The notes beneath the pieces are model-generated. The model worked only from the letters and a program-made list of their open reading frames with translations, was not told where the DNA came from and did no database searches. A stretch of DNA of 64,000 bases from contig JAJEKV010000036.1 of NCBI GenBank assembly GCA_021234155.1, positions 14,802,883 through 14,866,882 of the forward strand, written 5' to 3'. Below, piece after piece: positions 1 to 64,000 of this stretch. Both the position numbers and the translations under genes were made by a program. The first letter of the stretch is position 1. Every line of letters starts with the position of its first letter. This DNA is from Isoetes taiwanensis (Eukaryota > Streptophyta > Lycopodiopsida > Isoetales > Isoetaceae).

Positions 1-1100
1 TAACGAAGTTTGCGAAATACTATAAGGTTTGAGGCAATGTACTAAATGGAATTAATTTTATACATGTATTATATAATTTTGAGAAGTGCAAAAGGGGCTC
101 TCGCTGCCCTACGTCACCCCCCGCACCCAAACAAAAGGGGGTTTTAGGGGGATTTTAATTTAAAAATATTAGATGTAATGGTTTGTGCTATTAGATATAA
201 TGGTCTGTGTTATTAAATTTATTTTGGCCCCTTTGGGGCCTTCAGAATGGTGTAGGGATTGATGAACAAAGTAGAGAATATTTGCAAGGTTATGCTCTTG
301 ATGTTATAAAGTTGTTTGTTATCCAAAGAATTATGCCCTTGCGGTGCCAAACTAGGTATTCAAAAGAGAGAGGAGATATAGCAATTGAAAAAATTTGTGG
401 TACTTCACTACATACTCAAGCTATAAGAAGTCTTTTAAAATAGGCCAAAAAGTCAAAGAATTGTTAGTTTCTTTCCATTTTAAAACGTCGTTTGCAACCA
501 ATTGTTGCCCGTGCTTGAATACTCTACCAAAGTACCACAACACTTCAAATCCATAGGCTAACTTCCAAAAAAACAATTTACCCAAGTTTTCGTTTATCCA
601 AGTTTTCCTCTATCCAAGTTTTCATTTGAGAAATTGATGAACAAATACAATCCAACATCACCATGTGAGATTATTTGCAATCATATAACGTGAAGGCGGC
701 CTAATAAAGTAGGCATGTCAAGACACCATTGCAACTTTATATTTCAAGATAGCACTTCAAGATCCATAAGTATCATGTATTATAGTTTTGTTGTTTGTTG
801 TAGGGTTCAACTCCCTAGGCTCACTGATGGTTTGTCTTTGTTTGCTTGCAGTGTACAGAGTTGGAGATCATGTGTGATGCTAGCAAGGATTATGTATGAA
901 GATTATCACTTTGATGCCGTTGACTGTTGGAGCTTTCAGTGGCAGTCAGTGACGTCGGAGTGATCATCTTCATGTATAGGCTTGTTGAAGTTCTGCTAAG
1001 CCATGCTTTTGTTGTCTCTAATGTCGTTGAGAGCATGAGTGTTCTATCACATGAGAGTGCTGACAGAGTGCTCAAGCTCTCGCTGACATCAGACGTATCC
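1..1100. other. Spacer, no recognisable gene
   Basis: AT-rich sequence with short open frames only (for example 207-443 on plus). None shows a family motif, splice-site support or codon pattern that I can defend. A G/C-run patch near 90-150 is low complexity. Nothing further is visible. Confidence 0.6.
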
Positions 1101-1242
1101 TCAAGGAGACGCGTCAGGTAAGTACGGAGCATTGGATTCTAGTTGGGGTTCGATTCTCAAAGCTCACTTAGTCAAGGAGACGCTTCAGGTAATTACAGAG
1201 CATTGGATTCTAATTGGGGTTCGATTCGCCAAGCTCGCTTAG
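1101..1242. repeat. 71-bp tandem duplication containing a tRNA B-box-like word
   Basis: Two adjacent copies (1101-1171 and 1172-1242) of a 71-bp unit differ at only a few positions. Each unit contains GGTTCGATTC, which fits the RNA polymerase III B-box consensus, and starts TCAAGGAGACGC. No matching A box or cloverleaf is evident, so a tRNA gene is not supported. A decayed tRNA-derived SINE piece is possible. Confidence 0.75.
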
Positions 1243-3860
1243 TTTTAGAATGATACGTTATGATGCTCAATCAAGTCTTGAGACACTGTGTTGTATCAAG
1301 ATATATCATGCGTGTTGTATCAGTTTGCAAGATAACCATTAAGTTTGGGTTTTTTAATAGCTCCTTATGAATCGGGTCAACTTGGGTCAGTTTGACCCCA
1401 TCTTGACTTACAACGGACAAACTAGAGGGTAGTCCATGGAATATTCTAGGAAATATTACTTGACCATTTCCTATTACGACTTGCCTACATCATAATATTC
1501 CAGATTATTTAAATCTTGTATATCCGCGTTAAATGTTTTGTGGCACCAAAACCCATCAAATAACCAGTAATAAAAGCATGTTGTGCAACATTGACTTGTT
1601 CATGCACAAGAGAATTGACTTGTGCAAAGTTAAGGTATTAATGCACATGAAATGTACCAGCAACAATAGTGGCCTCATGTTCCTCTTGTCTTGTTGACTT
1701 TCATTGCTTTTTTCTCTTTGCTTATTGTTTCTTTGTTTATTCATCCCTTATCGGTTTTTTTTCCATCTCTTATTTCTGATCATTGAGCTCCAGAATATTC
1801 GGTGTTTTATCCCAGATCAAAGGCCATAATATTTTCCGTCCACAATTCGCCTGCCACTTCCAATGGTCCAAACAGGAAGTGAAACAACCGATGGTTCGTG
1901 TGCATTCTCCTCCGGCCTTCTCTGTCTACTCCGGCCTTCCGATATCCACCAGCAATCCTAGCCCCAAACACCTACCTGCTGCAAATCCATGAAGCTTCAC
2001 TCGCTCCAGGAAGAGGGCTGAGCACAAATCCATGGATCTGGGTGTTCCGAATCCACCACAAAGGCCGCCAACTCCGCTCTTAATGATTTCGGATCACACT
2101 CTTCCTTTTCAGCCCTGCAATCGAATGGCCGATTGTGGTCTGAATCCAAAAAAAAAAAAAGGCGACTGTTTCCAACCGGACTACTCCCCAACGCAGCCTT
2201 CTCAAAATCGGCCTGCAAATCGGCTCCAAATTGGCCTGCCTGAAATCGGATTTTGAATCGATCTTCCAACACTTCGAACTGTCTAAATCATCCTGGGTCA
2301 ATTTTCTTCCTCCACACGGAACCCTCCACCTTGCTTGCCCCGCTAAGATCCGTTGCCGCCCCTGCTCAAAAAGGAAAGAAGCGTGTATTCTTATCCTTCT
2401 TTCTATCCTCAAACCATCCGCGGCAACACCAAAATAATCACATCCGAAGCCGATTTTTGAATCCTATTTGGCCCCAAGAAGGCTCAAATCACTCAAAAAT
2501 ATAGTCAGACTACGGTTTTGCATACAATACACCCCGAAATCTACCCCAAAATCTAGCCAAAACCATCCGTGAAATACTGTCCCCAAATACCGAACATAAT
2601 TAGAACATTATCAATTTTATAGTGACTCTTCTCACCAAAATTATGGCATTTCAATTGGGCCTTCTGCCATTGAGAGGCTTTTCCCTCAGAGGTATTAGGA
2701 GGAATGGCTTTTAAAAAATGTGCTTGTTTTAAGCGTCTTATTTTCTTTTCTGCTTTCTTATTTTCTTTTCTGTTGTGGTTCTTCTTGTTGTTGTGGCACC
2801 ACATGCCGTATTATATTTCAATCGCCAAGTATGAAGATAATCAACCAGCACATTATTAAAGTCTAGTAAAGCGGCGGCTTTGATCATCACTTAAGTGGCT
2901 TTGCCCTTGGCAACAAGTGTCTTCTCTAATTACACCGATAAATCCTGGAATTCAGCACATTCATTCAAGTGTTCACGAATTGTCTTATCATATAGCAACT
3001 TAAGCAAAGCCAAGGCAGATGAACTCTGCTACACTTCTCCTATAAGTCAAATAATTGTGATAAAGCTTTTTCCACGACTTATAATTGGATGCTATCAACT
3101 TCGCGGAGAATTTAAATGGAAAGTACCTTCCTTAGTACTCAAGATCCCCAAGTACAGTGTCAATTTCAGCACCAAACTTCCAATTTCCGAAAGGATTCTC
3201 TCCCGGTCATGTTGTCATGTCTTCAGATGTATGAACCTCAAGGATTCCTTCCACTAGAGTTTCTGGTTACCTTATTGCTGGAGTCCCAACGTGCAAAGCC
3301 AACTTTTTGTCAAGACAAAAAAAGGGACTAAAAATACGTCCCACAGCCCTAACTTTCTACTAACAGTAAACCTGCCACAAAGCTCCCGATTGTGCTCGAG
3401 TACTCCCGCTTCTGGACAAAATACTCAATTTGGGCAACTTTGTATGCATGCTAAGATTTTTGCTTTCTCCCCTTTGCATGCTGACTCCTCTTTAGTTAAT
3501 ACCTTATTCGATTTGGACCAAACTTATAGATGAGGTCAGCACAAAGGAAAGGTTACGAAACTGTATATTATACCAAAGCATCTGACTTAACATAAACGGA
3601 CTCTCTCGTACCCTAACATGCAGTGTGTGTCTACTAAGACGACACGTGTGATTCTGTATAGTTTCTGCACTCACAACCTGAAAATAAAATGGATTTGGCA
3701 GAACGTTTATTGTTCCTTCCAGTACCATGTTTGACTACCGTTGTCGATCTTTAAGCCCTGAGACGACCTAACCTAGACATCTTTTAATACTACATCGAAA
3801 GTGCCATAATACCATAATATAATAGCATAATATGGGCTAAGCAATAACCTGCTCTTTCTT
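1243..3860. other. Spacer with weakly coding-like stretches, no assigned gene
   Basis: Overlapping short open frames occur on both strands at about 1900-2500 and 2900-3330, but none is recognised. The stretch 1990-2450 is relatively C-rich and open in several frames at once, a composition effect rather than evidence of a gene. It forms the left flank of the retrotransposon insertion. I looked here for further ALIX exons and found none. Confidence 0.5.
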
Positions 3861-3865
3861 CTTTG

Positions 3866-4113
3866 TAATAGAACACAACGAAATAGAGACTCTAAAAGCA
3901 TAATCCTTGATTGAAGAAAAGATCCTGTTATACATAGTACAGCGATGCCTTATTTAGGAAGGCCAAACCGCAATGCAAGTATTTCGGCATCTCCTCCAAT
4001 TCAGGATATCTGCCACATCAAACTCTAACAACTGATACTTGATTAAAGCCCTAACACAAGACAGGTGGCAGCCATATGACAGAAGTCACTCTTGTTCACA
4101 TGTAACTCCAACA
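3866..4113 (-). repeat. 3' LTR of the copia element
   Basis: In element orientation it starts TGTTGGAGTTACATGTG and ends with TTCTATTA. It is nearly identical to 20320-20568. The 3' terminus is TA rather than the usual CA, a choice forced by the shared TAATAGAACAC edge in both LTRs and by the CTTTG duplication directly outside it. The LTR would supply transcription start and polyadenylation signals for the element. Confidence 0.93.
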
Positions 4114-4126
4114 CTCCCCCTCAAGA
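4114..4126 (-). promoter_or_regulatory. Polypurine tract (plus-strand primer site)
   Basis: On the minus strand the sequence TCTTGAGGGGGAG abuts the 3' LTR. This is the standard plant copia polypurine tract form, used to prime plus-strand DNA synthesis during reverse transcription. Confidence 0.85.
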
Positions 4127-4168
4127 TCGACTCTGTCATAATTGGTTACAACAGTACATGAACATAAA

Positions 4169-6020
4169 TCAAACTACTCTCTTGACAATAACAGAAAGGA
4201 TGAGACAAAGCAGAAACAAATGTTTTCCAATGGCGATGCCACTCGCATCGATTTGCACTTCCCTCACGCTGGCCATTCCCATTTCCTCAATGCATTCCAT
4301 ATGCCTCCTTTTTGGCAAAGGTTTCGTGAGCACATCAGCAGTCATCAGATGTGTTCTAAGGTGCTTGATGGCAATTTTATTTTCATTTACCTTTTCTCTC
4401 GTGAAATGATACTGCACCTCAATATGCTTGGCCTTTGTAAAGTTGCTTTGGGGTTCTTTACAAGGTTAATTCTTTGCTTCGATTGTCATTGTAAATCATG
4501 TAGGCTTTCTTTGATCCACTCCCGGATCTTTCAAGAACCTCCCCGAGCGGATAGCCTCTTTGGTCGCCGCGACATATAGCCATGTACTTTTCGATTCACA
4601 TGTGCCGACGGCCCGTTGCCTTTTGCTTTTTGCTTGACCCGGTGATCACTCCCCACAACTTAAAGCAAAAGCACGCTCGAACTTCCGTAAAGATGTGTCC
4701 CTCGCATAGTCGGCATCTACAAAACCTTGTAGCACCGGAACCCCACCAGCCGTTCCATGATAAGTGAGCCCATAATGGGAAGTGCCTTTAAGGTAGCATA
4801 AAGATCGTTTGACCCTTTTGCCGATTATTGGAGCAGCTGGTTTTTCCATAAATTGAGAGCGGTGATTACACTTTCTCGATATATCCGGCCGACTGCAGAC
4901 CATAAGGTGCATAGGTGATCCAACAACACTTCGATAAGAGAGAGGTATCTTATGATCGAAAGGCATACATGGGTCCGAACTTGTGTCGGAAGCAAACCGG
5001 GTAGAAACGACAGGTGTACTTACCTCTTTGCAAAAGCGTGCATTTGGCATTTGTGAAGAAGAGATTCAACTCCTTTTGCTTGGTGGACTTGTCACAGTTC
5101 AATCGGTGAGGTTTCAAGAATCGCATCCCAAGGAAATATTTCAAGGATCCAAGGTCATCATTTGGAACCCGGCTTTTCAAAGCACGCTTAGTTTGTGCCA
5201 TTAAAACGGAAGAGTTAGATGCCAAAATGAGGTCATCAACATACAAGACAACGGAATGCATCTGTTTCAAAGATGCTTCACATAAACATTCCAATCAGCC
5301 TCACTTCTAGAGAACTCTTGGGCAGTGAAGAAAGAGTGAATGGTTTTATACCAAAGGCGAGGGGATTGTCTGAGCCCATAAATAGCCTTGCGTAACTTGC
5401 ATACTTTATTTTCTTGCCCACGAGGTGCATATCCGGTGGTCGCTAATGTACACTTCCTCATCTATCTTACCATGGAGGAATGCGGACTTGACATCCATCA
5501 CATTGGAGGTCAAAGTCATATCTTTCTTTGCTATGGCCAGAACTGCTCTCCACAGGATGTTAAAGCGTGCCACTTTGGTGCAAATGTTTCTTGATAGTCC
5601 ACCCACGCCGTTAGGGAACACCCTCGAGCTCTGGCCGTCTTTGTACCTGTCAATATTGCCATTCTCATCATATTTCACTTTGTACAGCCACTTGGTGGTG
5701 ATCGCCTTTTTGTTTGGTGGCAGATCGACAAGCTCCCAGGTTTCATTGTGCAGCAGGGAGTTAAACTCCTCATCCATTGCTTGTTTCCAAAACTTGCTTT
5801 CTCGATCGTGCATAGCTGATTGATACGTGGGTGGTTCCTCAATGGAAGCATTACAATGCATGGCAATGAAAGCTGATCCGCGTGCTCTCCTGCTCATGTA
5901 CTCCCACCATCTTTTCATGGGTTTCGAGGTCCTTGAGGATCTGCGAAACCGCTCTTCACAATCATTATCACTTTGCATACTCCTTCCGACTCGGGCTGGA
6001 AGGGAGATCATCTTCCTCAA
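4169..6020 (-). pseudogene. Copia reverse transcriptase and RNase H region, frame-broken
   Basis: Minus-strand frames give, in order, the RT entry (WKQAMDEEF, TWELVDLP, TKWLYKVKYD at about 5680-5870), the KSAFLHGKIDEEVYI palm segment (about 5460-5520), CKLRKAIYGLRQSPRLWY (about 5340-5400), the catalytic YVDD box (about 5220-5240), and DLGSLKYFLGM (about 5110-5140). RNase H follows: GLTYHGTAGGVPVLQGF and DADYA at about 4690-4780, then a C-terminal LTKPLPKRRH near 4320. At least four frame changes separate these pieces, and the RNase H centre is degenerate around 4640-4720. The product would have copied element RNA into DNA. It cannot be made intact from this copy. Confidence 0.93.
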
Positions 6021-6129
6021 GGGAATATCTCTTGGTGATTCCTCTACCTCTGATTCGAGTCACTTGAAGTTTCATGTTCTTGTTCTCGTGGGTTTGATAA
6101 GAGGATCATACTTCGGGGTTTCCCGATTC

Positions 6130-7000
6130 TTACCAATGCTTGAAGTCTAGCTCATTGAAGGATACACTCAGCCTCACAATCATTTTCTTGGTCGCAGTAC
6201 ATATAGTTTGTATCCTTTCACATGTTCCCCATAGCCCAAACATACAAGGTGTTGCCCTATTCCCAAACTTGCCGACTTCGTTCTGCTTTAGATAGATGCA
6301 CATATCTTTGTGCACCCAAATATTTTCATGCCCGAGACATCCCGGCTTCATTTTGGTCCATGCTTCCTCGCGCGGTTTGTGGCACGACCTTGGTGGGTAC
6401 TCGTTAATGATGTACACGGCAGGTATGCACGCTTCAGCCCAAAATTTAGGTTCTATGCCCTTAGAAAGGATCATAGACCTAGCACATTCCAAAGACCCGG
6501 TCCGGTTTTCCTCTCCACAACGCCATTCTCCGATGATGCTCATGAGCCACCGAGGTCTCGTGGATGATCACCGAGCTTCTTTAAGAATTCATCAAATTCA
6601 CCATCAGAAATTCTCCTCCTTGATCACTTCGATAGTCTTCACCTTCTTTTCTATGAAGTTCTCTCGCCATGGCTTTCCATTGCTTAAACTTCCGAACACT
6701 TCAGACTTATAAGCTAAGAAATAAACCCAATTTTTCCGAGTATAATCATCTATGATCAATAGAAAGTACACGGATCCACCTAGAGATTTTATCCGAGCAG
6801 CTCCCCATCGTCCATGTGGGACCGTTCGATGGGTGACTTGCCCTTGCTCCCTTTTTGATTGTGATATGATCTCGCCGCTCGGCTTGGCGGCGACAACCTT
6901 CGCATATTCCCCGGGGTTTTGACTTTGGGTAGCCCTTTCACAAAATTCGGACCTGCATCTTTTGAGGAATCGAAGTTGGCATGACCAAGGCGTTCATGCC
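6130..7000 (-). pseudogene. Copia integrase region, frame-broken
   Basis: The frame 6130-6543 shows the core-domain end with ARSMILSKGIEPKFWAEA and VYIINEYPP, followed by an altered EAWTKMKPGCLGH stretch, typical of the Ty1/copia integrase C-terminal half. Upstream, at about 6780-6960, a broken frame carries the zinc-binding pre-integrase type segment (GICEGC followed by a basic stretch). The enzyme would insert the cDNA into the host chromosome. Stops and frameshifts make it non-functional. Confidence 0.88.
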
Positions 7001-7329
7001 AAGTTTGATTGGGATCTGTCTTTCGCGGTATTTAGAGTAGATGGTTCTCTCGCACCACCCCATTCTATAAAGACTTCCCATTCTTTCTCCTTGTGCCACC
7101 ATGACACATTTTTGATTTCAATTATACACCTTCCTCCTCCAAATGTGATGTATAATTGAGCATCATCCATTTTTGAAATTGAGAGCGATTGGCTTCCAAG
7201 TCCGCACATACAACGTATTTTTCAGCAGGACCTTCCCCTGTGGCTAGTTTTAACATCACAGTTCCCGTGCCTTTTACACTTAAAAAGGCCTTTTTTGCCT
7301 ATTTTACTTTCCATTGTCCTGTTTCTTCT

Positions 7330-7976
7330 TTAAACTCCCGGAATAATTCTTGTTTTTGGCGCCATGTGGTCACCGCCCCCAGTCCGAGCCATATCCCTTT
7401 GCGGTCTACGCCATGAGAGCCACCTCAATTCCACATGAATTATCCAAAGGGTTATCATCATGATATTGCTTTGGTTTCTCTCCAGCTTACACGTTACGAA
7501 TGCCCCTGCTACAGACACAAGCGAATCACTGCTGGAGCTTCGATCAGAGTTATCAGTCTCACTTGCCTTGGAAGCTTTGTGAGCATGGCCTCTTTTCTTC
7601 TTCATTTCATCTTTGTCAGCAACCACCTGTTTCTTCTTTCTTTTAGCATCATTTCTCTTGTTGGGTTCAGGGCAGTCCCTTGCAATATGCCCATGTTTGT
7701 TGCAATTGTAGCATTTACGGGTCTCAACATTCTCTTGTCTTCCAACAAGTGCGTGCCCTTCAACTTGTCCTCCTCGCTTGGCTCCTGCCTGATTGATCTC
7801 CTCCATTAAGATCTGTTGGCATGCCCATTCCAACTCCACATGTTCAACAGATCCGATCACATTCTTTACGTTATTGAAGGTTGCCGGCAATCCCAGGAGT
7901 AGAGCACCCACAATCAGGTCATCTTCAAGCCCCTTTTCCATTCCTTTGAGTTGGAGTGCAGCTGCCTTGATTCTGG
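7330..7976 (-). pseudogene. Copia gag, C-terminal half with CCHC zinc knuckle
   Basis: The minus-strand frame 7330-7941 (203 codons) has GLEDDLIVGALLLGLP (capsid helical region) followed by the zinc knuckle CYNCNKHGHIARDC at about 7690-7730, then a lysine-rich and serine-rich tail. The knuckle spacing C-X2-C-X4-H-X4-C is intact. The frame continues upstream to 7976, where the nested DNA transposon's target duplication begins. The N-terminal half of gag lies at 19840-20300. The protein would package element RNA in virus-like particles. A protease-type segment should follow towards 7000-7330 but is too broken to define. Confidence 0.93.
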
Positions 7977-7980
7977 AAAT

Positions 7981-8005
7981 AAGTCGTATTTAATTAAAGT
8001 GGGAC
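7981..8005 (+). repeat. Left terminal inverted repeat of the nested transposon
   Basis: It starts AAGTCGTATTTAATTAAAG and matches the reverse complement of 19802-19823 apart from two single-base gaps. Immediately outside is AAAT (7977-7980). Confidence 0.85.
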
Positions 8006-8176
8006 AAATCTTGAATTTTGGGACTCGGACTGAAAATGGGACTCACACACCATAAAAGAAATTTCTGAATTGATTGCTTGAATAGAATTACACATGACAC
8101 ACATAGAATTGGGTTACTTGTTTTCCTCATAAATTTTACAAACCACTAGTTGAGAAAGTTTTCAAACTTCTCAATA

Positions 8177-8834
8177 TTATGTACCCTCATACAATGATAT
8201 AGCATGGAGGTTGCTCATGGCCTTGTCCATCTCCCTTCTTGGGATCTTGTGTGTGTTGTCCTTTGCAACGTGAGAACTTGGATATGACCATACCACACAC
8301 TCCACCAATTCCCTCCTTTGAGGGTCAGCATAATTTGCCCTCCACTTCTTCTCCCGGCCCGATCGGTGTATTGCTCCTTCAAGTTGCCCTTCTTGTGTCT
8401 CCCAATGGGCTCCCAATATTGAATTTGGAATCCGGGCCGCAACTCCTCTCCCATCGGGCATAGTGGTGGTTACATCAGAGAGTGCCACCCCTAACCATAT
8501 TGGATAGTCCTCATCATCGGGCCTTACTAGCACAAAGTATCCTTCTTTGATGTCCTCAAAGGGATCCCACTCGGGAAGATCAAACCACTTGGCTTTGAGG
8601 CCTTACTTCCCACAAACCACTTGGAACCCTTCTTGGGACCCAAGTGAGCATTCTTAGACGTGCTTGCACCTTGAGAACCCTCCCATCTTGACTCACGGCA
8701 AAGAACCCGTCTCTTAGCTCCCTCCCACATGGTTCGGTTTCTAAGCATGTCACAACTTTCTCCCGATGCTTGATTAGGGGAGTCCATTTGATTTTTCTTA
8801 AGAGTGGAGGTGTGCTTTCCATTTCGAACATCAT
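8177..8834 (-). pseudogene. C-terminal part of the GHTHDDID-type transposase, frameshifted
   Basis: Two minus-strand frames (8580-8834, then 8177-8533 ending at a stop) continue downstream of the 347-codon transposase core. The last frame starts near LVRPDDEDYPIWLGVALSD, which resembles the C-terminal segment that follows the core in the same protein family (residues on the theme of VRP...FWLAKV). It has no catalytic motifs of its own. Frame changes near 8936 and 8560 separate it from the core. Confidence 0.6.
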
Positions 8835-8935
8835 CCCGTCGTTATGTAATCCTTGATGCCCTTCACCAGTTGGCTAGAGTCTTTGGTATCTTGAAGGGAG
8901 GTAGTAGTTTTGGCTGCCCTTTAGGAATGAGAACT

Positions 8936-9979
8936 TCACCCCAAAGACCCCTTTGCCACAACTTCGATACCTTGTACAGGCATCCACAACTTGTCACCTG
9001 GTCTCCACTTATATTGCATGATTGGTATTCCATCCCTAACCCAAAACTTGAATCTGAAGTGGCTTTGTGTGTCTGTCAAGCGGTCCTTACCATCTAGCAA
9101 GTATCCTTCTACAAATGATTTCCAATCTGCAACCTCATCCATCAAGAAAGCCATTGGGTTGGGGTCAATGCAGCTCTCAAACACATCCATTAGTTCAGGG
9201 AGAGTGGTCACGTTTTCTCTCTTGAGCTTGGTGGAGAAAGTTCCAAAGAATCCATCTATATCATCATGCGTATGCCCAACCATCATGAATCCCACTTTCA
9301 CAACTTTGAATACTCCCACTGCTGTCAAGTATGACATAGCCCCAAACATCCATCTATTCTTGTTTTCTTTCCAACAGTTGTCCAACTGAACACATAGCTC
9401 CTCGGGCAGTGATTTCTCAAGTAAGGGGAAATCATCCCAAGTCCTCCTTGATTCACCAGACACCTTGGATGTGAGCTTTTTTAGCTGCCTTTGGTAACAA
9501 AGCGGTTGATCATCCATCAAAGCCTCAAAAATGGGTGCTGAAGGGGAATACCTCCTCCCTTCTATCGATCCTTTCTCTAGTGTTCTCAGGCACTTGAAAA
9601 TAGAGCTCACATGGAAGTTTGGATCATCTCTCCATAGATCAAGCACAAAATGACCATATGTTCCAGTTCCATGACCATGTGTTAATACACCCGCCAGACT
9701 TACTTTCATCTGAAAAGCGTTTTGACAACGCTTGGGTAAAGGATCTAGCTTTGGCAAGAAAGTCTTGTGTTGGTCCATCTTATCATGAATTATACACAAA
9801 AATTTGTCTGGCTGCATCTCAGAAAATGTTCTCCACTGCCAATACAACTGTCTACATGATATTTGGTCCCTTTGGTGATCTGCAAATTGCTCCCTAATTG
9901 CCATTCTTTCTTTCTCTATTGCAGTTGATGCAAGTGTATCCTTGAGTTGAATGCAAGTGTTGCACTTTGAGAATGGCAT
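8936..9979 (-). CDS. Transposase-like core, DUF7869-type with GHTHDDID motif (347 codons open)
   Basis: This is the longest open frame in the nested transposon. Motifs in order are FLCIIHDKMDQHKTFLP (about residues 60-77), LTHGHGTGTYGHFVLDLW (about 99-116), CVQLDNCWKENKNRWMFG (about 195-213) and VGFMMVGHTHDDIDGFFG (about 230-247). Three spaced acidic positions (D in the DKMDQ box, D in LDNC, D in HDDID) fit an RNase H-like DDE/D fold, as proposed for this family; the catalytic role is my inference. It lies inside a TIR-bounded element and is the obvious candidate to mobilise it. An N-terminal portion lies at 9894-11065 in other frames, so this is probably an interrupted gene. A domesticated host protein is unlikely given the frame breaks and location. 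Confidence 0.75.
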   Translation of the reverse strand: MPFSKCNTCIQLKDTLASTAIEKERMAIREQFADHQRDQISCRQLYWQWRTFSEMQPDKFLCIIHDKMDQHKTFLPKLDPLPKRCQNAFQMKVSLAGVLTHGHGTGTYGHFVLDLWRDDPNFHVSSIFKCLRTLEKGSIEGRRYSPSAPIFEALMDDQPLCYQRQLKKLTSKVSGESRRTWDDFPLLEKSLPEELCVQLDNCWKENKNRWMFGAMSYLTAVGVFKVVKVGFMMVGHTHDDIDGFFGTFSTKLKRENVTTLPELMDVFESCIDPNPMAFLMDEVADWKSFVEGYLLDGKDRLTDTQSHFRFKFWVRDGIPIMQYKWRPGDKLWMPVQGIEVVAKGSLG

Positions 9980-11065
9980 GTGTTGTAGGACACTCCGTCA
10001 CGAGAAGTGAGTGCTCCATAACTGCTGAAATGTGATTGAGAAAGAGGCCTACCTCCGATGGTTTCAGGATGGAGTTGACCTCCTTAAGGCACTCCTTTTG
10101 GATATAGTGTTGTGGCAACACTCTTTTTGCACCACTCGCTGCACCGTGCTTTCGTTCACCTTCGACTTGTGGGGCATAGATTGAGACATGTATCTCACAA
10201 AGCTCTCGAAGGCGCAATGGCCTTGAGAGTATTTGCTCTAGGTTTCAAAGTGAGTGCATTACCATGTTGGAACAAACTGTGCCCTTTTCTAACCTGCTCC
10301 CAGTATCTGTAAAATGAAGACTTGCTCACCCCAAGAATCCATCTCAATGCTCTCATACATACCTTCAAGCCCCTCAATTGATATAGTAGCCGTCATGTGT
10401 TTTCATCATAGCTGGAATTCCTACACAAGGAGTAAATGAAATTAATCCTATCTTTTGAAGTCTGTCCAATGTATTGGGACCTTATCTGCCGCGAGGTCAT
10501 CCACATTGTATTGCCTTTGTGCAATCTAGGTTGCAACACTCTTGTCCCCTAATTGCCTCCAGGTTTTCTCTGGTTGGTGCCATACTTTCCATCCTTTCTA
10601 AATATTTGTCACTTCTAGGCCTCTTGGGCACCCTTGGCTAGCGTCTCTTCCTTGTGATCAAAGGATGCTCATCGACCACCAAATCTTCCACATGGCCTTG
10701 GGTGGGCCTTGGGGTGTGTAGTTCGATGGGGCATTCTAGAGTATCACCATTCTTGTGTGTAATATATCTAATTGGCCATCTCAAGCGAGCTTGGGACTCC
10801 GGCAGACCACGAGCACACAATGCAATCACTAGAGCTTCCACAGGACATGATTGTATCAACCCGATAAGAAGCTTCACAATGCCAACTCCAAGATGTTCAT
10901 CTCCCGACTCTCATCATTCACACTATCAAATGGATCAACTGCAGTTATTATGCCCTCTGCAAATACCGTCTGGTTGCAAGGGTGCAACAAAAGGCAACCC
11001 TTCTTCCTCCATTGGAGCCTAGGGCAATGGCCTCTGCTGGACTTCCTTGGCTCCATTTTACTCAT
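9894..11065 (-). pseudogene. N-terminal part of the transposase, several frames
   Basis: Minus-strand pieces read towards the core. 10874-11065 and 10638-10877 contain VFAEGIITAVDPFDSVNDE, resembling the plant-transposon DUF8039-type domain. 10195-10377 contains ILGVSKSSFYRYWEQVRK, a helix-turn-helix-like segment that usually precedes this core family. 9894-10217 contains LPQHYIQKECLKEV and ends in YTCINCNRERKNG, leading into the KCNTCIQLK start of the core, possibly a cysteine-pair zinc site. Stops between pieces, and 10378-10637 without clear coding, indicate decay or unresolved introns. Confidence 0.55.
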
Positions 11066-11099
11066 GTCACATGCCTCCCACGAATGAAAAAGCTCACAT

Positions 11100-11350
11100 T
11101 AAAACCATATAGCCCCAAACACCACAAATATGACCATATGAACCATATAAAACCATACAAACATATTAAATATAACCATATTAAATCATACAACCATATT
11201 AACTAAAATCATGTAACCATATTAAACCATACAACCATACTCATTCTAAACCATATGTAAACATTGTAACCATATATAACCATTGAAACTATTCAACCAT
11301 TGAAACCATATTAAATATATAAGGTAACATATATAAACATATAACCCTAA
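11100..11350. repeat. Low-complexity ACCATA-rich tract
   Basis: About 250 bp built from irregularly spaced AACCATA and ACCATATTAAA words. It separates the minus-strand transposase from the plus-strand cargo, so it occupies the divergent intergenic position. It may have arisen by replication slippage. Confidence 0.8.
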
Positions 11351-12456
11351 CCTTTCATATCTTGTCATGGCCATTGTGGCGCCTCCTCGAGGGCTGAAAG
11401 CGTGGCCATGTCAACTTCTTCCCGCCTTGCCACGTCATGGAGGGCATGGCCCACACGCGGAAGTTTATTATTGCACTTTTACGGGTTGAGGGTGCAGCCG
11501 AGTGCTTGCACCCTCTTCCTCTCCCCGACCATTCTTCCTCCCCATTTTCTCTGATCACTCTTGAGCTCTGTATTTTCCTTAAAGCGCCGCTTTTCCGATC
11601 AGGCGATCGATCGAGCCAAGGCCATTCCAAGGCCATCTTATGACAATGGCGTGGTCGGCCGGATCGGGGCGCTTCCGGCCCGAGAAGTTCTCGCAGCCTT
11701 GATTGAGTGTTCGGCGGGCGTTCTTGCCTCGAGAAGAAAGTGAGGCCCTTTTTTAGTCTTTGCTTTTTAGTTTTACGTAAGTCCTTTCTTGCATTTTTAC
11801 TTATATTACATTGTTAGAGGCTCTTATTAATCCACGATACAATTTACTGGCCCGACAAATCCTTATTCACGCTTTTTGCGACGACTATACCCACATGGAA
11901 TCGAACACGGAAGCCTCCTCCTCATCCAAACAAATCCGGGTATGTTTTGTAATATCATACCCTTTTTTAATCTCATTTCTCATCTTTGTTCTCTGTTTTC
12001 TCATTAATCTCATTTGTCTCCACTTTGTTCTCTTTTTCTCATTAATCTCACTAATCTCTCATTTATCTTTTTTCCTTTTGTATTGTTTTCGTTTTTGTTA
12101 TCTTTTTCTTGCTTGTGGTTGAATTGAATACATTATGCAGGGCAAAAGTGAGAATAGTGGTTAGAGTAGTAGCAAGCAACCGAGATGTCACTCATCGAGA
12201 GGCGGGTGTTAGGAAGTAAGATATTGCGAGCATTAACGAAGAGATTCACTAAAGATATAGCTAAAGCGTGTCTAAGAATGTTTCATAACGAGAACATAAC
12301 TAGGAATGTTTTCTCCCGGTAAGAACTAAGAATAGGAATTGCTTCACCCGAGAATGCATTTCTAACTCACGGCATATCCTCCACTGCGGGGAGACATGCG
12401 GGGTGGTGGCGAGTTGAGAATACTTCACTTGCCAGCGGTCCGGGAAATGGGCCTTC
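11351..12456. other. Divergent intergenic region and possible leader of the cargo gene
   Basis: More GC-rich than the tract before it. It has short open frames on both strands (11355-11636 minus, 11437-11643 plus) without recognisable motifs. A pyrimidine-rich stretch at about 11940-12110 could be intronic. No coding call is made. The first family A palindrome appears just after it at 12457. Confidence 0.4.
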
Positions 12457-13222
12457 TTCTCGACTTCGCGAGTCGAGAACTTCTCGACTTCCTTGGGAGA
12501 GAAGAGGGAGTGTACACTACGGGCTTGTTGGCGGTTGAGGATTCTCGACTTCGCGATTGAATTACACCTGACTACCCAATGTCTTCACATTCTTTTTAAG
12601 CTGCTGCGGCCTTCTCGACTTCGTGAGTCGAGAATGTCATACTACATCAATGGCCCTTTGTGCGGTCGCGGTGCCTCCACCCGATCGAGTCACTCTCCTT
12701 GAACCATGCTCATCGAATATTGCGAAGAGGGTGGCTCCGGGCGGGTGGAGGCCTCGGCGACTAACCAGGCTTTCTCGACTGGTGAGTCGAAAAACGCGAG
12801 CTCTAGTGCACTCTAGAGCTGGCTGCAGAGACAGTCTTAACCACTCTCCTTCTATCTTCCTCGGACATTGCGAAGGGAAGTGGTTTTTCTGTCTGCGAGG
12901 CCAACTCTTAGCAACCCAATTCTCACATTATTGTGGTGCATGTGGCCTCTACCCAATCAAAGACCGTCTCCTTGAACCATCTTAGGTGAATATTGCGAAG
13001 GGGATGGGCTCGATTGGTGGAGGCCTCTACAACTAACCATAGGGAAACCCACGAGCTTCTTTGCTGTATGCATTCTCGGCTCGCCTTGGTGGGAATGCCT
13101 TACTAACCGGCACTCCATGTGTACCATCCGGGAGTTCTCGATGGCTAAGGCATTCTCGACTTGCGAGTCGAAAATCTTCTGAAAAACCAACGATCGCATT
13201 CTCGACTTCGCTAGTCGAGAAT
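12457..13222. repeat. Family A palindromes, cluster 1
   Basis: Copies of the palindrome CTCGACTTCGCGAGTCGAG, usually extended by TT/AA, occur at 12457-12479, 12542-12560 (half-decayed), 12612-12634, 12771-12793, 13153-13174 and 13198-13222, with a half-site at 12481-12490. Loop bases vary (TTCGCG, TTCGTG, TGGTG, TTGCG) while arms are kept, as if pairing or dyad symmetry mattered. The intervening sequences are unrelated to one another. Confidence 0.9.
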
Positions 13223-14428
13223 CCTCTAACTTCGACCAATTCTCGTGCATGTGAGGCGGGGCCTCTACCAAGCCATTCTCCCTTGAACCATCTTCGGCCG
13301 AATATCGCGAAGTCGGGCAGAATCCCCTACTACCAATTCTCTTGTGAGAATCCCTTAGAACCAAGGCTTGCATTCTCTACAACTCTTTTGCGCTCCTTAC
13401 GTTTCCTCCCTTTAGTCCCCAATTGCCTCTAGCCAATGCGAAGACAGCCACTCTCCTTGAACCATCTTCCTCGAATATTGCGAGTCCCAAGAGGAGCCCT
13501 CTCCTGGTTCAATTGGTGGAGGCCCCTCAGACAACTACAAGAGGATGCATTTGAACCGCATCTCACGGGCCTTAGACCTAGCACGATCTATGTACAACAT
13601 TCCAAGAAAACAGTCCATGAAAAATACACCTAAAAGCGGGCTGTTCTTTACCCCAGATCCATTGTTTCCTCGTAGAGCATCTCTCAACCCGGTAAATCAT
13701 CTCTCGAAGCTGAAAAATGTTGGACAAGGGAAGCGATGAATCCGTCGAGCTTATCGGCCCGGTTCCATTATTTAAACCACAGGGCGGCATGTTCTACAAA
13801 AGCGAAATAACATAGGCATCTCACGAACTCACCTCTTCGCGGTAATTCCTTGGGCCCTTTGTATCCGCGGATCCATGACCTCACCTAGAGTCTTTGCTTC
13901 TTACATGCCGGTCTCATCAAGAGTGTATTAGCATCTAATACTTGTGTCCTTGCGATTCTCGTATCCCCGTTCCATGGCTCGGCGATGTAGAGTTCCGTAC
14001 CTCCTCTCCTTCCTACCTTAGCTCCGTGCTCATCGATCAAATCAAGCGCTTGCAATAGGGCCGGTCGGGAAAAACACACATATGCAAAGGCACTGTTAGC
14101 GACTTACGCGTCGTCGGCGCCATTCCGGAAGTAAACTACGATCGATGCTGCGCCTCGAACTCAAAGTTAAGCCAATGCGCATGATCAAGATAAACTACGC
14201 TCCGCTCACTAAGTCCCTTGATGTGATTAAATTTGAAATAGTGTTTGGGCGGGCTAAAAGCGGCCGTCTTTGTACCCTTAGCCAGCTTTTTCATAAATGA
14301 TTGCATGTCCTTAAATTCAAACTAAAGAACACGCCCGATCTTTTTTACATGCAGTCCTAAAACTCTGGCGGAGGAAACTTAATTCTGAGAAGGTCCGATC
14401 GGGAAAGAGGATGAGGGGCATCTCTGAC

Positions 14429-14505
14429 ATGGCGACTCCGTCCAAGAAGCGAGGCCGGGAGGATGCTAGTTCTAGCGGCACCAAGAAGAAGAAGACAAAC
14501 ACCCG
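14429..14505 (+). CDS. Cargo gene first exon (basic, nuclear-localisation-like N-terminus)
   Basis: ATG at 14429 opens a 25-codon stretch starting MATPSKKRGREDASSS and containing KKKK, a strong basic cluster of the nuclear-localisation type. It ends at a canonical donor, CCG|GTGAGC (GT at 14506). The split codon is completed in frame by the acceptor at 14580, which supports both the start and the splice. The protein is unrecognised. Confidence 0.6.
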
Positions 14506-14579
14506 GTGAGCTCGAGGTTTATCTTTTGTCGGAATACCTTAAGCGATCCATCCTTTCTTCTTCTTGCGGCATTCACCAG

Positions 14580-14833
14580 CGGACTCACTAGTGATCAGCG
14601 GCGAACTCCGTTCTTCGTCATCGAGGGGCTGGAGGCGAGCTTCTTGACACACCAGCCAGATTCTTGGTGGTATGTCGAGGTATCAACAAGTGGGAAGGAG
14701 AAAGATCTGTTTCTCCACCAAAGAGACAAGAAGAGCTCGGGAGACAAGTACAAAGAAAATCGGTGTTGTGCTCTCCGTCTCGGCCTTGGTTCAAAGCATT
14801 TAACACTACATGTCGAGGACTACCGGAGGAAAA
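14580..14833 (+). CDS. Cargo gene second exon, unknown conserved-looking domain
   Basis: The acceptor TTCACCAG|CGG at 14578-14579 and the donor AAA|GTAAGTT at 14834 bound an open 254-nt exon in phase with the first exon. It encodes GLTSDQRRTPFFVIEGLEA, SWWYVEVSTSGKEKDLFL and CCALRLGLGSKHLTLHVE. I do not recognise the family. The balanced residue usage and precise splice phase argue for a real, or recently real, gene. Confidence 0.6.
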
Positions 14834-15751
14834 GTAAGTTCTATCACACCAAAAATTATCGGTTTCAAATTATTCTCACTCTTCCATGAGCAAGGCGAAG
14901 AAGGGCACGAAAAAAAGGCAAGGCGCCTTTAAATTGTCGAGAACCTTGGGTGGAAGGATCTGGAAGGGATGAAGGAGGCGGAACCCTAACATCGGGGGAG
15001 CTTGGAATGGAGATTTCGAGTCGGGGAAAAAGCTGTTCAATCACGGGGAGCTTCACTTCTCTTCGTTCTGAAGACTCTACAACACTCTGCGGTGGGGAAT
15101 GAAGTTGTGGTTCATCTGAGAAAAAAAAGTCCGCCAAAGACCAAAGATGGAGAAGATGACACCACACGGGAGGAATCGGATGGCGAAGGAGGCGAAGATA
15201 TGGTCGACTCCCCAATAATGGATCGGATGATCGGATCAGGATTTCCGAGAGAGAGCCTGAGAAAATGGAGCGGTGGCTCGGTATTATCCGTTGGGAATAT
15301 CACACAAAGCTGCTGCTTGGGACATTAAGCGGCTGAAGGTTTTGCACGGGAGATGCCGTCTTGTTCAACCACCGAGGGAATTTAATCCGGCACACATCTT
15401 TGAGATTACGAACTGATGGTCGCGACATCATTTGCGAGATCAATGCTGCGGATGTCATACCTTTTAGCGAATCGACGGTCGGTTGTTCATTTGGAAGTCG
15501 AGGAAGACACGAAGGAAAAAGCGTCCGGTTACGGGTAGTGGGCGGTCGGCATTCGATGAGGCGGCGCAAGTATTGCGGTGGCGAGAGAAGGAGGTGCCGC
15601 AAAGGATCAAGGATAGATATGCCAAGCGAGAGTCGCGAGTTCTTTCAGCGGAGAGCGCCCGGCAACCCGGCTGGCGGCATTAGCCCTTTGCCGAACACAA
15701 TAGCGGCGAGTGCCCGGCTCACGTAAGGTAAATAACTCTCGATTCTTTCCA

Positions 15752-15943
15752 TTCTCGACTTCGCGAGTCGAGAAAGCCCTATCCTAACATTTCCCGATTA
15801 TCAGGGGTTTCTCGACTTCGCGAGTCGAAAAGCCGAACCTGAAAAATCAAAGGATCTGAGCTTTCTCGACTTCATGCGAGTCAAAAAACCTAAAGTAAAA
15901 GAAAATTAGACATTCAAAGGGACTTTCGACTCGCGAGTCGAAA
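15752..15943. repeat. Family A palindromes inside an intron (four copies)
   Basis: Copies at 15752-15774, 15808-15831, 15862-15887 and 15923-15943 have starts 56, 54 and 61 bp apart. All lie between the donor AAG|GTAAAT (15728) and the acceptor TTTGTAG (15979-15980) of a 253-nt intron. Spacer sequences are not alike, so this is not a simple tandem repeat. Confidence 0.9.
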
Positions 15944-17638
15944 CCCCGAACTACTATTCTTGTTTATTTGGTGTTTGTAGATACTATCATGCTCGACATT
16001 GGTACATTGGTTGAATCGGCCCTTATCGACGGATCATACACGCTAGGCAGCGATTGGAAAGCATTGGGTTGTCCTCGGCGTCCTAAAGGAAACAGGGGCT
16101 CCCTCGGATAAGTGGAAGACCTTTGAGAAACTATGCATATATGTTCTGGCTGGAGGGCGGGGAAGATGATGAGGGAGAGGATGAAGAGGAGAAGAAGAAG
16201 AGAACACCAAGGAAAGGCGGGGAGTCTCTCTCGGACCAATATGACCTCATTCTTAGCACCGAGGCGATGCAGGAGAAATGGGCTGAATATGGGCTCAATG
16301 GACAAGAGGCAAGGCAAGGAAGGACGGCAATGGAGAATTTCCATCGGGCGGACCCCAAGTTGTTTGACAAGCGGTTCATGAAGAGGATCTGAGGGCCTCC
16401 GCGGACAAAAAATGCTTGACACGCAAAGCGAGAATCTTGGATGGAACAATCACTGCTAAGGAAGACTAGGAGTTCTAAAATCACGGGGCGCAAAAGGATT
16501 ATGCCACGATCCTAAAGCGCGGCGTCGTCTTGCGTTAGAAAGAAGGCATCCGCGGAGTTTTACAGCGTTGCATCTAATGAATACCATGACTTTGATTATT
16601 ACAAGGAAAAGGCTGCCCTTGATGAGGAAGACATGAAGGAATTGAACCGTCTATGTCAACCCTACATCAACACCAAGCTGAAGCGTAACGTCAAAACCCT
16701 TCCTTTCCACTGAGCGTGCTATGGCAATTCGAAGAGGAAGCTTGGATTGAGGTGGTCCCATTTAAGGCCGGCGATAGCTCCCCATTTACGGTAACTTTGG
16801 GACACAAGGGATTTGGTGGTGCAGGCGGCACACTGGACCCGTGGCACTATTTGTCATCAATATGATCGAAGACCCCACCCTTTTTATGACAAAGCTGACA
16901 TGAAGCGGTGGTACAAGGCGTGTGCGGACATGACCGACTGGATACTTTCGGTTTCCTTGTCTTTTGCATCTTAGGGCAATCGGACAACTGCTTTGTCTCC
17001 CAATGGGCAGATGATATTAACTTCACCAACAAGATCATGTACTCCATATCTGAACTTGATCATGAGTGTAGACTTGGCTTGCGAAGGCACAAACTTTGCC
17101 AACATAGTTTTGGTTTTGATTTCAAGATCGGTTTGTAGACCTGGATAAGTGGTGGTCTAGCGAGCATCATTATCTCGACAGGTTCATGATCTCTCAAGAG
17201 CGGATGGAACCACGGAAGGGGGTTATGGAGGATGTTCCATCGATGGACAAGGTCGGCAAAGATGGTGCGGCAGGTCCTATACATAGAATTCCTATCCGCC
17301 AAGAGTTATCAAGTACTTCATAACCAGCAATTGGGAAGATCAAATTGTATCGCGAGTGGTACATGAATGGCTGTTCTCTCTCGGGGGCTATCTTTGTTTG
17401 GAATGAAACCTATATCCGTGGTTGGAAATAAGGACATGGTTGAAACCATTCGGTCATACACGGATCTGCTTCATGAGCATTTCAAGGGGAGGAAGACAAA
17501 TGGAAGCGATAAAGGCGGCGAGGGCGAGGGAGACCAAGCGGGCGTGAGGCGTGAATGTCGAAGGTTTAGACAAGGATCTTTGCCGAACACATTCTTGAGA
17601 ATCTGAGATTGAGGTGAGTTTACTTTGCTCTATCGGTG

Positions 17639-17717
17639 TTTCTCGACTTCGCGAGTCGAAAAACTTCGTTCCTTTCAATACCTTTTCTTTTCATTCTCGA
17701 CTCGCGAGTCGAAAAAC
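17639..17717. repeat. Family A palindromes inside a second intron (two copies)
   Basis: Copies at about 17639-17663 and 17693-17717, 54 bp apart, lie in the 150-nt intron 17614-17763 (GAG|GTGAGT ... CATGTCAG). The second copy lacks the TTCG loop and reads as a perfect CTCGACTCGCGAGTCGA dyad. Confidence 0.9.
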
Positions 17718-18701
17718 TCGTTCCTTTTGGCGGATGTCATCATTTCGGGGAGTTCCATGTCAGCGACTCCGGATCATTGTCATTGGATACCGGCCGGTTC
17801 CGCGTCGCGAGGAGGAGAATGCACTCCTCAAAGACAATCGAGCAAGACAACGCTCCGCGGCCGAAAAAGGACCGAAAAGATAATGATCCCGCATTTGGAT
17901 CCCGATGAACGGAAATATGGTCGAGCCAAACTCCAAGCTGGGATCCATTGGTCCCGCCAAGCTTGTAATATTTGGCGTCAATGGAGTATTAGCTGCGGTA
18001 TACCACGATAAAGGCGTCCCGAGATTAACACCTCGCAGATCCGAGGCCGAGCGGAGCATAAAATAGTGTATCCGGGGCCTAGAGCTAAGGAAATTGTTGA
18101 ATGGTGCACAGAGCGGGGATTGAAGTGGGCATATGGTCTTGTATGGCAAAGAAAAATATTGTCAATGTTCTTGGTGTTCTCGGCATTTCAGTTTTGAAGT
18201 TCAAGTTCGTTTGGGGGAAGCGAAAGGGTCGAGCATGTGTCGGACCTCGATCCGGCCATCACAAAGGGAAGCCTATAATGGTGAAAAGGCTGGGGCCGGG
18301 GTTTATGAGCAATTCGGGACTATGGCAAACACAACACGGCCCGATCATAGACGACTCAGCCTACAAGTGCTATCATAGCAGCGCCAAAATACAATCATTG
18401 CTAAGCCATATCGACCTGAAGAATATGAGGCGGATAGGTGGTTGTCCTTGGTTGTGTCTGTCTTGGCGGAATCCCTCTTTGCCATTCTTGTCGCCCGATG
18501 TGATTAGGAACTATCCGAGAGCCTCACGGAACCCGATCCGGAGAGCAAAGCGATCATGAAAGCTATGGGCGACAAATATTTTGGTGAACAAGAAGAGTGA
18601 CCTCTGCTTTCGAGATAGTCAAATTGTGTGAATATTGTAAACAAGCGTGAACACATGTATTGAACATTTTGTAATGAATATACTTGTATATTGAGTTTTC
18701 G

Positions 18702-18915
18702 ATGCCTTTTTCGACTCACGAGTCGAGAAAGGCATGCTTGTCTGTTGATGAGACCATTTGTATGTTTGATTGTGTGGATGGATGCACCCACAATCTATTA
18801 TGATAATGCTTCTACGTTGCGTTTCACGGGCCTTTCTGGGCTCGCCCGAGTCGAAAAGGCACCGCTTGTACTTTCACTTTTATGGGCCTTTCTCGACTTC
18901 GCGAGTCGAAAAGAC
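18702..18915. repeat. Family A palindromes downstream of the cargo stop codon, with longer stems
   Basis: Three copies (18702-18733, 18828-18860 and 18884-18915) have arms extended by GGCCTTT or ATGCCTTT pairing with AAAGGCAT or AAAAGGC. The flanks have co-extended to keep pairing, giving stems of about 14 bp at 18702-18733. Their position in the 3' flank could affect transcript end formation (inference). A decayed copy lies at 19657-19683. Confidence 0.88.
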
Positions 18916-19019
18916 ACTACTCCGTCATTGGATGCGGTTGTATGGAATGAATGTTCTCCATTGTAATTTGATTTCAACATTCTTTTCTTCGTTTTGACTA
19001 ATGGCACGTAATTGTTAAT

Positions 19020-19550
19020 CATACTCTCCTTGCTCCGGTGGTTCGAGCCGCCTGATCCGACACCAAAGCCACGGATCCCTTTCGGGCATCACGAGACCCG
19101 CTCCAGGCGGCACGAGATCCCGCTCAAAGGCGGAAGAAATACCGTTACGCACAGATCCGGTCACGCTACACTCTTGCCCGGCCTTTGGGATAAGGTTGCT
19201 TTCGCGAATTCAGAGTTTGCTCGCTACACCACAGGGATAAAAAAACAGGCGAAGAACAAAGAGAAAGTCCCGGGAAGCTCAAAGCATCTTGCAAGCATTG
19301 CATAACATCCACGGAGGTTGGGGAAGGAGCATATTCGATGGAAGGCTGCGGGGGCGAGTGGAGAGTCGGGTGGACAGGTCTGCGGTAGCTCGAGGCACCT
19401 CCCGTGAGGCATTCCACACTCTTCGGGTTGCCCCAAGGCTTACGGTCGGCGTGAAGAAGCGCTAGCTAGTTAATCCCCTAAGGTGGACCACCTACCAAGA
19501 TGATGTAATCTGTAGTGGCAAACAAGACCACCATGGTCTCTGCGTCCGAT
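19020..19550 (+). other. GC-rich coding-like stretch near the transposon's right end
   Basis: The plus-strand frame 19012-19305 and the reverse frames are open but unrecognised. The composition (GC-rich, arginine-rich translation) resembles the cargo exons rather than spacer. It may be the terminal exon of a second cargo gene, followed by an AATAAA-type signal near 19581. Evidence is weak. Confidence 0.3.
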
Positions 19551-19801
19551 GTAAAATACATTGTACCTATTCAATTTATTAATAAAATTCTCTTTCAACT
19601 AGATCTTTGGTTTCAATCTTTAATGAATTTCCTTTGTTTTGATTGCATTGTTCTTGTTCTCGACTTCGCTAACCGTGAGAAAAACTGGAGCAAAGCTTGG
19701 ATCTTGAAGTTTTAGACAAAAATTGAATTAAGGATAGTTTTGAATTAGGGTGCTCCTTTTTATGTAAATTAACAGGTTCAAAAAAAAAGGGAATGGAATG
19801 A

Positions 19802-19823
19802 GTCCCTTTAATTAAATCGACTT
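19802..19823 (-). repeat. Right terminal inverted repeat of the nested transposon
   Basis: Read on the minus strand it starts AAGTCGATTTAATTAAAG, pairing with 7981-8005. The AAAT target copy follows at 19824-19827. Its outermost TCGACTT on the plus strand is identical to an arm word of the family A palindrome. Confidence 0.85.
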
Positions 19824-19839
19824 AAATATATTCTTCTTT

Positions 19840-20300
19840 GATTGGCGGTTTTTTAGCTTTGTGGTAAAAACCCGCAGTACAAGTTAGCTTGTTTGGGAAA
19901 AGTGTCTCTTCTTGTAAATCCTAGAGAGTTGTTCCCAAGCATCTTGAGCACTTTCGGCGCCTCCCACTTGTGCAATCATGGTATCATCCGGATCACCGCG
20001 ATCATCCGATTCCTTGCCTCCCGGTCCACGTTGCATCCATTTGAGCAAGGCTTGTGCATTCCTTCCGGGCGATACCCTGACTCTGTTTGCCTTCTCCCTT
20101 AACAACCCGAGCTGCATGTGAGTCCCGAGGGCTTCTTGAAAGCAGCCTTGGCTCATCACCGGATACTACATGCCATAGTCCCTTCTCAGAAAGCTTTCCA
20201 CGTACCTTGATAAACCAGTAAAAGGCATTATCATGGGAAAGTTTCTGTATTTTTCCCATTTCGTTCTTGTGCAACGGTAGACTCCTTACCCGAATGGATC
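19840..20300 (-). pseudogene. Copia gag, N-terminal half
   Basis: Minus-strand frames contain KLSHDNAFYWFIKVRGKL and GLWHVVSGDEPR (about 20140-20240), then KWMQRGPGGKESDD and AQDAWEQLSRIYKK (about 19910-20040). These are standard copia gag landmarks preceding the zinc-knuckle half at 7330-7976. The frame breaks inside, then is interrupted by the nested transposon at 19823. The start lies just inside the 5' LTR and primer site. Confidence 0.9.
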
Positions 20301-20304
20301 TGCC

Positions 20305-20316
20305 CTCTCGATACCA
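20305..20316 (-). promoter_or_regulatory. Degenerate primer binding site (initiator Met-tRNA type)
   Basis: On the minus strand, four bases after the 5' LTR, the sequence TGGTATCGAGAG resembles the plant copia primer site TGGTATCAGAGC with an inserted G and a following shift. It would have annealed tRNA-iMet to start minus-strand DNA. Confidence 0.75.
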
Positions 20317-20319
20317 TAA

Positions 20320-20568
20320 TAATAGAACACAACGAAATAGAGACTCTAAAAGCATAATCCTTGATTGAAGAAAAGATCCGGTTATACATAGTACGCCGGT
20401 TGCCTTATTTAGGAAGGCCAAACCGTAATGCAAGTATTTCGGCATCTCCTCCAATTCAGGATATCTGCCACATCAAACTCTAACAACTGATACTTGATTA
20501 AAGCCTTAACACAAGACAGGTGGCAGCCATATGACAGAAGTCACTCTTGTTCACATGTAACTCCAACA
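20320..20568 (-). repeat. 5' LTR of the copia element
   Basis: A 249-bp partner of 3866-4113, with about seven differences clustered at the GATCCGG and GTACGCCGG segments. The outer CTTTG target copy follows at 20569-20573. Confidence 0.93.
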
Positions 20569-20732
20569 CTTTGAGCATCAAAAGCAGGGTGCTTCTCTTC
20601 CTTAGAACCATCAGATCACAATTGGAACCACCAGATCAAACACAGACGGCTAGGATATGATTAGCATTCTTGTGCTAAGTAAGTGACTTGCTGAATCTTT
20701 AGTGTATGGACTGACCAACAAAACAAAAATAC

Positions 20733-21795
20733 CTGACACTTGGCATCCTTAAGCATGTCTTCTAAGTCAGTCCGCTGCATACCAAGTCGATCCAACTCCG
20801 CCTAAGCATGAAAATAGCACAGATCCATAAAAACGAGAGGACTATCGAGGTGTTCGAATCCAAGATAGTAAACTCAACAGGAGAAGAAAACATAAGCATT
20901 TATAACATGCACACCCCACATTTTGCCAATAAAAATCAGAGCATAGAATATCCATGGGAGATGCAATTTTGATGGCTTAGGCATTGTAGATTTAGCATTT
21001 AAAATTCAACAACCTTTCATAGCATAAAGGGAGACTTATTCGAGTGTTTCTAAATGCATGCTTCGTTTGAGAAGGACAGCACTTTAGAAATTTGTGCAAT
21101 CTATGGTCCACTGGACAAAAGTTACCAATGCAATTAGAAACAGAAGATTGGTTTGTACTCACAGTCATGTCAGATTAGGAAAATCCTGGAAACCTGCTTA
21201 TAGTCTATTTATTTAGAACCTTACAAGAAGGTTAAATAATGTTTTTTTTTTGTAACTATAGACATCAGGTATCATTTGCAATGCAGGGGCTGGTTTGACA
21301 ATTAGACTTGGCTAACAAGAACTCCCTAAGTTAACTACTTTTTTCTAGGCCTGAAGAAGCCAATACTGAACATAAGTTTTCATCTGATCTTGATTAATGT
21401 TCTTGAAACATAGAAATTCACCATACTCACCAGCTTCTGCCGCAGTGCTCCAACTAAAGCATCTTCATTACCATTCAATGTCAAAATAGATCTTCCAAGT
21501 GTTGAAAGTGCTGATTCTATCTGCATCAACAAAAGTCTTTGAACAATTTAGGACGGTGACATAAAGACAATAATGGCCCCACAACAGAGGTACGCACCGG
21601 CCTAGCATCCAGAATAGCCATAAGGTTATAATTGTCTCTAATTTTTTGTTCAATGCGTGCATCACTTTCAACAGCTTCTTTCAAGTTTGCAGCAAACCTA
21701 TTTGCTCTGTCATGCAAGCTTTTTGTCGATGCATTTGATGGAGGTCTTATCCACTGCGTACCAAACTGTACACGAATTTGTCCATCTTCCCTTTC
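20733..21795 (-). CDS. ALIX-like: Three exons of an ALIX / BRO1-domain protein (V-domain region)
   Basis: Exons on minus are 21598-21795 (66 codons, containing VQFGTQWIRPPSN, RANRFAANLKEAVESDARI and NLMAILDARP), 21431-21520 (30 codons, ESALSTLGRSILTLNGNEDA) and 20733-20801 (23 codons, ELDRLGMQRTDLEDMLKDAK). All are bounded by AG acceptors and GT donors in the same phase and are free of stops. Plant ALIX is an ESCRT-associated endosomal-sorting protein, and these residues correspond to its V domain after the BRO1 domain. Neighbouring exons are not seen: the 5' side may lie past large introns, and the 3' side runs into the copia insertion at 20568. It may be an intact gene with long introns or a fragment. 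The homology itself is strong. Confidence 0.78.
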
Positions 21796-22248
21796 CTAGA
21801 ACATTTAAGGTAAATTTCTTCTTTTTAGAGTTTTGCCTCATAGTGAACACAGCAAGCATGCTTAAGCTATTTGTCAATGTGATAGTGTTAATAATGAAGT
21901 GGACGGTATGCATTTTAGGAGACACATATTAGCTTCTGAGTAGATCAATTTGTTAACCATGCGGGTGAAATCATTCTACTGGTGTATCCCGAAATACGAA
22001 GACATACTGACAGGTACTCTTGCTTTGTTAACATCCACAGCTTGGAGCAAAGTTGGTAAACAAAGTAGATTTGTTGCAACGTTCCTTTTATTCCGTACCT
22101 TGTAGAAGCTCCATCATGAGCTCCATCTGAGTATAGAAATTATATATGCATTTGAATCCATGAGTAAATCCAAAGTGGTTGAAAATATTATTAGGTCTTA
22201 TAATGTTCATGAATATTACAAATTTACACATTTGATACCTAACTTATA

Positions 22249-22728
22249 ATGGTACTCTATGCATTAGCAAAACTTGCCGGTGCTCATGTAATAGCCACGT
22301 GTGGGGCACGGAATGTTGAGTTAATTAAAAGCCTAGGTGCTGATGAAGTGCTAGATTACAAGACTCTAGAAGGGATTGCATTAAAAGAGCCCCTTCGAAG
22401 TTGCAAATTTAATAATCGCCATTCAACTGCGCCTTGGGATTCCTTGGTCTACATTTCAGCATGTTCTTGCTAGAAGAGCGGTGAGTGGTCGATCTTCTTG
22501 CTACTTTAGGTGCAATCATGAGGAGTGGTCTTATGTTTCTTACCTTGGCAAAGCAAAAGTTGCTACCTTATTTACGGTCACCAAATAGCAAGGATCTTAA
22601 AATTCTAATGGACTTAATCAAAGATGGCAAATTGAAAGCGATAGTTGATTCCAAGTACACCTTAGCGGATCTTGAGCAAGCATGGACAAAGTGTTACGAA
22701 CGACATACTTTCTGTGCAAAATCTTAGT
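22249..22728 (+). pseudogene. Zinc-type quinone oxidoreductase / alkenal reductase relic
   Basis: Plus-strand pieces read LAKLAGAHVIATCGARNVEL and SLGADEVLDYKT (22264-22360), then after a frame break VVDLLATLGAIMRS-like, LTLAKQKLLPYLRSP, DLIKDGKLKAIVDSKYTLAD and LEQAWTKC (22485-22690). The order matches the Rossmann and C-terminal parts of chloroplast-type quinone oxidoreductase in the medium-chain dehydrogenase family, which reduces reactive carbonyls with NADPH. The N-terminal GroES-like domain is absent, the glycine motif is altered and the frame is broken, so this is a partial relic. A few bases at 22400-22470 no longer align. Confidence 0.8.
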
Positions 22729-24119
<1,391 letters not shown>

Positions 24120-24120
24120 T

Positions 24121-26050
24121 AAAGTTTTAATCCGGCAAATCAAAGAAGAGATGGACGTTTTTGAAGCTTTAAACTGGTTATTGCTCTGCTTATTTTTTAT
24201 TGATTCTGGTGGAAGGAGTAGAGCTTTCTTCTTCTTAAGATTTTTTGACCGATAAGGAATTCATCTATGGGAATGCCGCAGTCGCTCCTTCTTTATCAAA
24301 TATTTTGAAACCAAACAAGAAACTGTGATGAATGCCTTTCGTCATCTCTGATTTGGTGGCAAGCTAACATTCCGCCAATGGTACGCCTCTGTCGTTTATC
24401 CTCTGTTATAATTTTCTTCTATGTTGTTTGGTCTTTTAAACTAAAATCTTGCCGTTTTTGCAGTTCAATTACAAAAAGTTTCGAGAAACAAGAGGGTTTT
24501 GTTAGCTGAAGCATTCATTTGTTAGATTGAATAAATATCTTACTCCAGTCTGCCATAGCTTCTCCTCTATAGCCCCAAAAATATATGTCCCCTTTCGTTT
24601 GCCGTAGCTTCTCTGCCATAGCAGCTTAGAGGAAATTCAGTCGCTTGACGTAATTTTAGCAAACGGTTATTACATCTTGTAATTCCCACCACTTGGGCAT
24701 TACGCCTGTAAACGCCTGGCGGCGTCATTAAACTCGGCGACGCACTCGTAGCTCTGCCACTTGTGTCCCGCCTCGTTTAGTGGAGCCTCCCGGCCTTTAC
24801 AAGGCATAATGGCCCTCGTGATGTGAATTACCTAGTACATTTTCACGATTCCCTAGATATTATCTTGTGCAATTGTTGAAATGGGCATGTATTACTTAAG
24901 ATTATGGATGGTTTTGGGTATAATTATGTCAAAATCGTACAATGCTGATGTCAGCTTTGGGATTTCGATGGTGTGGGTTTTTGTTAGTTCTTGGTTAGAG
25001 TTTTTTTTTTTTTTTTTATGGAAGGAATGGATCTGTGGCAGTGGCGCTCATGGGCATGAGTGTGAAATGTGTATGAGTATAAGCGTGTAGGTTTTATTTT
25101 TTTTTATTTTATTTTTTTTTTTATGGAAGGAATGGGTGTGTGGCAGTGTGGGGAGTAGAACCCCGGTAAAACTGTTGCCACAAAATTCCTCCTCTTTTTA
25201 TCGTTGCTCTGCAAGAAAAATAGGTTCTACCGCCATCGCTGTGCAATAAAGTTAGGTTCTGCCAAGAAAGGAAGCCCATGTGTCTCTCTAAAAATAAACC
25301 TTCGAACCTACAAATCGGGAATCTAGTACCAATTGCATTTTACAAGATGACAGTTGGGGAGTGCAAGATTTGGATGCATCATCAACAATTTTGCTCGATT
25401 TCTTTCATGTACCAGCCGATGATGAAGAATGAAGGATTCACATACCATTTCTTGAAATCGGCAGAGATGATGTGAGCATAGAAAAACACACCACCAAAAA
25501 ATTTCGGCGACCCAACTGTTATATTGTTGCTAGTTTTTTTATTTGTTAGATCTATTATATAATTAATAAAGTGGAGGTATGAATCCCCCTTGTTATTTTT
25601 AACTATTGGCCTTTTTTAATAATTGTTAATGGAGTCCTAGCTAGGTTTCATCCTAGAGGCGTATTTTATTTATAACTCAATGCGAAGGTGGAGGTTCCCT
25701 AGTATTTCCCCTTGTTTATAAGGCTCCCTTCCCTTATTGATTAAGGGCGTTAAAGCTTATTTCTGTGATGGCCTTCAAAGGGCTCGAACCCTTGACTTGT
25801 ATGTGTATCCCTATGGTGGAGGTAGGAGTTCCCCCATGGGGTAGTGCCTAGATTGGAAGATTGTTCCAATGGAAGTGAAAGCCAATCCACCCAATGATCC
25901 TCTTCAATTGCATCATTAGAGCTCTATGCGCATTGTTTGGTTGCAAAAGGGATTATTGATAATACCACTCAACAGATAATAAAGAAGTTCATTTTTCTTC
26001 GATGTTGCTTCTTTATTCTCCATCTTCATCATACATTGGGCATTCTCGCA
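24121..26050. other. AT-rich spacer with poly(T) duplication
   Basis: No gene is seen. A poly(T) run followed by ATGGAAGGAATGG and TGTGGCAGTG occurs twice (about 25000-25046 and 25107-25152), a local duplication. The stretch 25560-25860 has a B-box-like GGGTTCGAGCCC on minus (about 25783-25794) without a cloverleaf. Confidence 0.5.
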
Positions 26051-26078
26051 CTCTCCTGGGCAAGTATGCCCAGGAGAG
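26051..26078. repeat. Perfect 12-bp-stem hairpin
   Basis: Arms CTCTCCTGGGCA and TGCCCAGGAGAG are separated by AGTA. It is a single copy in the window and sits in otherwise AT-rich spacer. Confidence 0.85.
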
Positions 26079-26210
26079 CGAGATGGATTAATTTCTATAA
26101 TGAACAAGGTTACGATCAAACATACAAGAAAAACTCATTATAGGTGTAAAGGATTCTTATTGCATTATCACAGATAGAAAGTGCTCTAAGGGAATAGGCA
26201 AATACTTTTA

Positions 26211-26260
26211 ATTGAAAGGGAGCTCAAAGTCCATGATTGAAAGGGAGCTCAAAGTCCATG
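26211..26260. repeat. 25-bp perfect tandem duplication
   Basis: Two exact, adjacent copies of a unit beginning ATTGAAAGGGAGCTC. Confidence 0.9.
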
Positions 26261-26799
26261 AAGGATATTTTTGACAAGTAATCCAAGGTGCTAAGGCATG
26301 ATCATATATTATTCTCTTTTGTTTTCACGCCTCCTAATTAATCTCTTCTAGGAATAGCAGCATGTCTGGCTTCGCAGGCTATAAAGTCATGAAGCAAAAT
26401 AGATGTTTGTTATGCTATGGATCTAGAAGGGAGCTGTAAAGGTTTTAGCCATGTTTACAGACACGTGTCCTCTTTAGCATTCCATGGGAAACATGTCAAG
26501 GAGCTTTAAGGAGCTCTATTACAATGGTGAATGTTTGGCTACAGTTACTCCAACTTAACAGCAATGGATTAGAAGAAGAGCATGTTGTCGTATAGCAGTG
26601 GAATTATGTGTTGCAATAGGAATTACGTGTGCTTCCTCTATATTTAGAAGCTTTACATCTTTATGGAGGCCCAAAAACATTTGCATTTGGAAAAATACAA
26701 GACTACTAACACGATTAGCACAAAAATAAATTGTTCATAAGCATAGTTTATATCCACCATCAAATAACCTTAGCAGCTTTGTAAATTTAACATGGTTCT

Positions 26800-27430
26800 C
26801 GAGCTACTAAGAAAAATTTGATAGAATACAAAGTTGCGGACAATACGAAATTACAATACTAAAAAACGTATACAGAAAAACCATTCCATAAATTAATGAT
26901 GATTTCCAGAGACCATCGTAAAATCTAAAATTCATATAATTAAATATAGTAAGAAGCAGCAATGGTTTTGCAAAATCTATATATGCATGAAACATAGCTT
27001 GTAAACTATTGATGATTTCAAAAACTATTGACGATTGTAGAATTCATCTAAGTAAACATGATATGAACTAGCAGTGATTTTGCCAAATCAATGTGCACTT
27101 ACAAACAATCTTACGAACTAATGATGATTTATAGAAACTAGCGTGAAATTTTGAATTACTACAAAAAATATGATAGTAACCACTATTGCTTCTGCAAAAT
27201 CAATATATGCATAAAACACATCTCCTAAACTATTGATGATTTTAAAAAACTATAGTACGATTGTAGAATTTATATAATTAAACATGATATGAACTAGCAA
27301 TGAATTTGCGAAATCAATGTACACTTGAAAACAATCTCACCAACTAATGACGATTTGTAGAAACTAGTATGAACTTTCGAGTTAGTACAAAAAACATGAT
27401 ATGAACCACTATTGATTTTGCATAACCAGG
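26800..27430. repeat. Diverged satellite-like tandem repeat, ~112-bp monomer in ~224-bp dimers
   Basis: The marker phrase AACTAnTGATGATTT recurs at about 26888, 27002, 27117, 27226 and 27339. Alternate copies are closer to each other (27002 vs 27226), indicating a dimeric higher-order unit. Phrases such as GATATGAACTAGCA and CAAAATCAATATATGCAT repeat with the same step. There is no coding content. Confidence 0.8.
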
Positions 27431-28790
27431 AAGAACATATGGTTTTTTTCCACATTGTGGAATTTTATACAAAAAAATCACATACATACTGGTTTTCGTG
27501 GTAATTTTTTATACAAGTTCATTTTTGGGGGCCTTGTGCACTTTCCCTGCTGTGTAATACTTCTTGAGCCCTGGTGGAATCTTTACTCTTGCTCTTTTTT
27601 GGAAGGTGTTGACCAAAACTCCATTAATGTCTAAGATGACAAGTTTTTTCTTTTCTAAATCCTCTGCAACATTCATAAAAAAAGTAACTTAAACATCAAC
27701 ATGACTTAAACATGAATTAAAAGAAGTCATTAATTAAAGAAAACAGAATTACAATATTCAAACAATGTTCTCAAACAACATAAAACAATGTTCTCAAACA
27801 ACATAAAACAATGTTCACATACACCACAATATGTTATGTTCTGAAACTAACTCAATGACTTGATATACTGAGAAACAAAACCTGAACTTGATCACCTATT
27901 TGCTTTGGTGCTTGAGGTGGCAGCTTCTTTGAGGGTCTCCCAATCTTCTTTTTGACTTTCGTTGTTGCTACCTCCATTTCAACTTGGCGCTTCACCCTTA
28001 CCCTTACCTTTCTCAACGGCATCTTGGCAACCGGGGATCAACATCATCTTCATTTGCTTGTTCTTCATCATCGCTACGTGAACATCTACATGTGCAGCCC
28101 GAAGAGAACTTTCTCCCGCAGCTTGCACTCCTCAACCTGGTCTTTATGCCAATTGCGGGAACCTTTTTGTACAGGTTGTTCATAATATTCTTCCGAATCT
28201 CTCAACAACACGTGAACGTTTTATCCTTTTTTTTTTTGGCCCCTTACTAAGTGAATTACGAAACTTTGCTTTGCTTAGAACACAAATCAATTTAAATGAG
28301 ATTAAGTTAGTTAAAACACAAATAAGAAATATCAAAGTCTTACCTTAGTAAAAGCTTCTATAGCTTTCCTTCATCGGACTTGGTGACACTTGAGTCGATG
28401 ATGAGAACCAACATTTTTGGTGAAGCCACAGTGAAGCGAGTGAAGCCAAAGGTGCCACAGTGCTTTATTAAATAATAAAGCGGTGAAGCCCATGGTGTGA
28501 CAACATTGGAAAACTTATCGGTGGAAGCAAAACTAGTAGTGCCTACCTCAAGTGCAATCGCCCTGAATCTGCAAGTCTTCTTCACCTACAACCTCTAGAC
28601 CAAGTTCCATAAAAACTTCCCCTGGAACTTCCTTCAAACACCAAGCATGTCTTCTTTTCATACAAAAGCATGCGAAGATGCCAAGTGATAGACATGATCA
28701 CATGGTAATGCCATACTCAATTTATATTTTTGGATTGAAGACCAATCCACATGCAAAGACATGCATCTTCCATGAAACCGAACCTTTGCT
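27431..28790. other. Spacer with a short tandem repeat and weak minus-strand coding signal
   Basis: Units around AACAATGTTCTCAAACAACAT repeat near 27760-27820. Minus-strand frames around 27900-28200 are lysine-rich and those at 28358-28585 are open for 75 codons, but neither is recognised. They may belong with the coiled-coil relic that follows. Confidence 0.4.
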
Positions 28791-28798
28791 TTTCATAG

Positions 28799-29290
28799 TT
28801 ATGATAGACATTTTGATATATCTGAGTCCATCAATTGTCTACCAGCTTCTAAGTAGTTCCTGCTTTCCTGTAATCTGAATTCCAGTGAAGTTTTTAATCT
28901 TTCCTTCTTTTCCTTCTCCTGTAATGCTTCAACACTAACCTTTGGAAGGCAAGCCTCCAGTTTAGAGCAAAAACATATTTTTTGCTTTAACTCTTCCATC
29001 TGCTTCAAGTCTCCATCATTCTTGTCTTCTTTGGCATTCAAAGCAGACAACTCATTCTCCATTCTTGCTATCTCGTTCCTTCCATGCTCAATCATCCTCT
29101 CTTCCCTTGCTAAAGAGTTCTTATCTACCTCAATGGTACTAATTATTTTTACGAGATCAGTTGTACATTTGTCTAAATCGTTTCCAACTTACTAACCTCC
29201 TCTTCAATCAAAGAAATGTTGAAACTTAAATTGGAAACAAAAACTCGGAAGACCCGACCTACTTTCCCCTTAAATTCAAGTTGAGGTGTT
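28799..29290 (-). pseudogene. Coiled-coil protein fragment, function unknown
   Basis: The minus frame 28799-29095 (98 codons) reads as heptad-rich coiled coil (MENELSALNAKEDK, LKQMEELKQKI, QEKEKKERLKTSLEFRLQES). It extends upstream in another frame through SLIEEEVSKLETI near 29190-29240. Stops and frame changes interrupt it. Similar long coiled coils occur in transposon-encoded accessory proteins and in plant cytoskeletal proteins, and I cannot choose between them. Confidence 0.4.
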
Positions 29291-30387
29291 GATCCGCACT
29301 TTTGAAGCTAGAGGTGTACTTTGGCGGAAGGAACTGTAGTTTTGATCCTTTTAACATCTTCTTTTTAACATCAATGTCATCCCTTTTTCTCCCGACCAAA
29401 CATTGACCTGTTTCTTGTAAGCATCTCAATCAACCTTGATGAGCCTCGGGGGTTATGCTCGCCTCACTACATTTTTCTCATGCAAATGATAATGCTACTA
29501 GCTTCCTCAATTCATTATTCGGGACACCTCCATCTCCATACAAGAAATCATTCAAGCCGTCCCAATTTACGCCTCAAATGAGGGCTTAACAAAGTAGATT
29601 TTGATTTTGCCCGAAACCATTGGCTCGGACCAAACACTTGCTTCAAATCATCTGCAGTGACATTTTCCGCCAGCCATTTCAGCTTTTGTTGTGGGATGAT
29701 TCCTTTACCAGCCATGAGAAAAGAAGATACTTAAAAAAAAAGCAGCAAGAAACAAAGAAGTCGGAGCAAAGCGCCTTGAAGAGGATGCTTCAATTTACAA
29801 AATGCGTGGAATCAAGTGCAATCGGGGAGCAAATTGGCGTATAATTCAATTAGTAATAATGGGCCAATAATTACGCCTCGACAATCAAAAATCATTGTTA
29901 AGCTGAAAGCGCTGAAATCGAAAAGGTGCGTCGGGCGTTGCTTAGCGTGCTTTCTCTGCTTCTCGCGCTTTTTTGTACCCCAATATCTAACTTAGACCCC
30001 TAGGGGAATCTTCATGAATGCTAAATATAGTACATAGAATGTTGAAGAATATAGAGGAATCACAAGAGAATCTCAGTAGAATCGTTGGTTACCTAGAGCA
30101 CGACAGGGCCTTGCGCCGTAAGAACATGCTAAAACTGGAACAATGCGCCGTAGGACGCATTAAATTTCTTGTATATATAGGAGGATATAGGAATAGATAC
30201 AAAGGTAAATAGCAAGACGTCATACCAATCATAAAATATCACGGGTTCAAGAAAAGTTCATGTATGGACAAGTACAAGGTCGAAACCAAAACCAGTAGGT
30301 TGTGGAAAAAAAAAACCAAAACCAGTAGGTCGAACCATTAGGTCGAAACCAAAACCATTAGGTCGAAATGAACCTGGTAGGTAGTGC
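29291..30387. other. Spacer; GTCGAAACCAAAACC direct repeats near 30280-30370
   Basis: No recognised gene. About four irregular copies of a unit around AACCAAAACCAnTAGGTCGAA lie at 30280-30368. They immediately precede the first family C palindromes. Confidence 0.5.
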
Positions 30388-30436
30388 CCATGTGCGCATG
30401 GGCAAAAATTTCGGGTTGTGCTATGCGCGCATAGGG
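30388..30436. repeat. Family C palindromes, pair
   Basis: GCCCATG-TGCG-CATGGGC at about 30388-30407 and CTATGCGCGCATAG at about 30420-30434. Arm sequences differ between the two copies, yet each keeps its own dyad, so arms have co-varied. Confidence 0.85.
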
Positions 30437-31333
30437 AAGATACAATTTTTTTGTTTGGTGTTTTTTTGCTTGTTCTAGAAATCGGCCTAATCGCCTCTAG
30501 AATCATCAGCGCCATGCCGGATTGCTTCAGCGCCATGCCGGATTGCATCATGCCAGATTTCAAGCCTATTTCATTAGCTGTCTCGTCTCACCAAATCCTA
30601 TTTCATAAGGTCGACTTCTCACCAGGTAAGCTTCTTTGTCAGGTCGTGAACTGGAAGCCCAAATTTTTTTTATGTCCGCTCTAGTTTCGCCTTACGCTTT
30701 TGTTCCGTTTGATACGTAAAATTTTAAAAAGCGGTGAATGGTCATTGCTAAATGGAAGCGTCTGTTTCCACTAGATAAGATCATTTTTTGGCAGGTTCAC
30801 TAAGCTTCTTTGCTACTTTCAGCTGTTTACTCTATTATCTCGGTTGCAGGCTGCAATTTGTTTTTCTTGAATCGAAGTGTTTTAGGCCACAACACAGGTT
30901 TTTATGGAAATAGGTGAATGTTTTTGTTCAATTCTGCAACTAAGTTATGATAATTTTGCAAGCGATTTAAGGTCGTTTTCCACATCCTTTGTTCGTTATT
31001 ATGATTCTGGTTGTACGAAATTGCAGTTAAAACCAATCAAGATTGGATGCATTTTCCTCTATTTTGGTAGATTCCATCCATGCTCAAGACAGGTTGTTAT
31101 GATGTTGTTACAATTTAGAAGGATCTCAAGACTTCAATTATTTCTTGAAGCTTTGAAAGACCACGAGGGCTTTTTAAAACTTTGTCATGTCTCTCAAAGA
31201 TTTTCCTTCTGTAGTAGCTATTTTAAATCTGTACCATTCCATCGGAATTAAATTCTATTGTCTATTTACGCATAAATGAAAGCTTTTAAAATTTGTTGCT
31301 AAGAAATTAGCTGCTGTTTAAATTTTGTTGCTT

Positions 31334-31562
31334 GTCTATGCGCGCAAAGGCAAGAGCTTTCAACATTTGTTGCTTGTCTATGCGCGCATAGGCAAATGAT
31401 ATACTTTGAACCTCTAGCCTATGAACATAGAGGATAGACGTTTTATAAAAGTAGGTGCTTGCCCATGTGCTCATAGACAGGACGTACTCTTTAGAAACTC
31501 CTCGCCATGCACGCATAGACATGTATCTAGTTTTCTTCATTATTTCTATGCATGCAGAGGCA
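31334..31562. repeat. Family C array: six palindromic units at ~42-bp steps
   Basis: Units begin at about 31334, 31376, 31417, 31461, 31504 and 31546 (steps 42, 41, 44, 43, 42). The sharpest is GTCTATGCGCGCATAGGC, and others are decayed (GCCTATGAACATAGAGG, GCCCATGTGCTCATAGAC, CTATGCATGCAGAGG). Spacers before the first two units are similar, while the rest are unlike. The ~42-bp step equals four turns of B-DNA. Confidence 0.85.
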
Positions 31563-31789
31563 TGTCTGTGTCTACTCTATGAGCTTTTATGCTTTGGTTT
31601 CTTATTCTTCCTTTGTTTAATAGTTTATGAATTTGGAAAATACTTTTATTTGCAAAGATGCGGCAAATTCAACTTGGTAATGCTTGTACACCAATTAAAA
31701 CTTACAAGCAAAGCAAGGAATTTATATTTGCATTTGTTGAAGCAAACACCTATCTCCTGCTATGTGGTATTTTTTACTTCATAATTTGC

Positions 31790-34655
31790 AATGGCTCTGG
31801 TCACGGGGTCTCGATTCTCGCGTGCACATGCAGACAGGGACAATCGGGGGAGGGTCTAGTGTGGTGGACTATGTGCTCAGAAGTTGCGCAAGATATGCAT
31901 CTCATCGGGCGTTTCCTGGTGGCACGCATATCCGGGATGAGGAGGTCGACTCGGATCACCTCCCACTTTATTTAGACTCCGCTTTGGCAAGCCGCCGAAC
32001 CCCCACTATGGCGACCCCATGCGTCGGTTGAGACTAGATTATGGCCCGGTGAGGACTTCTGTAGAGATGCTCATGGGCCCCCTCCGAGTAATTACGGACC
32101 TCCACACTAGAGCGGCCGAATTGACCAGCTGACTTAGCTATTCTGAATCACGGCGGGCGAGGTGCTTTAAGCGGTGCGTAAGCTCCGGAGTCGGCCAACA
32201 TTTCACAGCTTAGATGGTTTTGATCGCGGTGTAAACATAGCCCGGCGGCTCAGTACGTGGGATCAGTGCAGAAACTGGGCCACCACCTGATCTGCAGCCC
32301 ATATGAAGGAGACAAAGGCGGGTACCTTGCGGAGCATCGGGGAGATGTTACGGCCTCTTTGGACACTCATCCTCGGCACCTTTTGGCGCAGAGTGCTTGA
32401 AGGCCAGCCCGATACGAGGGGACATCACGGCGATTAGGAACGGTACTTCGCGGCGGCTCTATGACCCACGAGGGGCCAGCGTGCGCCCTATACCCCAAGG
32501 GATGGCCCCCATTGGTTCCCGTGGAGGAGGATGTTGTGGACTTCGGCAAATCCACGGGTTAATGGGAAGGCAAACCGACCTCCCCGATGGCATGCAGCCG
32601 AAGTTACTCAAATGGACCAGGCGCCGCTAAGCTCGGCCCTCACCCCTGCTCAATTGAGCATTGCGTGAAGGTTTCCCAGAAATGGACCATAAGCGTGGTT
32701 GTTCCATTCACAAGGCGGCGACCCACACTATCCTACCAATTCTGGACAATCATGGTCGATTCTGTTTTGCCAAACCGCTTTGGGGCATTCTCGAAAGCAA
32801 ACAGCTTGACCCGCCGGGCGGAGGCAGCATGTCGCGAAGCCTCACACGTAAGGCTTTTAGACCCCGCCACTCAACGATTGACCATTTCTTTTTACACCGC
32901 GGCATCGATTGGAAGACAAATGGAATCATCGGCATGACTTGTATTGCCGCTTTGTGGACTTCGCAAGGCTTTTGATACCGTTCCCGGGGAAAGTTGTAGG
33001 CTGAACTGGCGTCAACCGGGCTCCCGGGCTGTGCGAGAATGCCATATCTGAGGTTGTATGAGAGTTGTTTTGGCCGAGGATCACGGCCGGCCAAGCATTC
33101 ACCCGATGGTAATAAATCCCGAAGCGGGGTTGCCCCCTCTCACCAACACTTTTGGCCTCTACATTGATCGGTTAGAGCCCGCTACGGGCATGGGGGGATG
33201 GCGCTAACTTTTTCCACCGAGGTCATCCGCCACACTCATCTATCTGGGACCGATGTTGGTCACCGGCCCACACCCCGTGAATATCGCGGTCTCCCTGGAT
33301 GCCCCAGACACATTTTGTCGGGGTTCTGACATGCGCCGCGTGAATACGCCAAGACCGGTGGTTCTCATATCTCTTCCGCGTCACCCCATGCCTCTCGCCA
33401 GACCACATATGGGGGCGACACGTGGGCGTCACGCCACCTACAAGTACCTAGGGGTGGAGTTCCCCTCCTCGCCTATTTGAGGCGTCTATCCTGCCCCGGG
33501 TGACGGCCGGTCAGAAAGCTTTATGCCATGCGACAATACCGTGCGAGCTCTATGATTGGGGCCATCAATCACATCTGTTTCGGGCGGTGAGCTTTGCCCT
33601 TAATGCGGGGTGAGGGTTTGGGGACGGTCATCTCTTTGGCGACTGGAATGACTGTAGCAGTGCGCGAAGGCATTTTAGCCGCGGGCACTTGGTGAAACCC
33701 TGATCCCCCGTCAGTCTGTGCCGAGGAAGCTGGATTCTTGCGCTTGACGGCGACCCTGATAGACACATAGTCTATTTTGAGCGGTTGCTATGGGGTGTGC
33801 ACCGGCTCCTTTTTCAGCTTCTTGTGGCAATGGGTCATGGCGGCTCGGGGCCGATTGGAGGCTAAAGAGATCGGTGGTTCGCCCATTTGGAGCGTCGCGG
33901 AAACCTGAATCTTTGTCGCGAGGTGGACACGGTGACGATCGTGGTGACCCTCGCGGGGAGTACCTAGGCGCTTGCTTCCTTGGCAAACTCACGGGACCCC
34001 GGCGCTCTAAGCGGTGCAGCGGCCCATTACAAGGAGCACATCAACCGCGTGTTGGCAGGGGCCTGACTCTACTGCGTTCCATTTGCCCACGAAAAGCCTT
34101 GAGACTCATTGCCTCCATTCGCATGCAGTGCCCACCATCGCCGCGCTCGAGGCAGGCGGGTGGATTGGGGAGCCAGCGGGGCGGGCGCTCGCCGGTCTTT
34201 GCCAACCGGTGCCATTGAGGATGAGTCTCACACTTTCCGGGATTTGCCCGGCCGTTGATCATCCAGGGCCAAATACACGGCCCCTTAGTACAGTAGGACT
34301 TGCTGTTCTTACATTTGGTGATGAACACACCGTCGATGCGTGCCAAAGAATTACGTACATTCGAGAGTCTTGGACTGCTGAGAGTCACCTTTGCCCGCTG
34401 GTACGCGCTAATTGGAGCACTTCTGAGTGCGGTGCATATTTGTATATATTTGGGTGTTTTGGCATTTTATATGTTAGGGCAGGTTTGTCGCCGGGCTGAT
34501 TCTTTGCCGCGGTTTTTCCTCGAAAACCCTTCGGGCGGGGTTTTAATCCGGGGCAGTAATCCGCTTGCTGCGTTTGCTCCACGTCCCATAGACCGTATTG
34601 GTCTCCGTGGGCGATAAAAATACCTTCCTTCCTTCCTTCCTTCCTTCCTTCCTTC
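31790..34655 (+). mobile_element. LINE copy A (non-LTR retrotransposon), 5'-truncated, with (TTCC)n tail
   Basis: It opens inside the endonuclease domain (GGSSVVDYVL followed by SDHLPLYL, about 31850-31975), the C-terminal end of an APE-type endonuclease. The RT region is broken but shows FGLYIDRLEP (about 33145-33175), LDAPDTFC (about 33295) and TYKYLGVEF (about 33440-33465). The 3' end (34500-34620) is shared with copy B and finishes GATAAAAA, then a CCTT microsatellite to 34655. Many stops and frame shifts make it inactive. This class moves by target-primed reverse transcription. Confidence 0.85.
34500..34620 (+). promoter_or_regulatory. LINE 3' end with AAAACCC-TTCG-GG hairpin
   Basis: The segment carries GAAAACCCTTCGGG followed by GGGGTTTT, able to form a stem capped by a TTCG (UUCG in RNA) tetraloop, then a GATAAAAA end. 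The same features recur at about 38085-38202 in copy B. A conserved 3' hairpin is commonly where a LINE reverse transcriptase recognises its RNA. The role here is inferred. Confidence 0.7.
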
Positions 34656-34859
34656 TTGATATTTAATGTGTGCTAAAAGAACATTTTTTAAGTGCCTATA
34701 TTATTATCTTGAATTATTGAAATACTAGTAATGGTGCCCGGCATTCTTTGGCGCATAAAAATTTGAGAACACCGTGGATGGAAACATGTTCAATTCAACT
34801 CCTTTTCATAAATCTTAGATAATAAAAACTAAGCCCAATGTTGCTGGGCTATAAGAGGT

Positions 34860-36560
34860 TTTTGTGCACTCAAGTATCATTTCCCTTTCTCTTTGCTTTT
34901 TGCTCTATCCTTGATTTCCCTTTTTCTTTTCATTTTTTCCTATTTTCCTACAGACTTTCCTTTTTCCTTTTCCCTACACATTTATTTTTTCCTTTTCCTC
35001 TTTTCTTTTTATCTAGCTTTTTCCTTCCCTTTTCCACTTCTTGTTCTTCTTTTTCCCTTACCCCTTTTAGATGGATTTTTTTCCTTCCCTTTCATCTTTT
35101 TTTCGGCCCTTCCCTTTTTCCCTCGTGCTCTTTTTCCTTTCCTTTTCCCCTCCTCTTCCTTTTCTATTTCCCTTTCCTTTTTTCCTTCCTTTTTTTTCCA
35201 CCTTTTTTTCATGTGCCCCTCTTCTTCTTTTTGTCCTATGCTCTTTTTCCCTTCATTTTTTCCTTTTTCTCACCCTTTCTCTCTTTTTTCTTGTTATGCC
35301 CTTTTCCCCTCTCTTTTTCATTTTCCCTCTTCCCTATTCTCCTCGTTTTTTCTCACCATTTTATGTGCCCCTTTTTCTTCTTTTTAAGCACCCTCTTCCC
35401 GTTTTTCTCGTGCCCCTTCTCCCTTTCTTTTCTTTTTTTCTTTTCCCTTGTCCCATGCTCTTTTCCCTTCACTTTTTCTTTTTTCTCACTCTTTCTCTCT
35501 TTCCCTTTTCATGCTATTTTCCCCGTCTCTTTTTCATTTTTCCTCTTCCCCATTCCTTGTGCCTCTTTTTCCTTTCTTTTTCTCTTTTCCACCTCTCTTT
35601 TTTTTTTTCTTTCCCTTCCTTTTCATCCTTTCCTGTCCTTTTTCACTTTCTTCCTCCCATTTCATTTTCTTTTTCCCTTCCCTTTTCCCTTTCCCCGACC
35701 CTTTTTTAAGCCTTTAGCCATCGTTTTCTCTTTTTTTTTTTTTTTTTGCGTTCCCCTCCTTTTTTTTCTTTTTTCTTTTGCTTTTCCCTTCCTTTCTCAC
35801 CCTTTCCTTTTCCTTTTCTCGGGTGCCCTTTTTGCCCTTCCATTTTCCATTTCCCTCTCCTTTTCCTCGTGTTTTCGGTTTCCCTTTCTACATTCCTTTT
35901 TTCTCTTCCCTTTCTCCCTTCTCTCCACCATTTTTTCCTCTTCCCTTTTTTTTCCTTCCCTTTTCACCCTTTCCCACACCCTTTCCTCTTCCCTTTTCCC
36001 ATTGCCTTTTTTGCCTTCCTTTCCTCCCTCCCTTTCTTTTCCCTTTCTCTTTTCCTATACCCTTATCCACTTCCTTCTTTCCCTCTTCCCCTTTTCCTCG
36101 TGTCTCTTTGCCTTTTCCTTTTTCACCTTTCCATCCCCTTTTTCTATTTTCCTTTCCCTAACCTCCCCCCTTCCCAGGTGCCCTTTTTTTTCCTCCCGTT
36201 TTTTCTTTTTTCTTTCCTCTTTTCCTTTTCTATTGCGTCATTCCCTTTTCCCCATCTTTTCGATGCACCCCTTTTCCTCCTTTCTCCATCCTCTTCTTCT
36301 TTTCCCTTTGTCCGTTCCCCTTCCCTTTTCTTTCCTTTTTTTTACTTTTCCATGCTCTTTTTCCCTTCCTTTTCCCCTTTCTCCAACCTTTCCCCTTTGG
36401 TCTTTTCTCGCGCCCTTTTTCCATCTCCCTCTCCCCTTTTCCTCATGCCCATTTTTCCCTTCCTTTTCCCCTTTCCGCATTGCTTTTTCTTTTTTTCCTT
36501 CCCCTTTCGCTTTTCCAATGCCCTTTTTTCCTTTACTTTTCCTCCTTTCCCCACTCTTTT
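34860..36560. repeat. 1.7-kb polypyrimidine tract
   Basis: Almost pure C/T on the plus strand, built of variants of TTTTTCCCTTCCTTTTCCC with ATGC or GTGC punctuation every ~50-70 bp. It keeps long frames open on plus (up to 585 codons of F/S/L/P) purely through composition, so no protein is called. Such tracts can form triplex H-DNA. It continues at 38206-38400 after the LINE B insertion. Confidence 0.92.
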
Positions 36561-36574
36561 CCCATTGCTCTTTG

Positions 36575-38222
36575 CGGCAATTTGGGGTTCGGTAGATTTG
36601 CGAGAATCACGATTAATGCGAGCTTTATAGAAAGATGCTTTCGAGGGTCGGTTCAGGTAGACAAATGAACCATTTGATAGTAGTATCCGGGGTTAGCGGG
36701 GGATGCCCTCTCTCCCCAACATTGTTTGGGCTTTACATTGATCAATTGGAGAGGCTGGCTTCTATGATAATGGGGCGATGGGGCTCACCTTCTCTACGGA
36801 TCATCAAGCGGTTAATATATCTTTGATGATGTGGACCTTCTAACTTACACACCAGCGGACATGCAGCGACATCTCGATGCCACGGACACATTTTGTCAGC
36901 GTGATATGTTGGCGTCAACTTGCCAAGACTAAGGTGGTTTTCATATCATCTTCCGCGACGGTAAGGATCCCCCTCCTTCCATTCACCAGAGAATGTGGAA
37001 GTAGCATCCACATACAAATATTTGGGAGTGGAGTTTCCGTCTACTATGCCTTTGGGACACATCCATGCGGCTCTGAGTTCACGGTGAGGTACGGAAAGCA
37101 CTATATGCAATGCAAAACAATAGTCATAGAAGAGTTGTATGATTGGACCCATCGGTCACCCTGTTCAAAGTCTTAGTGGAACTGTCCTTTTATACGGGGG
37201 TTGAAGTATGGGGCCAGATGTAATATCCCTCAGCTACTTGGAATGACTTGGGCAGGTGCAGAAAGCCTTCTTGGTACGAGCACTAGGGGTGAAGTCCCGA
37301 GTCCCATATCAAATTCTACTGCAGGAAACGAGATTCTTGCCTCTTGAGGCGGCCCTTGATAGCCACATTGTCTATTTTCAAAAGGTGGTCAACATGGGCC
37401 GATGCTTCGTCTCCCAAAACTTAAGCTTATATCATGGCAATGGGGCCTGGCGCCTCAAGGCTGCTTTGGAGAGGAAAAAGAGCTCAATGGATGGCTAGAT
37501 GGAATGTGCGAGGACGCAGTGCATACATGTGCAAGCGGTGGTCGCCATGGCTTGAGGGCAATATCTTGGCGCTTGCTTCATGGCAAGCTTTGGGATGCAG
37601 CCCCTTGAACGGAGTCAATCTGACACACTACCGGCGCCACATAAATCCCACATTGGAGCAGGGGCCACAATGCTACATAGCACCCACTTGCCCATGAAAA
37701 GGCCTTGGACTCATTGCCTCCATTATACGCGAGGGGCACATCATCTTGAATTGAGGCAGGCGGATGGATTGGTGAGCCACGTCGAGGCCAGGCTCTCATC
37801 AATCTTGCCAAATGGGAGTCATTGAGGATGAATCTCATACCCTTCAAAGTTGCCCGCCTTATGATCAAATCCGGACGGCGCTATCTTTGAGTTGGTCAGG
37901 CACCCGCCGCTACATGTGACATTGAGCCGCGGCATCCGTCACGGATGCTGGGATCATCAGCCGGGGGAGGTCATGGACATCGAGAGATCAGCTATGTCCT
38001 CGGGCCGCGCTTGACATGTACATACACATTTATTTCATGATGATGTATACTTGTACGGTTTGGCGGCATTCTTATTACTGCCACGGTTTTTCCCTTGAAA
38101 ACCCTTCGGGGCGGGGGTTTTTTAACACGGACAGTAATAAGTTTGCTGCGCTCCTTCTGGGTCCCATAGGCCGATTGGTCTCAGTGGACGATAAAAAAAC
38201 TATTCTATTCTATTCTATTCTT
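36575..38222 (+). mobile_element. LINE copy B, 5'-truncated, inserted in the polypyrimidine tract, (ATTCT)n tail
   Basis: RT motif GCPLSPTLFGLYIDQLERL lies at about 36695-36755, including the conserved P-L-S-P-x-L-F box. C-terminal pieces AFLVRALGVKSRVPYQILLQ and LETRFLPLEAALDSHI-like lie at about 37263-37370. The 3' UTR hairpin and GATAAAAAAA end are shared with copy A, followed by an (ATTCT)n run at 38199-38222. Pyrimidine tract lies on both sides, showing that it landed inside the tract. The catalytic FADD-type box is not preserved. Confidence 0.85.
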
Positions 38223-38400
38223 TCTTCCTTCCCTTTCCTCTCTCCCCTCTTTGTTTTCCCTTTCTTTTTTCCCTTTCCCATGTCACTTTTGCCTTTCCTC
38301 ACCATTTTCTTCTTCCCCTTTTTCCCATGCCCTTTTCCCCTCTTCCCCTTTCCCTCGTGCCTTTTTCCCTTCACTTTTGCCTTTTCGTCCTCCCTTTTCC
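38206..38400. repeat. Continuation of the polypyrimidine tract
   Basis: Same composition and word set as 34860-36560. Taken together, the two pieces are one tract split by LINE B. Confidence 0.85.
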
Positions 38401-38525
38401 TTAATCTTCGATATTGCAATAAAATCATCACCGTTCGATTAAGCCAATCAAATCCACACCATTAGATTTAGGGCTTGATGGAAAACGGACACACGCTAAA
38501 ACATTATAATATAGGATAACTTTGT

Positions 38526-38546
38526 TGTCTATGCGCGCATAGACAT
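38526..38546. repeat. Perfect family C palindrome beside the Helitron end
   Basis: GTCTATGCGCGCATAGAC is a perfect 18-bp dyad preceded by TTTGTT, the same lead-in seen before the units at 31334 and 31376. It lies a few bases outside the Helitron 5' end, so the family C block probably ran continuously before the insertions. Confidence 0.9.
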
Positions 38547-38817
38547 TCTTCCTTTCCTTTGTATTTTTGTGTCGTAAGAAAGTGCATCTTCTTAGTGTGT
38601 CTTAACACAAAATCTGTCGCCCGCTTTTAAAATTGGCCATATTTGGAGTGCGACTTTATTTTTTGGGAGTTGTTTTTTTTTAAATAGTCAAAACTGTCGA
38701 ATTTATGTGTTTTTGAAAAAGGAATCTGCAATTGCACCACAGGTCATTAGTGCGTTTGCACCGTCACCTTGTTGTGTCAGCAGCCAGCTTGCGGGACAAA
38801 TTATATAAATCATCCAT

Positions 38818-39981
38818 GGCTAAGAATGCATCTCTGTTCTTTGGGGCATTGGGATCCATCCTCTTTTCTATCTCCCATTGTTCCTCGTGTTGATGGAAGA
38901 CCTCTTGGGGAGTGGTTATGGAGCAACTGTTGGTAGGCCCAAGCCTTCTTACCCTTTGATAGCCACGGAGCTACATCATGCCTTGTTGTTGCGCATTGGG
39001 GATCCTCAATTCCATGGAAGACTTTCTCTTGATTATCAATGTGCCTCATCTCATAGTATGTAATTTTATATATCTCAGGCCTCAACTGCTTCACCTGAAA
39101 GTGGCACCTGCAACCTCGCCTAATACGCATTACTCTTCTCTCCCTCCTTGAGTAGGGAGGATTCTTCTTCTTTGCTTCGACAATTAGAGCTCGGGTTGTT
39201 TAATCTTTGACCTCCCGAGAACGTTCACGATAATCTTCAGGGCCATAGCTGCACTAGTAGCTACAATTGAGAAATAGTTGTTCAGTTACAAACCTATGCA
39301 ATAAGTCTCAAGAATAAAGCTAAGCTACAGCTGAGAAATAATGGTTCACTTCACTTGAAATTCCATGAAGCCATTTTAACAATAAAAGCGTGAAACTGAA
39401 TGACAAAACAATTCACTTACTTGGTTATTTTAAGGTGGGCATTTTGGTTGACTCTTTTCTTGGTAGATCCCTCTTCTCTACCCCGAGATCCACGCTTCCT
39501 GAAGCTGGTGTTGCACCCTGGCAAATTCTGCTCCCCTTCTACGAAATCCTGCACCCTGTTTGTGGGGATATATGATGCATGCACTGGAATAGTTTGGTGT
39601 CCAGGGTAGGTTACTTGCACAAGAGAATGCTCTATCTCCCATTGCAATTGCAATCTCGAAAATACATTAAATACTACCCCATTCATTAAATGCACCTGTA
39701 CAAACAAGTACAGGGGATGCTGCATAGTTACAAAGTCAAAAAAAGTGTCCACATCCAACTGCCTTCAAAAAATAGCGTGGTTTAACTGCGCGGTTCAAGA
39801 TGCCCAGGATGCATGGATCCTCGGGAGTCCTGGCATGGATGCACCCATGGATCAGTGGATGGGCATGCCGTGGCAGATCTCGGATGTCCAGAAACATCGG
39901 AGGAAATTTGTCCAGAAATACCGGATCCCAGACTCCATATACGAACGTCCTATGAGACTTGTCGAAACCAGAGAACACCAC
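38818..39981 (-). pseudogene. MULE/FAR1-like transposase N-terminal exons
   Basis: Minus-strand frames are 39736-39981 (DKSHRTFVYGVWDPVF), 39417-39758 (a long segment ending VNQNAHLKITK before a donor at about 39420, A|GTAAGTG), and 38818-39130 with RRGCRCHFQVKQLRPEIYKI. The last resembles the C/H DNA-binding module (WRKY-GCM1/FLYWCH-like, with C-x-C-H and later H) at the N-terminus of a Mutator-like transposase family. The catalytic part is absent and the frames are broken. I am unsure of the exact family. Confidence 0.42.
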
Positions 39982-41618
39982 CGCCTAATATTGGTGCAAA
40001 TCCAAATTAGAGCAGATTGAAAAAAAAAGACACTCCTAGATGCAGATTCAAATCAAAAGGATCTTCATGAAGCAAGAGATCCGAGAAGCCTGCCCTTCAT
40101 GAAGCAAGAGATCCGAGAAGCAGTTCACATAAAAGTCTATGAGAATGAAAAGCAACAACCAGAGAAACTAATGGGACTGGTAAGTAGCGGAATTGGGAAT
40201 TTGAATCGGGAGGTGCCAAGCCCGATGAATCGAACCAATCTGCTAGCACCAAGTCCAGTTTCTCAGACCAACCAACTTCGTGTAAATGCTTCCGTATAAA
40301 CATCTTTCGAACTGAACAAGTGTGTCCTATGCAGACTGCCGATCCTAAAACATGATTCTCAACCCAGCAAGGAAGAGAATTGCATGAAAATCCAGCACTC
40401 CAAGCAGACCGGAATCAAATCTAACATCCAAACGAGTATTCGTTCCCATCGATGACTCTACCCCAAAAATTGGACTTGCACTATAGAACTAGCATCTTGA
40501 ACCATGGATCCTCCGCCCGAACCTTGGAGCAATGGCATGTTAAGGAGCACCTCAGGTAGGAGAGATGGCGTGGGAGGTAGGAAAGAAGGCGTAGAAGAAA
40601 GCAAAAGCTTCTGGCACAAAAAAGAATAGAATGAAAAGAAGCTCAAAAGAATGTTGATGATTGGAAAAGAAAAATGAAGCAGTATAACTAGAAGAGCCGA
40701 GGAAGGGCGTCCCCCCCACGGAATGTCAGTTCTATTGCAACAGAACCCGTGGCAATAGAACCTCGTCATTAATGTATAGTAAAGAATAAGATATATAATT
40801 GATTCTCATCAATATTCGATTCTTTGATGCCTTAGATTCCTGGGTGGGGAAGAAATCGCTAGGGGAAAAAATTTGAGGAAAAATAGCAGAGGAAGCCACA
40901 TTCTTATCCTTATCCGCTTCAACAGTACACATGTTTAGGCGTGGTGGTCGGATCTGAGGTTTGAAGCCCCAGGTGGCGAAATCCATGAGCAAGGATTCAC
41001 TGACATAGCCATAGCTTGGTGCCTATATAAGCCGGTGAATCACCAGCTGCTACATTCTTTTGCAGGACGCTTATCAAGGCAATGACGTAGAAAGCGTGAC
41101 AACAAAACATGGAGCTGAAACTGAATGTATATTTTTGCCCACTTCCTTTATGGTTTCTAGAGAATTGAGCCATTGTTGTACTTTAACTAAGGGCATTTTA
41201 AAGTAGTTGTTAAGACCAGAGGTGTTGCTGCAGAAACAGTAGAATGGAAGCGCAAGTAAGTTCAGCAATTTCAGTTTCTTTTTCTAAAGGCAAAACAATT
41301 ATCCTTTCTGGACTATCGTTGTTTTAAATAATATAGCGATGTCTTGGATTTTGATTGCTGAAAACATAAAATAGGCCCTCATTGTCTTGTAGCCAGTGAT
41401 CAATCAAATGGAAGTGGGTGCAAAGCCGGTGCACATAAGTCAACATATTTAAGTCAAAACGTAAGCCAGTTGTGTTTGCAAGGAAATATAAAGGAAGCAG
41501 TGGATTATATTAAAGGAAGCAGTTGCTGGAAGGTTTTTGGATGTTTGAAAATGCGATGATATTTCCCTCTACCATGTCCAAATTGCATAAAGTGCATAAC
41601 TATCCTCCCAGGTAATGC
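39982..41618. other. Spacer with a 27-bp near-tandem duplication at 40064-40122
   Basis: The unit CTTCATGAAGCAAGAGATCC... occurs twice, separated by 5 bp (40064-40090 and 40096-40122). Open frames at 40458-40992 are unrecognised. No gene is called. Confidence 0.5.
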
Positions 41619-42120
41619 CTCAGATCAATTGCAGCTGATTAGAGAACACCTAGCTGAAACATTAAGTTCTTGCAAATTTCCTTTTGGAAGACAACTCTAT
41701 AATCATGACATGTCAGTGGGTTCACCTCCTATTTGGTCAGTTTTAGATTAAGTACTGTCAAATTAGAGGTATTTTATCTATTAAAAAACCAAGGGGATTA
41801 AACGTCTTAACTGTTTTTGAAAACTAGCATGTCATATAGCCATTGCTTTTGACATGTTACCCTAGCTCAATTGCAGCTGATTAGAGAACACCCAGCTAAA
41901 ATGTTTAGAAAGTTCTTGCAATTTTTCCTTTTGGAAGATAACTTTATAGAAGAATTTAGCTACATAAAGCTGCTTCAAATTATGACACATAAGCTGGTTT
42001 TCCTGCTATTTGGTCAGTTGTAGATTGGGCATTGCCAAAGTTATATTGGAACGGAGGTATTTTATCCATTAAAAAGCCAAGGGAATTAAACATCTTAACT
42101 GCTTTTAGAAACCAGCATGT
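41619..42120. repeat. ~250-bp diverged tandem duplication
   Basis: Copies at about 41619-41834 and 41868-42120 share TCAATTGCAGCTGATTAGAG, CCTTTTGGAAGA, ATTTGGTCAGTT and GAGGTATTTTAT in the same order, with indels. It is noncoding. Confidence 0.85.
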
Positions 42121-42720
42121 TGTACTACCTTGATCAGCCACCGCTTTTGAGGAGACATAAGACAACCAGCTGGCGCTCTCATGTGCCCTTGAAATGCTTA
42201 ACTTATATATAAAAAGAAAACATTGCTTGGAAAGCTCCAAGCTGTTAAGGCTACCAAGCACTATATTGTGAGGCACCAAGGGTTTACTTTAGATCATTCT
42301 AGATAGGAGAGATATTTGAAGCCTCTCTAAATGAGACCATCATCCTCACAAATTTGTGATCCATATCAGCTGCAGGTTTTGCCAACATGTCAAATAAAAG
42401 AGCTTCGTATGAACGTCATGAAAGAGCATTGTTTCTCAAAACCAATAGGTGGCCTCTTAACGGTCTCTCGGAAAAGATTCAAAAGAAGGTTTAGGGGATT
42501 CTGGTAGGGATTTTTTAATGTTTATATAGTGTTGTAACTTTTGGCAGATTATTTTAGTACCTCTCACATATGAATATGTAGCAAAATAACAGGGGGTTCC
42601 AGGGGGATTTGAAATGGATGTAAAAATAACAATTCCTGAAACCATAGACCATGCATCCCAAAAAATTTGAATAACTTGTTATAAAAAAAAACATAGATTC
42701 AAGATAAAAAATAATCACAT

Positions 42721-42850
42721 TAACTCACTGGGTATATTGGTTAAAGTAGCCTTATTAGGACATTGAGTCATTTTGGTAGAGGTTCGAGCCCCCGTATTTC
42801 ATATTCTAAAATCTTAGGCAAAGACGTATAGAGGTTCGATATTCCCTCAA
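42721..42850 (+). repeat. tRNA-derived SINE-like fragment
   Basis: TTGGTTAAAGTAGCC (A-box-like) is followed about 45 bp later by GGTTCGAGCCCC (perfect B box). A second weaker GGTTCGATATTCC follows about 55 bp on. No cloverleaf can be drawn, so it is not a tRNA gene. Confidence 0.4.
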
Positions 42851-43226
42851 AACCTTAGAGGAAATCGTATTTCATATTTCAAAATCATAGGCGCCTCCGA
42901 TCATAAATGACTATAAGCGAAACGAGAGGTGCCCAGAGGCCCCAACATCATACGATCTGGGTCGTAGGATCGACGAATCCAACGACTGTGGTAGTCCAGG
43001 ATGCACCTCGTTTAGAATATGTAGCAATGAATTTATGTTACAATACTATAAACATTGACATTTTCTTCCAAATTTTGTACGACACAAAAAAACCACATGT
43101 CAATCCGAAGCCTATGAAGAAGGATAGGGCCATTCAAAGATGACAGGGTCAAAATTGTTTTCTGCCTCCTCAGAACCAATTATGGTTCCCAGAAGGCAGT
43201 TGTAGTTTAAATACAACAACGTTTAC

Positions 43227-43440
43227 AAGGGGGCAAAAGTATGCTGGTGGGGTGCAAAAAGCACGTCCTGGACGATGCTTTTAGCACCCTATTTGAAAGA
43301 ATCTTGACAACCTTTGGAAAGTCTTTGGTGCAAAGTCTTTGGAAAGTCTTGGGTCTTTGGAAAGTGCTTGGAAAGTCTTTGGTCTTTGGTCTTTAGCGTC
43401 AGCGTTTATTTGTAACCCACCAGCATACTTTTGCCCAAGG
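43227..43440. mobile_element. 206-bp MITE candidate
   Basis: Inverted ends GGGCAAAAGTATGCTGGTGG (43231-43251) and their complement (43415-43436) are flanked by AAGG on both sides (43227-43230 and 43437-43440). The middle contains a short minisatellite of TTTGGAAAGTCT words (43300-43395). It carries no coding capacity, so it would need a transposase in trans. The superfamily is not determined; a 4-bp target copy is again unusual. Confidence 0.7.
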
Positions 43441-43651
43441 AAATGCATTTTGAGCTAATATTTGACATGTAAGCAATTGACAAGTTTCTTCATCCCATAA
43501 AAATGTTGGCTGGCCTTGAATTTGACATTTGGACTTTCGCTTTTGATCTCAATTTTAGGTAACTTGTAATAATGATTAATATCTCCTTATATAGAGCAAA
43601 ACTTACTCTATGATGTCCTCCAAAAAATCATAGTATGAAAGTTCAAAATGA

Positions 43652-43680
43652 CTAGAAACGTGTGCCCGGCGATGCCGGGC
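43652..43680 (-). mobile_element. Helitron 3' terminus
   Basis: On minus, a perfect hairpin GCCCGGC-ATC-GCCGGGC is followed by ACACGTTT and CTAG|T, the canonical Helitron 3' structure. The matching 5' TC end should lie at higher coordinates, but I could not find it. The terminus resembles that at 34725 (same CCGGGCAC core), suggesting the same family. Confidence 0.6.
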
Positions 43681-46600
43681 ATTAGTTATGGACGTGTGGA
43701 ATGCATTTACGACAATATGCGTTTCAGGTGCAAGAGACACTACCTTTAAAGTGTAAATAGAATATGGAGTAACTTGAACAAAACTTGTTTTGTTGGTTCA
43801 ACAATTGCCAAGTATATCAAAACTTTTAGTGCAATCTAGTACTATAGAGTTTATCAATGTATCCACATCATGAAGAACCTTGTTGGCATTGTGGCAAATG
43901 TTGATGCGCATGAGACTTGATGTATCTAATTGTTGTTTCTATCTAGTTGTAAACTATTAGAGGGGCTTAGTATTTCCATAAAAAAAAGCTTATGTGGCAA
44001 ATGCGAGTATGTGCATACCATTTAGGTTGTTTCAACAGTGCTTGCTTCACCATTTGCATTTTATCAATACGTCAAGGAACCATCTGGAAAAGCAGAATGT
44101 GATGGGCATTTCATCTTACGCAACGAAACTTTCTTTCAGGCCCGTTATTTTCTGCTTGGCATTTGGGGATTCTCTACAAATGTCTATGTGCAAATGCTTT
44201 ACTATAAATAGTGCAGTATCCAAGTCATGCCAATAGGGCCTAACACATATCTTCCGTGTTAGTGCAAGGAAATGCAGGAATAAAACATTTAAACCAAGGC
44301 TACAATGTGTTCTTGAAGAGGCAAACAAACACCATATTACAATATGATTATATAAGCAGAATAAACAACATCTTTGGGTCAAGAGCATTGATTTCGCAAC
44401 ATCATTTAACTAAAACTTAAAGAGCTTTAGGACAACTAAGACTCGTGTATGAGAGCTAATTGCAGATAAGTATTGATGCTCAAAAGTCGCCTCCTGCAAA
44501 ACACAAATTAAAGTGAGCTCAATGATGATGCCAACATAATGTCATAGACATAAATGGAGGCAAACAAACTACATCTTTGAACTTAGACTAATATTCTCTA
44601 GTAACTTTGGGACCATAGATATTACTCCAACAACTGGCTACCATTGGCACATCAACACAACCAAAAATTGAATTGAAAGGGCTTATGAAATGAAAATTTC
44701 AGTAACTTGCAATATAAAGTCTACCTGATCTGCAACTTTTTCTGCCAAAAAGTTAAGCAAAGAGAAGAAAGAAAAAGCAAAAAGCTAAGAAAAGAAAGGA
44801 AAAGAATGCCATTTACACAAATAAAGCATCATCTTTACAAATATCAAACTCAAAAAGAAAACAAAATTTGTCAATCATGATTTACTTGGCTGAACTCTCA
44901 ACAATTAAATTCCAGCTCTGTGGCCAATGAATGGGCACCAAGTCCTTCACATTTCCATCTTGTGAGGGTCTCCAGTGACCCCTTTGGCATAGCTTAGCCT
45001 AACAGCCATAGCCAATGGACAAAGACTCCTTATCATCAGAATCTTCAGTTCTATGGTCTTGATTTTTGAAATGGGCTAGAGCTGTTGTTGCTGGCAACCC
45101 AAATGGAGTCTTCGCTGAGCAGAGTAACGCTCCTTCTGAATGTGATGATCTTATTCATGGTAAGAAGAGACTTGGAAGAAGGGACTTGATCTAAAAGATA
45201 TGTTGATATGATCTTACATGGAAATGCTGGAAGAATACAAATTGCATAAAGAAGTGTATCTGGTGATGGTCTATATCTATCCAAAAAAAGCCACACATAA
45301 ATAGACTGCATGAACTCACTATACTCAACGCTACTTGGTCTTTGTCTGCACCTTTGTCTTTGTCTAGCACCCAGAACATAAAATGTGGTGAAAAAAAATA
45401 ATCTATTTGGAATGAGAAGGCAAACAATGATAATTGCTTGCATCATCCATGGAATACTCAATGAACAATGATTCAACTGTGGGAAGCAAGCAAAGGTTTC
45501 ATTTACAATGCATGGTATTGCAAAGCATAAGAAATGGAAAAAATTACAAATAAGTTAACACTTGCTAAGGGCAAGGTCACATCCCTTATGTCCAATGATG
45601 ATTCAGCATAATAATAAATCTCAACCTTTGTAATATGTTTAGGGTAAACTGAAATCCATATGCCACATTATTGTGTCCACTATTTTTTCACCTAAGAGTA
45701 GCAAAGTCACTTAATGCTCTCATAACCTATTGAATTCCTTACCATCAAGTACTTTTTAAAAATTATATCTTATTGCTATATAATGATACGCCAATAGCGA
45801 GATTAGCGGAGATATTCATTTAAGCTAGCTAGTTCACGACACCTAATGCAAATCAATAGATCTGATCAAGATTTGTAGGCTTGAAAACATTTTGTGAGCT
45901 ATTGTAAATGATGAAAGTATGGAAATTCAACATAAGAATGATAACTTAACAAATAACTTGACATCAAAGATCACTTTAATAGATGGCATAGTGATATGGG
46001 AGATGAACTTACCTATCAGAAATATATTGCTGCAGTAGAACGATTGCTTGATGCTGAAAATGGGTAAAGAAACTGAAAAACATGAAAATAAGGGAACATG
46101 AGAGGAACATGGAACATGAATAGCATGATTAAGGATACCGACAGGGCTCACTTTAACACATAAAATGGAAGGCTTTGATGGTATGCGGTATTGCTAAGTT
46201 AAAGCATATGATAAATCGAGATTCAAATGATGCATTTGGAACCTTTAACTTGCTAAATCAAACATATAATGGTAGCACATGATTATGAATGATATCCGGC
46301 TTAAAACCATCCGTGCATTTCTTTTGGTGCTATACCGTAACATGTTACATTTCTGGTAAAGGTTGAGAGCAATATCTAAATAAAACCATGCAGTATATCC
46401 CAAAGATAAGCGAAGTCCAATGCGGTGATCATCCCGTTCAATTAACATGTTAAAGGGCCTCGCCGAGCATCAAACATGCTTCCACATTCAACAAACATTG
46501 GCACAATGTGGTTGCCAACCGCCACACCAATGCCTCAAATCCGATTATCGATATTTTTGCAACCAAATGCTTAGCAGATTAAATCCTGATTCGCCATAGC

Positions 46601-46770
46601 ACGCCTTAGTTTTGAATACCGCGGCTCAAGAGACTCACCATCCTAGTGCATAAATGTAACATGTTTTAGATGTTTCTGCTTCCGGCCGACATCTTGATTG
46701 CTTAAATAATGCCCTTATGGTTGTTATTACATCTTTAGCGTGGTAAGGCGGCACATTCTGAGACCGATTA
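43681..46770. other. AT-rich spacer, no gene
   Basis: Open frames such as 45051-45476 (minus, 141 codons) have no family features. A 13-bp word GCCAATAGCGAGA at about 45789-45801 recurs inverted at 48109-48121, possibly the ends of a 2.3-kb element that would enclose the NUP50 relic. Confidence 0.5.
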
Positions 46771-47363
46771 TTGTGGAACTTGGTGTGCCACCAGGTGGTA
46801 AGAAAACAAAGGACAGAATGGGCCACTTGCTTAATCTTTGCAATAATGATGTATATGCTTGCATCTCAATTTGGTCTGTTTACCTTGGTTGGTTCTGATT
46901 CCGGCTTCTCATCTATTTTTGGCGTAGGCAATAATGGCTCAATGGGTCTTTGCTTCTATGAGTTGGAGGTACAACATCTAGCACTCAGCCTCCTCCCCAG
47001 TATTTGTGCTTCAGGAGGTGCCGAGTTGAAACAGAGGAGAAAGAGATGTATTTCGCGGGGGATGCTACTCTATATGAATTTGTTGAAAAGGCTTGGAAAG
47101 AACGGGGCAAAGGGGAAATACGGGTTAACATATCTAAAGAAGCTGCTCAAAGGTCAAGGCTTGTGATGCGGTCCAAAGGAAATTTGAGATTGCTTCTCAA
47201 TGCAAAAGCGTTAGTTTTGGTTGGTATCCCGACATCTTTGGTGAGCAAAATGGATAACAAAAGCGTTAGTTTTGCATGCATAAATAGTGCAGCCATCGAG
47301 AAGCCTAGCCTAACGACTTATGCAGTGAAGCTTAAGGATATGGTTGTGTCTACAGACCAGTAA
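46771..47363 (+). pseudogene. NUP50-type Ran-binding domain relic
   Basis: Frame one gives SGFSSIFGVGNNGSMG, an FG-rich linker. Frame two (47004-47363) gives RVETEEKEMYFAGDATLYEF, AWKERGKGEIRVNISKEA, RLVMRSKGNLRLLLNA, DNKSVSFACINSA and LTTYAVKLKD. This is the full strand order of a RanBD1 domain as in plant NUP50, a nuclear-basket protein that binds Ran and importins. The domain is uninterrupted by introns, the frame shifts between linker and domain, and it stops soon after, all of which fits a processed pseudogene. No poly(A) tract is obvious. Confidence 0.85.
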
Positions 47364-50342
47364 AAGTCGTTAAAGCTCACTTAAGGGATTCGGGATCAAA
47401 AGGTGATGATTCGAGAGATGGCATTAAAAGAAGAATCAAAAGTAGAGAATGCTAATCGGGCTACAAACCAATCGCATACGATGCACCCTTGAAGGAAGGA
47501 GAAGGTGTACGCTAGAATGCTATATTATAGATAGGTAAAGATTTAAAAATTTTGTTCGGAATTTAAACTTTTTTCCTCACGTAAGTTATGGCGACTTCCC
47601 TAATCGCTGTAAAACTATGACAACAGAGGTAATGTCCTTGATTAAATACATTTTATCATAAGTACTACCAAAAAATATGAACCTACCGTGAAGGACTTCT
47701 TTCTTTATGTCTTCCAATGGATTCTCTTGCACAATGAAAAGGGCTTGCTTTTCGGACTTCGTAAAAGAAAGCGCAAAAAAAAACATGTTTCTTTTAACTT
47801 GCGTGAACGTGAGAATAACTCTAAACTTTGCCATGGACAATAAGCAACATCAAACAACTCAACCCATAAGTAAGTAGAAAATTGAAAAGCAAGCTAACAT
47901 TTGAAAATAGTCTTTAGAAACCGTTTGCAAGATTTGAAAGGAAATGAACCAATTTGCTCCTCCGGAAATTTTTGCTCAAGTCCAATGCATTTGCCAAGAG
48001 TTGAATGCCACTTGAAGGAAATGTCTCCTTGATCATGAATATTGTTATAATTTTGAAAAACATAGTTGCAAAATCAGATGCATAAGGTAAAATTTGGATA
48101 AACTAAAGTCTCGCTATTGGCTTATGCATGCCCAGATTCAAAATATTTATGCACGATATATTTGATGCAAATAGAGCTGTAGAAAGAGTTGTAGATGAGC
48201 AAACAAATAAGAACTGCAAAGACACACGAACCTGGCAAGTAATTAGAAGCTTCTAAAGAGCTTGTGGGTAGCACAAAATGTAGAACTGGAACTCTGAAAC
48301 GGCATCGGATGGCAGCAGGGAAAAAAATAGCGGCTAATATTAGCCAAATGGCGATTTTTTGGACATTTTTGGAAAAAGTACGGCTAAACTATAAAGGAGG
48401 AAATTTTCGGAAAAAAGAAAAAAATTGCCAAATATTTTCAAAGTTGACCTCCCTTACACCAAGGTTTAGCCAAACATAAGAAAGAAGGAGAGGAAAAATT
48501 CTTCCACTTTAGCCAAACGTTCGAAAGTTTTCCTATGCATTTAGGGGTAGATTAGCCATACTTTTTAATAGCTAATGTAAAATATGAGATTATTCATGAG
48601 ATTATGGAATAGAGGTTGCTAATACTATATTAGATGGACAATTTTTTGTTCTCCAACTAGTAGATTTCTATTATTAATATGTTCATACAATAAAAAGTTT
48701 GGCATAGCATAAATGTTTGGCTAAAGTTTATATAGAGGTTCAAACAAAAAATAGCCAAACATTCAAAACTAGTAAAGGAAAATTATTCAACTTTAGCCAA
48801 ACATTCGAAAGTTTTCTTATGTATTTTGGGTTAAATTAGCCAAAGTTGTTCTAGCTAATCTAAAATATGACTTTAGTAATTTTTTCCCTGGATGGCAGTA
48901 CCAAGAAACAAATTGAGACCTACGAACGTCAAAGCCTTGAAGATGGATTTGAATGGCCTCCTAGGATCCGCTGCATTTTGTTCTTAACTAAATCGAGATG
49001 CAAAACCAGAGTCGTCCGCCATAATCAGGGTGCAACGGAAAACATCCAGGCACCAATGCTCTTGCGTAGTAATCAAAAACTCAGTTGTTGCATGCAATAT
49101 TCTTGCCAGAAGGTCTCTAGAATCAAAGGTCTAGCCGCAAAAGCATTAGAAGATAGGGAGTTCAATTGAAGCTTTTGTGTCCCAATTCCCGCATCCAAGG
49201 AAGGAGGAAGAAATGGACCGATTAATCTGAATGCCAAAAATCGTAGGAGGAGGGAGTGAAAAGAAGAAGATTTGCATGGGTGCTCTGCGGATTCAAATAT
49301 GGCAATCAATGCCCTCGGCGAAGTCTATGCAAGGGGAACGCAAGAATGAAGGAGCCCCGCATCTTTGGCGTAAAGATCTGCGTTCCTTGGCACGGAACCC
49401 AAAGCCATCCCAAAATAAAAAAGAAGATATGAAACCAATGCAAAAACAAGCTCATTAAAAAAGCAAAAGACATGGTCACAAGAAAGGTTTCTGTACCTAA
49501 GCCCATTATTGGTCCATAGGTCCATTTAAAATCAATAACTTCCTTATATTAACTGATTTGAAGTTGAATTTTGGAATATGAATAGCTTCTAGTTTACTGT
49601 AGTAATGTATTTGTTAATCATAACCTTTGGATTAAACTTTATAGCATCAAATTCAAATATGTCTTCTATGTTTATTCTAGATTTATGTCTCGAGATGTGA
49701 CTTTGAAAAAACACATTCTCAAAGTGTCCCATGTCAAATCAATGCAAAAAAAATCAAAGAAAAATATAGAAGTTTATGACTATAAAACATCAAGTTAGAC
49801 TGCTATGTGCAGCTCCACTTGCAGACCATTATTGGTCCACAGGACTGGATGTTTAAAATTAATAGAGGCAATTTTGATCTCAACTTTAGAATATAGTTTA
49901 TGCATGGATAAAATTAATTGGTTAGACAAGCTTGCATAATTTGAGGGCAATATTTAAGCACAAACAATTGTGAATTTATGGGGTATTTATTCGCCAATTG
50001 AATCTACATGGACTTCCACTTACACCTTTCAAAAATTATGTTGTGAAAGGTAAGAAACCATGGTATCATTATGGAGACAAAATGGATAGGGCTAGTGAGA
50101 GATATATGCTCTATACAATTGGTCTAGTTATGGACCATAAATGGTTCATGCTTCATTATATTCATATCTTTTAAATAGTATATTATTTCAATATGAAAAT
50201 AGAGAGTTATATTGCAAAGGAAGGCCCGCATTCATGAAAAATATAGTGTACATAAAAGATGACCTACTTATAACATTATCCTACTAAAACTCTAATGCTT
50301 TGTAGCAACAATGGATATACCAGTTTTATACTAGTAAAAAAT
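47364..50342. other. AT-rich spacer with a ~70-bp direct repeat (48500-48570 and 48779-48845)
   Basis: The repeat carries CTTTAGCCAAACnTTCGAAAG and a following ATTAGCCA word. TTTAGCCAAAC-type words also scatter through 48330-48850, suggesting nested MITE pieces. No gene is recognised. Confidence 0.5.
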
Positions 50343-50920
50343 AACCATGTTTCTACTCCAAAGGTAAATGTTCTACTTTGGCAGGTGATTCATCGCTCTT
50401 TGAGAGTTAATGAGATGGTTCATCGCTTTAAGCCGGGAGTAAGCCCACTTTGCCCAATGTGTGAGCGGTGCATTGAAACATTGGAGCCTTGTTTATATTT
50501 GTCTTGAGTGAGTAGTCTTAGGTCCCGTTTGCATTCTCTTTTGGAGTATCTTTGGATAGCCAGCACTTCTTTTGGGTATTTATCCAAATCAGTCGACTGC
50601 TTCTAAAAGGATTGCATTTCACATGGCAAAGTCTTGGCTAATATGGAGTGTATGGAAGCGAAGGCGAAGAAAGGTCTTTTATGATAATCGTATTTCTTCT
50701 CAGATGGTGCTTCATGAAATTTGTAAGAAGTTGTATAATTGCTTTCAGATCTCCAATTGGCCTACTCGTATTAAAATTCCAACATGGAGTGAACATCTAA
50801 AAGTGATTGATGCTTCAGAGACATTTCTTACTTCTGGAAGTACTTTGTAATATTTTGAGTGTATAATATGAAGTAAAACACGTTCTTCAAAAAAAAAAAA
50901 AAAAAAAAAACCATGTTTCT
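50343..50920 (+). mobile_element. 5'-truncated L1-type LINE with poly(A) and target-site duplication
   Basis: The host word AACCATGTTTCT lies at 50343-50354 and again at 50909-50920, directly after a poly(A) run (50889-50910). The body encodes TPKVNVLLWQVIHRSLRVNE and PLCPMCERCIETLE, a zf-RVT domain with its CPMC pair, then a C-terminal LIWSVWKRRRRKVFYDN. It is an insertion of only the last ~550 bp of the element. The body contains at least one stop between the two coding pieces. Confidence 0.9.
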
Positions 50921-52940
50921 TTGTATATTTCTGCAAGAAAGCCACATGACCTATATAGGGGACCTATATGTATGTCCCTTGTCATATTTTGAACCATTTG
51001 AAAGGCTTATTTGGAGAAATGTAGTGTGTTCTCTACAAAGCTGAGAAAGCCACATCAAAGGTCATATGGTTTAATTTTTTATTCTTATACTTAAACTTAT
51101 TCATCAATAAACATCACTAGCTAGTAAATGATGAGTTTTCAGCCTATAATTTTGGAATTAAGTCAATATTAACCTCTAATGTGTTAATCCTATGGTTGCA
51201 CATCATCTTTAAATCTAGTTAATTGCATGGTTAAACTATATGCAAGTTGATAGAGTAATTTTCTATGTAGATATAAGAAGAATGCATCATTCATTACACT
51301 CGTGATACTTACAAGTGGTGATTTTGGAGCATTTTAACATATAATTTTCTCCTAAATTCTGTATAGGAAATTCTCTATTAGATTTTGAAGTTGATATAAC
51401 TTATGAACACTCCAAAAAAACATACAATTGTACTTCATATAGTTAAGAATCCATGGCCAAAAGAATCAACCCAAAACTTGTAATAATAAGAGAGAAATAA
51501 TTCCTAAACCGCACGCAGTATTTTTGAACAAAATAGGGTTTGCCGGCTTCCACAGACGTTAGATGATAGCAACCAAAGCTGGAAACATACAAATCAATGT
51601 GATCTAAATAAAACCATCATCCAATTAAATTGGGATTATGTCAACTCCAAAAGCACGCCAACCTATAGGTATTTTCTAATGGGTTCTTGGTTTTTTTCCT
51701 CATTTTTTGCAATCATAAAATCATTTCGAAGTTGCATTTCTCATGTATCATTTATATCTCGCTTGAAATATACAAAAAAATCTTGCTATTTTCTTGAAGT
51801 CTTGCTATTATAATCCTGGAGCTTTGAGATGGAAAAACATATTGTATTTGACAAGTATACTACAATTCCTGTGGACAATAAGAGCCTCAAAATTGTAAGT
51901 AGGTGTCAATTAATACAGTGACATATTAAAAAAAAATGCCACGTAAAGTTGCTCATAATAGTTGCCCCCATGGCCCTTTCGAGCCTAGAAATGGCAATGG
52001 AGTTGTCGAAATGTATATATAGAGGCATTTAAACCACACCAACATAGTTTTACGGCAAATAACAAGTAGCACTATTAGTTCAATGAAGTGCTTGCCCCTT
52101 AGTGTTTTATACTAAGGTGATGCTTCGTCCTGGAAGGAAAAATGTTATGTAAATTACATCAGAGAATACAATCATAGGAAAACAAGAAGATCTATATTTG
52201 TAATATATAAAGAAAAGTTATAACCTCACCATTGATGCTAATACTAAAATACACATAGAAAATAGACTATGAACAATGTGGAGCCCCTTAGATGATATCA
52301 AGGCCTACTGTTAAGGAAGAAAAAAATTAAACACAAGCAAATTGCATAACATATGGTGCCATTATTTATTTAACCAAGAGCATAGTGGAATCCACCATTT
52401 AGATGTTATAGTTTTGCTCTATATAATTCTTAGAGCTCTTGGATAAGCTGGAATCTTATTTCGTTTCTGAAACACCAAGTATAGGCATGCTAATTTTTTC
52501 AAACAATCACAGACTTAGAATAGGCATGCATTTATATTTATATTTATAGGCATGCATTTAAATGAATAGGCATGAATAGGACTTAGAATTGCGGATGTAA
52601 GAGCTAACGATATTCTCCTTTTACTTGCATCCTATTCATGCATCCTTTTGCATGCATCCTCCTTTATAGTCATCGAAGCAAAGGCAAATTTGTCAAATCA
52701 GTGGAGGCGATGTTCATTTTGCGGTAGAAAACCGGGTTATTGGTTGCACAGCGAATGTGCATTCCTGGCAGTAATGTAGACCTTGTTACAAGCATTCTGA
52801 CGCGAGGCGGAAATGAATCCACGCCCACAATGCAAAACAAGATCTGGCGCCATAAAGGTAAGATTTCACTTGATAAGGTAAGGCTTTGTTAACAAACATT
52901 TGGTACTGTAATGGACAAATTAGTCCAGGTTCAAAATGGA
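50921..52940. other. AT-rich spacer, no gene
   Basis: No motif, splice-supported frame or structured repeat beyond small ATAGGCATGCATTTA duplications near 52540-52575. Confidence 0.6.
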
Positions 52941-53185
52941 AAACACGCTCAACGTGATTTAGGATTCAATCAGATTGTAAACTATGCTGAGCATGATTAG
53001 AATTCTATCAAAATGTAACTTAGGATTCCATCAAAATGCAAAACACGCTAGGCGTGTTATGGACTCAAATCTTACGCCTCCGCTTACGCACGCAAGCCAT
53101 GACCGAATATCTGGACCATATGCAAAAGCCGTTAATGGACACATTAGTCGCGTTAAGGTATGCAAAACACGCTCGGGGGTGATTT
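52941..53185. repeat. Weak palindrome family (AACACGC-TAG-GCGTGTT) with a short minisatellite
   Basis: One perfect copy at 53042-53058 and decayed relatives at 52941, 52983 (ATGCTGAGCAT) and 53164. Between them GATTCnATCAnAnTGnAA repeats three times (52962-53040). A separate hairpin of similar style (ATCCACGC / GCGTGGAT) lies at 54543-54561. Confidence 0.6.
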
Positions 53186-55921
53186 AGGCGGCGTGTTATG
53201 TGTCTTCATCAGGCACACAGTTTCCTCCTCACCTTCTCTTAACTCGTCAGCATCTAGTGTTTAGAGTAGATCTTAAATATATGATGCAAATTTCTTTGTT
53301 TATCTGTCTCAACGTAATTTAATTTGAGAAGGAGCATCATGCCTTATTTTCTTCTGCTTTGGTCACATGGACAGTCCGCAACTAAGCCTTAATAAGTGGT
53401 TACAGGTTTTCGTATTCTGAATGAAACTATATAGAGAAAAGTGTGCATTAGACTTCTGTGGAGCTCCTTATACTCAAGAATATTTATGCGAAACTACGAA
53501 ATCTAGAAGACATTGTATTGCATGGCATTGTACTAATGTATCCTAGAAAGATTAGCTCTCCTCGGAATGGAGAAAATATGGTGCTACATGGTATCGCCGG
53601 TTCTAGGATAAAATAAAGAATAGCATTTCAAAGCATAACAGTGATGCAATGTCAATTCTTACCTCTCATATGCTAAGAAGTAAGCGCCTTCTATTACTGC
53701 CGCTCCCTTGTGCTTATGATCAAATGCAATCTCAACTTCCTGCATAATAAATCTCGGGGCGTCCACGCAATAAAAACGTAAGTAGTTTAAATTTCATTTT
53801 CCCGCTCGTGTAGATATTTTGAATTTCTTTTTCCCGCTCATGCAATGTTATCTCGCTCAAAGCCTAGCATTTTGGAAAGCCCATTTAGCAAATGATATTC
53901 AAGAAGCCCATTCTACAACAAAGTAGATTTACCGATGCAAGGGATCACTGGTCACAATATTAACAAGAATAATGCGTCTTCATCAAATCTGACAGAGCTG
54001 GTATCTCTTTCCATTATGCTTTATCCATTTCGTTCCTCTCTTGCAACATAAATGGTGGATTGATGGATGGAAAGAGGAAGAAAAACAGAAAGACCAAACT
54101 TTAATTCGGGCGATGACCAGGAAGAGAGCGGCTATCTCAATGGGGCAAGAACAGGTTCGTTCTCAATGGCTTCTTCTTGATCCGATCCCATACCTATAAG
54201 ATTAGATTTCTTTCTTATCAAATAGCTTCATGCATGTTAGATGCCAAATCTGTGCTGCTTGCTGAGGTGCTTGCTGAGATGCTGCCGGTGAAATCGCGTG
54301 GGCTTCAGACCTTTTTTTTCATGAATTGATTTCTTTCAAGCAAGCTTCTTCTTGATCGGCTGCATTATTTGATGGTAAGGTTTATTATTTGATGGCTTCA
54401 CGGCACCAAAGCTCTTGGCACCGCCGGTGGCTTGTCGATTACAATGGCATGGGTGTCGAACCCTTCTGTAAGAGTTTTTTCTTTCAACCTTCTTCTCTTC
54501 TTCTGTAAGAGTTTTAGGCATTACTTTAGTTCTAGCCATAAAATCCACGCCAAGCGTGGATTATTTTTCTCCGTATTTTCCAGCTTAGCTTATTCTTTTC
54601 GTACCATAACAAAGTAGTATTTTTGAAAGATGTTATGATGTGATCACAACCATTGGATTCTAATACCAAGCAATCCAGTCCGTTGAGATTGGGTTATCCA
54701 AGGCAGAAATAAATTTGGCAATTTTATGTTATCTAAGCTATCATTATCTTGTTTGTGTAGGTACCATGAAGCACGTTCAAAATTTTGAAAGCATCTTTGG
54801 GACAAGGTCTATTCTTCCTTTTTAGTGAGCGTTATATAGCTTTTTCTTTAGATACGTTCTAGACTTATTTTTGGATTATCTGGTAGTGAGTCTCCACTTA
54901 TTTTTGGATTATCTTGTTTTGGCTTAAAAACCATGTTTCATCTGGTAGTGAGTCTCCACTTATTGTGAATCTCACTCTTATATTAATTTTGAGTAACTAA
55001 TATTCCCTCCTTGGACATTGTAGGTTTGGTGTGAAAGACATGGTGCAGTTGGCTAGACTTTGAAAGTGTACTGTGCTCATGGCCTCCAAAACCTGTTCCA
55101 GGTAGAAATATGAGAATTATAATATTTCAGGATGTAAGCAAGAACTCTATGATATCATTGGGAGTGCTTCAAGAAAAGTGAACGACTATCTAAATTTTTG
55201 ACATCATGTTTTTATGATATAGTGCTGTATTGTGAAATATTGGCTATTCTGTAAATAATATGGTATTACATTTTCATAATTTTGAGGTGAAATGTGTGAA
55301 TTTGATATGCTACTAAAAATGAGACACACAAGTTGAAACTTGCTTTTCCATAAAATTTTGAAAAACTCTGTTAATGTTGAGTAATTACGACATAATCCTA
55401 ATTTAATTGAATGATGGTTATAATTCCAATTTTAGCAAGGTTTAGGCCTGTTTATGCTAGGAAAACCCAAGAATGCAGTTCTGGACTGTTGCAGAAACTG
55501 TCAAATTCTCTAATATTTGAACAATCACTACAACATATAGGTGAGTTTATTGGCCTTGAAATTCTCGAAAGTCATTAAGAATCAAGTAAAGATTGATATG
55601 GTGGCGATATATCGTGAAATTGAAACTTCTATTCTCAGATATATTGGTATAAGTGACAGTGGCTCAACTGCACCAATTCTGGTCCATGGACCAGGAATGG
55701 TCCCCGGGACCACTCTAGTGTTAAAGTCAATACTATTTTCTACAAGGTTCCTTTGCTTTCTGGAGTAACAACTCCATGGTTAGTGCACTTAAGAATTTGG
55801 AGAGCCCTAACTTAAGCTACGATTGTCCAAATTATTCCAAAAGGCTGCATTTTGAAGCGTGAAAAAATTGCAGAAAAGTGTTACATCACATAATTCAGAA
55901 TCATGGTAACACTCATGTGTC
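53186..55921. other. Spacer with small duplications
   Basis: TCTGTAAGAGTTTT occurs twice near 54465 and 54503. ATCTGGTAGTGAGTCTCCACTTAT occurs twice near 54879 and 54939. The frame 55541-55768 is unrecognised. No gene is called. Confidence 0.5.
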
Positions 55922-57420
55922 TCATGTTGGCCTAAATTCAGAACCATGGTAACACTCATGTGTCTCCTCCAAGCTGCAATCTATTTGTGGAGCATTATCA
56001 CTACCATGTCCTTCTGGAATCGAATTTTGGACGTCTTGATCTTCCTGAAAATGTTCCATAGTATCTGCAAAGCATTCATCTACATTGCAAAGAGGTATCT
56101 CAACAGAAATAGCAACCTCTTTTTCTAAACCCGGAACATCATTTGTCTGGTTATTGTCAATCACTTCAACAATCTCAATGCGCAATGAATTTTCTCCTTC
56201 TGCAACCTGCAAAGTCTAAATTTAGTCCTAAAATTAAAGAAAGAAGAAACACAAGAAAATTAATAAATACCTTTTCTTTTTTCCCTTGCCTTTTCTTGCT
56301 TCTTTCTCCTTCCTCTCCTCTTTGGCAGTCTCCCTAAAACATGCAACATCAAGTGGTCGCAGCCTATGTCTCGTATGAGCAGGTAATTTTAATATCTCAA
56401 TGCCAATAGATGAAGCATACCTTAATGTTTCAATGGTTAAGTGGTTGCCATGGCCATCAAGAATAAGCAAATGTGGATTTTCTTTCGACACTCCTCATGG
56501 AACCTTGGATCTAAAACGGTCAATCCAAATTAAATAAAGCATTAGTCATCAAGCTTTGGGGTCGCATCACCATTAAAACATCCGTTCCACAACTTTCTAG
56601 ATAATCTTTTCAGGCCCTTTTACCTTTGAGAACATAAAGAGAAGGCAATTTAACACCAGCAGCATAGACATAACAGCAAACTGTAAGCCACTCACGATTA
56701 TTCATGGTCCTTTCTGAAACTTGCCTTTGCCCTCTACGTCCTGTAATCCTAACCCCTGTTTCTTTTCCTGTTTGTATTCCTGACTCATCCACATTCCATA
56801 TGTGAGAAGGATCAAAATTAAACATTCTATAAGCTTCTGCTAAATCTGAGTAAAAAGCATCAAGATTAGGAGCTGAAATTGCAATGGCCCTAACATTATC
56901 CATAAGTTAAGTCCTTCTAAGTGCCAATTCTGGATGTCTCCCTTTAAAGCACTTCCACCATTTCCTACCTGGTAGCCCATCCTTGAAAGGAGTAATCCTG
57001 CCAGCACATATCCCTGCAACCCTCTCCCTTAGCAATCGAACGGTAACACCCGTCCCATCTGCAACCATTTGTAAGCACCAAGTAAGAAGATTTTTTTCTT
57101 CCTCGGGAGTAAGCACCTTTGGTTTCTTCCCATTCTCAACCTTTGAGATGTCAAATAGATAATTTCTCAAAGTGGTATGGGGCACACCACCTCATCAGCT
57201 TCCAGAATAGCTGCATCTATTTATTCTTTAGTCCAGGCACCTCTTTTCATGTTTCTAGCTCTCTTGAGAATTGGAGGTGCCCTGAACATGATTGCGAACT
57301 CCCAAACGTGGTCATTGTGGTAGAGGATTGATAATTGGGTTGTCTCATGATCAGGATCAGCAACATTAGAAGAAGCTTTTGCCTGCTGAGAGCATCCTCT
57401 AAGAGGCTTAAAAAGCATGA
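55922..57420 (-). pseudogene. pogo/Tigger-like (DDE_1) transposase relic
   Basis: From 5' to 3' on minus: an N-terminal helix-turn-helix segment with HTTLRNYLFDIS and a second with LRERVAGICAG (56907-57185), then the DDE core: HIWNVDESGIQTGKE (first D, about 56780), LLILDGHGNHLT (second D, about 56470), LRPLDVACF (third D, about 56340). After an intron-like step (CAG acceptor near 56212) comes an acidic C-terminal exon, 55922-56212. An in-frame stop near 57219 and frameshifts near 57190 and 56500-56610 inactivate it. The family cuts and pastes at TA dinucleotides. Flanking TIRs were not identified. Confidence 0.88.
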
Positions 57421-58170
57421 TGCAGAAAGCAAGAAAGGAGACGTGAACTAGGCTCAAATCAAAATGAGAAACTCTTATATAGATTCAGAAGAGAGGGAAA
57501 ATTTGAAATTAATACTCTAGAATGTGTTAAATAGTTGATCTTGTGGTCAAATTGCATGCCACAGTATCAATCTAGCTTTGGAACGCAAACAAAAGAGCAG
57601 GGAGATTTGTTCTTGGTAGGAAAAGCTCTAGTTGCATGTCATAATCCATGAATAAAGGCCCAAAAATCATATCACATGCATGAAACAACCGTAACAAGGT
57701 TTAAAATGAAACGCACTTATTTAAGAAGTGCGTTTGAAAGATTCCTTTATAAAAATTGGAAACTTGAAAAAAATAGACAAAATAGGGAGCAAAATAGATT
57801 GTTGAGCAAATAGCATTGAAATACCCCAAAAAAACAACATTTTTGAAGCCTTTTCATTTTTAAGAAGGGCAAAAAAAAAAAAAGCTTGTTTTGAGGGAAA
57901 AGACATTACATTTAAAAAACTCATTAAGTATTTGTTGTTGAAAATAGAAGGAAATATAGTTTTGTGTTTTTGCAAGCAATATAAGTACTAAGAAAATCAA
58001 ACATAGAAAAGAAAAAAGAGTCTCAGAAATCATGAATCAAAAAAAGAATTGTTCTAATTAAGCATTGTTGAAGAGACAAAGTTTTCAGTTGAGAAATCTT
58101 CATCAAAATATATTAAAATTCGTAACACATAGATTACAATGAAAAGATAGTTTAAAATCTTTGTGCATGT
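57421..58170. other. AT-rich spacer
   Basis: No gene is seen. A sharp rise in GC occurs at about 58170, coinciding with the first family B palindrome. Confidence 0.6.
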
Positions 58171-58904
58171 ATAAATTTATCACGGGGAGGTGGCTCTTCC
58201 AGGTCCACGGGACTCTCTCCCCCTTAGGATCCCGGTCTCTTGCGAGGTTATAATAGCGAGGCGCCCCTTGATTCCAATGAATGCAGTGCATTTGTTTCTA
58301 CGGCTCGGGCACCACCGGGCTCGGTCGACGAACTCCACCTCCTCATTTCTTCTTCCCCGTAAGTGGAGGTCGGATTTACGTATATGTGCCTTTTACATCG
58401 CCCGGCACCATTTTTTTGCTCCCAATTCCCTCGTTTTCATCGGAAAGGATTCACAAGAGCTTATCCGGTCCCGATGAAACTTATTTTGTCCGGTCTATGT
58501 CGACGGAGACAACATTGCCCCCTTAAGGGCAAAGCTGGCTGGTGCTGAGCGGAAAATGCGTCTAAGATCCGGTCGAAGGCGAAAACCAGCGTATCAAATT
58601 ATTTATAAGTCGTGGGCCCGATAATGGGACACCACGGCCGGCCCGCCGGGTCTCTTAATTTTTGCAAAACCGCCGAACTGAAACGCGTTGCGGGGAGAGT
58701 CTTTTTCATTCTAGCGTATTAAAGTGAACCATGGTTTTTTGGCGTCTGTATTGTAAAACCCTATGTGAAAGTGCTCGAAACAACTTACTAGCGGGACCAC
58801 CACCATGACCCACTAGCGTTTGTTTAAGCCTGCAAACGACACAACAATGAAATATTAGTAAAATAAAACAAGGAAAATAAGTTAGCTTCGGTAGTGTGGC
58901 GGGT

Positions 58905-59061
58905 ATAAATTTATACCGGGGTTGCCTTCGCGGTATAAATTTATACCCGCGATTGCCTATGTTGTATAAATTTATACAGCCGCAAGCCAGATAAATTTAT
59001 CTGAGACATTGCCTTGCTATATAAATTTTTAAACCTTAGGGCGGTTGTGGTATAAATTTAT
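58905..59061. repeat. Family B array I: six palindromes in an intron
   Basis: Cores ATAAATTTAT begin at 58905, 58935, 58966, 58991, 59021 (decayed) and 59052, steps 30, 31, 25, 30, 31. The best copies extend to GGGTATAAATTTATACC. All lie in the 276-nt intron 58830-59105. A lone copy at 58171 marks the left edge of the block. Confidence 0.93.
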
Positions 59062-60141
59062 CTGCGTAGGATTACTAAAAGAAAAGCGTTAAATGTTAAG
59101 CTTACCAAATCACGATTTTTCAAAGCCCAGGCATTCTGCATGCGGCTCCCATAGGTTTAAGCCGCGACATTGTTTGTAGGGTCGAATGGAAAATAATGAC
59201 CCTCCGATTAGCGGATAAGGTGACTTCCTTTAGGCCTTCAAAAAGGTGGACTTGCACGCGTCGTGAAAGCCTCCCTCGTCAAAAGCGTCATAATTTTGAA
59301 ACCATAGGGAATATACAGAATGCATAATGTGAAGTTACGCTTCTCCAAAAGTGTCCCCTGACCTACGTCGCGATCACCCTCAACAACTTCGTACATGCGG
59401 TCGACCAAAGCGTTGTAAATCTTTCATAAAGTGTCAAAACGCTGGTGGCGACCTCCTTTCCTGTTCGATTGCCTTAAGTCTCGCCTCTCTTCCTTGGCCC
59501 CTTAACCCGGGGTTTAAAAATCCAAATGGGAGCCCCTTTTTCTTGTTACGTAAGAATATTGTGAGAAAAAGGCACAAACCTGAAACATATTTTTAGCAAA
59601 ACTTACCCGACCACTAAAGTTAACGGCGTGCTCTCTAATAATACTATCGGTGGTACAACTTGGGTAGAAAGCTTGCACTCCTCAGTTCCTCAAGGTTTAG
59701 GCTGCTTCATTAACTTCGGCACAGCGGTAACAATGTCTTCGTGCGCAAAGAGAAACATGTTGTAAGACCGTAGGAAAATGTAAAAGAAAGGCGGCATTGC
59801 AAATGTGGCTTACGTCTTAGCTTCCTTGGCCATTTAGATCTAATGTAAATTCCTTAATGCTGACTTTTTCCAAAGGCGAACAAAAAATTTCTTTGCTTTT
59901 TAATCCACAGAATCGCTGGGTCCGGGTACAATGCTCATATTTTTTGTTTTAATTCTCCACCCTTTTTGGTTTTTCCACTGCCGGGCTTGCTTTCTTTAAG
60001 CTCACCATCTTGAACATACAAAAATTCTTTCTTGAAGATCCCACACCAGTAAATGGACAAGCGCCATTGGTTTAGTGTTGCTTAAGCGTAAGAGAATATG
60101 TTGCGGTCTACTTTCTAAACACGCATGAGTGGTGTAGTCAG

Positions 60142-60502
60142 ATAAATTTATACCGATCCACAGACCCGGTATAAATTTATCACAGCGACTAGCCCTTGAT
60201 ATAAATTTATCTTGCGTGCCTAGTCAGCGGTATAAATTTATCTGCGTCTCGCCACTGATATAAATTTATCCACCGTGCCCATACACCAGATAAATTTATC
60301 ATGGACTAGGCACGCGGTATAAATTTATACCGCTGACAAGACGATGATAAATTTATCACCGTGCGGACCGCGATATAAATTTATCTGCAGACACTCCGTT
60401 TTGTATAAATTTATACCGTCTGAAACTGACCATATAAATTTATACCGTGCCTAGTCACTTGATATAAATTTATCTCTGAGGTGGCCGACGGTATAAATTT
60501 AT
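60142..60502. repeat. Family B array II: thirteen palindromes at ~29-bp steps in one intron
   Basis: Cores begin at 60142, 60171, 60201, 60232, 60260, 60290, 60319, 60347, 60375, 60405, 60434, 60464 and 60493 (all steps 28-31). Every one of the 13 keeps the 10-bp core ATAAATTTAT exactly. Flanks alternate between GGT...ACC and GAT...ATC forms. The 18-20-bp spacers are mostly unlike, but GTGCCTAGTC appears in two and inverted in a third. The array fills the 422-nt intron 60115-60536. Confidence 0.97.
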
Positions 60503-61560
60503 ACCGCTTGGCAAGCAATTCTTGTAAACCACATACCTACAAAACATAGAAAGAAGAAGCGACTTCTTACTTGACCATCTCCGAATGCCGGTGAAAGTAG
60601 TTATCATTATTGCTTTACTTGCCATAATGGGCTTCTTATCATAGTCATAGCTGAAGTGACACTTCTGTCCGCCGGGCTTCTCGAAGCTCCTGCGACTTGT
60701 TCTTTTTGCTTTTTAAAATCCTCTCCATACATTTGTTTAAATTCCACGTACTCCGCAGTGCATGAAGCGGGATCTTGTCTATTAAACTCATTTTTAATCT
60801 GAAGTCATTGTGGATTATGACTCCGCGGCAATGACTTTTGCTTCTTCATCTGTTACACCAGCGTATATATGTGCTTCCTACGCTCTTCCACGCCGTTCAC
60901 TGCTTTTCCTCTTTTTGCTGGTTCTTTCCTTGCCTTGTAACTATGTGTGCCTCCAAGAACGTGGTATGTGTAATCTTGAAGTCGACCTTCTTGTAATCTT
61001 TTTGGTTGGTTGCACCGACTCACCCACCATAACAACTAGGTGGCGACACATGGGCATGAGGATTTCTTCTCATTCTTTGTTTCGGTATAGCCACATGTGC
61101 CTCTGACTTAGGACCAGAGCACTTTCGACCCCATCTTCATTTTTAGGTGGCCTCTTAATGGTGCTCAATGTCAAAGAAATAGTTTGCTTTAGCGGTTTAG
61201 TGTCATTCACCCACGAGAATAGCGCGGATTTATGCCGGGCTTCACAACAATATACGCTCCGGGGCCTTTCGAAGAGCTTCACGGTGACTCCTCTATAGTC
61301 AAAGACTTTGTGCCTCTAGATTTCTTTTTGTAGGGAGCACGTGTATCTACTCACCGGGGAATGCTTTCTACCCTTTCCCTTTGTTACCACTTTGGTTCCT
61401 CTTCCTTCTTCTTCTACTTCCTCGTCCTTCTCTTCAAACTCTTCGATAGGAGTCAGTGCCGAGACCTTTGACCAACTTTGTTTCTTCATAAAAGCTTCTA
61501 GCCCGACATTAAAATGTCCACTATATCCTGTGAATGCGAGGTTAAGTTAGGAAGATGATG

Positions 61561-61575
61561 GTATAAAATTTATGC
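61561..61575. repeat. Single family B palindrome in a 73-nt intron
   Basis: GTATAAAATTTATGC lies near the middle of intron 61528-61600 (GTAAGTATTG ... TTCACAG on minus). Even this minimal intron carries one copy. Confidence 0.8.
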
Positions 61576-61990
61576 ATTAAAGACACTAAACAATACTTAC
61601 ATGGCCACTCTTGTAATTGTCGCGCCGATACTCTTGCACATCTTTGGGTTTTGCACATGCTTATTCGAAACATTTTACTTTCAAACGTAAGACTTCCCCC
61701 TTGTCATGCATGCACTTCATTAAAGATTTCATCATCGACCTCTGTAGCAATAAGGTTGATAATTTTAGGGTAATAATGCGTCACTCTTGTACTTTTGCCC
61801 TTCCCTCGATTGATGACCCCGCAAGGCGGAGGTACGCCTCGATTGGTTTGCTCTCTTGCACCCCTGTGGACGTACCACGCCCCACAGGTCTTTCGATTCA
61901 GATGTACGTGGCTCTATTGGTTGCGGCCCAGATGATGGTACTCCTGTTTACAAACTGATCCTCTCACTGGAAAAAGCGTAAAGAAGCCAT

Positions 61991-62640
61991 TTTTATGCAA
62001 GAATTAGACCTTTTTCCACCTTTGTACCATAAAAAATGTAGTAAAAATAGAGGCTAAAGAGCATAAAATCTACACTAAATTATCACTTTATTTTGTGTTA
62101 TTTAAGCTTAAAAGCATAGAATACATCGAAATTTTAAGGTTTCGACACTTCTTTAAGCACTAGACACCAAGATTCCAAAATGGTTACGGATGCAGAGCCG
62201 TTATACCGCCGAGCACGAGCCAGTATAAATTTATACCGAACTGTGGAATTACGATCGATATAATTTATACCCCTTGAGTGCTTTCAATTTATAAATTTAT
62301 ACCGCTCTGATCCGCTTCTATAAATTTATACCGCAGAAAATTTCGGCGGTATAAATTTATACCGTTCCAGGACACGCTCGGTATAAATTTTATCCGCGGT
62401 GCTTTCGGCGGTAAATTTATAAACGTGTTCGAAGCGTATAAATTTATACCGCCGACACCGGGCGCAGATAAATTTATAATATATGCGGTATAAATTTATA
62501 CCGGATTGTTCAGTTGAACCGCATAAATTTATACCGGGCCCGTACCGAAATATACCCTATACCGCTCAGAACATACTTCCAGATAAATTTTATACCCCAT
62601 CCGTAAACTTCATATTCCAGAGGTAAAAGTTATACCCGCA
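61991..62640. repeat. Upstream flank of the gene with family B array III (~14 units, partly decayed)
   Basis: Units begin at about 62225, 62260, 62291, 62320, 62351, 62383, 62412, 62438, 62468, 62490, 62523, 62553, 62583 and 62623. Steps centre on 30 bp, with one double-length gap near 62600. Decay is mostly single-base loss or gain in the T/A core, while the phase is kept. The array lies upstream of the gene's possible ATG at 61990, in promoter or leader position. Confidence 0.88.
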
Positions 62641-62906
62641 GCTGGCTAATTCCAGTGCATTTAAAACAAAAGAGAAACCAGAAATGTAAAGATTTGCAGA
62701 TTCCACGCGGGTCATGACAAGATAGAATCCTCATGATAGACGCTCCAGAGCAAATAAGGGGGTATATAAGCCGTCACGAGCCTTCGACCGAAAGGCCAGA
62801 TAGGCAGAAAAATAGGGCGGTCGGCGCCCCGCTAAGTACCTTCGCGGTGTGCCGCCATATAGCGCTTCTCCATGCTTTTCAACACAAGGTCCGGTGGAGT
62901 TTTCAG

Positions 62907-63045
62907 ATAAATTTATACCGCTTTCCGTTTCTCTATGTTAGCCCTTCAGAGCAATTTTGAGTACCATCTCCAGATAAATTTATACGTACCGGCCGCTTTG
63001 TTTTTTCCTCAGAGTAAATTTATGCTTCCATCAGTATAAATTTAT
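62907..63045. repeat. Family B array IV, scattered copies
   Basis: Copies at 62907, 62974, 63014 and 63036. The last (CAGTATAAATTTATACCG) is the right-most in the window and marks the right edge of the block. Confidence 0.85.
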
Positions 63046-64000
63046 ACCGTATGGCTCGAGAGAAAAGAACCGCAGAGCCTAACTCTAGAAGCTTCCTCCC
63101 CGCAATGGCTTTCACACCTCCTCAACGGAACGAAGTGAAGCCACGAATATTCTACATCCGACGTTTCCAACACCCATTTCGGTGAGTTTGCTCCAAGAAG
63201 ACCACCTCTGCTTCCCACCAGTTCAATTTACTCCACCACAACACCTCTCGAGCCTCGAACGGCCGCTCCCCATTCACCAATCAAGTTTCACCCCAACAGC
63301 TAGGAGAGAGGCCTACCTCCTCAATTCATTTTAGTACGTCAGCCCCATAGTCCACCTGTAGGCCCCTCCACCTGAGGCAAATCACACCCAACTCCATCCA
63401 TTTTGCTAAATGGTGCCTACAACAAGTGGGAGCAACAACACATCACAACTCCTGTTCTAATACAGAGCCGGGGTCAACCATGCCACCGTGCCCTCGACAT
63501 TTTTCCCAGAGAGAAAGCACTTCCCCTGTGCCTTGCCCACATCAAACCTCTCTCAAAGATCTACAAGTTAATTCCTCATGTTGATCTTCGTGGTTTTAAG
63601 CAAACACCTCATGTTGATGTCTCATTTTAGGACCTACCAAAGCCACAAGACTCCATGTTCGAATTCAATAAAAGCCCTCGCAAGTAAAAATCTTGGGGTT
63701 TAACTTTACAAGAGCAGCATGTACAACCTGTTAGAAGAAAAGAGAACTCATGGATCTAGGCTCACTTAAGGGGCAACACATACAAAGCATCATGTTCTCA
63801 ACGCTAGTTTGCTTAACATTGGACTAAAGGAATTGAAGCCGTTTCCGCGATAGTTACAACAATGACTCTCGCTAGACCAAAGGCTGCTACTGAGCCTTCC
63901 AATATTAGGCCGATGACAGGAGAAGTTTACTTATTAATAGCCTGGTGGCCACACCGGGCTCCTGGTCAAACGGCCTTCAAATTGGATTCATGCTTTTAGG
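63046..64000. other. Right edge; possible short exon at 63105, otherwise unassigned
   Basis: ATG at 63105 opens 25 codons starting MAFTPPQRNEVKPRIF and reaches a strong donor, CG|GTGAGTT (GT at 63182). The next exon is not identifiable. The frame 63403-63630 is open for 75 codons but not recognised. Composition is C-rich on the plus strand. Confidence 0.3.

Follow-up and report, generated by a model that had tools for sequence, protein, structure and literature searches.

Arrays of a constrained palindromic core in the introns and intergenic DNA of an Isoetes transposon family are candidate docking sites for a transposon-linked protein

The array of thirteen palindromic cores that fills much of one intron in a 64,000-nucleotide stretch of the Isoetes taiwanensis genome (contig JAJEKV010000036.1, positions 14,802,883 to 14,866,882; this whole stretch is referred to below as the window) belongs to a family of DNA transposons with inverted ends and 4-bp target duplications. 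The anatomy of the element is well supported, as is the constraint on the 10-bp core, and the spacers which separate the cores are diverged 28-bp tandem units. The array is best interpreted as a self-recognition array in which the cores are putative docking sites for a transposon-linked DNA-binding protein, similar to VANC of the VANDAL transposons, and we give this interpretation somewhat better than an even chance of being correct. A transposon-linked binding protein is likely, and relief from silencing by the arrays is suggested by analogy.

Thirteen exact copies of ATAAATTTAT were found at 60142-60502, in agreement with the original prediction, at successive steps of 29, 30, 31, 28, 30, 29, 28, 28, 30, 29, 30 and 29 bp (mean 29.25). 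The predicted spacer range of 18-20 bp is correct for all but one of the twelve spacers, which measures 21 bp, and the description of the spacers as mostly unlike is only partly right, since their likeness to one another on either strand is well above that of shuffles (z 7.4 for whole spacers, 4.2 for the inner part without the arms). The single GT-AG intron that had been proposed is real, but its limits differ, and the intron extends on the minus strand from a donor at 60570 to an acceptor at 60047. The acceptor ends in CTG, and CAG is found there in 23 of the 28 other copies with a match. In the window this intron is 524 nt long and contains 13 exact cores; the 27 other loci that were measured by script have introns of 130-515 nt with 1-10 exact cores, after the exclusion of the L059 and W rows, for which wrong donor sites had been matched, and of 3 of 30 loci (L032, L044 and L045) which gave no acceptor. 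Loose donor matching may clip some of these introns, as for L048, which has 5 cores in this survey compared with 11 in that region. The array that was originally noticed (array B below) is one of several core clusters in the window, its intron is part of a transposon gene, and such arrays recur through the transposon family; the last two of these facts were not visible from the window sequence with which the prediction was made.

Exact cores occur 30 times in the window, all at 58171-63045, compared with a mean of 0.32 and a maximum of 2 in dinucleotide shuffles, and they lie within a transposon copy that has the following features:

57692..64000, no strand: DNA transposon copy, with a left end common to other copies and the right end missing
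57692..57801, plus strand: left terminal inverted repeat region, beginning AACAAGGTTTAAAATGAAACGCACT, 97.2% identical to the C16 copy (first 110 bp)
58171..58180, no strand: lone core at a distance of about 480 bp from the left end; 22 of 30 methyltransferase-gene loci have a core at the matching place
58185..58831, minus strand: degraded 3' exons of the methyltransferase-like gene, located by tblastn with pieces of the C16 copy and homologous to the exons as far as the FSGSG motif
58830..59105, minus strand: array A intron, a GT-AG intron of 276 nt identified by its splice sites and of equal length in the consensus of 30 copies
58905..59061, no strand: array A, five exact cores and one with a mismatch
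59106..59363, minus strand: degraded exon homologous to the ADIPYG exon (motif IV-like), with a tblastn match at 59141-59363 and a donor site
60570 (donor) to 60047 (acceptor), minus strand: array B intron, with splice sites conserved in related copies
60142-60502, no strand: array B, 13 exact cores, matched by 10-13 exact cores in 14 siblings
60771..61357, minus strand: degraded exon homologous to a 378-aa open frame at L059:2885-4018, with no recognised domain
61592..61889, minus strand: degraded 5' exon of the methyltransferase-like gene, with no recognised domain
62225..62592, no strand: array C, eight exact cores and further degraded ones, between two divergent genes
62907..63045, no strand: array D, three exact cores and one with a mismatch
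63051..64000, plus strand: degraded start of the transposase gene, identified by tblastn to the C16, C4 and other frames and cut by the contig end

The contig ends where the window ends and cuts off the transposon, so the window copy shows the left end only. This copy is collinear with the C16 copy at 72.9% identity. When copies are compared, they prove to share sharply defined ends, with AACAAGGTTTAAAATGAAACGCACT at the left and the inverted AACAAAGTTTAAAATGAAACGCACT at the right, and AACAARGTTTAAAATGAAACGCACT is present in inverted orientation at both ends of other copies. Exact ends occur 761 + 779 = 1540 times in the genome, compared with 0 for the control. Target duplications of 4 bp accompany 14 of the 15 copies checked: they are perfect in all ten copies picked from the listing of ends and are present in four of five earlier copies (ATAG, AAAT, GATT and ACCC), L011 having none. 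Among 32 neighbouring end pairs, which were formed by hand from the first 100 ends listed, 13 are separated by 8.0-9.5 kb, 12 by 2.0-2.4 kb and 7 by distances from 3.5 to 15.8 kb. Both element ends also contain further hairpins outside the arrays, AAACGCACTT..AAGTGCGTTT on the left (57708-57734) and GGAATCTTTGAAAGATTCC on the right in L010, L011, L014 and L019.

The element carries two divergent genes, a DUF7869 gene and a second gene with methyltransferase-like motifs, and tblastn comparison shows both to be degraded in the window copy. The Pfam domain DUF7869 lies further along the transposase frame in the C16 and C1078 copies, and model and context together indicate that this gene probably encodes the transposase. 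The model was computed for a second, separate DUF7869 frame at window positions 8936-9997 on the minus strand (353 aa), using 36 of its 41 relatives in public proteins, and predicts an RNase H-like fold of the integrase/mariner type, which suggests that DUF7869 is in general a transposase domain. A Foldseek search with the model returned nothing significant; a second look with VIA-align, unlike Foldseek, gave a significant match. A Pfam domain of unknown function thus gains a likely transposase role.

Relatives of the ADIPYG exon of the second gene were scored at 150 places, with 9 stops among the 150 rows. Amino-methyltransferases are characterized by the SAM-binding motif FxGxG and the catalytic motif (D/N)PP(Y/F); in the C16 copy the second gene carries DAFSGSGT and ADIPYG, the latter of which is not the canonical DPPY. 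The joined pieces of this copy match PF01555 with an E-value of 7e-5, which is below the family cut-off, and in NCBIfam they best match CcrM (NF050803) with an E-value of 1.4e-5, falling far short of the cut-off; the best PDB chain is also CcrM, with an E-value of 0.049. The second gene thus appears divergent, with a weak sequence similarity to adenine DNA methyltransferases. Its protein has no relatives in public proteins at E <= 0.001 and contains no recognised DNA-binding domain. A ParB-like domain suspected by eye (YVLGGTHSYKARKEL...) is absent from lax Pfam, NCBIfam and PDB sequence searches, a BAH-like domain, likewise guessed by eye, has no match in the Pfam search, and other weak Pfam matches in the same exon (IgA0_D2 0.008, CAC1F_C 0.013, XRCC4_C 0.016) lie below their cut-offs and were taken as chance. 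Searches of open papers on DUF7869, on transposon-borne adenine methyltransferases and on methyltransferases in Isoetes transposons turned up no account of this element, which is no proof of absence.

Arrays of CGGTATAAATTTATACCG occupy two introns of the second gene, the space between both genes, and the DNA just before the transposase start, where the final core of array D stops 5 bp ahead of the ATG of the transposase frame. These places recur in other copies. All 30 loci have array A, with 3-5 exact cores, at 80-251 bp after the ADIPYG exon; 29 of 30 have array B, which lies about 0.86-1.35 kb before the end of that exon (L044 has one further core at 1.6 kb), and 22 of 30 have the lone core at 945-1011 bp after the exon. 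In the searched genome of 1,658,258,908 bases in 1110 contigs, ATAAATTTATACCG occurs 8081 + 8311 times and the reversed pattern 10 + 10 times, and the genome-wide check for pairs of cores at 28-31 bp that was originally recommended yields 4571 pairs, compared with 2 for the reversed-pattern control. Among the matches listed, 38 of 50 core pairs have an exact transposon end within 9.5 kb, where 1.8% would be expected; eight of the other twelve are inside the C16 copy, whose ends have one mismatch, and four are in the C4 copy, for which no transposon end was found. The surroundings of 402 exact cores from 41 loci, which overlap partly with the loci later used for tests, are symmetric: they form the palindrome CGGTATAAATTTATACCG, the information content is symmetric around the core, and the positions that stand out most beyond it hold G at -2 (0.92) and T at -1 (0.94), with A (0.92) and C (0.87) as their counterparts on the other side. 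Pairs of GGTATAAATTTATACC 11-16 bp apart were absent from the viral and prokaryote contigs searched, and a scan of the window gave no Rfam match and no tRNA.

The origin of array B can be read from its relatives. A search with the intron DNA produced 610 first-look places, and among the best 40, which were scored, at least 34 other places align with the full length of the query at 70-81% identity, and a further 5 with part of it. Fourteen of the 34 whole-query matches were used as siblings, and all 14 contain 10-13 exact cores. In the sibling L084, thirteen units (12 with exact cores and one with a mismatch, the limit allowed for a unit in the arm and step analyses) follow one another at uniform 28-bp steps, and all of their arms are GGT..ACC. 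The spacers of the window and of the other copies are recognisable descendants of L084-like units. Since the units of L084 are uniformly 28 bp long and have canonical arms, the starting point of the array was an ordinary tandem repeat with a 28-bp unit. The argument that simple tandem duplication does not explain the array is therefore not supported as a statement about origin, and the alternative of repeated insertion of a tiny palindromic unit was rejected on the evidence of the same clean sibling. The question of whether the spacers are diverged copies of a single unit of about 29 bp is thus answered in the affirmative for the origin of the array, and the constraint on the core holds as well.

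This constraint is seen in three sets of copies, in each of which the core is kept above other A/T columns. In array B of the 14 siblings, which came from the DNA search with the window intron, core columns are 0.985 identical, compared with 0.608 for the spacers and 0.927 for the flanking intron and exon; for A/T columns the corresponding values are 0.656 in the spacers and 0.935 in the flanks, and a permutation test of the core against A/T columns gives p 5e-5. In array A of 30 copies, which were chosen by protein exon, the core columns taken from the consensus score 0.956 and the remaining A/T columns of the intron 0.886 (p 4e-4 by permutation), and the spacers, at 0.849, change at the ordinary rate of the intron outside the array (0.871) and are not unusually variable. 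In four 2.2-kb copies, taken from a listing that required one exact ATAAATTTATACCG, 1 of 90 core columns, again defined by the consensus, is variable compared with 144 of 1344 other A/T columns (p 9e-4), and 24% of the array spacer columns are variable. Between the window and C16 copies, core columns agree at 92.5%, the first 110 bp at 97.2% and other sites at 72.1%, in an alignment whose aligner tends to pair cores. The proposal that selection holds the dyads is thus borne out as regards constraint, which favours the originally suggested DNA-binding protein platform. While the genes of the element decay, its ends and cores are the parts kept best, a pattern that cis-acting sites should show in copies whose movement or protection is provided in trans. 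Third codon positions of the ADIPYG exon (0.776) differ more between copies (L029-L058) than does the intron outside array A (0.871), and because of this the array A intron as a whole may be under constraint.

The bases that adjoin the core in array B behave very differently from the core itself. In pairwise comparisons of nine 13-unit copies, the six central bases of the core show full agreement, to two decimals, while the base just outside the core agrees in 58% of pairs on the left and 81% on the right; in the array B subfamily the rate of change of these adjoining bases is about five times that of the surrounding intron. This presents a clean puzzle, in that a 10-bp palindrome stays near letter-perfect while its neighbours in this subfamily change fast. 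L081 and L082 differ at 1.3% of flank, 0.8% of core and 19.6% of spacer sites (22 transitions, 19 transversions), and L081 and L084 differ at 2.2% of flank and 3.3% of spacer sites. Non-canonical arms rise with flank divergence (Spearman 0.75, p 0.001, 15 copies). In L086 all 13 left arms are non-GGT in a 3-base script test, many of them alike (GTG or CAG), and most right arms are kept. The spacers are GC-rich (0.59-0.70, compared with 0.41-0.42 for the flanks, in six copies); the ratio of transitions to transversions among spacer changes is 0.76, and since transitions do not predominate, the changes are not accounted for by deamination. The window copy has private changes at 243 of the 2803 sites that lie outside arrays A and B, together with 79 indel events, and these show no excess of deamination; the substitution spectrum is flat, and many of the indels are of one base, 16 of 62 such indels lying in runs of three or more.

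The fast change of the spacers is specific to the array B subfamily and could in part be assembly error. In this explanation, which is doubtful and concerns the spacers only, so that it is compatible with the other readings, residual errors of the nanopore assembly near modified bases would give arms and spacers a false look of hypervariability, with the A/T core being read correctly. Passages of PMC8566536 describe the Isoetes assembly as a product of miniasm, racon and pilon with filling by LR_Gapcloser; the private one-base indels and flat spectrum of the window copy, the left arms of L086 that have mostly changed alike beside mostly unchanged right arms, and the unequal spacer change between copies with near-equal flanks (3.3% for L081 and L084, 19.6% for L081 and L082) also speak for it. 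It is opposed by the tracking of flank divergence by arm decay, although noise could raise both, by the ordinary intron rate of the array A spacers in 30 copies, and by the 16 of 62 one-base indels in runs, and it leaves the arrays themselves unexplained. The fast arm change (L081-L094, window 60142-60502) may be either targeted mutation or the misreading of modified bases; if real, it would resemble the rapid evolution reported for the target repeats of VANC.

In the preferred interpretation as docking sites, each core would dock a dimeric, sequence-specific protein which is most likely encoded by the transposon, and the dense arrays would allow this protein to tell transposon from host DNA and to act on the element. 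The most likely action would be the shielding of element promoters and introns from silencing, or the regulation of element genes, as with VANC on VANDAL21; 2.2-kb deletion copies would keep the array because they too need the docking protein, in trans. The conserved places of array A in 30 of 30 loci and of array B in 29 of 30 argue for docking sites. Against them, a single degraded copy should experience weak selection on as many as thirteen redundant sites, the second protein contains no recognised DNA-binding domain and has no relative at E <= 0.001, and part of the contrast in array B comes from fast-changing or misassembled spacers. We regard as unlikely a self-marking interpretation in which the transposon carries its own adenine-type amino-methyltransferase together with the target arrays: the protein of the second gene would recognise CGGTATAAATTTATACCG and methylate it or the DNA around it, the self-made mark would separate transposon from host and counter silencing by cytosine methylation, and the fast, partly parallel arm change around a fixed core in this subfamily would be the trace of the enzyme, arising either through mutation or through the misreading of modified bases in native nanopore DNA.

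A rather unlikely alternative to docking sites that serve expression is that the cores are assembly sites for a transposition complex and serve excision, like the TNPA sites of En/Spm. Passages of PMC2613891 identify TNPA-bound subterminal repeats as cis-determinants of excision, and the 2.2-kb deletion copies have retained an array with nearly invariant cores, which speaks for this alternative; the arrays are, however, internal (in introns and between genes) and not subterminal at both ends, and the right 3.5 kb of the C16 copy contains no exact core. The cores could also be host transcription-factor sites that were captured and multiplied by the transposon, as their presence in introns and ahead of the transposase start would allow, but this is improbable given that the paired motif keeps to this family among the matches listed, with 38 of 50 pairs near exact ends and the other twelve in the C16 copy (8) and the C4 copy (4). 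It is just as improbable that the array is a neutral minisatellite, a 28-bp unit which has spread with the transposon and whose A/T-only core gives the impression of conservation because mutation is faster in the methylated, GC-rich spacers. The descent of the spacers from tandem units, their GC-richness and the variation in the number of exact cores in the array B intron (1-10 in the 27 measured loci) agree with such a history; the superiority of the core over other A/T columns in three sets, the ratio of 0.76, by which deamination is not supported as the cause of spacer change, and the preservation of the same core by arrays in separate places do not.

The docking interpretation draws on the VANDAL21/VANC21 system of Arabidopsis. 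According to passages of PMC5735166, VANC21 binds a short motif in fast-changing tandem repeats located in the introns, intergenic DNA and terminal noncoding DNA of VANDAL21, and that paper and PMC10398659 report that the target repeats include an intron of VANC21's own gene and that binding causes methylation loss. The Isoetes element resembles this system in its dense motif repeats in its own noncoding DNA, in the quick variation of the repeats in number and sequence between copies, and in the possession of a second, non-transposase gene. The VANC21 motif, YAGTATTAY, is not a palindrome of the CGGTATAAATTTATACCG kind. The second gene here also differs, in that it looks like a methyltransferase. 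VANDALs are Mutator-like transposons, and thus another transposon group, whereas the transposase frames here match DUF7869 only and have no Mutator-type match. The Isoetes family adds a second lineage of transposons, this one from a lycophyte, whose own introns contain dense motif arrays, and the VANDAL/VANC idea that motif density serves as an identity tag thereby becomes testable as a general rule.

Other mobile elements share single traits with this family. CACTA (En/Spm) elements are similar in being two-function transposons with many copies of a short motif that has GC-rich and AT-rich parts (passages of PMC2613891) and in having internal deletion derivatives; the family described here differs from them in its ends (AACAARG... 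and not CACTA termini), its 4-bp instead of 3-bp target duplications, its DUF7869 transposase frame, and the location of its arrays in introns and between genes instead of subterminally. CACTAYAA has 2 matches in the window, fewer than the chance mean of 3.5, and a CACTA assignment was rejected. The DIRS elements, which carry adenine methyltransferases, resemble this element in combining mobility with an adenine-methyltransferase-like gene, but passages of PMC5890265 present them as retrotransposons with Dam-like enzymes, while the present element is a DNA transposon whose best NCBIfam match is CcrM. The 4-bp duplications fit Sola2 as described in passages of PMC3627910. A CRISPR array, with which array B shares short dyad repeats and regular spacing, was rejected in agreement with the original assessment, which had also recognised a plant-like genome: the repeats are short, the spacers are related to one another and to those of sibling copies, the frames scanned gave no cas-type match, and the context is a transposon.

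The window contains remains of other mobile elements. A degraded Tc5/pogo-type transposase lies beside the left end of the element at 56610-57191 on the minus strand (HTH_Tnp_Tc5, E 1.5e-6 for 56907-57191), and remains of a Copia-type retrotransposon with RVT_2, zf-CCHC and a weak gag match occupy 5406-7989 on the same strand. A polypyrimidine tract at 34826-36595 on the plus strand contains a 589-codon open frame, which is apparently a by-product of composition.
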